The position numbers and the translations under genes were made by a program. From positions 1,488,001-1,552,000 of the forward strand of contig NC_003283.11 of NCBI RefSeq assembly GCF_000002985.6: DNA of 64,000 bases, read 5' to 3'. Of the stretch, positions 1 through 64,000 are shown piece by piece (position 1 is the stretch's first letter; the number at the start of each line of letters is the position of its first letter). Source of the DNA: Caenorhabditis elegans. Taxonomy: Eukaryota > Nematoda > Chromadorea > Rhabditida > Rhabditidae. The notes below the pieces were generated by a model. It worked only from the letters and a program-made list of their open reading frames with translations, was not told where the DNA came from and made no database searches.

Positions 1-37
1 TGAACTCTCGAGTTTTCTGGGATTTTTTCTCTCTTGA

Positions 38-112
38 GCCTAAGCCTAAGCCTGAGCCTGAGCCTAAGCCAAAGCCTAAGCCTAATCCAATCCTAAAAAA
101 CGCCAATACACA
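38..112 (-). repeat. Degenerate TTAGGC array, reverse orientation
   Basis: Runs of GCCTAA/GCCTGA, the complement of the nematode telomere hexamer. The flank at 1-37 is the complement of the G/A-rich flank (AGAGA...AATTCCAGAAAA type) that follows the other arrays in this window, so this is an inverted copy of the same dispersed unit. Confidence 0.75.
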
Positions 113-2870
113 CTGGGCAATCCTAAAAAATAAATAGGGTAAAAATACATACTGTTTAGAAGCTAATAGTAAAATGAATTGAGAATTACGAAAAAAAAAA
201 TCAAATGTTGGATTTTAAAATTTAAGAAAATTGGCACAAACAAGATGGCAAACACACCAAAAAATTAGTAAGATTTTTTTGTGAATAGGTAGAAAATAAG
301 AAAAACATTTTTTGAACAGAATCTAGTGAGTTGTATCAAAATACGAAATGAATCATCTTTGGAATGCCATGATTCACCGCAAGAATCAGAACACACTATA
401 TATTCCCACAATTATTAAAAGTGTAAATTATCTTAGTTATGAAAGTTTTCTGGTCACAGAGCTCAAGAGCTACGTCAACGAATCCTACGCTTCACAGCGC
501 AACCCAAACCCTATTCTTATACTAAATTAGTAGGTTAGGAACCACGAGAAGTTCTTCTACGAAAATTGGACAAAAAACAACGAAACCAAGAAATCAGAGT
601 GGTGAAAAAATTAAACCGAAAAAAAGCTGAAAATATCAACACAGAGTTCCCACAATCTAAAACGAGCTCTCCCGGAATAGCGAATTTTGAAATTAGAACC
701 AGAATTTCTATTTTTAATTAATTTTTCGACTCGAACCAAGTTGTTTTTCACATTGAAAAACTAAGAAAAAGACCTTTTCAGAAAGGATTAGACTCCCGGA
801 ATTAGAAGAGATGATTAGAAAATGACGCAGACTTATATGTTTCATGGAGTCTCATAAAATGATTTTGAATTAGTAAATCAAGATCGAACCAACAACCAAA
901 TGCTGGGGGAAGTCAAATTTCCTAGAAGAATTTCCTATCAACGACAAATATGATTATAAACATAAGAGCTAGGTCAGAGTATTATCGAGAGGTTATGAAT
1001 CACAAGTTTACTTGGAAAAATCATATGATCTTCACAAATTATGGGATTGGTATTGAGCTTTACCCAACTTGAAACTTTGATAAAAATTCTAATTTCGACA
1101 TCAAGAGTAGGCTTTGGTTCAAGCTGAAGTTAGACAAAAGTGGTGTCATATGTCTATCAGATTATCAGTTGTTAAAAGTCTATTGCTTTGCCTGATGTGT
1201 CTCGTAGTTCAACCAACAAAAGGTTGATAATTAGGAGTCTCATAGTCAGCGAAAAGATGTTTGAGTTTTCGAGAACAAAAAGTCTAACCCAACAAAATTA
1301 AAGGCGCAGTGCAGGCTTCTACCGTCAGGCACCTACTTAATTTTTGAAGATCTTCTCTAGACAAGAATACTTGACATCTCAAATTGTTCAAAAAATTTTA
1401 GCCCGAATCTGGAAAATTAACAAACACCTCTAAAAATATACATTAACACGGAAGTTTCGAAAAAAAAACCAGCTAGACCAGCTTAATCTAATTAAAAGAA
1501 AATCACCTGCATGAGAGGCAGAAGTGGAGAACAGTTAAAATATCCAGCGGAAATTGACTGAAATCTCAATAATTTTCTTAGAAAAGTGATGATAAAGTGC
1601 AAAAAACCGAAAAGTTCGTGAGAGCCAAAATTCTAAAAATAAGAATTTTCAGTGCCCGTCGAAACAGAAAAAATTTTGACACAGACGGATAATCACCAAG
1701 TTTTGAAATCAGACTTGAAATGGCAGTGAACCGAGAAATTTTGTGCAAGCTGCTCGAAGCTTGCCGAGGTGGACATAAAATCGGAAAAAAAGTATTGGCA
1801 ATATCATTATAGAGTTTTGGAGCCGGAAATTGGTTTTCTAGTCTGTATATGTCTGCTAATTATTATAATAGTCGCGTGAACATTATTTTATGTTTATGTG
1901 GTGTGGTTTCTGATTTTCAAAAACATTTTAACACAGCCGAGACATTTTGGAGGTGACTTGGAATATGTAGAAAAATTCGGAAAACGCAAAAAAAAATTTA
2001 TAATTTTCATACCTTTGCTCCTAGATCTACAACATCAAAGTTCACTTCGTTCACTACCTTCTCAGTTCCGGAAAAAGCTAGCGACCTAAATAAAACAAAC
2101 GAAATTAGAAAGCGGTGGTTAATAAATTTCCAGTTTCACCTGTCTGGACAATTTTTGGTTCTCGTGTGATTTGGTGAGCCGTTTAGGCCTTTTCAGACAC
2201 CCCCGCACCTATCAAATATTTTGGTTTGTGCCCTAGAACACGGTGTGGTAGAGTGTAGCAACTGTAGTTAATTAAGAACTAAATGTGACACATAAAAAAG
2301 GAAAAGTATTTAGGGAAATTTTTTGTTTAGCAAAAATCCAATTTTAAAAATTTAATCAAGCTGCAAAAGCGGTGCTCTTTTTTTGAAGAACGTTCGTACA
2401 CTTCAGTACTGACTTGGAAAAATTTTAGATTTGAACCGCGCAGTGTCGAAGTAGACATCTCAAAAAAAAATCAATGCATAGAAAATTAATGAGATTCTGT
2501 TAGAAAGCAAAAATAATCAGAAGAAAAAGTGTTGAAAAAGTCAGAAAAAAAACTTGAGAATTTTCAGATTAAATGAGCAAAGTGCAATAGAGCGTAGCAT
2601 TGGCAAGTACTCGCACGTTTCCTTGGAGCCATATGAGCTTTGAAGTTTTTGACGTTAAAATTTAGGAAAATAACATATGGGAAGAAAAGATGATTTCAAC
2701 ATGTTTATGATGTTTTGGAGAAAATGAAGAACTTTGGTTATTGGTTTTTCGAAAGAGAATTTAAAAGAAATTGCAGGTCTCTTCATAAATGTCATGAATA
2801 AACTGACTTTAATTATTGTGCAACCAGACAAAAAGTTCTGACACTTTAAAGTTTTTAAACGCATTGTTCA
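113..2870. other. Gene-free stretch, nothing supported
   Basis: AT-rich sequence with frequent stops in all frames. Short open stretches occur, for example one of 30 codons beginning at the ATG near 1719, but none has splice context or a family resemblance I can defend. Confidence 0.5.
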
Positions 2871-3250
2871 TTGAAATTGAGGCTTAGGCTTAAGCTCAGG
2901 CTCAGGCTGAAATTGAGGCTTAGGCTTAAGCTCAGGCTCAGGCTGAAATTGAGGCTTAGGCTTAAGCTCAGGCTCAGGCTGAAATTGAGGCTTAGGCTTA
3001 AGCTCAGGCTCAGGCTGAAATTGAGGCTTAGGCTTAAGCTCAGGAACCTAAATTTAGACATAGGCTCAGGCCTAGGCTTAAACTTATACTAAGGTTTAGG
3101 ATTAGGCTTAAGCTTAGGTTTAGGTTTAAGCTTAGACTTAGACAAGCTTGGGCTGAGGCTTAGGCTTAGCCTTAGACCTAAGCTTAAGCTTAGGCCCAGG
3201 CTTAGGCTTAGGCTCAAACGTATGCTTAGGCTTAGGCTTATGTTTAGGCT
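2871..3250 (+). repeat. TTAGGC-like array with 36-bp higher-order units
   Basis: Positions 2871-3050 consist of five near-identical 36-bp units built from GAAATTGAGG, GCTTAGGCTTAAGC and TCAGGCTCAGGC. The rest, to 3250, is irregular TTAGGC variation. The array is open in frames on both strands and produces Leu/Arg or Ser/Leu pseudo-proteins, which are artefacts. A conserved G-rich and then A-rich flank follows at 3251-3430. Confidence 0.85.
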
Positions 3251-3508
3251 GGGGGGGGGAAGATAAAAAAGAAGGTCCAGAAAAATTCAAGAATTCAGAC
3301 AAAAGAGAAAACAAATTAAAAAAAAAGTCATTTCAAAGTCTGTCAAGTACCATGAAAAAATGCCCGAAATGTGCCCAAAAAAGCAACAGATTCAAAAAAT
3401 ACAGGCAAACAGTTTTGCGGGGTTGGAGAGAAAGGCCCGTGAAAGTTTTATTACAATACTGAACATAAAACTATAGTAAATTTCCAATTAAAAAATTTTC
3501 CTCACCTC

Positions 3509-3596
3509 CATAGTCATTTCCTCATTTTCCGAGTCTTCCGTGGTAACTCTGGTGCTCTCTCCTTCAAATCGACGGAAATAAATGGAGTTCCAGACG
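3509..3596 (-). CDS. Possible isolated exon, unidentified
   Basis: On the minus strand an ATG stands directly after ATTCAG (acceptor or trans-splice site) and an open frame of 29 codons ends in the donor-like GAG|GTGAGG. It encodes an acidic peptide beginning MIGVWNSIYFRRFEGEST. I could not find a convincing next exon to the left, so this may be a relic or chance. What is seen is the splice-like frame. That it is a gene is only inference. Confidence 0.22.
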
Positions 3597-4370
3597 CCTA
3601 TCATCTGAATTAAATCTTTTTTTCATAAAAAAGAAAATAAATTCAATAGTTATCAGATCAAAATATATTTGAATGCCTGGAAAAGGTATTATAGTAAAGT
3701 ATTTATTACTATGCAGAAAACAAATAATTCGGAATAGAAAAATACTGAAATTCAATGCCAAAATTTTTTCTGGAAATTGTGAATGAAAAAAAAGGAAAAG
3801 AAAATGAAATTGAGCAAGCGGGCGTTTAATCTCCTAGACCATTTTTTTATGAAGAATATAATGTGACTCACTATCATAATGTTACTCTAGCTTTATAGGA
3901 AATTAACAACCTTTTGAGCTCAATGAGCATCTTTTGATTAGGGCATAATTCACAGTAGACAGTGAAGTTCAGCATAGAGTTAGAGTTCTTAAATCAGTGT
4001 TTGATTGTGTCTTCTTAACTTTAGTTTTTTAAAAGAATTCTAGCTTTATTTAAAATACTTTGCAGTTTTTGATATAGTATAACATCAAAGTACATTTTTA
4101 AAAGTTCTGGCAGAAAAATACATTTCGTTCTTGTTTTTTTTAAACACTTTTTATCCGATTTTTAAACACATGAAAGTGGCTGAAATTATCAGAAAAGTGG
4201 AATGAATATTGATTTTTTCCGTTGAAAAACATGATATTTGGTGGAATTTTAAAAAAAGAAGAAAAATATAGACTTTAGAATTTCGCATAATAAATAGTGT
4301 AGTCGAAATTATTAATAGTACGTATTTCGGTCTAGATTGATCTCGCTATAAAATAGTTGACAAACTTTAG

Positions 4371-4536
4371 AATAGCTTTATTAGACTCAAAATTGTCTGA
4401 AAACACCAATTTTCATAGTGTAACTTTTTGAAAGCTTCTCAAAAAAATTTTAGCGCCTCAAAAAATGACAGAAGTTTTCGAGAAGTTTTATTATGAAATT
4501 CGGTTTTTTCAGACAATTTTGAGTCTAATAAAGTAA
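4371..4536. repeat. Palindromic element (CTTTATTAGACTCAAAATTG arms)
   Basis: The left arm around 4371-4418 contains TTATTAGACTCAAAATTGTC. The right arm at 4492-4536 contains its complement. Related half-elements next to GGTGTAGTCGA occur at 27985-28090 and 47455-47545, so this is a dispersed inverted-repeat family. Confidence 0.75.
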
Positions 4537-5569
4537 TAAAAAATTCGACAACACCCCCACCTTCAACAAATTTTCTGAAAAAAACAAGCACAAACTCTTC
4601 CAAGTTTTAAAAAAATTCTGGAAAGTCAAAAACGGATTTAATTTTAAATTCCAAAATGAGATTTGTAAATTTTCAGATTATCTCACCACAAAGTACAAAT
4701 ATTTTGAATTGTACTGAAAGTATAGTTCAAATTGTGGAGTGAGTCAAAAATTGTACTTGGTGAAGCTTGCCGTTTTTCAAGACTTCAAAATCAAAGAATT
4801 TTAAAGTGATTCATTTTTTAAGTACAAAATTAAAGATTTCAACTGCAAGACGCATTGGAACTTTTAATTTCCAGTCACATGCAAGGTTTCAAACATTTTT
4901 TCCCCATTGGATTTGATTCAAACAACAAAAATAATGATGCACTTCCGGTGCCATTCATTTTTGCGCAGAAGGAAAACGGAAAAATTTTTATTCAAGAAGG
5001 CGAGAAATCTTCTTCTTCTCCCAACGTTTTTCATTCACGTGTGCGCGCGAATTTTTCTAATGAAGTGCCAATTCATTTGTCAACGACGACGAGACAACTG
5101 ACTGACTGATTACTGGTTAAGAGGACAGGAAAAGTGGTGGGGGAAATTGAAAAAGTATTGTGGACGGAAGGAAAAATGCGGATGGGGAGGATTTGAAGGA
5201 TTTATGGAGTTTTCAAGCATTCCACCAGAAATTCTTTGGCGTTGGAGCTGAAGTACTTTTCGGGACAATTGAAAACTGGATCCGGAACTGCAAAAGTGGA
5301 AAACAACAAATTATTTATGTCCTAAAAACTTCAAAACTGTTACGTTTTTTAGCATCAAAGTTGCCGAAAACACAAAAAAAAAATTTTGGTAATTGGTAAT
5401 TTTGGTAAATTACTTGCCACAAATTTTAAAAATATGTTAAAGATATAAAAAATAATATTATACATATACCTGGGGATTTGGTTTGTACTTTTAAGCTAAC
5501 AGGTAGACTTTAATTTATTTTCAAAATGTTTTCATGTGGAAGTTGGTAAAAGCTGGAAAAATTTGAAGG

Positions 5570-6000
5570 TGGAGTAGGTAAAACAGTGGGTAAATTATTA
5601 AAAACCACTCCTATCGTGCCAAAATGACCAAATATCATGATAAAACATTTCAAAAAAATTTTGAAAATTTTTTATTTACTGTCAAAAAGTGGCAATTACT
5701 CGGTTTTTTTTCCACTCATAAATTTGGAAGTCGACCAAAAAAAATTTTTTTTTCCACATTTTTTATGTTTTAATTTTGTTTAAATTATTTGTATTAAAAC
5801 ATTGTAGGGCTGGAAACATGCGACATTTCTTTAAATTTCCTCAAAAGCTCATATTGTCCAAGGCAATTTGCCAAAACTATGATCGGAAATTATGAAGAAT
5901 CTAAAAAATTTTGGAGTGTTTTGTTGTGATATTCGGTTGTTTTCAATCATTATAAGTACATTTAAACAAAATCCCCAATGTCGCTACTCCACCTTTAATC
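5570..6000. repeat. Degenerate copy of the GGTGGAGTAGCGCC palindromic element
   Basis: Starts with GGTGGAGTAGGTAAAACAGTGGG and ends with TCGCTACTCCACCTTT in inverted orientation. The interior matches the better copies at 23733-24161 and 54814-55278. Confidence 0.65.
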
Positions 6001-6375
6001 ATTAAATTTATAATTTTTTTTTGCAAAGAATTTGCAGAGAAAACTTTTAGCTGCATAAAAAATATGAAAAATATGGTTATACAAAGACTAAATCGTTGAA
6101 TTGGTGACAACCAAATAATTTCATTCCTCAAAAAAAAAACCGGCGAAACCCCAAATAGGACCCCAGGTTGACTGGGTTCCTCTGAGACAGCTTCTCATCA
6201 CTAATCGCATAAATATTTCAAGAGCCACATTTCTCCATCTTTTCCTCGTTTTCTCTTCCCATTTTCCAAGACGTTCTCATTTCCGATTCCTGCTGCAAAA
6301 ACCTCACATGTTTGTAATTTTATGCACATTTTCATTGCTAATTTGTTTTCGTTGCCCTGTTGCTTTAGTTTCTAC

Positions 6376-6573
6376 GAGGTCACGGGGTGTCAGAGTGTCT
6401 CATTTTGGTTTGATCTACGTTGATCTACAAAAAATGCAGGTGAAGAGACGCAGAGTTCTCAACTGATTTTGTATGGTAAAAACGTGCTGACGTCAAATTG
6501 TTTTGGGCAAAAAATTCCCGCATTTTTTGTAGATCAAACCGTGATGGGACAGCCTGGCACCACGTGCGAGGTA
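6376..6573. mobile_element. CACGTG-ended palindromic mini-element
   Basis: The outer parts GGTGTCAGAGTGTCTCATTT and ...CAGCCTGGCACCACGTG are inverted relative to each other, and the inner arms read GATCTAC(A)AAAAATGC and GCATTTTTTGTAGATC. Two more copies lie at 33030-33204 and 37862-38042. There is no coding capacity, so this is a non-autonomous element. Confidence 0.75.
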
Positions 6574-6794
6574 GGTAAGAAGGCAGAACTTAGGCACCCA
6601 ACTATGTTCTATAAATACACACATTTTCAGATGAATCATTCAAATATTACTTTCTCTGGTAGATCAAATTGTAAAAAAATATTTTGTCCAGTGGTGTAAT
6701 TTTAATACCTTTAATCCCCTACTCCAACCCTGATTTGTCATGAACAACTTCAGTATAAATCTATTCATTTTTCGAACAAAACAATAATTTTAAA

Positions 6795-7153
6795 ATGTCG
6801 TCTTTCCAAATTACACTGCTATTTTTAACTATTGGAATTTGTTTGGTGTCTAGCCAAAACGGGATCCCGACCAGTAAGTTGATAATTGTAGGTTTCATCC
6901 TTGACAAAACTAAATTGCAGGCGAGGAATCGATTGACAATCTAGTTTCAGCAGGGGTGTCTGAAAACGCTGCAGCTGGAATTGTGAAATTTGACAAAAAG
7001 TTCCAGGAACCATTTGAAATGGAGAAAACGGACCCAAAAGGAGCAAAACAGTTGGAACAAGTGTTGCATAAGAATTTCAATGAATACATTGACAATATGA
7101 GCATAGATGATCAAGCTGCATATCAAAACTTTATCAAAAGCCAGCGCACATAA
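6795..7153 (+). CDS. Small secreted nematode protein, 103 aa
   Basis: Two exons, 6795-6873 and 6921-7153, join across a 47-nt intron (CCA|GTAAGT...TTGCAG|GCG) and give 103 aa. Residues 1 to about 20 form a hydrophobic signal peptide ending near VSSQ, so the product is probably secreted. The mature part is helical and acidic, with A/E/K/D-rich stretches and no cysteines. A TATA-like TATAAAT lies about 45 nt upstream and AATAAA at 7175-7180 follows the stop. No family is recognised; a role in intestine or defence would be guesswork. It stands alone, with repeats on both sides. The start choice is safe because it gives the signal peptide. Confidence 0.75.
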
Positions 7154-7224
7154 TTGTTAAATATTTACAGTTGGAATAAATGTTATTCATATGCTGTGAT
7201 GTTTGATGTTCAGTACCGGGGGTG

Positions 7225-7300
7225 AAAGGCAACTTTGCCGAATTTGCCGAAATTGCCGAGCAAATATCAAAAAGTTGATTTGCCGAATTGGCAGCGTTCG
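7225..7300. repeat. TTGCCGAATTTGCCG-type tandem repeat fragment
   Basis: Short stretch of TTGCCGAA/TTGCCGAG units. Larger members of the same family recur at about ten places in this window. Confidence 0.7.
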
Positions 7301-7735
7301 ATTTTTTGAATTTTCAGAAAATATAGGTTTTTCGAAAATAAACATTTCCAAATTATCGATTTATCAAAAATTAAAGAATGCATTTTATTGATTTTTAGGT
7401 AATATAAAATTTCAGCTTACCAATTTTTCAGGAAGATAAAAAGTAAAAAAAAAACTCCCCTTATTGATTTTTTCTCATGAATTAATTGGTTTTTTTTTGT
7501 ATTACAGTCATCTCAATTTGAAAAAAATCAATATTTTTCGATTTTTTAAAATCAAACATTTTTATTTAAAAAAATTAATTAAATAAAAACTCTTCACGTG
7601 TCCCTTTGTTATTCTCAACAACAACAAAAAATCAATAATCCGTGAGATTGATAATATCGATAAATTTCAATTATTTCTCACTTTCATACTCGTCAACACC
7701 TCATTTACTACTCGTCGTTTATTCACATTTTACAA

Positions 7736-9942
7736 ATGAACTGCAGACAATCAAAGGTGAGGTGCTCGAGAAGCTGTCGTAATTCTTGATACCGTATACT
7801 TTTCAGAAATATTCTCACATCTGGGACAACGTCTGTACCGCCGGCACCACTCGTCATGACCCGTATTACGTCTGCTGTTAGTTTGAGAGCTGAAAAATCG
7901 ATAAAAATCGATATTTTCTCAAAAATCGATACTTTGAATATTTCGAAAATATTGATTTTTAGTAAAAATCGATATTTTCAAGTTTTCGATTTTTCGTTGC
8001 AAATTTTTGAAAAACGATATTTTCACCTTTTCTTGATTATTGATTTTTTGCAGACGACACCACCGGCTCCACCATCTCAACACTGTCAATTTTGGAAGTT
8101 TCACGTGAACAAATTACCTTAGTGTCGCCACGTGTCAAATGTCCCCCCAAGGTGAGTTGGAAAATAAATTCATTTCGAAAAATACTCGCTGTACAAAATG
8201 CCATTTTTAACAACTATCTATCGTCAAATTCCAACGGGCAAAGTATTGATTTATTGTTTTTTCGGCAATATATATATTTTTATTTTTAATTTCAGCCAAG
8301 AGTTGTGGAAAAACCAAAGAAGAGGGATGTATACGTTACGAACTGGGATCGTGCGGCGGCGGAGCAACCGAAAGCGCTTTCTACGTGGATTTATCAGCCA
8401 TTTGATAAGAAAAAGGTTGGTCGAAAATTGCGCCAAGGCTCTGAAATTTTGTTGGATTGTTGCGTACCTATCAGGAAGCCACAATTAAAATTACAGCTTG
8501 GCATGACAATTTTGAGCAAAGTTACGAAGCTTTGAAATTTCTCAAGCGACCGCGACGCAACCGCGCCGCGCGGCCAAGTTTTTCAATAGCTGTAACTTTG
8601 CTCCACGTGGTGATATTTATATGTAACTCTGTGTATTGATGTGTATTATTACGTACATTCAATTCGAAAAAAAAACTTATTCAGTACAACAACCGCACGG
8701 CATCCGAGGCCTTCGACGCCTACCAACACCGCCTGAGACTGAAAAAACTGCCCGAGACGAAGCAAAAATTCACAAAAACCACCAAAAGACACGTGACTAT
8801 TATCGAAGCGGCGACGGAAGTTGTTCAGGATAGGTGGTGAGTTCGCTCGAAAAATGGGCCAAAGCACAAGTTTTGCGTCAAGGCAGAAGAATTTGAAGTT
8901 TAAAATATTTCTGAGCTTTATGAAAATTTTGAGCAAAGTTACATAGATTAGAAGTATTGAGAAAAACCGCGACGCGACACGCGACGCAGGCTAAAATTTT
9001 CAACACCTGTAACTTTGCTCTCACTGGCCCAAGAACTCCTTGACGTGTTTTTCGTGCCTTGGCGCAATTCTTGATTATTAACCCTAATTCTCTAATTTTT
9101 CTAAGTTTCAGTCACCCCCAACCGAAGTCCTACCAAAAAATTCGCATTTTCAATCATCGAGATGATGAGGTGAAAATCGATAATTTTTCGGCTCGTCGAG
9201 CTCCAAAACTCCGCGACGATGATAGTGACGAGCTCAACGTGGATGTACCAGCTGAAGATGATGATGATGTGGAACTCGATGACGTCATCGTTGCTCAAAA
9301 TCCGGCGTTTTACGGCACAATTGAGGCGGAGAAGTGTGCGGAACGAGTTGCTGCACATCTTTCGATGGCCTGTGAGAACATGGAACGTCTGCAATTTGTG
9401 AGCGAGGCCGTGTATCCACAGAGTGCTGATCATTTGGTTGGTGATTGCGAAATATGGAAAGTTTGTATTGATTTTTTGCAGAAGAAACTTCAAGAAATCG
9501 ATGATGACGTCAAGGATTTCAATTGGCAGATGAGAGAGCGTCGTGTCAAGGCTTCAAATCCAGCAGTATGTATTCACGGGGTTCTGGCCTTCCCCATTAC
9601 CTATTACAATTTTCGTGTTCCAATGATAATCGCCTGCCGGACAACGCGTGGGATAGTCGTGTACTCCACACGGACAACTTCATTCAGAGTTTTACACTAA
9701 ACTGAGCCGCGACGCGACACGCGCCGCGCAACAAAGTTTTTGAGAAGCTGTAACTTTGCTTTCCGTACTGCTCTCAAATTTTTTGTGCGTGCTCTCCATA
9801 CAATAGTGAACTTGTTCGTGTCTTAGCGCATTTCTGGTGCTTTGGCGCTTTTCTCGTGCAAACACCAAAACCTCGTAAAAATATTTTATTTTTCCAGGGA
9901 ACAGCCACAAAAGTTGCACACTTCATTATCCACGACAATTGA
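7736..9942 (+). CDS. Eight-exon acidic protein of unknown function, ~304 aa
   Basis: Exons 7736-7756, 7807-7876, 8054-8151, 8296-8415, 8685-8836, 9112-9436, 9482-9565 and 9898-9942 keep one frame throughout. The N-terminal part is basic and aromatic (HIWDNVCTAGTTRHDPYY). The middle carries a Lys/Arg-rich stretch. Around residue 200 is an Asp/Glu cluster (AEDDDDVELDD), followed by a helical C-terminus. No signal peptide or membrane segment is visible, so it is probably intracellular. I do not recognise the family. Two points are uncertain. The in-frame 45-nt segment 9437-9481 has GT...TTTTTTGCAG ends and I treat it as an intron. The last exon depends on phase; another frame of it stays open for 27 codons. 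Three introns carry related inverted repeats. Confidence 0.7.
8513..8602. repeat. Inverted repeat with GC-rich core (copy 1 of 3)
   Basis: GAGCAAAGTTAC and GTAACTTTGCTC bracket a CGACGCAACCGCGCCGCGCGG core inside an intron. Sister copies lie at 8931-9021 and 9700-9764 in the next introns of the same gene. Confidence 0.7.
8931..9021. repeat. Inverted repeat with GC-rich core (copy 2 of 3)
   Basis: The same GAGCAAAGTTAC...GTAACTTTGCTC frame around CCGCGACGCGACACGCGACGC, in the following intron. Confidence 0.7.
9700..9764. repeat. Inverted-repeat relic (copy 3 of 3)
   Basis: The core GCCGCGACGCGACACGCGCC and the right arm GTAACTTTGCTT are kept. The left arm is lost. Confidence 0.6.
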
Positions 9943-11439
9943 TTCCTCGACTTCTGTGAATGAAGAATTTATGAATTGAATTTTCAACTTTTTTATTCTT
10001 TTTCATAAATATTTCTGCGGGAAATTCAAAAACCTTTCAGGAAATTCCAAGAAAATTCTGAAATGTTCTATTAGAAAATTTTTTCCTTGTTGTTTTTTTA
10101 GAGAAGCGCAAATATTGAATAGGCACAAGAAGAATTGATTATAAGCACATCTATGATCCTTGTGGTTTTTAAACTTTTTTTTTGAAGACTTCTATGCACT
10201 TTATTTCAATGCTATGTTTTTTTGTCTTTTTCTATGTTTTGAAATTAATTTTATAATTAGAAGAAAAAAAAAACAATCCAAAATAGTTTAGACTAACTTT
10301 CGTATCAATTTTAACACATATTGTGAAAAATAACAACATATAGGTTATACTACTGAACATTTTCGTATCAAATGTGACGTATGCTGCTTATTTACCAAAA
10401 CATTTAGATATATGCATCCTTTAAAAATCAGAACATGAAATCTGAAAAAATTTTTGCATTTTAGGAAATTTCGAAATATTAAAAAAAAACAAATTTGGTT
10501 GACCACTTCTTCAAAAATTTGAACCTAAACTCCGAAAATCGGAAAATAATCTAGTTTTTGCACACACTTTACCTAATTGCGCTTTTTGTGTAGTATATAA
10601 TTTTCCCAAGCGACATTTTGTTGAACATAATTGCACTTCGCTTGGACTAGAATAACCTCACCATACATATGAGTTAGTGATGAAGAATTAAACGTTTAAA
10701 ACCTCTCTTTTTTCTAAAACGAAACTACTATGTACTATATCCAGATTTTGGAAAAAATATTTTTTTTGGCAAATTTAAATTGTAATGTGAAAACCGCCAT
10801 TTTTTTTTTAAATTTAGACGAAAACTGGATCAAATAATTTTTATTCAAATTTTTCATTTATTGAATTTGTTTGCGGCAAACTCAAAATACAACTTCAAAT
10901 AATATTTTTGGAAAATTTTTGTATCGTCATGCTCTCTCTAATAGTATAGCACTTGCTTGGCCGATACAATTTTTAAAAAATATTTAAACTATATTCAATG
11001 TAATTTACTTTACAGTTAGTTCCAAATTTACTTCAGTTTTGATAACCCAAGAACATTTCCGTCTTCTGTTTAAAAAGTCGTTTTCTAACTAAAAACATTT
11101 TTCATTTTCAAAATTTGGTCTACGAAATGTTTTTTTAAAATTAATTGTAAGAAAATACTTTTAAGAATAATGATATAAATTTTTCTGATGTTTTTTTTTT
11201 CATCTAGTTAATCTCTAAAAACGTTTACCCAAAATGAGCATATTCATTTTGATCAGCTCTACATTCTCGGAAAATGAACTTTTTAACAATATTTTTATTT
11301 GACGTTTTGTGTACGCTCTCAAGTACGCGAATGGACGACAGACACCATTACAATTATAATTCGGCACATAGACAAGTTATAGATTTGGACATCCCCCATG
11401 AGTGTTTCCTGACTCATTTGCTTTTCATTTTGACTGACA
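9943..11439. other. Intergenic; contains the 5' flank of the duplicated srv unit
   Basis: No gene is seen. From about 10490 on, the sequence aligns with 17775-18294, including CTAATCTAGT/G-TTTGCA and GCGC/TCTTTTTGTGTA words. The best block, 11312-11390 against 18172-18250, is almost identical (ACGCTCTCAAGTACGCGA, GACGACAGACACC, GCACATAGACAA). This is shared ancestry of the two receptor units, and the best block is a candidate for retained regulatory or UTR sequence. Confidence 0.65.
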
Positions 11440-12666
11440 ATGACGATTTCGACAACTTCTCTACCGATACTCCCCGGAATTCATGGAAATGAAACGTTTA
11501 TAAATTTTGAATTTTCTTTCTTCACTCTTCCAATGTTTCTGCTCATCTTTCCAGTTCTATACATGCCCATCACTTTTATCGTTATGCTACGAATTTTAGT
11601 AAAGTTAAAGTATGCGATGAGAGATAAAAATATAAATGTTCCTTTATTTACTGCAATAAGTATTTCACAATTAACGGTAAGTATCTTTGTTTGATTTCAA
11701 GACTGAAAATTATTTAAAAATTTGCTTTTTCAGTGTGTCTTGTTTTTTATCTTCGATTTCGTGTACATTCGTCTTATGACTACCGGAATGTTTACCAGTT
11801 GGTGTGCAAGTGTTTCACCAAATCATTATCTTATGGTACTTTATATTTCCACATATTATGTGAATTATGCAAACATGATATTCCCTTTTTTGGTGTCCAC
11901 AATGAGATTGGTCCTAATAGCTTACCCTCAAAGACAGGAAAAGGTGAGATAATTTAATTGTTTTGCAATTTTGAATACATTGTAATCTAAAACACTCTAG
12001 ATTAATCGAGTTATACTAAAATCAGCGCTTCCGTTCATTTTAATTTATCCAATGTTCTTCACATTCTTCATGTGGCCGGCAGTTGGTTATTGTGTAGCGG
12101 CACAGGGGCCGTTTCCACACGGGTCTATAATTATCGGTTTTCGAGAATCCTGGTTTGGGGTAAGTAGGGGTAAGTCTGAAATTGGAACGTTGTAAAACAA
12201 GATCTTTCCAGTTGAAAAACAACTATTTTCTACTATTCAATAATCTTTTCTGGTTGTCGGCAAGTTTGATCAATAACTCGGTTCTTCTCGTAAAGCTTGC
12301 ACATCTTAAGTCTACTACAGCAGCCCACACAAGATCCCAAAAGTCTCACAAAGCAGAGGTCTCTCTCACAGTCACCACTGTATCTATGATTTGCTCATAT
12401 CTATCAAACTCCATGATTGTGGTAACTCAGACTATTTCCGAGAACAAAAACATATATATCAAATTGTTAAGATTGCTGCTCAACTTGGAATTGAATATTC
12501 CTATTACGCCATTATGCTTCGACCTTTTGGAAATGACCTGGAAACATGCATGGTGTCATGGGTATTCTACTTGACGCATCCAGTTTTTCGACGCAAGTCA
12601 GTGGCTGTCGTACAAGTGTCTCAACATGTTAGATTGAATTCTCCGTCAAAAGTTGTTAAATTTTAA
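11440..12666 (+). CDS. Serpentine receptor, srv class (copy 1), 336 aa
   Basis: Exons 11440-11676, 11734-11943, 12001-12159, 12212-12421 and 12472-12666, all joined in phase 0, give 336 aa with seven hydrophobic segments. This is the usual size for nematode 7TM chemoreceptors. Motifs that place it in the srv group of the Srg superfamily are the IC loop KYAMRDKN, FTSWCASVSPNHY after TM3, and the C-terminal LRPFGNDLETCMVSW followed by YLTHPVFR. Such receptors usually sit in sensory-neuron cilia and detect small molecules; the ligand is unknown. The last intron, 12422-12471, is only 50 nt, ends TTAAG instead of TTTCAG, and is needed to move from the TM6 frame to the frame of the C-terminus. The neighbour at 18295 is its duplicate. 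The srv assignment rests on remembered family motifs. Confidence 0.88.
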
Positions 12667-13419
12667 AGATAAAGTTTTTTTTTAAATTTATCATATGAGC
12701 CAATGATTTTCATTGTGAGAAAAGAAACTTCTAAAAGTCACGGCCTCTGACGAAAATTCAAAGACAATGATTACTAGTATTCTGATAAGTTCTTTGTCTA
12801 GACGTTGTCTAAAAAGTAGAACCCGGAAAAAATACGCCTATATTATTAGACAATAGAGAAATTACAGAACAAATATTTTGGTACCTTCAAAATAAGATGA
12901 AAGTTCATCTAAATTCGAAAATCGGTAATTACATATTTGAGAAAACTTTGTCGTTTCTGACTGATTATCATTAAAAAATACTTCCAAAATCCAAAGTGTC
13001 GCAAGTGGGAACAATTCTGGTTGGAGTGTTGGTGATCAATAATTTTCATGATATTTTCCTGTTGATGCGATAAAATTTTTAATTTTTTTCTGAGATAGGC
13101 GTCTTGGAGCAACTTGAAAAATGTGTCAAACCATAGACAGGCCTCATGGGGAAACTAGTATGAATTCAATATAATTTTGTCAGGACCAATTTGATGCCGA
13201 ATCAAAATTTTTAGCGTTCAGAATAAATCATGTTAACTGTCTGAAGGTACTGTCTGAAAATTTCATACCGTTCTTTTCAAATTCAAAGCCAAAAACACTG
13301 TCAATGATAGACCATTTATTGAAACGAACATTCTACTAAAAAGAAACTCGAATAGAATTATTGTAGTATCTTTTAATGCGAACTGAATTACGTCTTCCAT
13401 TGGCATCAAAGTAATAAAA
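12667..13419. other. Intergenic between convergent genes
   Basis: About 12735-12905 is similar to 20185-20360 (CCTCTGACGAAAATTC/CCTCTGACTCAAAATC, TTGTCTAGACGTT), marking the 3' edge of the duplicated srv unit. At 13264-13419 on the minus strand lies the frame-shifted continuation of the F-box gene's C-terminus. Confidence 0.6.
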
Positions 13420-14571
13420 TCAAGCGCTGTCCTCCAATTTATTGTTCGACACAAAATCCGAATCCCAAACTTTGAATAATCCAATTGGGTTTTCACAATT
13501 CTTGACCTCGATGAAAGCTCTGTGGCGGCCGGGATTCTCATCGAGCATCTGGAAAATCACTTAGTTCTTGTATTACGTTTGGCGGGCGCGTATGTTGGGG
13601 AAGCAGAAAACCAATAGGTCTACGTATATCCAGACATTTTCCGGGATACGCATTCAACTTGAAAATCACACGCAAAATCATAGTGATACGCGGGACCCGG
13701 AAACTATCGTGAATAGGGCTGACAAATTGGGGATAAAAACCAAGAACGTTTTTAAATATCTTACCTTCATAATTTGTTCCATATCATCCGTTGAGAGCGT
13801 CCAAAGAAAAACTGTAAAATCTTCAAAATGCAAGAAATGACCAATTGGAATATTGAGCACGGCACGTGATCTGAATTCCCGAATCTTCTTCCATTGTTCT
13901 GATCCAACAAGTTTTTCGTATTTGTCATCGTTGGAACCTTGTTTCGGACTATAAACAAGCTTATGGACAGAATGGAACATTGATATGAATTCCTCCAGTT
14001 TGGAGAATGTTCGGCTTGAGATATCAATTTCATGAGCAGTCAGGAATTGTGCTGGCTTTAGAATGTCATCCATGTCGTCCATACATTTCTTCCGAAATTC
14101 AACATCTTCCATATCCCAAATGTGATGTTTGAAGTTTTTAATCTCAAGATTTCGATTTCCAACGATCAATTTTAAGTCTCGTTTGGCTATCTCCAAGTAC
14201 GTCTCGTCTTGCACAAATTCATCTTTTTCGACGTAGTGTTCTTTTGAAAAGTGATCTTGGAATTCATCTTTCATATCCGATGGTATGTACCATTTCTTGC
14301 TGACATTAACTCCATCTGCCATTGGGAGGTACTCCACGAAAAAATCGGGATCGAATCGAATCGTCGCAGACTCTTTTCGATGAATCACTTCTAGATATTC
14401 AAGATTCACTTTAGCTTTTCTCGAGACAGCGTCTTTGAACTTCCGAGAGACTTTGTGGAGTGCCAATCTGAAAATTGTTTCTTGAATTATTTGAATGTTC
14501 CCTAATTAAAGATGTTCTCACGAGTCGGGAAAATCCACGTGGCTAACTATTTTATCGTAGACTGTATGCAT
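13420..14571 (-). CDS. F-box / FTH (DUF38) protein, fbxa type, truncated C-terminus
   Basis: Exons 14571-14522, 14467-13765 and 13548-13420 give 293 aa. Residues 1 to about 35 form an F-box (VYDKIVSHVDF then LALHKVSRKF). The rest is an FTH domain with the typical EQWKKIREFRSRAVLNIP and HFLHFEDF blocks. Proteins of this kind are thought to act as substrate receptors of SCF ubiquitin ligases; the target is unknown. Two oddities stand out. An upstream ATG at 14640, which corresponds to the start of its neighbour, meets an in-frame TAG at 14589-14587, so I start at 14571. The last exon stops early after LEDSA because of an apparent one-base loss; the next frame continues with similarity to the neighbour's C-terminus. 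It may be functional but trimmed. Confidence 0.72.
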
Positions 14572-14652
14572 CACATCCTGAGGAGACTAGTCCACTAAGT
14601 CGAATGGGGATTGGTCGGGGCTGAAATATATATTTGTCATATTATTGGGAAA

Positions 14653-16299
14653 TTAGACCATGTGACTTTTTTTAAAATTGCAAGCATTGCGCGAGCTATG
14701 CCATAAACATCCATTGGACTGTCGGCGGGCAGTCACAGAGTCGCTTAACGGCCGGCTCGAGCTCACAATTTTTTTTTGATTTTTACGGTACCTTCGTTCG
14801 ATTTTGGCGTTCTTCACGGTTTTCTTCGTTGAGTTTTCTACATGCCATATGAAATCCTCTACAGTCTCGCAATCTTCGAAGCCCATGCGCTTAAACACTG
14901 TAAACTTCTGAGGACTTGGCGGTTCTGAAAAACATCGAAGAAAACTTATAACGCTTATCGAGTCGGAACTTACCAGAATTATCAATAGACACGATTATAG
15001 AAATCCAAGTTGATGTCAAGCAGATTTCAATCGAGAAATTTCTGGCGTCTGACGTTTTGTACGTAAACTCCGCCAAATTATCTTCACCGTACGAATTGAA
15101 GCACGGGTCGAAAACTCTTCCAAGTCCGATCGGGTCTTTACACTTGTTGGCTTTGATGCGAACTTCTCTGAATTTGGGATCTTCTTCAGCCGTCTGGAAA
15201 TTTAGTTAGTTTTTCATTATGAGCATAATTCGACTTGATTAGTCTTTGGTGGGGTACACCTATTGTGCTATACACTATTATTAGACCCCTTAAATGTTCA
15301 TGTAAGCAGAAAACCATGCATCCAGTTTGTCAACCCATGTTGTGAGTTTTGGGAACAAGTTTTGAGCTAAAACTATTGACTTAGTCGAAAATATCCCATA
15401 ATTTTTCTACATATAACTTGGAAAATGTCGAGATCGGTACTGGCAATTGGGACGCTTTCATAACATTGCCAAATACATTTTAAATATCTCACCTCTATTA
15501 TTTTACACAAATCCGACGGTGTAAACGTTGCAAAACGTAGATCAAAGTCCATGTGTAGGAAATATTCGATGGGAAGATTGATAGTCTTCGCTTGCTCAAA
15601 CAGCACAAGATTTCCCATTTTTTGAGTGAAAAAAGTTTTTGAAATCCAATATGATCCGGATCCAGTTTGTCACAACAGAGATTGATGATCATATGGAGAT
15701 TCTGTAGCATTTCGATAAGCTCGGATACTTTGATGTAACCGAGTTTCAATGTGAAAACCGTCAAAAATTCGGCAGACTCAAAAATTTCATTTATATCGTC
15801 GATACATTTAATCCGGAATTCCTCATTTTTTTCATCGTCTTCAATTTCATGAGAAAACTCCTTTATCGTCACATCTCTGTTCTCCACTATAAATTTAAAG
15901 TTTTTCTTGAGCAACTCCATATAGTTTTCTCCTTGTAGAAAGGTCTCCTTCTTGACGTGTAATTTTCCTCGGGACGTATATCCATGGCAGAGGATCGTGA
16001 CCCCAGCTTTCTCCGGTCGATAGTCGATGAACTTATCCGATTTAGAGCCATCCTCTGATTTGATACAGATAGTCGCATAGCTTTTCCGGTGGATTACTTT
16101 CACATGTTTTAAATCAACTCTCTTTGTTCTCAAGAAAGTTTCTCTAAACTTTCGAGAGACTTTGTGAAGAGACAGTCTGAAAATAGTTTGTTGAATTATT
16201 TTAATGTTTCCTATCTAAAACTCACGTGTCATTGAAATCCACGCGGCTCACTATTTGATCGTAGACTTCGGCATTGCTCAGGGCTGAAATGGTTGTCAT
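14653..16299 (-). CDS. F-box / FTH (DUF38) protein, fbxa type, with a probable frameshift
   Basis: Exons 16299-16226, 16176-15493, 15193-14974 and 14924-14653. The start MTTISALSNAEVYDQ leads into an F-box (VYDQIVSRVDF, LSLHKVSRKF), then an FTH domain. Near 15620 the frame that matches the paralogue changes: upstream reading ends around SLKKW, and the matching continuation starts at MGNLVLFEQAKTINLP in the next frame. A one-base deletion explains this. An 83-nt intron with weak ends (GTGACA...GCAAG) would also restore frame but would delete about 27 residues present in the neighbour. The C-terminus after the FTH domain is longer than in the 13420-14571 gene. The stop lies 13 nt from the neighbour's ancestral ATG. 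It could be a pseudogene. Confidence 0.6.
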
Positions 16300-16697
16300 A
16301 TTATTAGGAAATTAGAGCAAGCGAGCTACGTTTGGGGTTCTCTCAGACCACGATATGTTTCCTGCGAATTTTAAAGTCATCACAAAAAAAAATCATACTT
16401 TACAGTTTTAAAATACTAATTAACTGTCTTTAATGTACTGGAGCATTCCAGTGGGATTTTCGGAAGTTTAACTGTTTTTCGTTTCATTTTCTGTTTGGTG
16501 GGGGCAGGATAGCACAGGCAAACCGCATCATGCGAGCAACACCGACCCCGTTTTCTAAAGCTGCACGTACACTTTCTAATCAGCTGGCAAGTACGTGTAA
16601 GGTAAGATGTTCGTGGTTCATTTTTTGTTTTTAGATTTAACTGAATCTGAAGAATATTACCTTTGCTTCGATTCGGCGACCAACACAGCTTTTGTCA

Positions 16698-17310
16698 TCA
16701 TCTATCATTGCCTGCTACACGGGACTTCTTTGGTGGTGGTGGATCAGCTTTGCACTTGTCACATGGACACTCTGGTGGTCCGCCGATAAAGTTGCGGATA
16801 AGTACGAACATCTCGTCGAGCTGTGCTCCGTGCTGTCTGATCACCTTCCCATCGCAGGAGAACCACGCCTCCTCGGTCTTGCTGTTCACGTAGCCGAGCA
16901 GGCTTCCTTCGACACGCTTCCAAAAGATAGGGAAGACGTCTCCGCAATGGACGAGCTGATGCGTGTCGTTGAGCTTCTCATAACGGTTTTTGTATTGGAT
17001 CCACTGGTACCAAAAACCTGGAAATTATTTAATTAGGTATTGAAATTCGTTTTAAAAACTAACCTTGGTCGTTGTGATCCCCAAGGTACTGCAGAATCTG
17101 AATATGTCCTCCGAGTTGTTGGTTGGTGGTCACTGAGCATTCCACAACTCCGTTGTTGCTCCACGAGCGTCCAAAGATTGGGCTTCCGTGCTCGTACCAG
17201 AGAGCTACGTGCATATTCTCCTCACACATGCATTGGACTGAGCTCGGCGGGAAGGGTGCTCCGATTGGCAGGACAGTCCAAGAATCCTCTTTTGGTGGCG
17301 GGTTCGGCAT
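16698..17310 (-). CDS. Nematode-specific Trp/Cys-rich protein, 188 aa
   Basis: Exons 17310-17064 and 17017-16698 join across a short intron. There is no signal peptide or membrane helix, so it is probably cytosolic. Conserved-looking blocks are HVALWYEHGSPIFGRSW, VVECSV, LQYLGDHNDQGFWYQW, PIFWKRVEG and GPPECPCDKC, followed by a Pro/Lys tail. I recall the arrangement 'ALWY-HG-P--GR-W' plus 'GDHN--G-WY-W' from a multi-copy Caenorhabditis family without assigned function, but cannot name it. The Trp and His pattern suggests a compact beta-rich fold. The GC content is clearly higher than in the surroundings, as expected for expressed exons. It lies between the F-box pair and the second srv gene. 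Confidence 0.78.
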
Positions 17311-18294
17311 TGCTATATGGAGAAATAAACAAAAATTTATCGATTTTTTGAGTTTTTTCTTTTTGCAAATTTCTTATCTATTGTCATCTTTCGTGGCTAT
17401 TTTGTCACGTAAAAAATAATTATTTTTCTAGAATTTTTATTTCTCAATTTTGAAATTAAACAAATTTTCTTTCATTTTGGGAAGTAACGTGATTAATTTT
17501 TTAATTAATTTTGAGACTTAATTTAAATTATTATTTTATTTCTGGAAAATGTTGTTGTGCAGTTGTCAGGTGGCGCCTGAAATTTCATAGAAAGTTTTAG
17601 ATTTAAAATTTTTCTCCGAATATCCATGCAATTAAGAAAAAAACTTAGATTAAAAAATGAAACTTTCAGAATTAAAACATAAATCCAGCGTTAACTCGTT
17701 TGTTTTCTATTAGTCACCGTTTTTTTTCTATTTTTACACCCCCACCACTTGCTCGCTTTACAAACAAGTCTTTAATCATAGCCGGTAGACCACTTTCTCC
17801 AAAATTTGCACCTAAACCAGTAGAAGCAAAAACTAATCTAGTGTTTGCAAATATTTGCGCCTTTTGTGTAACATGAATATTTCCAGATACACCAGAAAAT
17901 GAAATTTTGTAAGACATAATAGCACTTGTCGATGTGGACCGGAGTAACTTCAAAATATTCAGAGGTAATTTGAGATCATTTAAAGGCCTTTTCCCATATT
18001 TACAATTTTTTTATCATTCGAAAGTAGTACTGGATAATGTAGTCAAAATTCTCGAACAAACCCCCCCCCATTTCGACAGCTTCTCTTTATTTTCTCCGAA
18101 AACTTTGTGATTTTCATCTCTATTTATCATATATTCATACTTGGAAAATCTACTCGTGAACAATATTTTTCTACGCTCTCAAGTACGCGATTTGACGACA
18201 GACACCCTTACAATTAGAATTCTGCACATAGACAAATTATAGATTTGGATATCTATCTTCCGTCTTTCCTGACTAATATGCTTTTCATTTTAAG
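17311..18294. other. Intergenic; 5' flank of the second srv unit
   Basis: No independent gene. 17775-18294 aligns with 10490-11439. The 79-codon open frame on the minus strand at 17714-17953 lies inside this duplicated non-coding block and has no counterpart in the other copy. Confidence 0.6.
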
Positions 18295-20096
18295 ATGTCG
18301 CTGACGATTTCGCCAACTTCTCTACCACTACTTCCCGGAATTCATGGAAATGAAACATTTATAAATTTTGAATTTTCTTTCTTCACTCTTCCAATGTTTC
18401 TGCTCTTTCTTCCAGTTATATACATGCCTATCACTTTTATCGTAATGCTACGAATTTTAGTAAAGTTGAAATATGCAATGAGAGATAAAAATGTTAATGT
18501 TCCTCTGTTCACAGCAATCTGTATCTCACAATTCACGGTAAGTATCGAGCTCTAAACTATTCAAATTTATATTTTAGTGCCTCTTATTTTTCATATTCGA
18601 TTTTGTGCACATTCGTCTTATGACTACCGGAATCTTTACCAGTTGGTGTGCAAGCTCTGCACCAAACCATTATATTATGGCACTTTATATCGCCACTTAT
18701 TACGTGAATTATGCAAATATGATATTTCCTTTTTTGGTTTCCACAATGCGATTGGTCCTAATAGCTTATCCCCAGAGACAGGGAAAGGTATGAAACGTCG
18801 TTTTTTTTTCATAAAGCTCTGAAACAGGGATGTGCGGCAAATTTGCCGAATTCGCCGTTTGTTGAGCTAGACAAATATGCCGAATTTGCCGAAATTGCCG
18901 AGCTCGGAAAATTTCAAATTTGCCGCACTCATCAAAAATTTGACAATACAATTTTGACAAAGACTCTTGAGTTTGTCTCCAAAAATGTAGTGAAATGGTA
19001 CAAAGTTGAGTTATTTTGATGCAGACACACTACAACTTATTCAGAAAACCAGATTTTTGTTCAGAATTCAATAGTTTTGGTGCTCCAAAAAACATTTTAA
19101 AAATATCAAAATTTTCGGAGTGTGTCAAGCTCGGCAAATTTTGAGATATGCCACACAGCCCTGTTCTGAAGCCTGTGAAGTTTTCAAATGTTTTCAAGTA
19201 CATTAGAATTTTTTACCGTCACATAAATTGTAAATCTTATAATATGAAAATAATAAACGTAGCCAAACTTGTAGCCCCGCATTCATAAAGAATGCAAGTA
19301 GCACTAAGACATACTTGTCAGTAAGGTAATTTTGTAATAAATGGAGTAGTCCCTTCAAAAATCAACTTGATGAAAAATTGAACCAAATAACTTTTTGCCA
19401 ACAAGGTTGCACACAGCCTAGTGTTTCTTTCTGAACAGTTTATTTGTTACAGATCAATCGAGTTATACTAAAATCAGCACTTCCGTTCATTTCAATTTAT
19501 CCAATTTTCTTTACATTTTTCCTGTGGCCAGCTGTTGGTTACTGTACAGCGGCACTGGGGCCGTTTCCATTTGGGTCAGTAATTCTCGGATTTCGAGAAT
19601 CCTGGTTTGGGGTAACGATTGACTGAAATCAGAAAAAAGGCGAATCAAGACATTTCCAGTTACGAAATAATTATTTTCTACTATTCAACAATCTTTTCTG
19701 GTTGTCGGCAAGTTTGATCAATAACTCGGTTCTTCTCGTAAAGCTTGCACATCTTAAGTCTACTACAGCAGCTCACACAAGATCTCAAAAATCCCATAAA
19801 GCAGAGGTGTCTCTCACAGTAACCACTGTATCCATGATTTGTTCATATCTCTCAAATTCCATGATAGTGGTAACTCAGACTATTTACGAGAACAAAAACA
19901 TATATATCAAACTGTTAAGATTGCTGCTCAACTCAATTCAATTGAATATTCCTATTACGCCATTATGCTTCGTCCTTTTGGAAATGACCTGGAAACGTGC
20001 ATGGTGTCATGGGTATTCTACTTGACGCATCCAGTTTTTCGACGCAAGTCAATGGTTACTGTACAAGTGTCACAGCATGTTAAGTTGGATTCTTAA
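18295..20096 (+). CDS. Serpentine receptor, srv class (copy 2), 332 aa
   Basis: Exons 18295-18537, 18578-18787, 19453-19611, 19660-19869 and 19920-20096, phase 0 throughout, give 332 aa. The sequence is nearly collinear with the receptor at 11440 (same KYAMRDKN, FTSWCAS, LRPFGNDLETC and YLTHPVFR blocks). Intron 2 has grown to 665 nt through insertion of a TTGCCG-type repeat at 18830-19165; the first copy has 57 nt there. The fourth intron is again 50 nt and almost identical to that of copy 1. Exon 5 differs by a 3-nt insertion and a shorter tail. AATAAA lies at 20118-20123. Both copies look functional, so recent duplication and possible concerted evolution of the 3' half are inferred. Confidence 0.88.
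18830..19165. repeat. TTGCCG-type inverted repeat element in an intron
   Basis: GTGCGGCAAATTTGCCGAA at the left and CGGCAAATTTTGAGATATGCC at the right face each other. The first srv copy lacks it, so it inserted after the duplication. Confidence 0.75.
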
Positions 20097-20648
20097 TCGT
20101 TAATTCTTCATTTTAAAAATAAATGTGCTTATTTTATATTTTAGTCATTTTTTCATATTCAGCAAACATGTTTTTAAAAAAATCACATCCTCTGACTCAA
20201 AATCTAGACAGCGATTACGAGCATTCTAGTAAGTTTGTTGTCTAGACGTTAAGCTCAGTTCCAAAAAATCTGAACCCGGAAAAGAATCCAACCTCTAATA
20301 TTAGACAAAAGAGTAGTTGAAATTGCATACTTTCGGAGGCAAATAATTATTATCTCAAAGACATGAAAGTTCACCTAAAATTGGAAACCGGTAATTTGTG
20401 TAAATGTTTAAGTGAGTAATCTGTGTTGTCGTTTCTTCCTAGACTTTGAACCAATACTATAGCTTTTGTCAGGGATCTGCGTTGTTTTGGGTTCCTCTAA
20501 AAACTCTACCTTTTCGCGTTATTAGGATTTCGGTCGACTTTGTTCGGAATTCTATTTTGTGCAATCGACATTATTAGAAGCAAGCGATGGCCCACAAATG
20601 CACAAATGCTAAAATTTTGCAATCACAGCATTAGGAAATGGGTAGTCA
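20097..20648. other. Intergenic; 3' flank of the second srv unit
   Basis: 20185-20360 matches 12735-12905 downstream of the first srv gene. No gene is seen. Confidence 0.6.
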
Positions 20649-20979
20649 TTGTGCAGCAAAACATACAATTTTAGAAGTTCGGTGAAGTGTGCCTCATGTA
20701 ATGAGGGCGTTATGACTACTCACTTTGGTTTGAAATTTAAAAGTAGAATTGTTGTACACATATTTCAACTTTTTGAAAATATTTTTAAGCAACATTCCCT
20801 AACATTGAAAGGTTTGAATAGACCACCACGCCGCCGCTGATTTTAATCTCCGAAACAGTCTCCAGAAGAAAATTTTGCAATGTCACGGAAATCGTGATTT
20901 GTACCCAAATTTGTTTTGCTGAACGTGTTTCGTTTGAACGGAAAGGTCTTATTGGGCACGAAGAACATAGATTGTAATT
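20649..20979 (+). pseudogene. Possible relic of a nuclear-receptor DNA-binding domain
   Basis: After TTTTAG at 20670 a frame reads SSVKCASCNEGVMTTHFG, the spacing of a first nuclear-receptor zinc finger (C-x2-C ... H-F-G). The next two cysteines are replaced (K, I). Further on, another frame reads FERKGLIGHEE, comparable to the FERC-L-VGM end of the second finger. Stops separate the parts. Its position next to a real nuclear receptor supports the idea. The match is short and subjective. Confidence 0.28.
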
Positions 20980-21226
20980 AATTTGTTCCTGTTTTCTCCA
21001 TGCCACGTATAATATCGATTAGCAGATTTTTGGAGCAACTGAGCAGCTGGCATCGAGCATGATAAAGAATCATTTACACCCTCGTGTGTCTCAGGTTAAC
21101 TGCGGTTTATCGTCGACCATTCACATCTTTATTGGCTGGACTGCTGTGTATATTAACATACTCCTTATATCCAAATATGAATATCGCTATTTTATTGATT
21201 GTGTAAAATGGTCCCGAGTTCGTCTT

Positions 21227-21452
21227 AAACAAAATCAATTCAGTTCCAATAGGATCAATTAAATTATATCGCCGAGACATTCCACGTCTTAGAGAGATCT
21301 AATACCCAGATCAAATGCACATCGCGATCTGGAGAGGTGACTGTTTTCATGAGCGAAGCTCATTTCGCAGTTGCTATCGAACATCACGCAGACTTCCAGG
21401 CCCGCCAAGATGTTGAAAATGCGAAGAAACACACTTTATTTCGGTACCACTA
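21227..21452 (+). other. Protein-like open stretch, unidentified
   Basis: A stop-free frame contains NYIAETFHVLERSNTQIK, SGEVTVFMSEAHFAVAIE and HADFQARQDVENAKKH before a stop near 21452. Its composition looks like real protein rather than chance AT-rich reading, but there is no start or upstream exon, so I treat it as a possible exon relic. Confidence 0.3.
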
Positions 21453-22023
21453 AAACATTTTAAGCGTATTAAGTTTGCCGTTTTGCCGGAAAAAATCGTT
21501 TGCCGCCCACCCCTGATCTAATCATTACGTCCACATAGTATCTAGGAAGTTCAATAAGTCGTCGACCAACAAAACCGGGTTATGATCAATCACACTACAT
21601 ACAGCCCGGATAAAGAATGGACAAACGATTTTTAATTGATAAGATTAGTTCAATACATCATCACAAGGTTGTACATGAGAATATGACGGGGTGGGCAAAT
21701 TTTGGTCAAAGTTATTTGTAAGTTGTAAACCATTGTATGAGTAAATGACAAATTCTTATTATTAAAGTTTTTGGAACACTCTACCGACCATAAACGGTGG
21801 AGTACCAAAGTCTGGGAAATATTTTCAAATTTCTCCAAATTTGCCCTTGATTCCAAATATATATGTGAAAAAATTCAATATCTTTAATCCATCTTTAATC
21901 TATTAAAAATCATGTTGTCAGTAGGTTTCAAATACAGATTTTGACATATAAAATACATTATTTTTTTATTGGTACGTTAACAAAAAATGTAACCCGTCAA
22001 GCATAAATATATTGCACAAATCT
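21453..22023. other. Intergenic, with a TTGCCG fragment and half of a palindromic element
   Basis: 21465-21515 is a TTGCCG-type fragment. 21795-21880 (TGGAGTACCAAAGTCTGGGAAATA) is half of the palindromic element found whole at 39248-39647. An AATAAA on the minus strand near 21965 fits the polyadenylation signal of the nuclear receptor. Confidence 0.6.
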
Positions 22024-23630
22024 TCAAGACAACAAAATATCCCTTACAGTAGGATCTAGTTTCATGAAATTGAAGAGATCCGAGACACGTGTTTGATTAT
22101 ACATGGCTTTAATTCCACAACGAATCCCGCCTAACAACAGCAGAATTTCCCCAAATCGTTCGGCTCCGCTCTCGGGAAACTTGCTCATGCAATGATCCAT
22201 GAGCTCTTCGGTACATTTTGTGTAAAGCCCCGCAAGCACACCTTCTTGACCAGCATAGATAGCTCGCTTGGTGCATGAAGCTGAAATTTGGATAAAGTAT
22301 TTTCAGAAATTTTTGGAAAGTAAAAAAAAACGACTCACGGGTCAGTAGAAGAATGATTTTCAACGCGGCACACTCGACATCGTCAATTTGAAGCCTGCGG
22401 AATGGGGTACCCAGGCAGTTTATCATTTCGGTAACAAAATTGTGATGAAGTCTGAAAATACTCCTGTTAAAATCTGAAATCTCTTCACAAAATGTTAAAA
22501 AAAACTTACTGTGTTTTGAGCTTCATACTCTCCATGTTAACATTTGTCACGTTCAATCCAAAAAAGTAGTCGGGATGCATAAAACTACCATTTTGAAGCA
22601 ACCAAATCCCCAGATCAGCTTCCTTCGAAGTTTTGTATCCCTGATCTATCAAATTGAACGCGAGACAATATTCAGCCATCATACTCTTTTTTGAATCTAC
22701 CGGCAATTTTTTAAAAGGCTTGAGACGACTTCCCCACTCGGATGCTTGTTTCAGGCAAAGTTTCAGCATAATATTCACGTCATGAGCGCGAGCACGACGG
22801 CGAAATTTCACGATGTTCTTAAAATATTGTAATTCATGAAAAATATTAAGAAATCAATAAATAATAATCCTCACCGATTGGTCCTTATGGAATGCTACAT
22901 CTACTTGATGCTCCGAAAAGTATGGAAGATGCTCGGAGAACTGTTTCTTTTGGAAGCTTGCGAATTCTTCAAGAAACGTTTCGTATTGATCTGAAGCCTG
23001 GAGAGATTTAAAAACCGAAACAAGTATGAGACTGTACCTTCGAGTACTATAACGTCAGGTAGGGAATCTCCAGACAGCTTACGAGGACCCACTAAATCCC
23101 TCCTTTGAATTGAGTTTGGGCGCATGCCAACATTAAGACACTTTTGAAATCTACAATATCGGCAGGCACACCGGTATGCTGAAATTTTTACATATATTTT
23201 TGATCTACATATCAGGGCTGTGCGGCAACCGGCAACCAAGTTCCCGGTTGCCAAAAAGTTGCCAGTTTCCAAACGTTTTAGGGTTCGGCAACTTTGACAA
23301 TCGCCGCACAACCCTGCTATATATACTCTGATCTAAATCTTTGAAAAATAATTTTTTTAAAAACCTACTGAATGAAATAAGACACTTTTGTTCTCTCAAG
23401 CACCTATACTGCATCTTATTTACAACAGCTCTCCGAAAAAATACAGTACACCCAAGACACGCCGGCGCGCCATATCTACTGTTGTTTGATCGATCTTCAC
23501 AAACTTTGCATCTTTCAGTTAGGCACTTTGGTATTGAAGAGGGAGACGACGATGAAGGTGTCGCTGTGGAAGGCAATAGGAGCGCATCTTCGGATGTTAC
23601 CATGTCTAGGTGCATTTCGAATGGGGACAT
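22024..23630 (-). CDS. Nuclear hormone receptor (NHR), 398 aa
   Basis: Exons 23630-23369, 23178-23038, 22990-22875, 22817-22510, 22451-22339 and 22280-22024. A Ser/Pro-rich leader of about 40 residues precedes a C4 zinc-finger DNA-binding domain at residues 41-106. Finger 1 uses C41, C44, C58 and C61 with P-box CLGCTVFFRR. Finger 2 uses C77, C83, C93 and C96 and ends in CRYCRFQKCLNVGM. The ligand-binding region runs from about residue 190 to the end, with the helical block LCLKQASEWGSRLKPF and the C-terminus VRDILLS. It is probably a nuclear transcription factor of the expanded nematode (HNF4-derived) set; the target genes are unknown. The third exon needs the acceptor CTTCAG at 22991, because the nearer CCAG gives a stop. 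Intron 1 contains a TTGCCG-type repeat. Confidence 0.9.
23208..23316. repeat. TTGCCG-type inverted repeat in an NHR intron
   Basis: AGGGCTGTGCGGCAACCGGCAACC faces GGGTTCGGCAACTTTGAC...GCCGCACAACCCTG. The outer parts form an inverted pair. Confidence 0.7.
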
Positions 23631-23732
23631 TTTGGCTGGAATTTTGATTTTTTTTAAATTTCAAGGAGACTTTCAACGATAAAAAGCCAAGTTTGCCAAA
23701 AAATATTCTGTCAATAAATGAGATTTTGGTAA

Positions 23733-24161
23733 TTTAAAGGTGGAGTAGCGCCAGTGGGGAAATTGTTAAAACCACTCATATGATGCCAAAATGGCCGAAT
23801 ATCAACATAAAACTTTTCAAAAAACAATTTTTAATTTTTAATTTACAATCGTGACATTTACTCAGTTTTTGACACTCATAATTTTGGAAGTCAGCCCAAA
23901 AAAAAAAGTTTTTTCTTCAATTTTTATAATGTAGTTTTGTTTTAATTATTTGTATTTAAACATTGTAGGGGTCGGAACATGCGAAATTGCTTTGGATTTC
24001 CTCAAAAACTCAAATTTCATCAAAATTTTGGCAATTTGCCAGAACTTTGACCGGAAATTTTGAAAAATCAATACATTTTTTGGAGTATTTTATTATGACA
24101 TTTAGTCGTTTTGGGTCATTATAAATGTATTTAGACAATACCCAACTGGCGCTACTTCACC
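23733..24161. mobile_element. Palindromic element, TTTAAAGGTGGAGTAGCGCC ends
   Basis: Starts TTTAAAGGTGGAGTAGCGCC AGTGGGGAAAT and ends with the complement (CCCAACTGGCGCTACTTCACC). It is about 430 bp without coding potential. Other copies are at 54814-55278 (best), 46689-47100, 25010-25400 and 5570-6000. The TTAA-containing outer ends suggest a TTAA-targeting non-autonomous DNA transposon. Confidence 0.75.
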
Positions 24162-27100
24162 AAAAAAAAACTGAGAAAACATGTGACTTCTGATGCGAGA
24201 TTACAAATAAAATTTAAAATGTTTGCGCGCGGAACCTTCTGAAAATGGAAAATGATGACAAAAGGACAAGGCTCCTTACGCAGAAGATGCATATTCTAAA
24301 ATAAAAAGGCGGGAGACAGGGAATGTGTGACTTCGGAGATCTTATCGTGTCGCTTCGCCTTTCACGGCTTGAAAAAAGTTCAATAAGTCAGGGTGATCAG
24401 CAACACATGGGTACGGTAAAACACACTACACACACACAGTTGAGATGATAACTGGACGGACGATTTTTAATTGATTTGATTAGAAGGGAATGGAAAACAT
24501 TTTACGGAGAAAATCTATTGTTTGCTGGATGCTTTATCAGTGCATCTTTTTTGATTTTTTGTTTTTTTTTTCAATCCAGACGCTATTTATACGCTATAAA
24601 TAAAGATATTTCATTGAACCATACGATTTCAGATATTCAAATTTTTTACTCAGACATACGCTATAAACTATATAGAGATTCAAATCTTCGTGTCTTCTAT
24701 TTTTCCTTACTTCTCCGCACCCATTAAACGGAAAGATGACGCAGAGAATGTACGTACATCAGACTATATTCATTGCAGCTGATAACGGCTTTCAAACCAG
24801 GATAAGTGAAATCACCTTTTCTATGCGCTATACGTTTTGTGTCACACACTGGAACATTGAAGCATAGCCTACCGTACCCCCAATTGGCGAGTTTAATATG
24901 GGGGATATTGTTTCAAATTTTCAAAAAGTATACAGAACGCTGAGGGCAGAATGAAATAAATGCGGATCCGGATCAGCTTTTGTATCTTCTCAAGTTTCAC
25001 AAAAACCAGCTTTAAAAACTACTCCAGTGGTGCCAAAATGACCGAATAAATATCATAATAAAACTTCAAAGAATTTTTGAAATTATATTTTGTGTTTTTT
25101 ACAAGGTGCCAATTACTCAGTTTTTGCCACTCATAATTTTGGAAGTCGACCAAAAAAAAAATTTTTTTCCTACAATTTGTATTCTATAATTTTGTTTTAT
25201 TAAAAGTTAACAGTATCCAAACATTGTGGGGGGTCGGAACATGCGACATTGCGTTTTCTCAAAAGCTCATATTTTTCAAAATCCTGGCAATTCGCCAAAA
25301 CTTTGACCGGAAATTATGAAAAATGTAAAATTTTTTGGAGTGTTTTATTATGATATTCAGTTATTTTTGATCATTATAAGTGTATTTAAACAAAATCCTT
25401 TGGGGAATGTTTTTTTTTGAAAAAAAAATGTTCAGAAATTTAGCTAGAAAATATGATTTTTTTTTAAATCTAATGTTGTTCATATAGCGTACAACTGTTT
25501 TTTTCAAAAAGAAGAACAATGACCAAAATTTTAAGATATTTTTTTAAAAATCGAACGTTTTTTTTTAAATATTGGAAGACCGAAAATCGCTAAAATAATG
25601 ATTTCAAATAATAGTTCTATCCCAAAATGCGAATTACTCGGTAAAAAATAGCACAGGGCATAGAGAAAACATAGAAAAAATAAAAAATAAAATATTGTTA
25701 GTTGATCGTTTTTTAGAATTTTTTTTTGATTTTTAAAGTAGTAATTTTTTTAAAAATTTCGAGAAACCAATAACAAAAAAAGAGCCGTGATATTTTATGG
25801 AAAGTTAAGTGAACTGAAGTTTTTTAGTTGGAGTATTTTCGAGCTTTTGTGCTTGCAAAAAATTACGTAAATTCCCAATTTTTCTACATGTAGATTTTTA
25901 CTAACAAAATAAACACCTAACCTTAAGAATAGATGATTACTGTTTCGTATATTTTTAATTATTATTGGTAAAGCGTATTCAACAATGTAAATAATATTTT
26001 GCCTTACTGGTTTGAATATTCAATAATACAAAACATATTTGTATCTATTTTGGGAAAAAAAAACCAGGAAATGTAATTTAGGAGAAAAATATGAAAAACA
26101 TTATCTGATAAACCAAATAACAGATAAACGATAATGTTTGTTTTGATATGTTTTGAGTTGTTAAGCACATAAGGAGATTAGATAATTTATTTTTATTTTT
26201 ATTATTTATCAGAGAGTCAGTCACCAAAAAGAATGATGTGTCGGTTTTTAGTAAAACTAGCTCGAGATAAGGTACGCAAGCATTAAAAGGCGGAGCCTTG
26301 TTTGATGTAATTTTTGGTGTGATTTGAAACGGGTTTGAAGGAGGACTAACAATTTAGACGATTTTAAACTTACATAGATACCAAACATGGGCTTAAATTA
26401 AGGAATTTCATAATGAAACTTCTCAAAATGTTGAAAAAATTTCACTGATTTCAGCTAAAATCTCGAATTTTGAAAACTTTTCCGTGTCAGATATGTTCGA
26501 AGCTAATAAATATTATGGCCTTTGATTAGGCGTTTATTCGTTGATTTCAGCACATTTATGGTCAGTGCGGAACAAAATGTGACTTTTATTTGTGCCCCAC
26601 TGACTGAAAATGTACTTAAATCAACGAATAAACGCCTAATCAAAGACCAAAATACTTATTAAAAAGTGATGAATAAATAAAAATTAGGTTCCAGACGTTG
26701 CAACACCGAGAAGTTGGAAAAAATTTTGATTTTAGTTGAAAATGCGCCTTATTTTCCCGAACTTGGAACCGCCATAACTTTTTTTTTTGAGAAATTTTCA
26801 GAACGTCTGATTACGAAATTGGTAGTTTTAGACCAATTTGGGTCTAAAAAAGCAAAGTCTCAAATTTCGGTACTCCACCTTTAACTAAATCGAGATTTTT
26901 GCTAAAATCGGTGTAATTTTATAGAAATTTTGAACTGCCATAAAGAATTTTTGGAAAATTTTTTGAGAAGTTTTATTATGAAATTCTTTAATTTGAGCCC
27001 GTTTTGGGTCTGATATCTAAACTAAATGAAGTGAAAATTGTCCGTTACAAAAATTGATAATAAAATCTGCCAATATCTTGTTTTTTTTGTTTGTAATAAC

Positions 27101-27272
27101 CAATTTGCACATACCTCTTGAATTTTTTTTGGTTTACTGTTTATATTCTTATGTTTACTTATAGATAATGACAGAATAAAACAATACAAGCCAATAATCC
27201 CACAAGTGAAAAGCCACGCTGAACAGGATAATGCCCAAACTCACATAGTCCAACTTTTACAAAGATGTCTGG
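24162..27272. other. Gene-free stretch with repeats
   Basis: No supported gene. 24370-24480 resembles 21550-21650 (TCAATAAGTC... and ACGATTTTTAATTGAT). 25010-25400 is a partial copy of the palindromic element. The rest is AT-rich with homopolymer runs. Confidence 0.5.
26506..26660. repeat. Long hairpin (GATTAGGCGTTTATTCGTTG arms)
   Basis: The left arm around 26518-26550 (TTTGATTAGGCGTTTATTCG TTGATTT) is complemented at 26616-26646. The arms extend with mismatches to about 60 bp each side, with a loop of about 25 nt. Confidence 0.8.
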
Positions 27273-27599
27273 TCACTGGGAATGCAAATCTCCGATATTT
27301 TGGAAATGAGGATACTTTGCACGTAATTTGTGAGAACAGAGAGAGAAATAGACAGAAGACACCAAGAAGTTTGTTTCTAGCGTGAACAGACCCCCGGCTG
27401 CGGAGATCATAATCCGGTCGGTGTACTTGTCGTTAGGAGGAGAGAAGACTGATTCCACACAAAATTTTAAATGATATGTATGATAATCAGCTATATTTTT
27501 AATGTGAGAACTTGTTTTGCTGGTTACTTGGACTCCTGATCTATTAGATATTTGCTCAAATACAGAAACAGCAAAACAGCTCAAATAAAACACACTTTG
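27273..27599 (-). CDS. Doubtful exon with hydrophobic segments, unidentified
   Basis: Directly after ATTTTCAG a 108-codon frame runs to a stop. It begins QSVFYLSCFAVSVFEQ and has a second hydrophobic part, GGLFTLETNFLVSSVYFSL. Composition and acceptor context look gene-like, yet no clear first exon joins in frame (AACTTGTG|GTAAGT at 27924 is a candidate donor in phase 0). It could be a fragment of a membrane protein. Confidence 0.3.
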   Translation of the reverse strand, partial: QSVFYLSCFAVSVFEQISNRSGVQVTSKTSSHIKNIADYHTYHLKFCVESVFSPPNDKYTDRIMISAAGGLFTLETNFLVSSVYFSLCSHKLRAKYPHFQNIGDLHSQ

Positions 27600-28611
27600 C
27601 TGAAAATATCTATGCAGAATGAGAAGTTGTTTTTTTTTCGTTTAATTAGGAACACATATTTTATTTGGCAGCGGTTGTAAGCGAATTATAGGAAACTTAT
27701 AGTGAGATTATGCAGAATTTTTCAAAAAAAAAGTTCTATAGACATTTTTAAGTGAAAAAATTATGATAATGAAAATTTCGATATATCTAAAAAGTTCAAA
27801 AAGTCGTTAAAAAAGATCAACATTCGGCCAGCAATAAAAAATTTGTAGAAAGAGATTGTGGTTTCAAGCAAATGTTTGTGTGTTCTGCATACAAATTTTG
27901 AAAAATCAGAAAGTTGAAAACTTACCACAAGTTTCGTTCTGAAATTTTGCAACGAAAATGTTTTTTAACCGTTTTTTCCATTAAAGGTGGTGTAGTCGAA
28001 TTTTTTAAAAATTGCTTTATTATACTCAAAATTGTCTGAAAAAACCGAATTTCATAATATGAAACTTCTTGAAAACTTTTCAGAAAAAAGTTATGACTGC
28101 TCTAAAAATGGCCTAAAATTAGTTAAAATTGGAACTTTGACCGACTTGTCAATTTCGAAGCGGCTGCTCTTCTTTTCTGTCTTAGGTTGAACAATTTTTC
28201 CCCTTTCAGTTAGATCAAGATATGAACGTTAATTGCACTCAATAGTCTTACACGATACTATCAAATGACCGACATAGAAGAGAAAATCGATCCTAAAATT
28301 TGAAAATTAGCATTGCTGGCCGGCCAAAAATCGCGTAGCAACCAATGCTATTTTTTCAATTTAAAAAGTTATTTGAAAAACTCAAATGTTTTAGAAATAC
28401 TAGAATTTACATTTGCTATAAACACCTGAGACTTTCTCAAAAAATAAAAATAGAAACTATAAAATGACACAGCCATCTGGTATTGAACTGTTCAGTTCAA
28501 ATGATCATTCAGTTTTTGGAAACTAGACAAGATTTAACAAACACTACATACCACGAAAATTTGGACGAAGTACCATATTTTATATTAATCTGACTTTATA
28601 TATGTTTTATA

Positions 28612-28826
28612 GCTGAGGCTCAGGCTCAGGCTTAGGCTTAGGCGTATGCTTAGTCTTAGGCTTAGGTTTAGGTTAAGGCTTAGTCTTAGGCTAAGGCTCA
28701 GGCTTAGGCTTATGTTTAGGATTACACTTACGCGTAGGCTTAGGCTTTGACTTAGGCTTAGGCTTAGGCTTAGGCTTAGGATTAGGCTTGGGCTTAGAGT
28801 TAGGCTTAGACTTAGGCTTAGGCTGG
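28612..28826 (-). repeat. TTAGGC-like array with conserved flank
   Basis: Irregular TTAGGC variants followed by GGCTGGAGGAGGAGAGGATA, then AAATTCCAGAAAATTAAAGAATTCAG, the same flank as at 3250, 32317 and 48752. Confidence 0.85.
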
Positions 28827-29230
28827 AGGAGGAGAGGATAAAAAAGAAATTCCAGAAAATTAAAGAATTCAGAAAAAATATAAAAAAATACTTGCTTGTT
28901 TGATACATTTTTTATTGGGAAAACACTAGCGATAAATACAGTAAAAGTATTCAAAAAATGGCAGAAAAATGTATAGCCAAAGAGTTAGCAAAGCTGAAAT
29001 CCAACAATCAAGTGATTGACCTTGAGAAAATTCAGACAACAAACTATCAAGGGACTTTTACATAGGGGAAAAGTAATCGACTTCAAGTTACAAAAAGGTG
29101 GGCTTCAACCCGTACCGCCGCTGCTAACGAAAATTTGCAAAAAATTCAATTCAAACACAAAACATAGAATCGTTTTCATAAAATCAAAATCAAAACCCAA
29201 AGACAAAACTCTGATCTAACAAAATATTAC

Positions 29231-29346
29231 CTCCATCCTAACACGCGACTAAAACAAACTACAATTTTGTAAGGACAGACGATGTTATCGCTGGGAAAAA
29301 GTGCAGCCAAGAAAACAAACAAGGCAATTTTTGATTTTTTGGCCAT
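29231..29346 (-). CDS. Possible first exon of a secreted peptide
   Basis: Starting at 29346 the minus strand reads MAKKSKIALFVFLAALFPSD, a good signal-peptide pattern, through 38 codons to AG|GTAATA. The next plausible acceptor (TTCGTTAG near 29124) adds only a few codons. The evidence is composition only. Confidence 0.22.
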
Positions 29347-30377
29347 CTCGTTCCACCGTGCTCGTTCGGTGTGCTAGGTCTGGACTCAGGGCTCGGGTAC
29401 AAAGTATGCGGGTGTACAGATACTCGACGTTTCATAGTGTGCGGCTTCAATGTGTTGTAGATCAGAGAAGGTTCTATTTGATCAAGAGTACCAAAAAATC
29501 AGATTTTTTTTAATTGCAAAGCTATGAAGGGAAGTCTGTTGGAATTAGGGAAGATTAAAGGATTGAAACTTAGACCATAAGAGATACATAGAGTATAGTT
29601 ACAATGTTGGCACTGAAACTAAAAACTAGTTTTCAATAGCATTAACAGGATTTCTTGAAATTTGAAATCGTCAAATTTTATCAAAAAAATATTCTGCCAA
29701 ATTTACAAAAACAATAACTTCTTAGGACAATGTTAGGACTTTTGCAAAAAAAAAAAAAATTAAAAATTGCAGTACTAATTACCGTATATTCTTTATTAGT
29801 CTTGCACCCCATTGCTCTATATTGTAGGCGCGTAGAGGCATGAACACAGAACTCACCTAGAACTGTTTCTTTGATCTTTCCTCAAACTATTTTTTATAAC
29901 AATGAAATCAGTGAGCAAATAGTGGGCGATCGTTGGCTCTTCAATATACATAGACATCTTTCTTCACAAACCCGGCCAATTTCCGATACCTATTTCAATT
30001 TTCGCGCATCATCCCAATTCGCATTAGTCCACAAAAAGACTGAATCACTAAAAACTTGATGTTACAAAACGAGGAGATCGCATTCCCTACTTTCCGACTC
30101 TGATCTTTTGAAATGGCTTTTGGAGAGGTAGTATCAACAAAAAGTTCAATTTTTATTGGTCTTCCTGACTACAATTCAGGGAAGATTTATAGTAGTATAT
30201 GTGAAAAATGATAATTTAGAATAGAAAAAGTGTTTTTTCGTAGCTTGATCATTGACTTTATTTGTGAATGAGCGAATGAATGAGCAGCCACCATCGATTG
30301 TAGTCCGCGAAGGGCCATGTAGATCTATATTGTTTTCAGTGCTTCAGATGTGCTTCAGGTGCTTCAGGGTGGGCGGA
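29347..30377. other. Gene-free stretch
   Basis: No supported gene. The short open frames lack splice context and recognisable domains. Confidence 0.5.
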
Positions 30378-30835
30378 GAACGGTGTTTTCCGGCAAATCG
30401 GCAAAGTGGCAAATTGCCGGAATCGAAATTTTCGGCAAATCGGAAGATTGCTGGAATTGAAAATTTCTGGAAAAGTGGCAAACCGACAAATTGCCGATAT
30501 GCCGGATTTGCCAAAAAAAAAGTTTCGGTAAATTGTGGTTTTGCACATTTTTTTTTGGAAATTTCAGAACTTCAGTTTTAATAAGCAAAATTGTACGCAT
30601 CCTGGGAATGTTCCTACTTCTCTATCCAATAATTAGCAAATTCTATAAAAATATTTAATTTAAAAAAAAACGGGAAAAAAAAATCCAAAAGGCACATTTT
30701 AAGTGTTTCCGTCTTATAAAAAATCCCTCTAAACACTACCGGCAAATTAATATTCGGCAAACCGGAAACTTGCCGATTTGCTGAATTTGTCGACAAAAAA
30801 ATTTGCCAAACGGAAATTGCCGCCCAGGAACTACG
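30378..30835. repeat. TTGCCG-type inverted repeat element
   Basis: GGCAAATCGGCAAAGTGGCAAATTGCCGG units on the left and CCGGCAAA...TTGCCGATTTGCTG units on the right bracket a unique core containing a GACGGAAACACTT-type word (here as AAGTGTTTCCGTC). The same architecture is found at 40325-40748, 56142-56482 and 63470-64000. This copy truncates the receptor fragment to its right. Confidence 0.8.
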
Positions 30836-31807
30836 AGAACCAGGCAAGATGGCATTTGCATTAAAATTCCTGGTATCAATGCTTGTAATACTAGCGAATT
30901 TAAGAGTTGCATTTGAATAGTATGGTACTGTTTTGAATTATGAAATACATGAACTAGGGACTCCATATTTTGGTAGCTCAGAATGGCGAAAATAAATATC
31001 GTAAGCATAGAAGTTGTCACTAAAATTAGAATCAAGAACATTCCGACGATATGTTTTGAATTTAGTTTCTCAGTTTCATTTCCGCTTGTTAGCCAATAAT
31101 TAGGTCCCATGTAAGTGATATCAGATAGGTTTAAGCCGCGATCCAATAAATATGAGTTTCTGAAAAATTTAACAATAAAATAATGGACAATAAATACGGA
31201 CAACATTTTATCATGGGCGACCAACAATTTTTACGGTAAATCGGCAAATCGGCTAGTTGCCGGAATTAAAAATTGCCGATTTGCCGAGTTTGGCACAAAC
31301 ACGCGATTGGCGAAATTTGCTTAAAATATGGGTTCCTTTTTTTAAATTCAGAATTTCAATAGCAATCGGCGAAATTGTACGCATCCTTTGAATGTTCCTA
31401 CATCTATTCCGAAAAGTAAGCAAATTCTATAAAAATACTTAGAAAAAAACGGAAAAAGTTAAAAAAAGGCATATTTCAAAAAAAAAAATCCCTCTAAACA
31501 TTTCCGGTAAACCTGATGTTTTACACTTAAATCGACAACTTTCCAAAATTGAAAACCCCAGACAAATCGGCTAATCGGCAAATCGGTAAATTTGCCCATT
31601 TGTCGACGAAAATTGCAATGTCTATGAAGCAATTGTTCTGGAGCGACAATAGAAAGACAGTAAAAAATTTACATCAGCACTTTTTCCGTTTCTTCCTGCG
31701 GAAAAAGCGTCAAGACAATAAAAATTGACCAAATAAAACCATACAAAATTGGAATCAAAAACCAAATCATCAGTTTTCCAGCAGATTTTGTGTTGATTAA
31801 TGTGTTT
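30810..31807 (-). pseudogene. Str-type 7TM receptor fragment (pseudogene)
   Basis: Two exons are recognisable: 31807-31673 (IPILYGFIWSIFIV, TM4 region) and 31159 to about 30830 (LSDITYMGPNYW, TM5, IQMQLLNSLVLQALIPG). They join in frame. The first exon with TM1-TM3 is missing upstream. The last ~50 residues, which in the paralogues contain YPVLDPLP, are replaced by a TTGCCG-type repeat after MPSCL. It is therefore both 5'- and 3'-truncated. Closest relatives in the window are the receptors at 32463 and 34785. Confidence 0.75.
31230..31610. repeat. TTGCCG-type element inside the broken receptor
   Basis: TCGGCAAATCGGCTAGTTGCCGG at the left and ACAAATCGGCTAATCGGCAAAT at the right, with the GAATGTTCCTAC...TCTATAAAAATA core also seen at 30605-30660. 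Confidence 0.7.
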
Positions 31808-31810
31808 CTG

Positions 31811-32462
31811 AAAACTAAGCTTTTATTATATCGATGAAAAAATGCCCGGCTGTTAAGAAAATGACATGATTATGTCTATGTCCTGTCTACTGCCTAATAT
31901 AGAGTAAAAATAAATTTGGTTTTTCACTTGAATTTTTAGCAACACATAAAAACTTTCAGCAACTTTTCCACTTAAATAGCGATCTTGCCAAGATGGTCGT
32001 TTTTGAAAATTTAAAATGTCAAAAAAAATGTCCCGAAAAAGTCAGCATTTTTTTTTAAATTTCTGTCACAAAGTTTGTGCATTTATAACTCGAGTCTTAG
32101 TGGGCCGATTACCACGATTTTTGTCTCTCCCTCTTCCAAAAAAATTTCCGTTTACGGACATCTAAACGGGGGTCGATGATTTTGCTCGTGGAGCCCGTGG
32201 GAGCCGGCGTCCCTGGGAAAATGTTTTAGTTTGTTTTAAAAATATGTATGTGTCTAGTTGTATGTTGACGTCAGAAATGTTTGGCTCAGGCTTAGGCTTA
32301 GGCTAAGGTTCAGGGAGGAAGAGATGAAAAAGCGATTCCAGAAAATTCAAGAATTCAGAAAAAAAAACGAAAGATAAAACATGAAAAGTCTGGCAAAGAA
32401 CCCATGAAAAAACAAAAAATTTTGCGGGGTTGGAAAGTTGAACTTAACAATAAAATTAAAAA
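31811..32462. other. Gene-free; contains a short TTAGGC array
   Basis: TTAGGC-like units at 32283-32310 are followed by the conserved flank GGAGGAAGAGATGAAAAAGC and ATTCCAGAAAATTCAAGAATT. No gene is seen. Confidence 0.65.
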
Positions 32463-33945
32463 TTAAATTGATTTTACAATTTTAACAGATTGTGATGTTG
32501 TTGCTATAGGAGTTTCTTGTTGAACGGCGTAGATCTTCTTCCGTGTACAAGGTTCTGAAATAAAAAAGTTTAAAAAATTTTAGTTTGCAGCATTGTGATT
32601 TTTGTTTTAGACTGTGTTTTGTTTTTCAAAGTTGCTTGAGCGGTGATGTCTGAATGTTTCACTCTAGAAAAAACTCACTGAACAAAGCATTCCGAAAATT
32701 CTTGATAATTATTAAGGTTGGCAGTGGATCCAAAACTGGATACAACGCCACTGCAATTCCAAGTACTGCTCCAGCCATCTCATTTCCTTTGTGAAATATT
32801 GGTGAAGTGAACGCAATAAAAGATGGGAGTTGCATCAGAAAAACTGGAATTAGTGCTTGCAAAACTAATGCATTCAAAAGTTGAAGTTGCATCGAGTGAT
32901 ATTGTTTTGAGTTGCTCGTGTTTTTGGCAAAAGAAGCCACTGCTCGATAGCTAAGTGTCCCGAAAATTAGCATTGTGGACGATGATAAAATCTGAAATAA
33001 TTTGAGAAATTTGAAAAAGTGCATAAGAACACGTGGTGTCAGAGTGTCCCATTTCGGTTCGATCTACGTAGATCTATAAAAAAAGCGGGGCAGTTCTCAA
33101 CTGATTTTGTATGGTTAAGAACGTGCCGACGTCACATTTTTTGAGAGAAAAATTCCCGTATTTTTTGTAGATCAAACCGTAATGGGGCAGTCTGGCACCA
33201 CGTGCAAGAATACAGTACCACTGTAAATATAGGAACTGCAATTCCAAACCAACTCATCAAATTTATAGCCACGTTGCCCTTCTCATCAGTGAACCAATAA
33301 TTTTGCCCTATATAGATTAAATTTTCCACTTTCAATGTTCGATTTGATAGGTACGTCTTTCTTCAAATTTTGTTTTTAAAATTAGTTCCGAATAATTCCT
33401 CACCTTAAAACCATATTAGTCTTTTCATTCTCGCTCAGTGTAAATTCTATGGCTGTTGCGTAGAAAATTCCATAAAGAATCGGGGAGAAAAACCACACAA
33501 AAGATTTTCCAAAAGAATACGATTTTACATACGAGCTCCTGAAATTTGTAATCTATAAAAATATTTTGAGAAAGTTGATAGGTTACCCCGAAACTGCCAA
33601 ATATCGGTAAATAAAATGAAGAGCAAATATGGCCATGGAAACTGCGAAAAATGTGCAAAATACTACATTTATCACCTTATATATCCACCTAGGCAGACTA
33701 CTGTTCTCATAGAAAGTAATGACAAGAAACATGGAATCAAAGCAATACAAATCAGGTGCTGATATGATATCAACAATAGCGTATATCATCTCAAAAAGAG
33801 CAATGTAGATCATTAAGTATTTGTAGAAGCCCAGAGATTTTGGAGAATGACGGAGAATCAAATATATCAGTAGAATATTTATCGCAAGTGCGAGAGGTGC
33901 ACATACCTTTTGAACCAGCGCTTGAACTTCACCAAGAGTTGCCAT
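32463..33945 (-). CDS. Str-type 7TM chemoreceptor, 346 aa
   Basis: Exons 33945-33587, 33538-33404, 33360-33219, 32991-32679 and 32554-32463 give 346 aa with seven hydrophobic segments. Typical blocks are GFYKYLMIY with FEMIYAIVD (TM2-3), HFIYRYL, IYIGQNYWF before TM5, QLQLLNALVLQALIP (TM6) and YPVLDPLPTL (TM7), then a basic tail. I place it in the Str superfamily (str/srj-like); the exact class is less certain. It is probably a ciliary receptor for odorants or tastants. I chose the ATG at 33945 because it aligns with the start of the divergent neighbour at 34785. Intron 3 lies exactly between TV and IL of TM5 and is filled by a CACGTG mini-element. The shared upstream region with 34785 is 839 bp. 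Confidence 0.87.
33030..33204. mobile_element. CACGTG-ended palindromic mini-element in a receptor intron
   Basis: CACGTGGTGTCAGAGTGTCC at one end and TCTGGCACCACGTG at the other, with the TGCCGACGTCACATTTTTT inner part shared with 37862-38042. It begins 14 nt inside the intron's donor end. Confidence 0.8.
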
Positions 33946-34784
33946 TCTCGCCGATCTTGAAGGATCACAATAGGTTACCACTGACAGATTAAAAAAATTA
34001 ACAGACTTTTGAAATGTGTCTGGTCTGACTTTTTAAACTAGGAACTAAACTAGTATGTCTGATTATTAATGAGACAAAATTTGAGGTGGCCGTGAGAGTT
34101 TTGTAGTGTAGATATACTTTGTTTTTGTTCAACGTGGTTTGTGATTCCTTTTCTCATGCATAACGCTATTTTCTTTGAACTTTATTTGGCGGGCAAGATA
34201 TTTTTCTGATGATGATGGTGATGTTTAGTCTCATTAAAGAATTTCAATAAGTCGCATTTTTTGAAAGGAGATTAGTCTACAACTGCACTACTACAAAATA
34301 CAAACATCACTTTGTGCTTGGTTTATCGGAAAATTGAACTATTACAGCAGATCAACTTTTTATGATCTTCAATTGATCAAAAAACGTATTGACTTATCAA
34401 GAGTTAATTAAATTTAGCATTGTATGATAATAAAAATCTCAAAAATTATTTTAAAATTCAGGTAGACATCCCGGCTCACTGGCCTCCCTAGTAGTGAACG
34501 TGTCACAATGTTGCTTGACCTCACAAGGAATTAGCAAATAGTGTGCTACGAATTTCATGAAAATTACTAGAATATTCATGCATATTGGAATAAGTTTAGA
34601 CACGTATTATACATCTTCATAGAAAATTTTGTTTAAATATCAAAGAGCACTTAGTTGAATAGCAACTTTGATTACCTCAAGCACGGAAACTTTTCACCAC
34701 GAGTGTTAGTTTTCAAGAGTTCAACATTCTGTCTAGTATACTCATATTCATTTTTTTTATTCATCAAGCAACATCTCCTTAAAA
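33946..34784. other. Divergent intergenic region between two receptors
   Basis: 839 bp with no gene. It must hold the promoters of both receptors (transcribed left and right). I see no clear shared motif. Confidence 0.55.
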
Positions 34785-36224
34785 ATGAGCTGGACAAGTG
34801 TTCAATGTATACTCCAAAAAGTCTGTACCCCCATTGCAATAATAATTAACATTATTTTAATTCAACTAATTTGGCACAGATCACCAAAAGCTATTGGTTT
34901 CTACAAATACTTAATGATTTACATCTCGGTTTTTGAGATTCTCTACTCGCTACTTGATATATTAGCTGCTCCCGATTTTTTCGGTCATGATTCCATTTTC
35001 ATCGTAATAACTTCGTCTGAAAAAATGATTATTCCCAAAGTTTTCCAAGTTCCGTTCACAAATATATTTTGTGCAATGTTTGGAGTTTCGCTGGCAAATT
35101 TTGCAATTCATTTTATCTACCGATATTTGGCTATTATTAAGTAATGGAGTCGAGAATAATTTCTTAATACGACATTTTACTTCAGAAGCCCTTTACTAGA
35201 ACCTTCTGTGAAATTGGCAATTTGGTTTTTTATTCCGATTATTTATGGAGTCACGTGGTCAGGTTTATTAATTGCATTCCTTCATCCTTTTGAGGAAACA
35301 GATACAATTTTGAGGTAATTTTGAGGTCCAGCTTCTTGCTCAAGTTTGGCCTTAAAATATTAACTTGGATCTGGCTAAATTTTGGCAAACGTTGGGCAAT
35401 ATTAAGGCAAAGTTGGAATCAGGCTTCACCAACGTTTCCCCCGACTCCTGCCAAAACTTTTACCCAAGTTCGAAACGAAACAAGAAAAGTTTGGGCCAAT
35501 GTTTGGTAAGAGTTGGGTAAAATTTGGGCTTAAATTTTGGTGCAGCTTGAATTCAAGTTCAGCCAAAGTTTAGCCAGCTTCTTATCCAAATCAATATTTT
35601 TGGGCCAAACTTGGGTACCAAGGTATGCCGCGCAGGTCCACAAAAAAGAAGTTTACAGGAAAACATATTTACTCGAACGCAATTTAACGTTGTCTGACAT
35701 AACTTATGTTGGAACAAACTATTGGATTCCAACTGATAATGGGCAAGAAGTTCTAAATCTAAGAATCGGAATCGGGATGACTCTAATTATGTCATTGGTT
35801 ACCAGTTCAATAGTTACAATTTTAGTTTTTGCAACACTGTGCTATCACAAAATTGAGTCTCTTGTTAAAGTATCCAGTAACTCCACTCAATATCGACTTC
35901 TTCAATTACAACTGCTAAATTCTCTAGTCGGACAGGCGCTGATCCCAGCTGTATTGATGCTTGGCCCTAGTTCCACTGCATTCGTCTCTCCATTTTTTCA
36001 CGAAGGAAGTGAATCAATAGGTGCATTATTTGGAATTACAATTTCGTTGTATCCAGCATTGGATCCACTTCCGACAATGTTTGTGATCAAGAGCTATCGA
36101 GAAGCAATATTCGGTTGGTTTTCTAAATGATACTGGTTTTAAGTAAATGTACATGTGTTTTTGAGGATGCTGCCGGAAAACCACAAGAGTTCACGCATCA
36201 AGGACCTCTACAGCAGCTTCTTGA
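34785..36224 (+). CDS. Str-type 7TM chemoreceptor, 332 aa
   Basis: Exons 34785-35140, 35186-35314, 35659-36113 and 36166-36224 give 332 aa. Blocks are GFYKYLMIY, FEILYSLLDILAAPDF, HFIYRYL, ITYVGTNYW, LQLQLLNSLVGQALIPA and YPALDPLPTM, then a short tail starting GCCRK whose cysteines could be palmitoylated. The last acceptor is TTTTGAG rather than CAG, but the tail matches that of the gene at 36502 (NCCRQ), which supports it. The intron at this gene's TM5 position, present at 32463 and 38497, is absent. Intron 2 (344 nt) is an unusual mosaic of TTTGGGC/TTGGGCAA words. A divergent partner sits at 33945. Confidence 0.87.
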
Positions 36225-36501
36225 GTGTGGAGTAGCGATAATGTATAAAAATTTAAAACTGAGAAACAATGAACATAAAAGAACTTCAAACTCTGGCTAA
36301 TCTCCCAAATTCAAATTTCTACAGCAACTTCCTTGTTGGTTCTGTTGTATTTTCAGTCTTTCTCATTGGAGTCAGTTTTTCCCTCAGCTCATTTCCGGCA
36401 TTTTATTTTTTTTACACGTCTCAATTTCTGTAATGTTGCTCATCTCAAAACAGAAAGTCTGATACTAACATATTTTTTTATATTCACCAAAAGTATTCAC
36501 A
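36225..36501. other. Short intergenic region
   Basis: No gene; upstream region of the next receptor. Confidence 0.5.
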
Positions 36502-37687
36502 ATGATAGAGACAATAAAGTTTGAGAATTCGGAACGAGTTGTTCAGCTGGTCTGCATGCCTCTTGCAATTTTAACTAATTTAATTTTAAATTTCCTCGTA
36601 TTTTGCAAATTAGATAAGAACTTGGGACTCTAGAAAAGCTTGATGATATATATTGCCGTTTTCGAGTTAACGTATTCAATTCTAGAATTTCTCGCTGCAC
36701 CCGAGTTTTTCTGTAATACGACCGTTTTCATAATAATTATAAGATCAGACAGAATCCTGCTTCCGTCGTATTTCAAACACTTCGCGGTTAATGCTTTTTG
36801 TGCTGTATTTGGAGAATCGTTGGCAATTTTTGCTATTCATTTTGCTTATCGATATTTGACTATTACTGGGTAATTCACTTGTCTGATATATTATTTAAAG
36901 GCTCTGCTTAATGATTTTTCTCATCTAAGCATCCATATATCAAAACTTCATCTTTTCATAAAACTTCTGCATTGTTCCTCATTACTATTTTGTTCGGATC
37001 AATATGGTTACTTACACTGAGCGTCACGCTCGCATCCAATGAGGATACCAATGAAATTCTTGAGTAAGTCACCTAAGCAAATACAATACATAGTAAGTTA
37101 TATAGTTTTTTAAAGAAATGATTACCTTGGAGTTAACTCAATTAGTCTCACTGAACTAACGTACCTTGGCCCCAACTATTGGAAGTTCGACAGTAGCGGA
37201 AATGAAGCTATTAATTGGAAAACGACTGGAGGAATTCTTATTCTGTCTGTTGTGCTTTTTGGGTCTTTTACCGTGATACTTGTTCTTGCAACGTTGAGCT
37301 ATAAAGAAGTGTCAAAGTTACTAGCGGTATCTACAGCTTCAAAAGAGAACCGGTCCATCCAATTGCAACTCTTAAACTCATTGGTGTTCCAGTCACTGAT
37401 TCCTTTATATCTGATACAAATACCTTCTTCATTCTTCATTTTGTCACCGCTTTTTCATCAGGGAAGAGCAGATTTTGGAAAATTATTTGGAATCTGTGTA
37501 TCATTGTATCCGGTGCTCGGTCCACTACCAACAATTTTTGTCATCAAAAGTTTGCGTAATGCAATTTTTAGTTAGTTTCATGAAAACAATTTGAATAAAA
37601 AACTATTATTTTTCAGATTGCTGCCGGCAATCAATAAAACTCAATATATTGTCACAGAACAGCCCTGTAGTTGCACCCATGTCCTGA
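36502..37687 (+). pseudogene. Str-type 7TM receptor with premature stop
   Basis: Exons 36502-36869, ~36930-37063, 37116-37570 and 37617-37687. The collinear paralogue reads GFYKYLMIY; here it reads GL-stop-KSLMIY, with TAG at 36631-36633 replacing a tyrosine codon in TM2. The obvious acceptor of exon 2 (CTAAG|CATCC) leaves the TM4 sequence (LFLITILFGSIWLL) out of frame, while the frame that matches needs one more base. Exons 3 and 4 are intact and contain LTYLGPNYW, IQLQLLNSLVFQSLIP, YPVLGPLPTIF and the NCCRQ tail. Two independent lesions point to a pseudogene that still has most of its sequence, so the loss is recent. A start at the ATG at 36643 would avoid the stop but lose TM1. Confidence 0.72.
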
Positions 37688-37861
37688 TTATAGTTTGTAT
37701 TCACTTTCAAAGCCATGATCTACTTGTGTCGTTGCTCAAAATTTAACTCAAACATGCAAACATGACACAACTTTTTTCGTTAACATAAACTATTTTCCAT
37801 TCAATAATTTTTGAATTTTTGACCATAAATGCTCCGCTGTAGACTATGAAAATGCGCCCCA

Positions 37862-38042
37862 CACGTGACGTCAGAGTGTCTCATTTCGGCTTGATCTACG
37901 TAGATCTACAGAAAATGCGGGAGAATGGACGCAGAGTTCTCAACTGATTTCGCATGGTTAGGAACGTGCCGACGTCACATTTTTTTGGGCAAAAAAATCC
38001 CGCATTTTTTGTAGATCGAACCCTGATGCCTGACACCACGTG
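37862..38042. mobile_element. CACGTG-ended palindromic mini-element
   Basis: Runs from CACGTGACGTCAGAGTGTC to GACACCACGTG, in the intergenic space between two convergent receptors. It shares the GCAGAGTTCTCAACTGATTT centre with the other two copies. Confidence 0.8.
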
Positions 38043-38496
38043 GCCTCAACGCAAACGCTGATAGTGGACTCCTCTCGGACATTACATTTTATTTATTTTT
38101 CTTTTGATTAGTTTTTTGTCTATTTTCAGAAAGTTGACAAGATTTTCTATTTGATGAAAAAAGGACAAAAAAGGACAAAAATAGGCAAAACCAAAAACAA
38201 AAGAAATGCCGCAGAAAAATAATTAAATCGCAACAGAAATCTCCGAGAGGACTACACTGCCGAGGATTTTCCTCGTCCGCGCTTTTGATAGGCCATTATT
38301 TGATTTGGCAAATGGAGTTTTCTAGTTACCGGGCATTTAATCTAGGCCAGCCAGTTTTTTTTTTGAAATTTTGAATGGTTGAGAAGAAATAAACAAATAA
38401 AAAAAAAGTACAAAAATCTCAAATTAAAGAGGGCTGTTGTAAAGTTAGACGGGGTGTAGTCAGGCATCAAAACTGAAAAAATGTTTCGATAGCATT
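38043..38496. other. Intergenic
   Basis: No gene. A/T runs only. Confidence 0.5.
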
Positions 38497-40085
38497 TCAA
38501 ATGTAATCATAGAAACTTGCCTGAAATTTGAATGATTTCGCAATGATCGAGCCCAATGCTTGCCGATAGTGTTGTATCATAAGCAGAGTTGGTAAAGGAT
38601 CAAGTACTGGATATACGGCAACACCAATACAAAACAACGCACTTCCAACTTCATTCCCATAGTGCAGAAATGGAGTGATAAGTTGAAGTGAGGCGGGAAT
38701 GTGCATTAGCACTGCCGGTATGCACACTTGAGCCAGTAGCATGTTCAACAATTGCGATTGAAGTTTCTTGTAACCTTCAGAATGATTAGACTCCCGTAAA
38801 AGCTTTCCAACTCCTAAGTAGCATTTGTAGGCAAATATTACAATTGTGATAATTGAGATTAACTGAGATTGTTGATGGACTGGGGCAAAATCTTGATAGT
38901 ATGCACTTACCACCATCATAACAATCACAAACATCCCCGCACAAACTGTCACGTTGAGAACTTCTATTCCCTTGGAATCAAATATATAATAGTTCGGTCC
39001 GATGTAAGTGATTTGATTCAATGTTAGATTACGATCATGTAAGTAATGTTTCCTGAAAAATATAGTTTAATTATTCAAGTTTAAGTTAAATATTTACAAT
39101 AGGAGCATGTCGGTAGAGAGACTAGGGACCAGAGTTGTAAAAATTATAACTGGCCATATCGATCCGTACAAAATTGGAGTGAGGAACCAGACGCAGAATT
39201 TGAAGTTTGAGTCCATCTTGACAAAATTGCTCCTGGAAAAAATTACATTAAAGGTGGAGTACCGAAATCTGGGAAATATTTTCAAGTGACTCCTAATTTC
39301 CCTCTGATTCCGAATATCTTTGTGAAAAATTAAAAAAAAGATTTCCCTGATTTTTTATTTGAGCTTGAAATTGAATTGCGATTTTCATTTGCGTACCCAT
39401 GATATTTTTCAAATACGCGCCCAAATAAAATTAAACTGAAAAAAAATTAGGCAAACGCGCTCCAAGGATAATTCATGAGGGCGCGCATTTGAAAAATCTC
39501 TAGGGGACTCAAATGAAATTCGCGATTTTAAGCCAAAATATAAAAGCAGTGAAATTTTTTTTAAAGCTTTCACATAGATATTCGGAATAAGGGGCAAATT
39601 TGGAGTCAATTTAAAATGTTTCCCAGATTTCGGTAATCCACCTTTATAGGCTCTATCCACTTTTTTTCAAAACTTACCCAATAATAACGCAATATCTGTA
39701 GATAAAATGCAACGTGAACATTGCCATCGACATTCCAAACATACTGCAAAACATCGCGTTTGACGTCATAGTAAACGCCACTGGTAAGTTCCATCGGTCA
39801 GTTCTAGCAATCACGAGATACACCGAACTGTAGCTAAAAAACTCCTGAAAAACTATGGAATGTCCGAATCATTTTTCAGAATAAAAATCTTACAGGTTGA
39901 ACTATCAAATCCAACGTCGCAAAGATAAGCTCAAACACTGAAATATAAACCATCAAATACTTGTACATCCCAATTCCTACAGGTGAGCGGAACAGAACCA
40001 TCTCAATAAGCACCCCGTGTATCAGGAAAGACAATATTCCGCATGTAGTTTGCGTCAAAGGAACGATTTTTGTGAGTATATCCAT
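38497..40085 (-). CDS. Str-type 7TM chemoreceptor, 333 aa
   Basis: Exons 40085-39894, 39844-39678, 39232-39098, 39052-38911 and 38862-38497 give 333 aa. Blocks are GMYKYLMVYISVFELIFATLD (TM2-3), HFIYRYC, ITYIGPNYY, LQSQLLNMLLAQVCIPAVLM (TM6) and YPVLDPLPTLLMI (TM7). It has an extra first intron after LIVQP that the three receptors to its left lack, and it keeps the 48-nt TM5 intron (MMV|LIS). The tail ends in QASFYDYI without the CC motif and without a separate tail exon. It is therefore the most divergent intact member of the local cluster. Intron 2 has swollen to 445 nt by insertion of a palindromic element at 39248-39647. Expected role: sensory-neuron receptor, ligand unknown. Confidence 0.87.
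39248..39647. mobile_element. Palindromic element, TTAAAGGTGGAGTACCGAAA ends
   Basis: The left end AAAGGTGGAGTACCGAAATC TGGGAAATATTTTCAA is complemented by AAATGTTTCCCAGATTTCGGTAATCCACCTTTA at the right. About 400 bp, inside a receptor intron. The outermost bases resemble those of the GGTGGAGTAGCGCC family but the interior differs. Confidence 0.8.
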
Positions 40086-40324
40086 TGAATTAATAATTCT
40101 AGAAGTAATAGTTTCAAGCCAATATTCGTATATTTTCGTCTGTTCGAGAATAAAAGGGTGTATATTCGCATGTATAGTTAATTTCCTTTGGGGATCGTGT
40201 AAGGAAATAATACGTATACATATTTTTTCTGATGCGTTTCTGTTAGGGTTATGGTTAATATAAACGAAAAATATAATAAGTACTTCTTTATTGAAAGTTA
40301 AAAAAAAATGGTAGTAGCTTTATT
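40086..40324. other. Upstream region of the 40085 receptor
   Basis: No gene seen. Confidence 0.5.
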
Positions 40325-40748
40325 ATTCAAATCAAGGGAGCGGGGCGGAAATTTCCGTCCGGCAAATTTTTTTGTCAACAAATTCGGCAAACGGCAAATT
40401 GCCGGTTTGCTGATTTGCGGGAAATATTTAGAGGGATTTTTTTACAAGACGGAAACACTTAAAACTGTGTCTTTTTTGAATTTTTACCCGTTTTTTCTAG
40501 ACATTTTCATAGAATTTGCTTACTTTGCAAAATAGGACGCGATCATTTTTGCCATTTGAAAATGAAATTCTGAAATTTCCAAAACAAATTGGAAAATCAT
40601 AAATTTGCCGAAAGTTTTCGTCAAATTGCCGTTTTTCCGGCAAATTCGCCAAATCGGCAACTTGCCGGTTTGCCGATTTGCCGGAAATTTCAATACCAGG
40701 AATTTGCCGATTTGCCGATTTGCCAAAAAATATGTTTGCCGCCCACCC
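40325..40748. repeat. TTGCCG-type inverted repeat element
   Basis: GCGGAAATTTCCGTCCGGCAAA at the left and TTGCCGATTTGCCGATTTGCC...GCCGCCCACCCCTG at the right, with the GGATTTTTTTACAAGACGG core. Complete-looking member of the family. Confidence 0.8.
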
Positions 40749-41190
40749 CTGATTCGAATACATAAACTCGTGAAATGACCCGAATTCGAAAAACCAAAAT
40801 TAAAAAAAAAAAATTAACGTCCCCTAATTGTAGCATCCTATGTTTTTCGACCATCTCGGATTCTTATGATAGTGAAATGTGACAGGGGTCATAGAAGGTC
40901 CTGACTTATAGTCTGCATCCGAGTGAATACAAGGGAGGTCGGAACGTTGAGGTATCTGTAATTGTTCTATATATTCATGTTGCGTTCAGAAAAATTTCAA
41001 AATTTACCAAACAGTCTTCTCCATTTGGGCACGTGTCATCCTGAGCATTGTAGTATTTTTCGTAGTAACATCGAAACAAAATTGGAAAATAGTAAGTATT
41101 TTTTGGTAATTTGGCAGTTATTTTTTGATAACGTGATGAATTCAGAACTCTGAAAAAATTTGAAAAAACTGCAGCTTACTTCAAACACTC
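40749..41190. other. Intergenic, 3' of the GT92 gene
   Basis: No gene seen. Confidence 0.5.
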
Positions 41191-42780
41191 TTACTTTACA
41201 AAATCCTCTTGAACTGGTTGCATAACTGATGCATTCAATTTTAAATGCTTGGCAATCGAGAAAGATCTCATCTCGTAAGTGATCGGGTCCTGGCCATCAG
41301 TATCAACAGGTCTCTGTAGATGAATGAAAAAGTTGTGACTTACAACTTGAAAGTTTTTATCCGGCACGTTGAATGATCGGTGAATCCACATAGAATTCAG
41401 ATCGCTGGGCCGTGCCACAATTTTTCCTGTTGCCTGTGTGTTTGCAAACCACGAATGACTGAACTGTTCTATCATGTGGAAGTCAGAAATATTAGGCTTG
41501 TTATGGAACATCATTTCTTGTTTTGGGTATTGAAATGTGCGAATATTTGGGTGAAAGTAGAATAGTGACGCGAATTCGTGGAAATATGTCTCATATCCAC
41601 GTGGAATTAGTACATCGTCTAGATCGGCAAACGTGATAAATTTAGCGGCTTCTTTATATTGTAAAAGGCAATCCGTATGTGCACCTGCTTGATTTCTCCA
41701 TTCAACATTCGAGTTTGGCTCAGGCGAATTCAATGCGGAATTAGCGAAGTTGTATCTCATCCAAAAGTCCAACGTGACATATCCCAATTTTTCGTATTCT
41801 AGCACTAAATCGAAGTAGGACTCCAGCATACTAGTCACGTAAAGATGCAAGTGTCCACCGAAATTATGCGAGATATGCGCGTGAGCAACGAATATTTGCC
41901 ATTGCTCTGCTACGAATTGCGGCGAGATGCAAATGATCACAGGTGCGGGAGCCGTGCTACGTGCCAGTTTTAATTGGATCTGCAAAAAAGTCATTTGAAT
42001 TTTATCAAAAACAGAGTCACGATTTGTTCTTTTTAGCTGGTATTTAAAAATTAACGAAATTCCAAAGAAAAACTCCAATTGTCAAACTCACGTCAAACTT
42101 CGAGTCACCGCTCACCATCTCAAGTTTCTTTAAACTTGGCAAAGCTGTTACGTGAGCAACTATGTTTGAATATTCACAATTTGCGTAGGCTTCTCTACAA
42201 AAAATTTTTTTTTTTATTTAATTTAAAATTGCCAAAAAAATTTCAGAGAAACTGCTATTCACAGATGTCAGCTTTCAATTCCACCCAATAATCCTGTTTG
42301 AAATTCCTTACAAATAAAAACTGCCAACCTATCAACGACAGGGACACTGATTCGAATTGGAAGCTCACATCTTTAAAAGTAGTTTACTTTTTTTGGCTTC
42401 ATAGCATATACTCACTTTAACAACTTAGGAACAACAGTCACCGAAGAGCCTGAACTATTAGTTGCTACTAGCTGCATTTTGTATTTGGTAATATTTCTCA
42501 TGGTACTTCGATTCATCAGTAAAACCATAGCCAACGCATTATCTCCAAGACTTTTGGATGTTGGATAATAATACGTGTTGACAATATAGGCATCAGTGTT
42601 TGTGACAGGATCGCCGAAAAACTTTCGAGCAACGTCTTGTTTGAATGAATCATACTGTTGAAGGTATTGATCACCGTTTTCCAATATGGACGGAAGAATG
42701 AAAAAGGTAGTGAGGTAAATTGTTGTGGTGACCGAAAGAAGTAAGATTTTCTGAAAATTTTTGAGCTTAGCTTTTTCCAT
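41191..42780 (-). CDS. GT92 (DUF23) family glycosyltransferase, 432 aa
   Basis: Exons 42780-42416, 42370-42329, 42194-42092 and 41979-41191 give 432 aa. A short cytosolic N-terminus and one hydrophobic anchor (about residues 10-32, KILLLSVTTTIYLTTFFIL) indicate a type II Golgi membrane protein. The catalytic domain has the GT92 blocks APVIICISPQFVAEQWQ, GAHTDCLLQYK, the metal-binding acidic motif FADLDDVLIP near residue 289, and WFANTQATGK. Characterised C. elegans GT92 enzymes transfer beta-galactose to core fucose on N-glycans; the substrate of this one is unknown. The start was set at 42780 because it places the anchor correctly. Exon 2 is only 42 nt and its donor GTTGGC is weak, but it is the only choice that links both sides in frame. 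A heat-shock-element array lies 139-320 nt upstream. Confidence 0.88.
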
Positions 42781-42918
42781 ATTTTCTCGGTAATTTCTGA
42801 GTTTATAAACAAATTGTAAATTATTTATGTAAGTGTAGAAAAACATTGACTTGAATTGTTTAGTTACACACTTATTGATAAACTACCAGCCGCTCATTTT
42901 ATCGAATTTTTCAGAAAG

Positions 42919-43096
42919 TTCTAGAACATTCCAGAATTTTTTCGAATTTTCCAGAAGGTTCTAGAACGTTCCAGAATTTTCTCGAATTTACCAGGAAGTT
43001 CTAGAACATTCCAGAATTTTTTCGAATTTTCCAGAAGGTTCTAGAACGTTCCAGAATTTTCTCGAATTTACCAGGAAGTTCTAGAACATTCCAGAA
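42919..43096. promoter_or_regulatory. Tandem array of perfect heat-shock elements, 40-bp period
   Basis: TTCTAGAACATTCCAGAA or TTCTAGAACGTTCCAGAA begins at 42919, 42959, 42999, 43039 and 43079, exactly 40 bp apart. A-type (CATT) and B-type (CGTT) units alternate, giving an 80-bp higher-order period. Each core is TTCnnGAAnnTTCnnGAA, four contiguous pentamers of the HSF binding consensus, followed by TTCGAA and CCAGAA. Degenerate units extend to about 42900 and 43165. In C. elegans, HSF-1-binding tandem motifs of this sort are known to be carried by Helitron transposons. That this copy is part of a Helitron or drives the GT92 gene is inference. Confidence 0.85.
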
Positions 43097-43165
43097 TTTT
43101 TTCGAATTTTCCAGAAGGGACTATAACATTCTAGAATTTTCTCAAAATTTACAGAAGGTTTCCAG

Positions 43166-43634
43166 GAGGAATTAGAACATTGACCATTAAAATAAAACAA
43201 CGAAGTGTACTACGAATATGATTGAATTTGATAAATCCTACCATAGTTTTGAGTTCCATACTGCCATTAGATGTACTGAAGCGGAACAAAACGAGACAAA
43301 ATATCTAATTTAGTTATGACGTCTAAATGAAAATTTTTTCCAGCTTATTTGAAAATTGCGGAAAACTGGGAAAATAGTGAATCCTAGATGACACCGTTAG
43401 ATTAAAAATTTGAACCAAATACACTGTATTTTGTGTATCGCTTAGATAAGGGGTTTTCATAGTGCGCACTGCATTCCTACAAAGTTGCTCATTTGACTCA
43501 AATTATCCGTACCTGCCTGCCGCATTCATATGCCTGCCTGCCGCCTTCATCCAAGCAGCCGCCCACATTTTTTATACTGCTGAAGTACACATAAACCGAT
43601 TTTTATCGTTTTACATAAATCGTTTTTTTGTTCA
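43166..43634. other. Intergenic
   Basis: No gene seen. Confidence 0.5.
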
Positions 43635-43915
43635 AAAATGTTTTCAGAGCATTGATTGAAATAAAAATCTGAAAACTTCTCGAATCTACACCGTAAAAGT
43701 ACCAAACTATTTTTTTTGTGAAAAAAAAATCCGGAACTGATTGATATCGGAAGAAAATTTGTATGTCGCTCGCGTTTAGTATAGGCAGGTCGGAAATTAT
43801 CTGATGAAGAATAAAAAGAGTGTTTCCACGACACTCTATTAGGACGTTCTTGTAATTTTTCTTCAACGGGTAAGTAGACAATCCTTTTAATTTTACTTGA
43901 AGAGAGAGCGAGAGC
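43635..43915. repeat. Direct repeat, copy 1
   Basis: Contains GGAACTGATTGATATCGG and TCGCTCGCGTTTAGTATAGG, then TTTCCACGACACTCTATT. It matches 45562-45842 at roughly nine in ten positions in the core. The two copies flank the broken receptor at 44124-45304. Confidence 0.8.
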
Positions 43916-44123
43916 CGAGTCAGAAAGTTCGACGAAACAAGAGTTTACTTTCATTTTTGCTATATATTTAGAGTTCTGATTATTCTGCCATGAAGAAAAG
44001 AAAATAAAGAATTGCGTTTGGAAAAAAAAATTTACAAAACTTTTATAATGTTTTCCACATGTCCCACAGCTGTTGACTGCTCCTGACACCTAATTCCCAA
44101 GGGCCAAAAAATTTCTGAAATAG

Positions 44124-45304
44124 TTACGTGAGCTTACTCATTATCTTAAAATTTTTTACAGTACTTAATATTTCAGATCGATAGCTTTTGACTATGAAAA
44201 TTGTTGGAAGTGGATCAATAGCCGGGAATAATGCAATTGTCGTAGCAACTGAAAACTGGGGGAGCACAATATCAAGAAAACAGCATATGTAAAGTGCAGC
44301 GACCGGGATATGCATTAAAATGATTGGAACAGTTGAAAGTATATGTGCTCACTCGCCTACCTGAAACACCAACGCGACAAATAATTGCTTCTGAATTTGT
44401 TTCAGTCCGACGGATCGAAGATCCGTGTGATCTACCAATTTTCCGATACTTAAGTAGCAACGCAGGCCAAAAAATATGATTAGGGCAAATGAGGTGGTCT
44501 ACAACTTTTTGGATCTTTGCATACTGTTTGTGAAATGAACTCTCACCGTTAATACCGATTGCAGAACAAAAGTCAGGAAAGCAGTAAATTGCAATGAATT
44601 ATCGTGCGTTGAAAATATCAATGGCCCCGTATATACAACCTTATCCAATGTCGTATTCAGCTCATTTAACATAGCATCTCTGCAGTTATCCTTAAATCGT
44701 AATATTGTACAGTTTGCCCCACCTCACAACAGTATCCATCTCTGGAGAAGAGCTAAGAGGAATCCAATCCAACAAAAAACATATAATAGCATATGAAATG
44801 GGAAATGAAAACCAGGTTAAAATCTTGATGCCTTCAAACTTTTGGAGAAGTATGCTTCCAGTTGCTACAAAGTACCGATACGCGAATATAATCACGAACA
44901 TGCCCAAGGAGAATCCGGAAAAAGCACAGTACGCACCTTAAATTATATGTATGTATATCTAAACATATTCATTTTTAGAACTTCCAGTTCAGAATCATAG
45001 CAATTTCTTTTCCGAAAAATCGTTCCTCATACGGAACCACTACAGCAAACGATCGTTTAATTGAAAGCACTGTCTGAAAAAGTCCGCAAGTTATACACAC
45101 ACCCCATATGTTCAAAATTACAGTCTCGGATACAAAATCCAACACTGCATAGAATATTTCGAACACTGAAACTCCTATCAGCAAATGCTTATAGTTACCC
45201 ATTTGTGGCGGGGATTTTGAAATAATCAGCAAAGTAAGAATAAAGTTTGCGACGATGGAAAATGGAGTAGTGATTAGAAAAATTACTTTCTGGAAATGAA
45301 ACAT
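44124..45304 (-). pseudogene. Str/srj-type 7TM receptor, probably a pseudogene
   Basis: Recognisable parts are MGNYKHLLIGVSVFEIFYAV (TM2-3, after a start at 45304), KRSFAVVVPYEERF, then CAFSGFSLGMFVIIFAYRYF, TM4-5 with LTFVLQSVL, LKQIQKQLFVALVFQ (TM6) and FPAIDPLPTIF (TM7). Two joints fail. After LNW the only donor (GTTCTA) and acceptor (TTTAAG) leave the next exon out of frame. Between LVFQ and TVPIILMHIP lies about 28 nt beginning GTAGGC, too short for an intron and lacking an AG acceptor (TTTCAAC in place of TTTCAG). The rest is well conserved, so decay is moderate. The gene is flanked by direct repeats. Confidence 0.68.
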
Positions 45305-45891
45305 TTTTGATAATTTTGATAGTGAGGACGTTTAATGCAAGAATTGATGTAAATTAAAGATGCTTCTGATTTCATGTCAAACCTATCCCACCCACAATGA
45401 ATCTCAAGGGAATCTCATTACAATATATTTTTCAAGCGAAACACTTGTTAATAATATTTTATACCACAATTGGCTTGGCTATGTATACTGAAAAATAGAA
45501 AAACAATATAGAAATATTTTAGAAGCATAGATTGTCTTAAGCCTTCCATTTTTTTGAAAATTTTTCAGAGCATTAATTGAACTGGAAATCTGAAAATTTT
45601 GTGAATCTACACTGTAAAAGTACCAAACTATTTTTTTTTGTAAAAAAAATCGGGAACTGATTGATATCGGCAGAAAATTTGTTTGTCGCTCGCGTTTAGT
45701 ATAGGCAGGTCGGAAATTATCTGATGAAGAATGAAAAAGAGAATTTCCACGACACTCTATTTGGATGTTTTTGAAATTTTATTCAATGGGTAAGTAAATT
45801 GACAACTCTTTTTTTTTCATTAAAAATAACTTGAAGAGAGATAATTTGAAAAAACTGCTAAAGAACATCGCAGATAATTTAATTACCAGGT
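45305..45891. other. Intergenic; direct repeat copy 2 at 45562-45842
   Basis: 45562-45842 is the second copy of the direct repeat at 43635-43915. No gene seen. Confidence 0.7.
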
Positions 45892-46415
45892 TTACTTTAA
45901 GCATTTGGCGACGATCTCCTTTGGATTCTTCCTTCCAACTTCAACATCTTTCCGTCCATATCTTGTTACTTCAGTACCGTCTGGCTTGAGGAATATAAGA
46001 GTTGGAATAGTGCTAACATCGTACTTGGTGGAAAGCTTCCTGAAACATCAGTTAAAAATGTGCTAATAAAACGTATTGAAATTTACTCTTCGGCGTCATT
46101 TCCAAATGGAATATAATACCAGTTTCCGTGGCACTCCTCCATATAATTTTTCAGGTCACTCTCGCTTTGATCGGAAGAGGCGAAGACGATCTCGAAATCA
46201 TCTTGAACCTCTTCATAGAAATCCTAAATCGTAAATGCTGTATTTCTAAAGTTTTAAAATTATTTCAATACCTTGAGAACCGGTGTGAAGTTGCGGCATG
46301 GTCCACACCAATGAGCCGAAAAGTAGATTCCAACGATTTTTCCGGCAAGAGCTTCATTTGCGTCGACCAACGACTTATCAAGTTTTTCAAGTTTCATTCC
46401 AGCCAAAATATCCAT
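45892..46415 (-). CDS. Nucleoredoxin/tryparedoxin-like thioredoxin, 142 aa
   Basis: Exons 46415-46272, 46223-46087 and 46039-45892 give 142 aa, a single thioredoxin-like domain of the tryparedoxin/nucleoredoxin type. The active site WCGPC is at residues 36-40 in YFSAHWCGPCRNFTP. FEIVFASSDQSE, then W-x-x-IPFG and the cis-proline motif STIPTLIFL follow. It has no signal peptide, so it is probably cytosolic and acts in thiol-disulphide exchange. CTTTCAG ends 8 nt before the ATG with no donor close upstream, which suggests an SL trans-splice acceptor. It lies alone on the minus strand, with 808 bp to the next gene upstream. Length and motifs are complete, and no damage is seen. Confidence 0.9.
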
Positions 46416-46688
46416 ATTTTTCCCTGAAAGAAGAATGAGCGTTGAATAATTGGCAAACGGGTCAAAAACGTGCCATTTCAAGTTTACCAGTGGGGTTTTT
46501 ATACTAACATTTTGAAAAAAAATCTGAGGAATTCAAAATGGGAAGGATAAGCCAATATCTCAGTGATTTGAGGAACAAGAGTGATGTTTCAAAATCAACA
46601 AAAGTAAACATTTTCTTGCAATGAGCAAGGGGTAGTTTTGAAGTTGGCAATCAGCCACGTACTCCCTGGCTGGCCTAAAAAGGTTTCT

Positions 46689-47100
46689 TAAAGGTGGAGT
46701 AGCGCCAGTGGGGAAAGTGTTAAAAACTACTCCAATATTCCCAAAATTACCGAATATCATAATAAAACGTTTCAAAAAATTTTTAATTTTTTTTAATTTG
46801 CTGTCAAAAAGTGACAATTAGTTTTTTTTTCTTCAGTTTTTGCCACTCATAATTTTGGATGTCGACAAAAAAAAGTTTTTTCTACATTTTTTATACAAAA
46901 GTTTTTTTATTTATTAAAGTATTAAAACATTGTAGAGGTCGGTACATGCTGAATTGCTTTGGATTTCCTCAAAAGCTCATACTTTTAAAAATTTTGGAAA
47001 TTTACCAAAACTTTAAAACTGTTTCAAAAAAACAGGAAGATTTTTTGAAAACTTTGCTTTGTTTCATTGTGAAAATCATATTTTCAAAAAAAAAACATTT
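46689..47100. mobile_element. Palindromic element (GGTGGAGTAGCGCC family), right end eroded
   Basis: Starts TTAAAGGTGGAGTAGCGCCAG TGGGGAAAGTG. The interior follows the 54814 copy (TTGCCACTCATAATTTTGGA, CATTGTAGAGGTCGG, TCCTCAAAAGCTCAT), but the inverted right end is lost. Confidence 0.7.
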
Positions 47101-47223
47101 TCACTGATACCATAAATTCAAATAAATAAGTGAATACAAAATCCATCAAATTGAAATAAATGACAATGTACATACACCGAAAGATTTTTGTAAAAATGAA
47201 AGCCACGTTTTTTGAATAACCCG

Positions 47224-49058
47224 TCAGAAGTCCACTTTTGGCCGTTGTTTGAGATCCTCAATTTCAGCTGAAATGAAATGTTAAGCATATGCACTGTGAA
47301 GGCAACCTACGCCTACTATAAATGTGAATCAAGCCTACACCAAAAAAATAGGCGCGGGTCGCTTTTCAGTCAAGTGAAGCCCAGACATTCAAACATGTGG
47401 GAAGCTCATAGAAATTGTTAAAACCTACAAATTTGAGTCTATAGTTTACTAATTGAAAGTGGTGTAGTCGACTTTTTTCATTTCTTTATTAGACTCAAAA
47501 TTGTCTGAGAACACCGATTTTCATAATGAAACTTCTTGAAAACTTTTCGAAAAAAATATCGCGTTTTCAACTTGATTTAGGTACATTTAAGGTCTATGGA
47601 TCACCAGATTTGGTAAAATTTGGTAACTTCTGATCCTCCATCGACCTTTAATGTACCTAAATCGAGTTGACAACGCAATATAAAAACTTCAAAATTTAAA
47701 ATTTACCATTTAATACATCGATATGCTCCAACGCTGCATCCAGCTTCTTTTTGAGCTCATTACTGATTCTCTTCTGCTCTTCCATCTCTCTTTCCAGACA
47801 CTCCTTCTCTTCATTCGAATAGATGGTTTTGCAGTCGAGCCTGCATCGATAATAATCACACAGGGCTCTATGTTTGACGTTCATTTTGTTGAGCTTCTTT
47901 TTCATCTGTTCAATCTCTGCAGTTGCATACATGTCGTTCACAATAAAGAATGACTTTTCATACGACTCATTGTCCAACTTGAGCTTCTCCAATTGCTCTA
48001 AAACATATTTTCGTTTTCAAGAAGCTTGAAAATTCAGTCTACCCTTCAATTAAAAAATTAAAAAGCTGAATTGCTTTTCAACATTTTTGCAGAAAATGTA
48101 AAGTTAAAATTTTGTTTCAACAATGTGTTTCAATTTAGAAAATGAGATCTAGAGAAATCCAAATTTTGGGCTCATGGTGCATCGATTCGGTACAACATCA
48201 CTCACTTTTAAGAATTTCGATTGTTTGGTCCTTTTCCTGAAGAAGACGGACATTTTCATCTGTCATACTACTACCTGAAATAATCAATTTAAGAACTTTC
48301 CTAACATATTCAAATATACCTTCGTCAGAACCAATCGACTGATCATCGCTGATTGTGGGGCTAGAATAGGCCACATTTTCATTCTGACAGTGAACAGCTT
48401 GGAGCTGAGCTGCAACACAAAAAAAATAAACTTAGAGATTCAAAACTGGGAAAACCAACCTTTCAATTGGACAATTTCTTCATCTTTCTTCTCAAGGTCA
48501 ACTGAAATTCTTCAAAGTTTTTGGAATACTTCTGAACTTGCCTACCTTTATAAGCTTCCTTCAAATTTTTCACAATCAGTTCCAGAGATTCTGTCTGCTC
48601 TTGGGTGTAATTTGGCACTGAACATTTGTGTTGTTGACATGGACTTGCATAAGTGTTTAAAAAAAGTGTTTAAATTTTTATAATCAGTTTTAGGCTCAGG
48701 CTTATGCTTAGGTTCAGGCTTAAGCTTAGGCTTAGACTTAGGCTTAGGTTTAAACTGGACGAGGTGGGAGAGAAAGAAAGAAAAAAGAACTCCAAGAAAA
48801 TTCAATAATTCAGAGAATTATTTCAAAAAACACGAAAATGAGACATTCCGAAGTCAATAAAACCCACAAAAAATTGTCCGAAAATGGCTCAAAAAAGCAA
48901 AAAAGTTTTTAGTAACATATCGATAAAATCAGAATTTCAACTATGTATAAATACTCACCAAATTTTTGCATGAAATACATGATGCCGCTCAAATAGACAT
49001 TCGGATATTGTTTTTGATGATCGAAAGGAGTCGAGGCCAACATCAGAATAGCATCCAT
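47224..49058 (-). CDS. Coiled-coil protein of unknown function, 235 aa
   Basis: Exons 49058-48959, 48617-48546, 48501-48460, 48409-48320, 48274-48206, 47997-47707 and 47267-47224 give 235 aa. All six introns interrupt codons after the first base (phase 1). The N-terminus is MDAILMLASTPFDHQKQYPN. Most of the rest is heptad-like charged helix (LIVKNLKEAYK, LEKKDEEIVQLK, LLQEKDQTIEILKKQLEKLK, ELKKKLDAALEHIDVLN), so a coiled coil is expected from about residue 40 to the end. A Ser/Asp-rich linker (SPTISDDQSIGSDEG) divides it. A putative trans-splice acceptor (TTTTCAG) lies about 22 nt before the ATG. Intron 1 holds a TTAGGC array, and the last intron a hairpin repeat. No family is recognised; a scaffold or cytoskeletal role would be guesswork. 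Confidence 0.82.
47455..47690. repeat. Inverted repeat inside the last intron of the coiled-coil gene
   Basis: 47455-47545 is a half copy of the GGTGTAGTCGA/TTATTAGACTC element. 47563-47612 (TCAACTTGATTTAGGTACAT) is complemented at 47640-47683 (ATGTACCTAAATCGAGTTGA). Confidence 0.75.
48686..48752. repeat. TTAGGC-like array in an intron, with conserved flank
   Basis: TTAGGCTCAGGCTTATGCTT and related units, followed by CTGGACGAGGTGGGAGAGAAAG and AACTCCAAGAAAATTCAATAATTCAG, matching the flank of the other arrays. Confidence 0.8.
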
Positions 49059-50433
49059 TCTTGCGGAATTTTTTTTTCTGAAAAGAAAAGTTGAACGCAA
49101 AATATGCAATAAAGTGATACGAAACTTTACACAGAAGCGGAAAAGTTCATTCGACTGGTGGGAATTTAAAAAAAACATAACAAAAGATTTTCAATTTAAG
49201 ATTAAACACACTTGTTTTATGCTTTTGAAAATATAAAACGTTTTGAAAATTCGGAAACCTACCACAGAAAGGATCAAAATTGTTGCCCTCAACTTTTATG
49301 ACCCATTCTTAACTATTTGCTCGGAGACGCAGAAAAAACAGGTGCCGGTCATACAAGACACATTTGTTACTCCCTTTTTGAAGAGAAAGACGGCAGAAGG
49401 AAATTATAAAACTCGAAAAAAAAAAAGAAGAGGCCACGCGTTGGTGTGTCGCACACGTGGTCGTTGGCTGTCCTTTTGCATAATTTTGAAGCAAACGCGC
49501 CTCATTGAGAATTCACGTTGGCGCCAACTCTCGCTATCCATTGGGCGTGAGAGACGCAGATACTACTTTTTTTCTCTGGACGTGAAAAACGCCAAGAATA
49601 ACCGTTTTGCCGTCTGCGTCTCTTCTTTCACACGCTATTTTGGCTGTGGACGAGGAATTCTCCTCTTCCAGGATTTTCTAGGCCATTTTCTCACATTTCT
49701 CAAGTTTTCTCGTCCGCGAGAAAACGTGAATTTTGAGACAGCCAGCGAGCACCTCGCAACAATCTGGGGCTATGTTTCCGTAAGAAAACATGAGTTAACC
49801 AACAAAAAGAAATCAAAATTTTGTGAAAACTAGCTGGTGTAGTCAATTTTTTGTGTCTGAAAACACCGGCTGGAGTTTAACTTTTTTGAAATCACCATCT
49901 AACTGTTTTTTTGATTTTCAGTTAAAAAAACTTTAGTGGGAATTAAAATTCTTTGATAAAAAAATTGGCGGGAATTCAAATTTTCCGAGGAAAGATTTGG
50001 CGGAAATTCAAATTTTCAGTGAAAAATCTTTCGTGGGAATTCAAATTTTCTAAGAAAAACTTTGGCGGGAATTCAAATTTTCTGAAAAAATCTTCGAAAT
50101 TTTGAAGTATTAGAAACTTTGAAGTAAAAAAAAAAAAAAGTCTCAGAAAGTTTAGAATTACTAAAACAACTTGGAGTACGCCAGCCAGAGCAAGCCCTTG
50201 CGAACGGCTGGTAAAACAATAAAAAGTTCGACCACAAACTCTACACCCTCTTTTAAGGCTCAAAGGATAATAAAAAACTAAAGTTTTCAAACTAAAAAGA
50301 ATTGTGGCGACATGAATTACGGGAAAAAAAAGTTCCAATGAATGTGTACAATAAAAATTAATAATTTTTATTTTAAACAGAGATCGTAATAAATTTCAAA
50401 TAATGCTCGTTTTCATTCTATTTTCCAAAAAAA
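49059..50433. other. Gene-free stretch with unclassified repeats
   Basis: 49400-49780 is GC-richer and includes ACGCGTTGGTGTGTCGCACA CG and GCGCCAAC words, and looks like a mobile-element remnant. 49965-50090 holds four irregular copies of GGCGGGAATTCAAATTTTC. No supported gene. Confidence 0.5.
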
Positions 50434-53400
50434 TCATAGCTTGCAGCTTTGAATTTTCCCCGTCTCCATATCCTCGTAGGATGCTTCTGTTTCCTCAGTG
50501 ATTTTTTCCTTGAGACTTGTTTTGGCAGGTGGCATTTGAGATCTTCCAACTAACGATTCGATCAACATTTTTTCAAGTCTGAAGTTATATTGTATGTTGC
50601 TTGTAGAACAATTTTTAAGCAACTTACTTTAATATTGGCATTTCGAAAAGACAACTCCAGAAGAAAGCAAACACAAATGAGAGGACTGTTGCAGGAATTG
50701 AAATATAGAGAAACTGAAATAGACATTTTTAGTTGATGACAAATATATTTAAAAAAAAACACTCACCACGTGCCAAGCAGACGTATAATGTAGAGCTCCT
50801 CCAACATTCAAATAAAAGTACAAAACCATCCAATGAACAATATAAGCACAGTATGATAACCTTCCAAACGGTTGCCAAATTGGATGTGACATGAAAGTAT
50901 CAATAGGTCCACCCCATCCCATATGGTTTGCTCCAACGACCCAGCACACGAATACTCCCCAACCTAGTCGATGAAAATTGAAGAATGTGGCTCTAGAAAA
51001 CGTGCTCCACTGCTCTCCCTTGTCATAATCGTACGTTGAAAATATACAGAATCCAGCAACCACAAATGCCACAATCCAAACACCAATCGAGACTGCCCAA
51101 TTCAATCGGATCCTTCTAGTTCCATAAGTAGCTAGCAGGTACCCAGTGAGAAGTCCCACTAGATATGGTGGGCATCGAATCCAAGGTTTCGAGTAGCCAA
51201 TTCCGAAAAAATACCGGTGATCACCATTACCAAGTGGATCAGCGGGAACATCATAAAGATCGAAAAGAATATATGTAGCAATGATGCTTCCAACACATCC
51301 AGCCACTATAATTGCAGTTCCAACAGCAAATGAGAAAAACAAAGCGATAAGCACAATTGGTGCAAGAATATAAAGTTGAGTGTCTACAGCTAAGTACCAA
51401 GTGATTGCGTAGCAGGTGTTTCTTTCTCTATGTTGGCTGTTGTCGAAGTTGTTGATGTAAAGAAGATTGTGCCACCAGTAGTCTTTGCATGCCTCGACTT
51501 GTGGAAATTGAACATCTGTAAAGAGGTGTTTTTGCCGTATTTGCCATTTGCCGAGCTCGGTGAATTTTAAAAAAAGTAGATTTGCCGAACTTCCCGAGCT
51601 TGTGCAAATTTTGAAATTTGCCACGAGGGCTCCCATTAGGCCGTCTCATGTATCCAAATTTATAATGCGGCGTGGTACCCCGAACGTGCCGGCCGCTCCA
51701 ATTAACTATATTTTCGCACTACGTTGCGCACACACTAAGCTACTCGTTTCACGCCAGGCTGTGGAACCCCGAACGTGTCGCCCGCTCCAAATAACTATCG
51801 TTCAGCACTACGTTGCGCACACACCAAGCTACGGAACCCCGAACGTGTCGGCCGCTCCAAATAACTATCGTTCAGCACTACGTTGCGCACACACCAAGCT
51901 ACGGAACCCCGAACGTGTCGGCCGCTTCCATATAAGTACCTTTTCGCACAACGTTGTGCACACACTAAGCTACTCGTTTCACGCCAAGCTACGGAACCCT
52001 AAACGTGTCGGCCGCTCCAAAAAGCTACCTTCTTGCACTACGTTGCGCAGACACCAAGTTACTCGTTTCACGCCAAGCTACGGAACCCTGCATGTGTCGG
52101 CCGCTTTTCATAACTGCCTTTTCGCACTACGTTGCGCACACACCAAGCATGATTTTGTTCTAGAAATTGTAGTAAAGTAACATAAAATGGAGTTATTTTT
52201 AATTTTATGTAGACCAACACTCCACACGGAATTTATTCAAAAATCAAAATTTTGCTTAGAATTCAGAAATTTTGGTGTTTCTATTTAGGAATATAACAAT
52301 TTTCTCATTTTTTCGGAGATTGCTCATTACGGCAAATCTGCCAAATTTGCCGAACTCGGCAAGTTTACCACACAGGTTGTATAAATAAACTTACTTGAGA
52401 ACGAAGCTGCAAACGGTCCTTGAACATATGGAAAATAGACAGTAAAAAATCCAATAAAAATCATTACTGTAGGAGTTAACCGTAAATATCGATGAACGTA
52501 GAAAAGAATCCACGTAACTGGGCTTGCGGCCATTTTTATATTGGGCTTCATTTTGAAAAATAAATAAGCTACCACAATTCCAGATAATGCAAAAAAGGAG
52601 TCAACGGACACCGGTGCATTTATGATCAAATGGTTCCAGAACTGATTTTGGAATTCCATAACCGGCTTCATTGTGTCCGCTTGCGTCATGTAAATAAACG
52701 AATGTCCGGTTATCACCCAAAATATCGATAAGCCTCGAATACAGTCCAACGATTTGATGAACCCTGGCTTATGCTCTTTCACAGAAAGAATTAACTCAGC
52801 ATTGGTCCAGAGGGAGAAGGTCAGTATGATTTTTATGAAAATGTTCTTCTCTTTGAGGTTGCTCAATCCTAATACAGCATCTTGGACGTAATCCAAAAGC
52901 GTAGCAAATATGGCAACAGCAATTACTATAGTTAAAAATACCCTAAAATGATAAGAAATTAGAAATTGTGAGTGCAAAAACTCACGTAAACCCCCAGAAT
53001 GGCACATCCTTCTCAACAGTATTCTTCACACAATATGCATCACAAGCAGTGAATGGATAAGGCGACAGTTGATTAAAAATATTAATCATATCCTGATGGC
53101 TGCAGGAATCTGGAAGACACACAGCCATCCGCAAAGTTACGTTGGAATACACGGAAGGTGCCGAGCAAGATATGTTTTTCCCAAAATTGAGAATAAGATA
53201 ACAATAGTTGGTTTTGTATCTTTCGCCATCAATACGGTCGCATTCTTGATAAGACCCATCATAAAGGGTTCTGAGTTCGAGTAATCCAGGAGTTGGGAAT
53301 TCTCCAAATGCGTCGAGTTCTGGAATTTTATGACTTATAAAACTAGGGTACAGATTTGCAAAAAGGCATTTTGAAAAATATAGGAAGACAATCTATATGA

Positions 53401-53779
53401 TTAATTAAAGCAATCTTGCAAAAAAAAACCAATATTAAAAAGTCTCCGTTTTTGGATTGAACACTTCTGCACTTTTACATTTAAAATTGAAAAAATATCT
53501 ATAATAAGAGTGATAAAGTTTACGTTTAACTGCATACAAATTCTCGTCTAGAATTTTTGATTCCTGCGTTGTACAATTGTTCAGTGTGAGACATTCCACT
53601 GATACCGTCGAAAAAATTTCCAGCGATTTAAGCCATGTATCCGTGTCGTTTAGACATTTCTCTGACAAATCGTGAAGGGGCTTTGGATCGAAAATGTCTT
53701 TCCAATTGGAATTCATTGTCGAAATGCAGTGGGAGAAGGGTAGGAATAAAGATAGAACAAGAAATAATAATCGAGTCAT
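50434..53779 (-). CDS. NRF-6/OAC-type acyltransferase-3 membrane protein, 705 aa
   Basis: Exons 53779-53524, 53319-52986, 52942-52395, 51515-50767, 50713-50628 and 50578-50434 give 705 aa. There is a signal peptide (MTRLLFLVLSLFLPFSHCIS). Next comes an extracellular Cys-containing NRF domain (CLNDTDTWLKSLEIF, LDAFGEFPTPGLLELR, LYDGSYQEC, LPDSCSHQDM). Then a multi-pass acyltransferase-3 domain carries the CIRGLSIFWVITGHSF motif with H277, plus WYLAVDTQLY, CPPYLVGLLTGY, RLGWGVFVCWVVGANHMGWG and RLSYCAYIVHW. Related nematode proteins (NRF-6, NDG-4, the oac genes) act in intestine or hypodermis in lipid and drug handling; this member's substrate is unknown. Intron 3 holds a TTGCCG element that contains a tandem array. 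It is a tandem paralogue of the gene at 54517 with identical intron positions. Confidence 0.92.
51663..52147. repeat. Tandem array with GCACTACGTTGCGCACACAC units
   Basis: Six units of about 75-95 bp contain GGAACCCCGAACGTGTCGGC CGC, a variable AT segment, GCACTACGTTGCGCACACAC and CAAGCTACGG. Some units carry an extra TACTCGTTTCACGCCA. It sits in intron 3 of an acyltransferase gene between two halves of a TTGCCG element (51525-51625 and 52325-52375), so it is nested in that element. It is markedly GC-rich for the region. Confidence 0.85.
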
Positions 53780-53818
53780 AATTGTGTGCTTTTCATAAAA
53801 CAATATGTTCTATGTGTC

Positions 53819-53825
53819 TTTTATA
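53819..53825 (-). promoter_or_regulatory. TATA box of the 53779 acyltransferase gene
   Basis: TATAAAA on the minus strand, 5' end 46 nt before the ATG. The paralogue has the same at 57824-57818. Confidence 0.6.
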
Positions 53826-53858
53826 ATACACTCAAGGGCATCTTTTAATATTTTTAAG

Positions 53859-53896
53859 TGACGAGTTAGGCGAGAAACATTGAACTGTTCTGATAA
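53859..53896. promoter_or_regulatory. Conserved upstream motif pair (TGACGAGTTAGGCGA + TGATAAGA)
   Basis: TGACGAGTTAGGCGA at 53859-53873 and TGATAA at 53891-53896. The paralogue has TGACGAGTAAGGCGA at 57848 and TGATAA at 57881, with nearly equal spacing (32 against 33) and distance from the ATG (80 against 87). The surrounding sequence is not conserved. TGATAA is the GATA-factor (ELT-2) core. Confidence 0.65.
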
Positions 53897-54122
53897 GAAT
53901 GACGACAAGAGTGGGTGGGTAACGATTCATAAAAACAGTCAAACTCAAAGGTTGGGCAAAAGTTGTTTGAAAAATTCATGTTTCAACGTAAGCATAAAAT
54001 ATTGCGGTTAGTCACCCCAACTTCAAAGTGAGTTTTTGAATTTTTAGGAATGCAGGTAATATCGAGAAAAAGGTCAATAACTTTGGGTTCTTACTTTGTT
54101 TTAGTAGTGTTCTAAAAAATGT
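53897..54122. other. Intergenic between tandem acyltransferases
   Basis: No gene seen. Confidence 0.5.
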
Positions 54123-54157
54123 CTTGTGAAGAAGGTACGGCGTACCTTCTTCACAAG
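54123..54157. repeat. Perfect 16-bp hairpin, 3-nt loop
   Basis: CTTGTGAAGAAGGTAC, loop GGC, then GTACCTTCTTCACAAG. It lies between two genes transcribed in the same direction, about 400 nt beyond the 3' end of the one at 54517 and 340 nt upstream of the other's start. Flanks are unrelated to known elements here. Confidence 0.85.
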
Positions 54158-54307
54158 TTTCTACATTTGTCTATAAAATTTTATTGACTTTACTAAATAT
54201 TAAACACCATACTGTCAAATTTATATGTGCTTGGCTTTACTCAAAAAAGTTTTGAATGGAAGTTAATTTTTGAATTTCAATCTAGACTGTGAATAATTAA
54301 CATCTTA

Positions 54308-54378
54308 GTAATAGGCTTAGGCTTAGACTTAGGCTTTGGCTTAGGCTTAGCCTTAGGCATAGGTTAATGATTAGGCCC
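54308..54378. repeat. TTAGGC-like array
   Basis: Irregular TTAGGC/TTAGAC/TTTGGC units. The right flank (GATTAGGCCCCTCCTCCG) differs from the common flank of the other arrays, apart from a C-rich complement of GGAGG. Confidence 0.8.
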
Positions 54379-54516
54379 CTCCTCCGAAAATTTTTTTGTT
54401 GATAGATTACAGTTTTTATTTTCCTAAAATTGAGACTTTGGTTCAATTAGAAATTCAAAATTTATCCAGGTGAAAAATAGCGAGATCAGAAGAAAAATTC
54501 TTGTTCTTAAAAAACT

Positions 54517-57500
54517 TCAAATATTGATTCTCAGAGCTTCACACTGAACTTTCTCGTTTTCAGCTTCCTCATCAGGCACTTTTCCAATATTTTTTCCAAG
54601 ATCTTCAACTTTCAATGAAGTTCGTCCACCTCCTCCGATGAGCTTTTCAATGAGCATTTTTTCGAGTCTAAATTAAAACAATAAATTTACTATGAACTAT
54701 GAACACTAGATACTTTAAAATTGGAACTTCGAAAAGACAGCTCCAGAAAAATGCAAGAACATATGAGAGAAGTGTAGCTGGAATCGCAATGTAGGTAAAC
54801 TGAAAAAAAGTTGATTAACGGTGGAGTAGCGCCAGTGGGGATTTTGTCTGAATGCACTTATAATGATACAAAACAACCAAAAATCATAATAAAACACTCC
54901 AAAACATTTTAGATTTTTCATAATTTCCGGTCAGGGTTTTGCCATATTGCCAAAATTTTGAAAGATACGTGATTTTGAAGAAATTTAAAGGAATATCGCA
55001 TGAGGAAATTTACAGAAATGCCGCATGTTTCGACCCCTACAATGTTTTAATACAAATAATTTGAACAAAATTAAAACATAAAAAATGTCGAAAAAATATT
55101 TTTTTTTTGGTCGACTTCCAAAATTATGAGCTTCAAAAACTGAGTAATTGCCACTTTTTGACAGTAAATAAAAAATTTTCAAAATTTTTTGGAAAAGTGT
55201 GATAATGATATTTGGTCATTTTGGGACCAAAAAAGTTGTTTTTAACAAATTCCCCACTGGCGCTACTCCACCTTTAAGCAAACATTCTGCTTCTTAAATT
55301 GTGCTCACCACTTGCCAAGCCGATGAATAATGGAGAACTCCTCCAACATTCAAGTAGTAATACAAAACCATCCAATGAACAATATAAGCACAATATGATA
55401 GTCTTCCAAACGGTTGCCAGATGGGATGAGACATAAATTTATCGATAGGCCCACCCCATCCCATATGGTTCGCTCCAACAACCCAGCACACAAATACTCC
55501 CCATCCTAGCCGGTGGAAATTGTAGAATGTGGCTCTAGTGAACGTGCTCCAGTGTGCTCCCTTATCGTAATCATAAGTTGCGAAAAGACAAAATCCAGCG
55601 ATTACAAATGCAGTTATCCATCCAGCGATGGCTAATGCCCAGTTCAGCCGGATCTTCCTAGATCCATAGGTGGCGAGAAGGTATCCTGTGAGAAGTCCCA
55701 CAAGATATGGCGGGCATCGAATCCAAGGTTTTGAGTATGCAATGTTAAAGAACTTTGTTTGATCTCCATTCCCAATGATATCTGCTGGAACATTATACAC
55801 TCCAAATAGAATGTACGTGGTGATGATGCTTCCAACGCATCCAGCAACAATTATAGCAGTACCTGCAGCAAATGAAAAGTACAAGGCAACCAAAACTATT
55901 GGAGCAACTAGATAGAGTTGAGTATCAACTGCCAAGTACCAGGTGATTCCGTAACAAGTGCTGTTTTGACTGTTTCCGTCGTCGAAATTGTTGATGTAAA
56001 GAAGGTTCTGCCACCATAAAGTTTTGCAAGCCGCAGCTTGAGGAGCCATTTGGTCTGAAAATTGATTTAGTTTTTGTAAAAATTCTATGTTTATGTAGAA
56101 ATTAATTGGTTTGGAGCTTCTTTAGTATGACATCATTGGGCGGCACACAACTTTTTTTCCGGCAAATGAGGTGGGTCAAATTGACAAATTGCCGGAATTG
56201 ACAACTTCCTGCAAATCGGCAAACCGGCAAATTGCCGATACGACGAATTAGCAGGAAAAACGGCAATTGTCTAAAATGTTTGGCAATAAGTAACTAAGTA
56301 AGTAAGTAACACATTTTTTTGGGAAAAAAGTTTCAAAACCGCACAGTTTTGTGTGCTTCCGTCATATAGAAAAATCACCCTACATAATTCTGGCAAACTG
56401 ATGTTTGGCAACCCGGCAATATGCCGACTTGCCGAATTTGTCGGCAAAAAATTTGCCAAACGGCAATTGCCACCCCTCCCTGATCTGATTTAAAATATTA
56501 TCAAATTCTGAGCTTGGTACTTACTCAGTTCAGATGCTGAAAATGCTCCTTGAATATACGGTGTATAAACAGTGAAAAATCCAATAAAAAGCATTACGGG
56601 AGGGGTTAACCGTAAATATCGATGTACGTAGAATAGAATCCACGTCATTGGGCTTGTGATCGTTTTCTTCGTTAACTTTGTCTTGAAAAATAGGTAAGCC
56701 ACCACAATTCCTGACAGAACAAAGAAGGTGTCCACGGAGACAAAAGCATTCAAAAGTAGGTGATTCCAAAAATAAGTTGGAAAGTCCAAGACAGGTTCCA
56801 AAGTATCTGCGAGAATCAGGTAGAGAAATGAGTGACCTGTAACAACCCAGCACATTGAGAGAAGTCGGATGCAGTCAAGTGATTTGATAAATCCTGATTT
56901 TTGCTCTTTGACGGAGAGAAGAAGTTCCGCGTTTGTCCAAAGTGAGAAGGTGAGCAGAATTTTGAAAAATGTATTATTTTCCTTTTGACTCGATAAGCCA
57001 TAGACAGTTTCTCTTACATAATCTACTATTGATGCAATAGCCGCAATGACAACCATAACGATCAAGAATATTCTGAAAATCAAACAGTGGAGCCAAAATT
57101 AAAAACAAAAAGCAACTCACGAAAATCCCCAGAATGGAGTGTCTTTCTTCACCTCATTTTTTGTGCAATAGGCACTGCACGCTGTAAAAGGATACGGAGA
57201 CAATTCATTGAAAATGTCAATCATATCCTGATGATTGCAGGAATCGGGGAGACAAACAGCAATTCGTAATGGTAACTGGGAATACAAGGATTTTGAGTTT
57301 GAGGGAGCGCAAGAAGACACATTTTTTCCAGGTGTGAGAAGCAGGTAGCAGTAGTTGACATCGTACTTTTTCCCACTGACACGCTGACATTCTTGGTAAG
57401 ATCCATCGTAAAGAGTTTTAAGTTCCAGAAGGCCTGCTCCAGGAAACTGTCCAAAAGCATCCAGTTCTTAAAATTTTCGAGTTTAATTTTTCAATTTCAC

Positions 57501-57761
57501 TGATAAAAACTTACGTTGAACAGCATACAAATTATCCCTCAACACCTTCAACTCTTTCGCATTACACTTTTTCATTATAATACACTCTGCATAAAGTGTT
57601 CCGAAGATCTCCAACGAGTTTATCCAGGTGTTCGTATCATTGAGACACTGAGCTGATAAATTATCTAATGGTTTTGGCTTGATAACATCTTTCCACGTGG
57701 CAGAAGTTGTTGGAATAATATTCAACAGCAATATTATTAAAAATATTAATTGGGAAATCAT
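54517..57761 (-). CDS. NRF-6/OAC-type acyltransferase-3 membrane protein, 707 aa
   Basis: Exons 57761-57515, 57466-57121, 57072-56525, 56054-55309, 54799-54714 and 54667-54517 give 707 aa. Signal peptide MISQLIFLIILLLNIIPTTS; NRF domain with CLNDTNTWINSLEIF, LDAFGQFPGAGLLELK, LYDGSYQEC and LPDSCNHQDM; then the acyltransferase-3 membrane domain with CIRLLSMCWVVTGHSF (H278), WYLAVDTQLY, CPPYLVGLLTGY and RLGWGVFVCWVVGANHMGWG. Exons 3 and 5 have exactly the same lengths (548 and 86 nt) as in the tandem paralogue at 50434, and all intron phases agree. Introns have been enlarged independently, by a TTGCCG element in intron 3 and a palindromic element in intron 4. The C-terminal cytosolic tail is acidic. 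The start is at 57761 because the upstream in-frame codons have no ATG. Confidence 0.92.
54814..55278. mobile_element. Palindromic element, GGTGGAGTAGCGCC ends, best copy
   Basis: The left end TTAACGGTGGAGTAGCGCCA GTGGGGATTTTG is mirrored by TTCCCCACTGGCGCTACTCCACCTTTAA at the right. The whole length folds back on itself. It lies inside intron 4 of the acyltransferase gene and is absent from the tandem paralogue. Confidence 0.85.
56142..56482. repeat. TTGCCG-type inverted repeat element in an acyltransferase intron
   Basis: GGCGGCACACAA...TTCCGGCAAAT at the left and TTTGCCAAACGGCAATTGCC ACCCCTCCCTG at the right, with the CTTCCGTCATATAGAAAAAT core. The core matches the 30660-30740 and 40430-40460 copies in complement. 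Confidence 0.8.
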
Positions 57762-57817
57762 TTTTTTTATTAGTATCAATAAAACAAAATTGATGCCTAT
57801 TTCCTGTACAACAACCT

Positions 57818-57824
57818 TTTTATA
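57818..57824 (-). promoter_or_regulatory. TATA box of the 57761 acyltransferase gene
   Basis: TATAAAA on the minus strand, 63 nt before the ATG. Confidence 0.55.
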
Positions 57825-57847
57825 GTATTTTTATGATAAATTTCGAA

Positions 57848-57886
57848 TGACGAGTAAGGCGATAATAATTGCACTCGATTTGATAA
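57848..57886. promoter_or_regulatory. Conserved upstream motif pair (TGACGAGTAAGGCGA + TGATAAGA)
   Basis: Second copy of the pair described at 53859. TGACGAGTAAGGCGA at 57848-57862, TGATAA at 57881-57886. Confidence 0.65.
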
Positions 57887-58094
57887 GACTAGCAGCTAGA
57901 CTAATTCAAAAATTCAGACCACAATATTCGCTGCTTTATCACTGTTTTGCTGAACTTGATAATCATAAAAATGTTATAATCTCCGAAAAGCGTTACAATT
58001 ATACAGTCTGTTGGAAAATTGCACAATATTGTGATAGCTCATTTGATGTATATATTCTACAGTTATCACTACGCTTTTGTCACACTTAAAAAAG

Positions 58095-58322
58095 GCATGG
58101 TGTGCGGAAAATTTGGCGAATTTGCTTTTTGTTGAGCTATGCGAATTTCAAAAAAGTAGAGGTCGGCAAAATTTATCAATATAATACAATTTCATTTTTC
58201 GGAGTTTATTAGGCACGGCAAATTTGCAGAATTTGCCGGATTTGCAGTGCTCAGCAAATACTGGAAAATAGATTTGCCGAATTGCCGAGCTCTGCAAATT
58301 TTGAGATTTGCCGCACATTCCT
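58095..58322. repeat. TTGCCG-type inverted repeat element
   Basis: GGTGTGCGGAAAATTTGGCGAA at the left and GAGATTTGCCGCACATTCC at the right. Short member of the family. Confidence 0.75.
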
Positions 58323-58514
58323 ACCATCAATCTGAATACTTGTTAAGCATTTGAACGTGGTTTAGAAGTGAAGTTTTATGTCTGGTAGTACTTAATACTA
58401 TTAAACAATTTTTTTTAGATAACGGGAAAATATAAATATTCAGAGTTTCCATAAAATTTCTTTACTTGAATCGTTCAGGAACTTGAATGGTTATTCTCTA
58501 CCCGAATTTCATTT

Positions 58515-58805
58515 TCAATTGTTTTTCAGATTTTGTCCACTCACTGAGTAATGTTTGCAATAGGTGTCATAGTCGCCTCTATTGTCAAAACATCCTAACA
58601 ATAAATAAACTTTGGAACGAGATTACCGACTTTTTGTGGCTCACTCACCTGCCCATTGTTTGACTTCCCTATCACGACGAAAAGTGTGTTGAAGATACGA
58701 TTTGTCAACTGTGACCATCGGAAACAAATTGTAACTAACTCCAAAAAAAGTGTGCAACCTTAATTTCGACTGCATACCCGGAATAAAGCTACATATCTGA
58801 GCATT
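58515..58805 (-). CDS. 3' exons of an unidentified Cys-containing protein (partial)
   Basis: Two exons, 58805-58649 and 58594-58515, join in frame (GCA G|GTGAGTG...TTGTTAG|GA) and encode 78 residues ending in a stop. The text reads NAQICSFIPGMQSKLRLHTF, then FGVSYNLFPMVTVDKSYLQ, then TFRRDREVKQWAGCFDNRGD YDTYCKHYS. The regular spacing of Cys, Trp and aromatic residues, and codons unlike the AT-rich surroundings, argue that this is a true C-terminus. Upstream, the fragment ELNLYPIQFNE|GTGAAC near 58900 may be another exon (phase 0) but lacks a clear acceptor. So the gene is either partial or has exons I could not find. No family is recognised. Confidence 0.5.
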
Positions 58806-60265
58806 CTACATTTTTTAAAAAAATCAAATTACAGATTTTTTAGAACTCCAGAGGATCTTTTTTCCTTTGAAAACCAAAAAAACCAATTCGTTCACCTCGT
58901 TGAATTGTATTGGGTATAAATTCAGTTCATATTACAATGTGTGTATAATAACGTGTTTTATTTTCTTTCAGACTATACAATAACGACTTCAAGTTAGTTT
59001 GACACCTTCAAGAAAAATCATTTGGATTATAATTGCGTTTTCCAATTTCCAATCTGCCCACTCGATACAAACTTTGACCTTTTTAATGAAAATGTTTGAA
59101 CAGCTTTTGACTGAAGGGCGAATTATCCAAACATCGCTGAATGAATTTACAAAAAAATTGTAAAATTGATAAAATGTTTACTAGTTTTATTAAAACTAAT
59201 TCAAGTGATTTTAAAGCTAATTTTAATAAAATATGAAGAAAAAAAATTGAGAAATTAATTTTTAGGAATTTTCAATTCTTAAATTCTATTTAATTTTTCA
59301 TTTTACAGCTTAAAGACTTAATAAATTAGGTTCCGATTTTTAAAAAAATCAGAATAATCTGAATAATTTATAGAACCATTAAAAGAACTAAAAAACCTGT
59401 AACACTTTTTCGTATTTTATACAGTTTCACAGTTTTTTATCAGAATTTTCCTTTTAGAGTTTTTTCTGCATCTTTTTTAAATATTGACTATGATAAACAC
59501 TTTTTGCACCCAGTTCTTCAAACAAAAATGGAATACAGTTTCAATATACCAAATATAACTATAAAAAATTATCAAAGGTTTCTTAATTTTTTATGTTTTT
59601 TTTTTTTAATTTGAAAAAAAAAATATTTTAAACAACTTTTTTGTGGAAAAAAATTTGTTTAATATTGCCGGAAAAAGGCAAAATTGCCAAAAATTACGTC
59701 ACTCATTTGCGCGGAATTTCAAAAATAATTCAGTCATGTTTTCATTTCAAATTTTGAAAAATCATAAAGCTTTAAAAAAATTTTATAAATATGATTACAG
59801 TTATATTCGGTAAATTGGGACTGTATTTTATGCAAGACATGTAAAATGTGTATATATAAATTTTACATCAATTCATTATTATCTTCACAAGATTGTGAAT
59901 TCCAATTTTAGAATGCTGACGACAAACCATTAACCATTATAAATCATAGACTCGACAATTAGTTCGAATTATGTCTTACACACTGTCTATTTGTCGAACA
60001 TGTTTCATTGAACCAACGCTTTTACGCAGAGAGACGAACAGATAAAATAATAGGTGCTTTTCCTTTTTGCGTTTCTAATAACATCACTTTCACCTCATGT
60101 TTACTTTCTTTCCTTCCCTTTCCGCAACAACTTCGCTGCGCGGAAGCTTTCGTGCTCACAAGGAGTTCAACACCAAACCGTTATCCAAACTTTCAAAAGT
60201 ACCTCCTTCTTTAGAAGTCTACCACAATCTCAGTTTCGGTTTCTTAAACCTGTCGCCGCATCACG
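58806..60265. other. Intergenic / 5' region of the transporter gene
   Basis: Mostly A/T runs. 59010-59100 (minus) and 58900 hold short exon-like frames that could belong to the gene at 58515. 59990-60265 is probably 5' UTR and promoter of the transporter. Confidence 0.45.
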
Positions 60266-62464
60266 ATGAAGCAGAAAGTTGCGGACAGTGAGAAATCAGT
60301 GGATCCCGTTTTTCGAATAACTTCTGGACCGACCAGCTTGGAAAAAGATGAATCGGATAGTTCTCTGGATGCTAAAGAAGGTAAGAAATTTTTTGCAATA
60401 AAAATTGTTTTCTCAATTTTCCAAAATCTGTTGTTATTTATTAATTCGAAGTGAACCTTTTGTTTAAATTTTTAAATTGTTCAAATCTGATCTCAAAAAT
60501 GTTAAAAAGTAGCAAGATAAAATTTTAAAAAATTCAGCATCAAAACTAGATAATTTTGAACATTTACTATTAATACAAGAATTAAATAGTGTCTTAAAAA
60601 TGCTTTAAAACATGCTCCATGCTCACTTTCTGGTTACAGAATGCTTCTCGTTGGCCGACGAAGATGCCGAGGAAACTAACTGGCGACTGATCTACATCAC
60701 TGCGGTTGTTTCTTTCCTGGGCGCAATTGAAGGAACTGCTGTTCATATGAGCGAATGGCCATACATGAGAGAAATCGACCCTGATGCCACTGTGAAATTT
60801 TTTGGAATTGCCAGTTCAGCTTCAAAAGCGGCTCATGCTCTTTTTGTTTTGATTTTTGCAGTTTGGAGTTTCAAGTATAAAACTGTAAAGTAAGTATGAA
60901 AATTTACTACGTTGACTTTCAAATCACCAACTTTCAGATGGCCCCTTATTGCGGGACGAATCATTGCAATGGTTGCATGCTTTATTTATCTATGCATCGA
61001 ATATTTACCAACTGGAAGACGATACCTAATGATGTTCTGCTACATTCTTTTTGATATCTCAGGCAGTTCTCCTTCCATTCTCCGAGCCTATATCGCAGCT
61101 GTCTCTATGCCAAAGGACAGATCAAAGGCGTTTGCAGCAATGTCTCTTTCTATGACCCTGTCCATTATCTGTGGTCCATGTAAGTATTTTGAGTGCTCGA
61201 TTGTTCGATAAATTGCAAAAATTCAGTAATTCAAATGGCCTTCACAACAATCCCATACCCTGGATTCACTATCATCCCTCATGTGAAATTCCACGTTTAT
61301 TCCGCACCAATTTGGATTGCAAACTCTACCAATTTCATCTCAATTGCAATAATTGTTTTTGGAATGAAGGAACTCCCAAGAAAACCAAAAACCAAGAAGC
61401 GTAAGTAGAGGTTTTGCAAAACAAAAAACTAATTTTGTAAAACGACCTATGTTCAGCAAAGAAGCCATCGATTTTTGAGCTGGAAGGATTGAAGATGAGA
61501 ATCCAGAAGATCAAAAAAGCAAATATTGATTGGATTTTAGTTTTCGTTGTGTGGATTGCCAAATGCGGAAAGACTATGACCGCAAGATCCATCGGAACGT
61601 GAGTCTCAGCATTATCCTGAGACCCCCCCCCCCCCCCCCCCAGTTGCATCTATTTCCAGACTTCTACCGATTCTCATGATGGTCCAATACGGATGGACTG
61701 GAATCGAGACCGTCAGAATCACCTCCTTCCTGATGGGCGGTTCAGGACTTCTGTCAATGTTTGTAATTGGAAGCTTCATGTTTTGCAAGCTCGGAACCAT
61801 GTGCGTATATTAGTTTAATATTTGAACAAATAATTTCATTTTCAGAGTTCAACCACGCTTCATTTACCTGTTCTCTATCTCGCTGTTCACGATGCTCTAC
61901 ATTGTGACCTACCCGTATAAATCTATTGGAGTGGAAGTTGCAATGTACAACGCCACAGATAATACCGGTTGTGATCCGGACAAGTACTCGTGGTGTGAGG
62001 GAGGAATTGCTCCACAACCAATCTTGTTCCTATGTTGTATGGTATTTGTATTCGGAATGACCATGCCATCATCAGCTATTTCTCTGGATACAATTTACTC
62101 AAAGATTTTGGGAAATATAGACCAGGTTAGTATTAAACATCATAGTTGCGATAATTTGCATAATCAAAGTATTCCTACCTAGAAAAAAAATAATTAATTT
62201 TAATTATAATAGACAGAACATCATATTTTTCAGAGCGTCATGCAAGGAGCTGCTGTTATCTTGGACGACATCATGATGGTCATCACACCGACCTACGCAT
62301 CGTAAGTTGATAGTCTTCATTTTCATCCCAGACTGCGATGTTTTTAAAGATACATCTACACGCTTCTTGGTCTGCAACCTCTTTGGATAATGAATGGATG
62401 CATAATGTCTTGTGTGGTTGGCTTGTGGATCGTTATGCTTCAGAAGTTCAAGGATTACTCGTAG
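60266..62464 (+). CDS. MFS transporter, MFSD8/CLN7-like, 508 aa
   Basis: Nine exons, 60266-60380, 60640-60889, 60938-61179, 61227-61400, 61457-61598, 61660-61800, 61846-62125, 62234-62301 and 62350-62464, stay in frame and give 508 aa, close to the length of MFSD8. A charged N-terminal tail of ~50 residues contains an acidic stretch (EKDESDSSLDAKEE) and precedes about 12 membrane helices. Landmarks are WRLIYITAVVSFLGAIEGT in TM1, the MFS-like loop between TM2 and TM3, RAYIAAVSMPKDRSKAFA (the R-x-Y-x-x-x-x-T/S-x-x-x-x-R type motif of this group) and an acidic luminal loop with two Cys (NTGCDPDKYSWCEGG). MFSD8/CLN7 proteins sit in lysosomal membranes; the substrate of this one is unknown. Intron 5 contains a run of about 18 C. 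Confidence 0.85.
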
Positions 62465-63043
62465 AAACTTGGATAAATCAACGAACAACGGGTTATCAAC
62501 ACTCGCATATCTTTGTATGAACTGTATTTATTATCAAAAACATTGGGGATTTTAACACCAATATACTGATATTTTGGAGAGTGATTTATTTTTAAAATTT
62601 AAAATGATATGTACAACAATGTCTGAAATTCCAAAAAATTGTAATCAGCGTGATGTCTTACAGAAAAAAAAAATTAAATTTAAAGGCAATAAAATACAAA
62701 GACAAAAACAGCTATCTATGTATGTTTTATGAGATATTCAATAAGATTATCGATGCTTTGCGGGAAAAAATTGGCATTTTTTGGACACATTCCGGAATAG
62801 AGCTGGCATATTGAATTTTCCGATGGGTAAGTTTTCACGGCGGCCGACAATTTCCGAGTTTGGCCACTCACTATACTTAATCATACAAATTTAAAGTGAG
62901 TTGCTAAACTCGAAAATTGTCGGCCGCCGTGAAAGCCTACCCATCGGAAATCCGTTAGCAATCTAGAAGTCTCAAGTTCAAATCTAGCTTTACACTGTAA
63001 ATTATGGTGTTACATTTATTCAAAAAGTTGTCAAAAATAATTG
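62465..63043. other. Intergenic with a long hairpin at 62818-62949
   Basis: The left arm 62818-62871 contains CCGATGGGTAAG and CACGGCGGCCGACAATTTCC. The right arm 62896-62949 contains CGAAAATTGTCGGCCGCCGT and CTACCCATCGG. About 54 bp each with few mismatches, loop 24 nt. No gene. Confidence 0.8.
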
Positions 63044-63414
63044 TCAATTATCACTTGGCGGTGTATTCTTGAGAGCGGTTGGAACCACCATTGTAACAGA
63101 AGGTCCGTAGGCTGTACAGTACATTCGAAAAAATCGTTTTCGATAATCTTTTGATCGCCATATTATTGTATAGAATGTATGAGTGAATGATATCATCGAG
63201 AAAATTGACTGAAAATTAAAATAATCTGATCAAGCTTGAAGCTGTCAGAAAAAACTCACGATGTTTCCAATGACTCCATTTAATTCGTCACCGGCATAAC
63301 CATAAAGTATAAATGCGTTGATGACAAAAACGCTTAAATAGTTGGAAATAATAAATATTATAGCTGAGAACTTTAAATGTCGCATTGTTTTTGAGCTTTC
63401 ATTGCTAGTTTTTC
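63044..63414 (-). CDS. 3' end of a 7TM chemoreceptor (class uncertain), partial
   Basis: Two exons, 63414-63260 and 63208-63044, join in phase 0. They encode a Ser/Thr-rich loop (GKTSNESSKTMRH), one membrane helix (FSAIIFIISNYLSVFVINAF), a short loop, a second helix (ISIFSMISFTHTFYTIIW) and a basic tail starting RSKDYRKRFFRMY that ends in TPPSDN. This is the layout of TM6-TM7 and tail of nematode chemoreceptors; I cannot decide the class. The upstream exons lie beyond the window, behind or inside the TTGCCG element that follows. Confidence 0.65.
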
Positions 63415-63469
63415 CTGAAATTTGGGCTTTAGTTTTTGCTCTGATGAGAGGTTATTTCTGGGGGGGGGG

Positions 63470-64000
63470 GGGGGGTCGCGGCAATTGCCGTTCGGCAAAT
63501 ATGTTTTGTCGACAAATTCGGCAAATCAAAAAATTGCCGGTTTGCCGATTAGCCGGAAATGCTCATTTCAGACAATTTGCCGATTTGCCAGAATTATTGA
63601 TTTTCGGCAAATGGATAATTTACCGTTTGCCGAAAATCAATTTGCCGGAAATTTTTTGAGAGACTTTTTTATAAGGCGGAAACACTGTGCCTTTTTGACA
63701 ACTTTTTCGCGTTTTTTCTCACTTTTCAAGATCAAGGATACGTACAGTTTTGCCAATTAAAATGGAAATTCTGAAGTTTCCCAAAAGAGAATTGGGCAAA
63801 ACCACAATTTGCTGAAAATTTTCGGTAATTGCCGTTTTTCCAGCAAATCGACAATTTGTCGCCTTGCCGATTTGCCGGAATTATTCAATTCTAACAACTT
63901 GCTGATTTGTCGTAAATTTCAGTTCCGGCAATTTGCCGGAAGTACTCAATTTCGGCCACTTACTGATTTGCCGGAAATTACAGTTTCGGCGATTTGTCAA
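63470..64000. repeat. TTGCCG-type inverted repeat element, runs off the window
   Basis: Follows a run of 14 G. GCGGCAATTGCCGTTCGGCA at the left, a core with TATAAGGCGGAAACACTGTG, then dense TTGCCGATTTGCCGGAA units to the window end. Probably in an intron of the partial receptor. Confidence 0.8.

Follow-up and report, generated by a model that had tools for sequence, protein, structure and literature searches.

A minisatellite of heat-shock elements (HSEs) upstream of a GT92-domain gene in Caenorhabditis elegans is best read, on the strength of its sequence, as the truncated relic of a Helitron. The relic forms a ladder of predicted HSF-1 sites that may place the neighbouring gene under heat control, and we regard this explanation, taken as a whole, as quite probable. 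The array lies within a window of 64,000 nt (NC_003283.11:1488001-1552000), which we analysed together with searches of the whole genome (100,286,401 bases, 7 contigs).

An HSE ladder upstream of a GT92 gene

Direct reading of the array places TTCTAGAACATTCCAGAA units at 42919, 42999 and 43079 and TTCTAGAACGTTCCAGAA units at 42959 and 43039. These are exactly the positions, at 40-bp steps and with two unit types in alternation, that an earlier note on this DNA had given. Over the whole array TRF scored a period of 80 (92% matches, score 430) above a period of 40 (85% matches, score 383), indicating that the alternation is real, and self-identity likewise rises from 0.85 at lag 40 to 0.92 at lag 80. 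The units had been described as four-pentamer heat-shock elements, which is correct but too modest. In a single 5-bp register running from 42909 to 43158, 38 of 50 pentamer slots hold an intact TTC or GAA, all but one of the 50 keep at least two of the three core bases, and two stretches of nine pentamers are unbroken (see table). The TTCNNGAANNTTCNNGAA pattern occurs ten times in the window, nine of them inside the array, compared with 0.02 on average and at most one in 100 dinucleotide shuffles of the window, which rules out a chance origin of the repeat. An Rfam scan of the window at the gathering threshold gave no match.

Table. Features of the array and its surroundings (positions in the window).
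Feature	Position	Strand	Basis
GT92-domain gene, ATG at 42780	41191..42780	-	PF01697; open frame; exon limits partly worked out
TATAAA, 27 nt ahead of the ATG, on the array side	42802..42807	-	direct read
Inferred Helitron 3' terminus CGGCTGG, then host T (A at 42885, + strand)	42886..42892	-	8-mer ACCAGCCG
HSE minisatellite, 40-bp unit, 80-bp higher-order period, ~6.6 units	42896..43160	- (inferred element strand)	TRF
Unbroken ladder of nine alternating TTC/GAA pentamers	42944..42986	none	pentamer-slot count
Second unbroken ladder of nine TTC/GAA pentamers	43024..43066	none	pentamer-slot count
Degenerate array edge, unit still recognisable, e.g. TTAGAACATT	43161..43187	-	direct read; inference

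The assignment of the neighbouring gene to GT92 held up as well. An open reading frame at 41191-42081 matches positions 2-245 of the 249 of PF01697 (E 2.3e-69), a near-full domain; the frame that starts at the ATG begins MEKAKL, and some candidate splice sites are present in the gene. The edge of the array is 116 nt upstream of this ATG and the ladder spans 116-380 nt upstream, so that a distance of 139 nt, as given previously, applies to the first perfect four-pentamer site and not to the array edge. With HSEs in register from 116 nt upstream of the ATG, the array has the sequence make-up of a Helitron-acquired heat shock element (Hac-HSE). The TATAAA between array and ATG is possibly a core promoter element. 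Str-type receptor pieces at 44124-45331 lie on the far side of the array from the GT92 gene. These pieces are flanked by a direct repeat of ~265 bp (43623-43888 and 45549-45812, 87% identical), which had no further copy among the genome matches listed. The flank at 43161-44000 had no genome match apart from one local duplicate.

Relatives of the array carry Helitron ends

Exact copies of the 18-mer TTCTAGAACRTTCCAGAA number 149 genome-wide, 54 forward and 95 reverse, whereas its reversed control is absent; the 18-mer is not mentioned in the literature searched. BLAST of the array against the genome gave at least 163 matches (40 of 343 first-look candidates being scored), with identities to other loci of up to 90% over 265 bp. 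We compared the window with 26 other array loci, chosen from the best matches and not a random sample, consisting of 20 fetched stretches and six shorter BLAST-match loci (L022, L024, L025, L026, L028, L029); L021 denotes the window array itself plus ~1.5 kb per side. When the arrays are masked, many of the loci have flanks in common on both sides.

Helitrons are marked by a 5' TC, a 3' CTRR, a 3' hairpin and an A|T target. Within the stretch examined, 19 of the 26 loci carry at least one Helitron end (5' and/or 3'). The block that they share begins A|TCATTACYTATATATAAAAAA, with A before the TC in 12 of 13 loci compared at the 5' end and C in L055, and it finishes with a hairpin followed by CGGCTGG|T (CTRR being CTGG here), the terminus of L061 being CGGCAGG|T. 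The last seven bases, CGGCTGG, are common to three types of 3' end with different hairpins, found in L052, L054 and L064, in L022, L024 and L025, and in L051, L055, L056, L060, L062, L063, L028 and L029, respectively. We counted the 3' end of L055, which has one changed hairpin base, among the 19 and left out one-mismatch look-alikes of the 3' end in L051 (at 2192) and L022 (at 2664). In each of the 19, the main array points the same way with respect to the ends. The other seven (L045, L046, L048, L050, L053, L057, L058) show no recognised Helitron end in the stretch examined; L045 and L046 nonetheless have repeated flank blocks in common with several loci. L046 and L050 each hold a pair of arrays inverted relative to each other, with a spacing of 2.3 kb in L046 and 1.4 kb in L050. 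The sequence GCGCGGTCANCGGCTGGT has 116 genome copies.

Searches for Helitron_like_N (PF14214) gave 13 matches, at six places on contig C2 and one on contig C6. The genome has 130 occurrences of the shared 5'-end pattern, and the matches listed include six 5' ends on C2 (857876, 1969814, 1977109, 1986074, 2001892 and 2600263), every one of them 2.9-3.5 kb away from a Helitron_like_N place on that contig; in two of the six the base before the TC is G instead of A. One autonomous 5' region was read, L066. It has the same 5' end, the TGTAGTCTGTGACGTCA block and 15-bp and 32-bp minisatellites, and between its 5' end and the Helitron_like_N match are HSE runs of 4-5 pentamers. One such run (element positions ~1400-1453) matches the window at 42986-42932, minus strand, with 84% identity over 57 bp (BLAST). 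When parts of L066 were compared by BLAST with the 26 loci, L021 and the window (28 sequences, the window array thus being counted twice), the 5' block matched 17, the 15-bp region 17, the 32-bp repeat 19 and the HSE run all 28, which makes the array-bearing elements relatives of an autonomous Helitron. The published heat-induced autonomous Helitron is Helitron1_CE (PMC6765114, PMC6927752).

The window copy is most probably a worn relic

At the window array CCAGCCG, the reverse complement of CGGCTGG, lies 3 nt from the TRF array edge, on the expected side and strand, and reads as a Helitron 3' CTRR followed by host T (CGGCTGG|T, minus strand 42892-42885). With CCAGCCG on its left, the array fits the orientation of the 19 loci with ends. 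A search for Helitron ends around the array, as the earlier note had recommended, thus recovered a 7-nt 3' terminus and neither of the remaining marks. L021, the array with ~1.5 kb per side, contains neither the 5' end A|TCATTACYTATATATAAAAAA, with up to three substitutions allowed, nor a hairpin-bearing 3' end. No stem of at least 6 bp precedes the terminus within 32 nt; the array follows almost directly.

Because the 5' end and the 3' hairpin are absent, we read the window array as a relic; its internal sequence is common to end-bearing elements and stands in the same orientation. That the array derives from a Helitron, as had been proposed, is highly probable in view of the ends at related loci, the match to the autonomous HSE run and the 7-nt terminus. 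In BLAST at E up to 1e-8, the flanks of the window array matched no other array locus. The pattern tried for the junction of array and terminus found only the window copy in the genome, so that a second relic truncated in the same way is not known. An intact non-autonomous Helitron, lacking as it would both 5' end and 3' hairpin, is ruled out.

We infer the following insertion history. The source would have been a non-autonomous Helitron, with a 5' terminus common to the autonomous Rep/helicase Helitrons of the genome, that lay upstream of the GT92 gene in an A|T site, in minus-strand orientation. The 5' part and nearly the whole 3' end would then have been lost, unless the element was inserted already truncated, leaving the HSE minisatellite and the terminal CGGCTGG. 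Such a remnant is not expected to move by itself.

A second worn Helitron fragment lies at 49926-50211 on the plus strand. Its 32-bp minisatellite is of the GGCGGGAATTCAAATTTTCTGA type, which also occurs in the autonomous element, and the fragment finishes at 50174-50211 with a shortened hairpin and CGGCTGG|T.

Possible heat control of the GT92 gene and alternative explanations

HSF-1 trimers bind arrays of inverted pentamers, and the remnant offers a nearly continuous ladder of predicted HSF-1 half-sites. Upon heat shock, HSF-1 trimers would most likely bind this ladder cooperatively, and transcription of the GT92 gene may then rise. Published work bears on both steps. Binding of the worm HSF-1 DNA-binding domain was cooperative on most of the HSEs tested, as many as five domains being bound (PMC9148306), and HSF-1 and Pol II are raised at Helitron HSEs on heat shock (PMC6927752). 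Sixty heat-induced genes lie at most 2.5 kb downstream of HSF-1-bound Helitron HSEs, compared with a background of 13, and in wild isolates that lack the insertion the induction of three genes falls from 254 to 3.2 fold, from 7.0 to 3.6 fold and from 8.3 to 0.4 fold (PMC6927752). By analogy, HSF-1 rather likely binds the window array during heat shock. Heat induction of the GT92 gene by two-fold or more seems doubtful, because only a part of the Helitron arrays is active and neighbouring genes have more repressive marks. The literature searched holds no report joining glycosyltransferase family 92, heat shock and elegans.

The strongest alternative, to which we give slightly better than even chances, is a Helitron relic that leaves the GT92 gene unaffected through chromatin silencing or an incompatible promoter. 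It has the same origin as the explanation that we favour, and the odds of the two overlap. Consistent with an inert relic, genes near Helitron HSEs are richer in repressive and poorer in active histone marks, and their expression is lower (PMC6927752). More than 10,000 HSEs lie in 953 Helitrons, most of them not tied in print to an induced gene, and the induced genes near bound Helitron HSEs number only 60 (PMC6927752). Nor does the HSE core show demonstrable excess conservation. Across 242 distinct 40-mers from 41 array blocks, substitutions in core and spacer were 0.105 vs 0.155 in the HSE register, but phase 2 of the same 40-mers separated better (0.091 vs 0.175), and we therefore make no claim of selection on the core. 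On the other hand, the array is close to the ATG, its intact ladders are long, and heat-induced genes are enriched near bound Helitron HSEs as cited above (PMC6927752).

It is improbable, to our mind, that the array is an ordinary minisatellite that arrived without a Helitron, by array-to-array exchange or independent seeding, and that the adjoining CGGCTGG is there by chance. The window copy indeed has no hairpin, 5' end or shared flanks, and seven of the 26 other array loci likewise have no recognised ends, though two of these have the shared flank blocks described above. The terminus argues otherwise. ACCAGCCG lies at most 10 nt from the array on the predicted side and strand, and its chance of occurrence is ~2e-6 per position and strand, or ~1.6e-4 for a 70-nt stretch beside one edge on one strand, a figure calculated post hoc. 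This terminus measures 7-8 nt at most and was itself spotted in hindsight. The exact 8-mer is present in 14 of the 26 other array loci, always at the hairpin-bearing 3' end. The window contains two copies where 0.29 are expected (two were reached in 5 of 100 shuffles), and the second, at 50205-50212, is the end of the worn Helitron 3' end described above. The match to the autonomous HSE run also speaks for a Helitron, with the reservation that all other arrays match it, with or without ends.

That the motif is no HSF-1 target in the animal, its TTC and GAA being a by-product of a palindromic 10-bp repeat, is very improbable: sequence by itself is no proof of binding, and the core is not clearly more conserved than the spacer across arrays, but de novo analysis of HSF-1 ChIP summits that lie inside Helitrons yielded HSE-like motifs (PMC6927752).

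Comparison with known systems

HSF-1 motifs on C. elegans Helitrons, which the earlier note had cited as a known phenomenon, are indeed published. Hac-HSEs are carried by HelitronY4_CE, HelitronY1_CE, HelitronY1A_CE, Helitron1_CE and Helitron2_CE (Garrigues et al. 2019, PMC6927752), and the supply of heat-shock elements by Helitrons is thus a kind of event already described. Like the Hac-HSEs (PMC6927752), the window array is an overlapping tandem HSE cluster upstream of a gene in the same species, and its relatives sit in elements with Helitron ends. In contrast to the Hac-HSE Helitrons, the window copy is reduced to the array plus 7 nt of 3' end. If the GT92 gene responds to heat, it would add to the known instances in which a transposable element has passed stress control on to a gene unrelated to it, and the element would be one pared to little beyond binding sites. 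Worn relics could escape a count limited to end-bearing copies, and comparing termini and hairpins offers a straightforward means of spotting them.

The extended HSEs of the hsp-16.2 and F44E5.4 promoters likewise hold more than three pentamers in register, and such HSEs bind several HSF-1 DNA-binding domains cooperatively (PMC9148306). They comprise four or five sites and belong to heat-shock genes (PMC9148306). The window array, in contrast, has up to nine pentamers in a row, 38 intact among its 50 slots, and adjoins a glycosyltransferase gene.

In humans, satellite III is organised in very long pericentromeric arrays. It resembles the worm arrays in being made of tandem repeats, and it is bound by HSF1 (PMC6453478), whereas the worm arrays are short and dispersed. 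The same source states that the sites of HSF-1 granules in C. elegans are unknown (PMC6453478). It is conceivable, if unlikely, that dispersed Helitron HSE ladders, the one in the window included, are docking sites of HSF-1 nuclear granules, titrating HSF-1 and able to switch their neighbours. Such ladders would be a dispersed counterpart of human satellite III.

Other repeats in the window

TTAGGC is the nematode telomere repeat. TRF located interstitial hexamer arrays of a TTAGGC rotation or its complement at 37-96, 2880-3250, 28612-28824, 48690-48752 and 54312-54363. The window also contains a 70/89-bp minisatellite at 51763-52148, with the unit GGAACCC(C/T)GAACGTGTCGGCCGCTCC...
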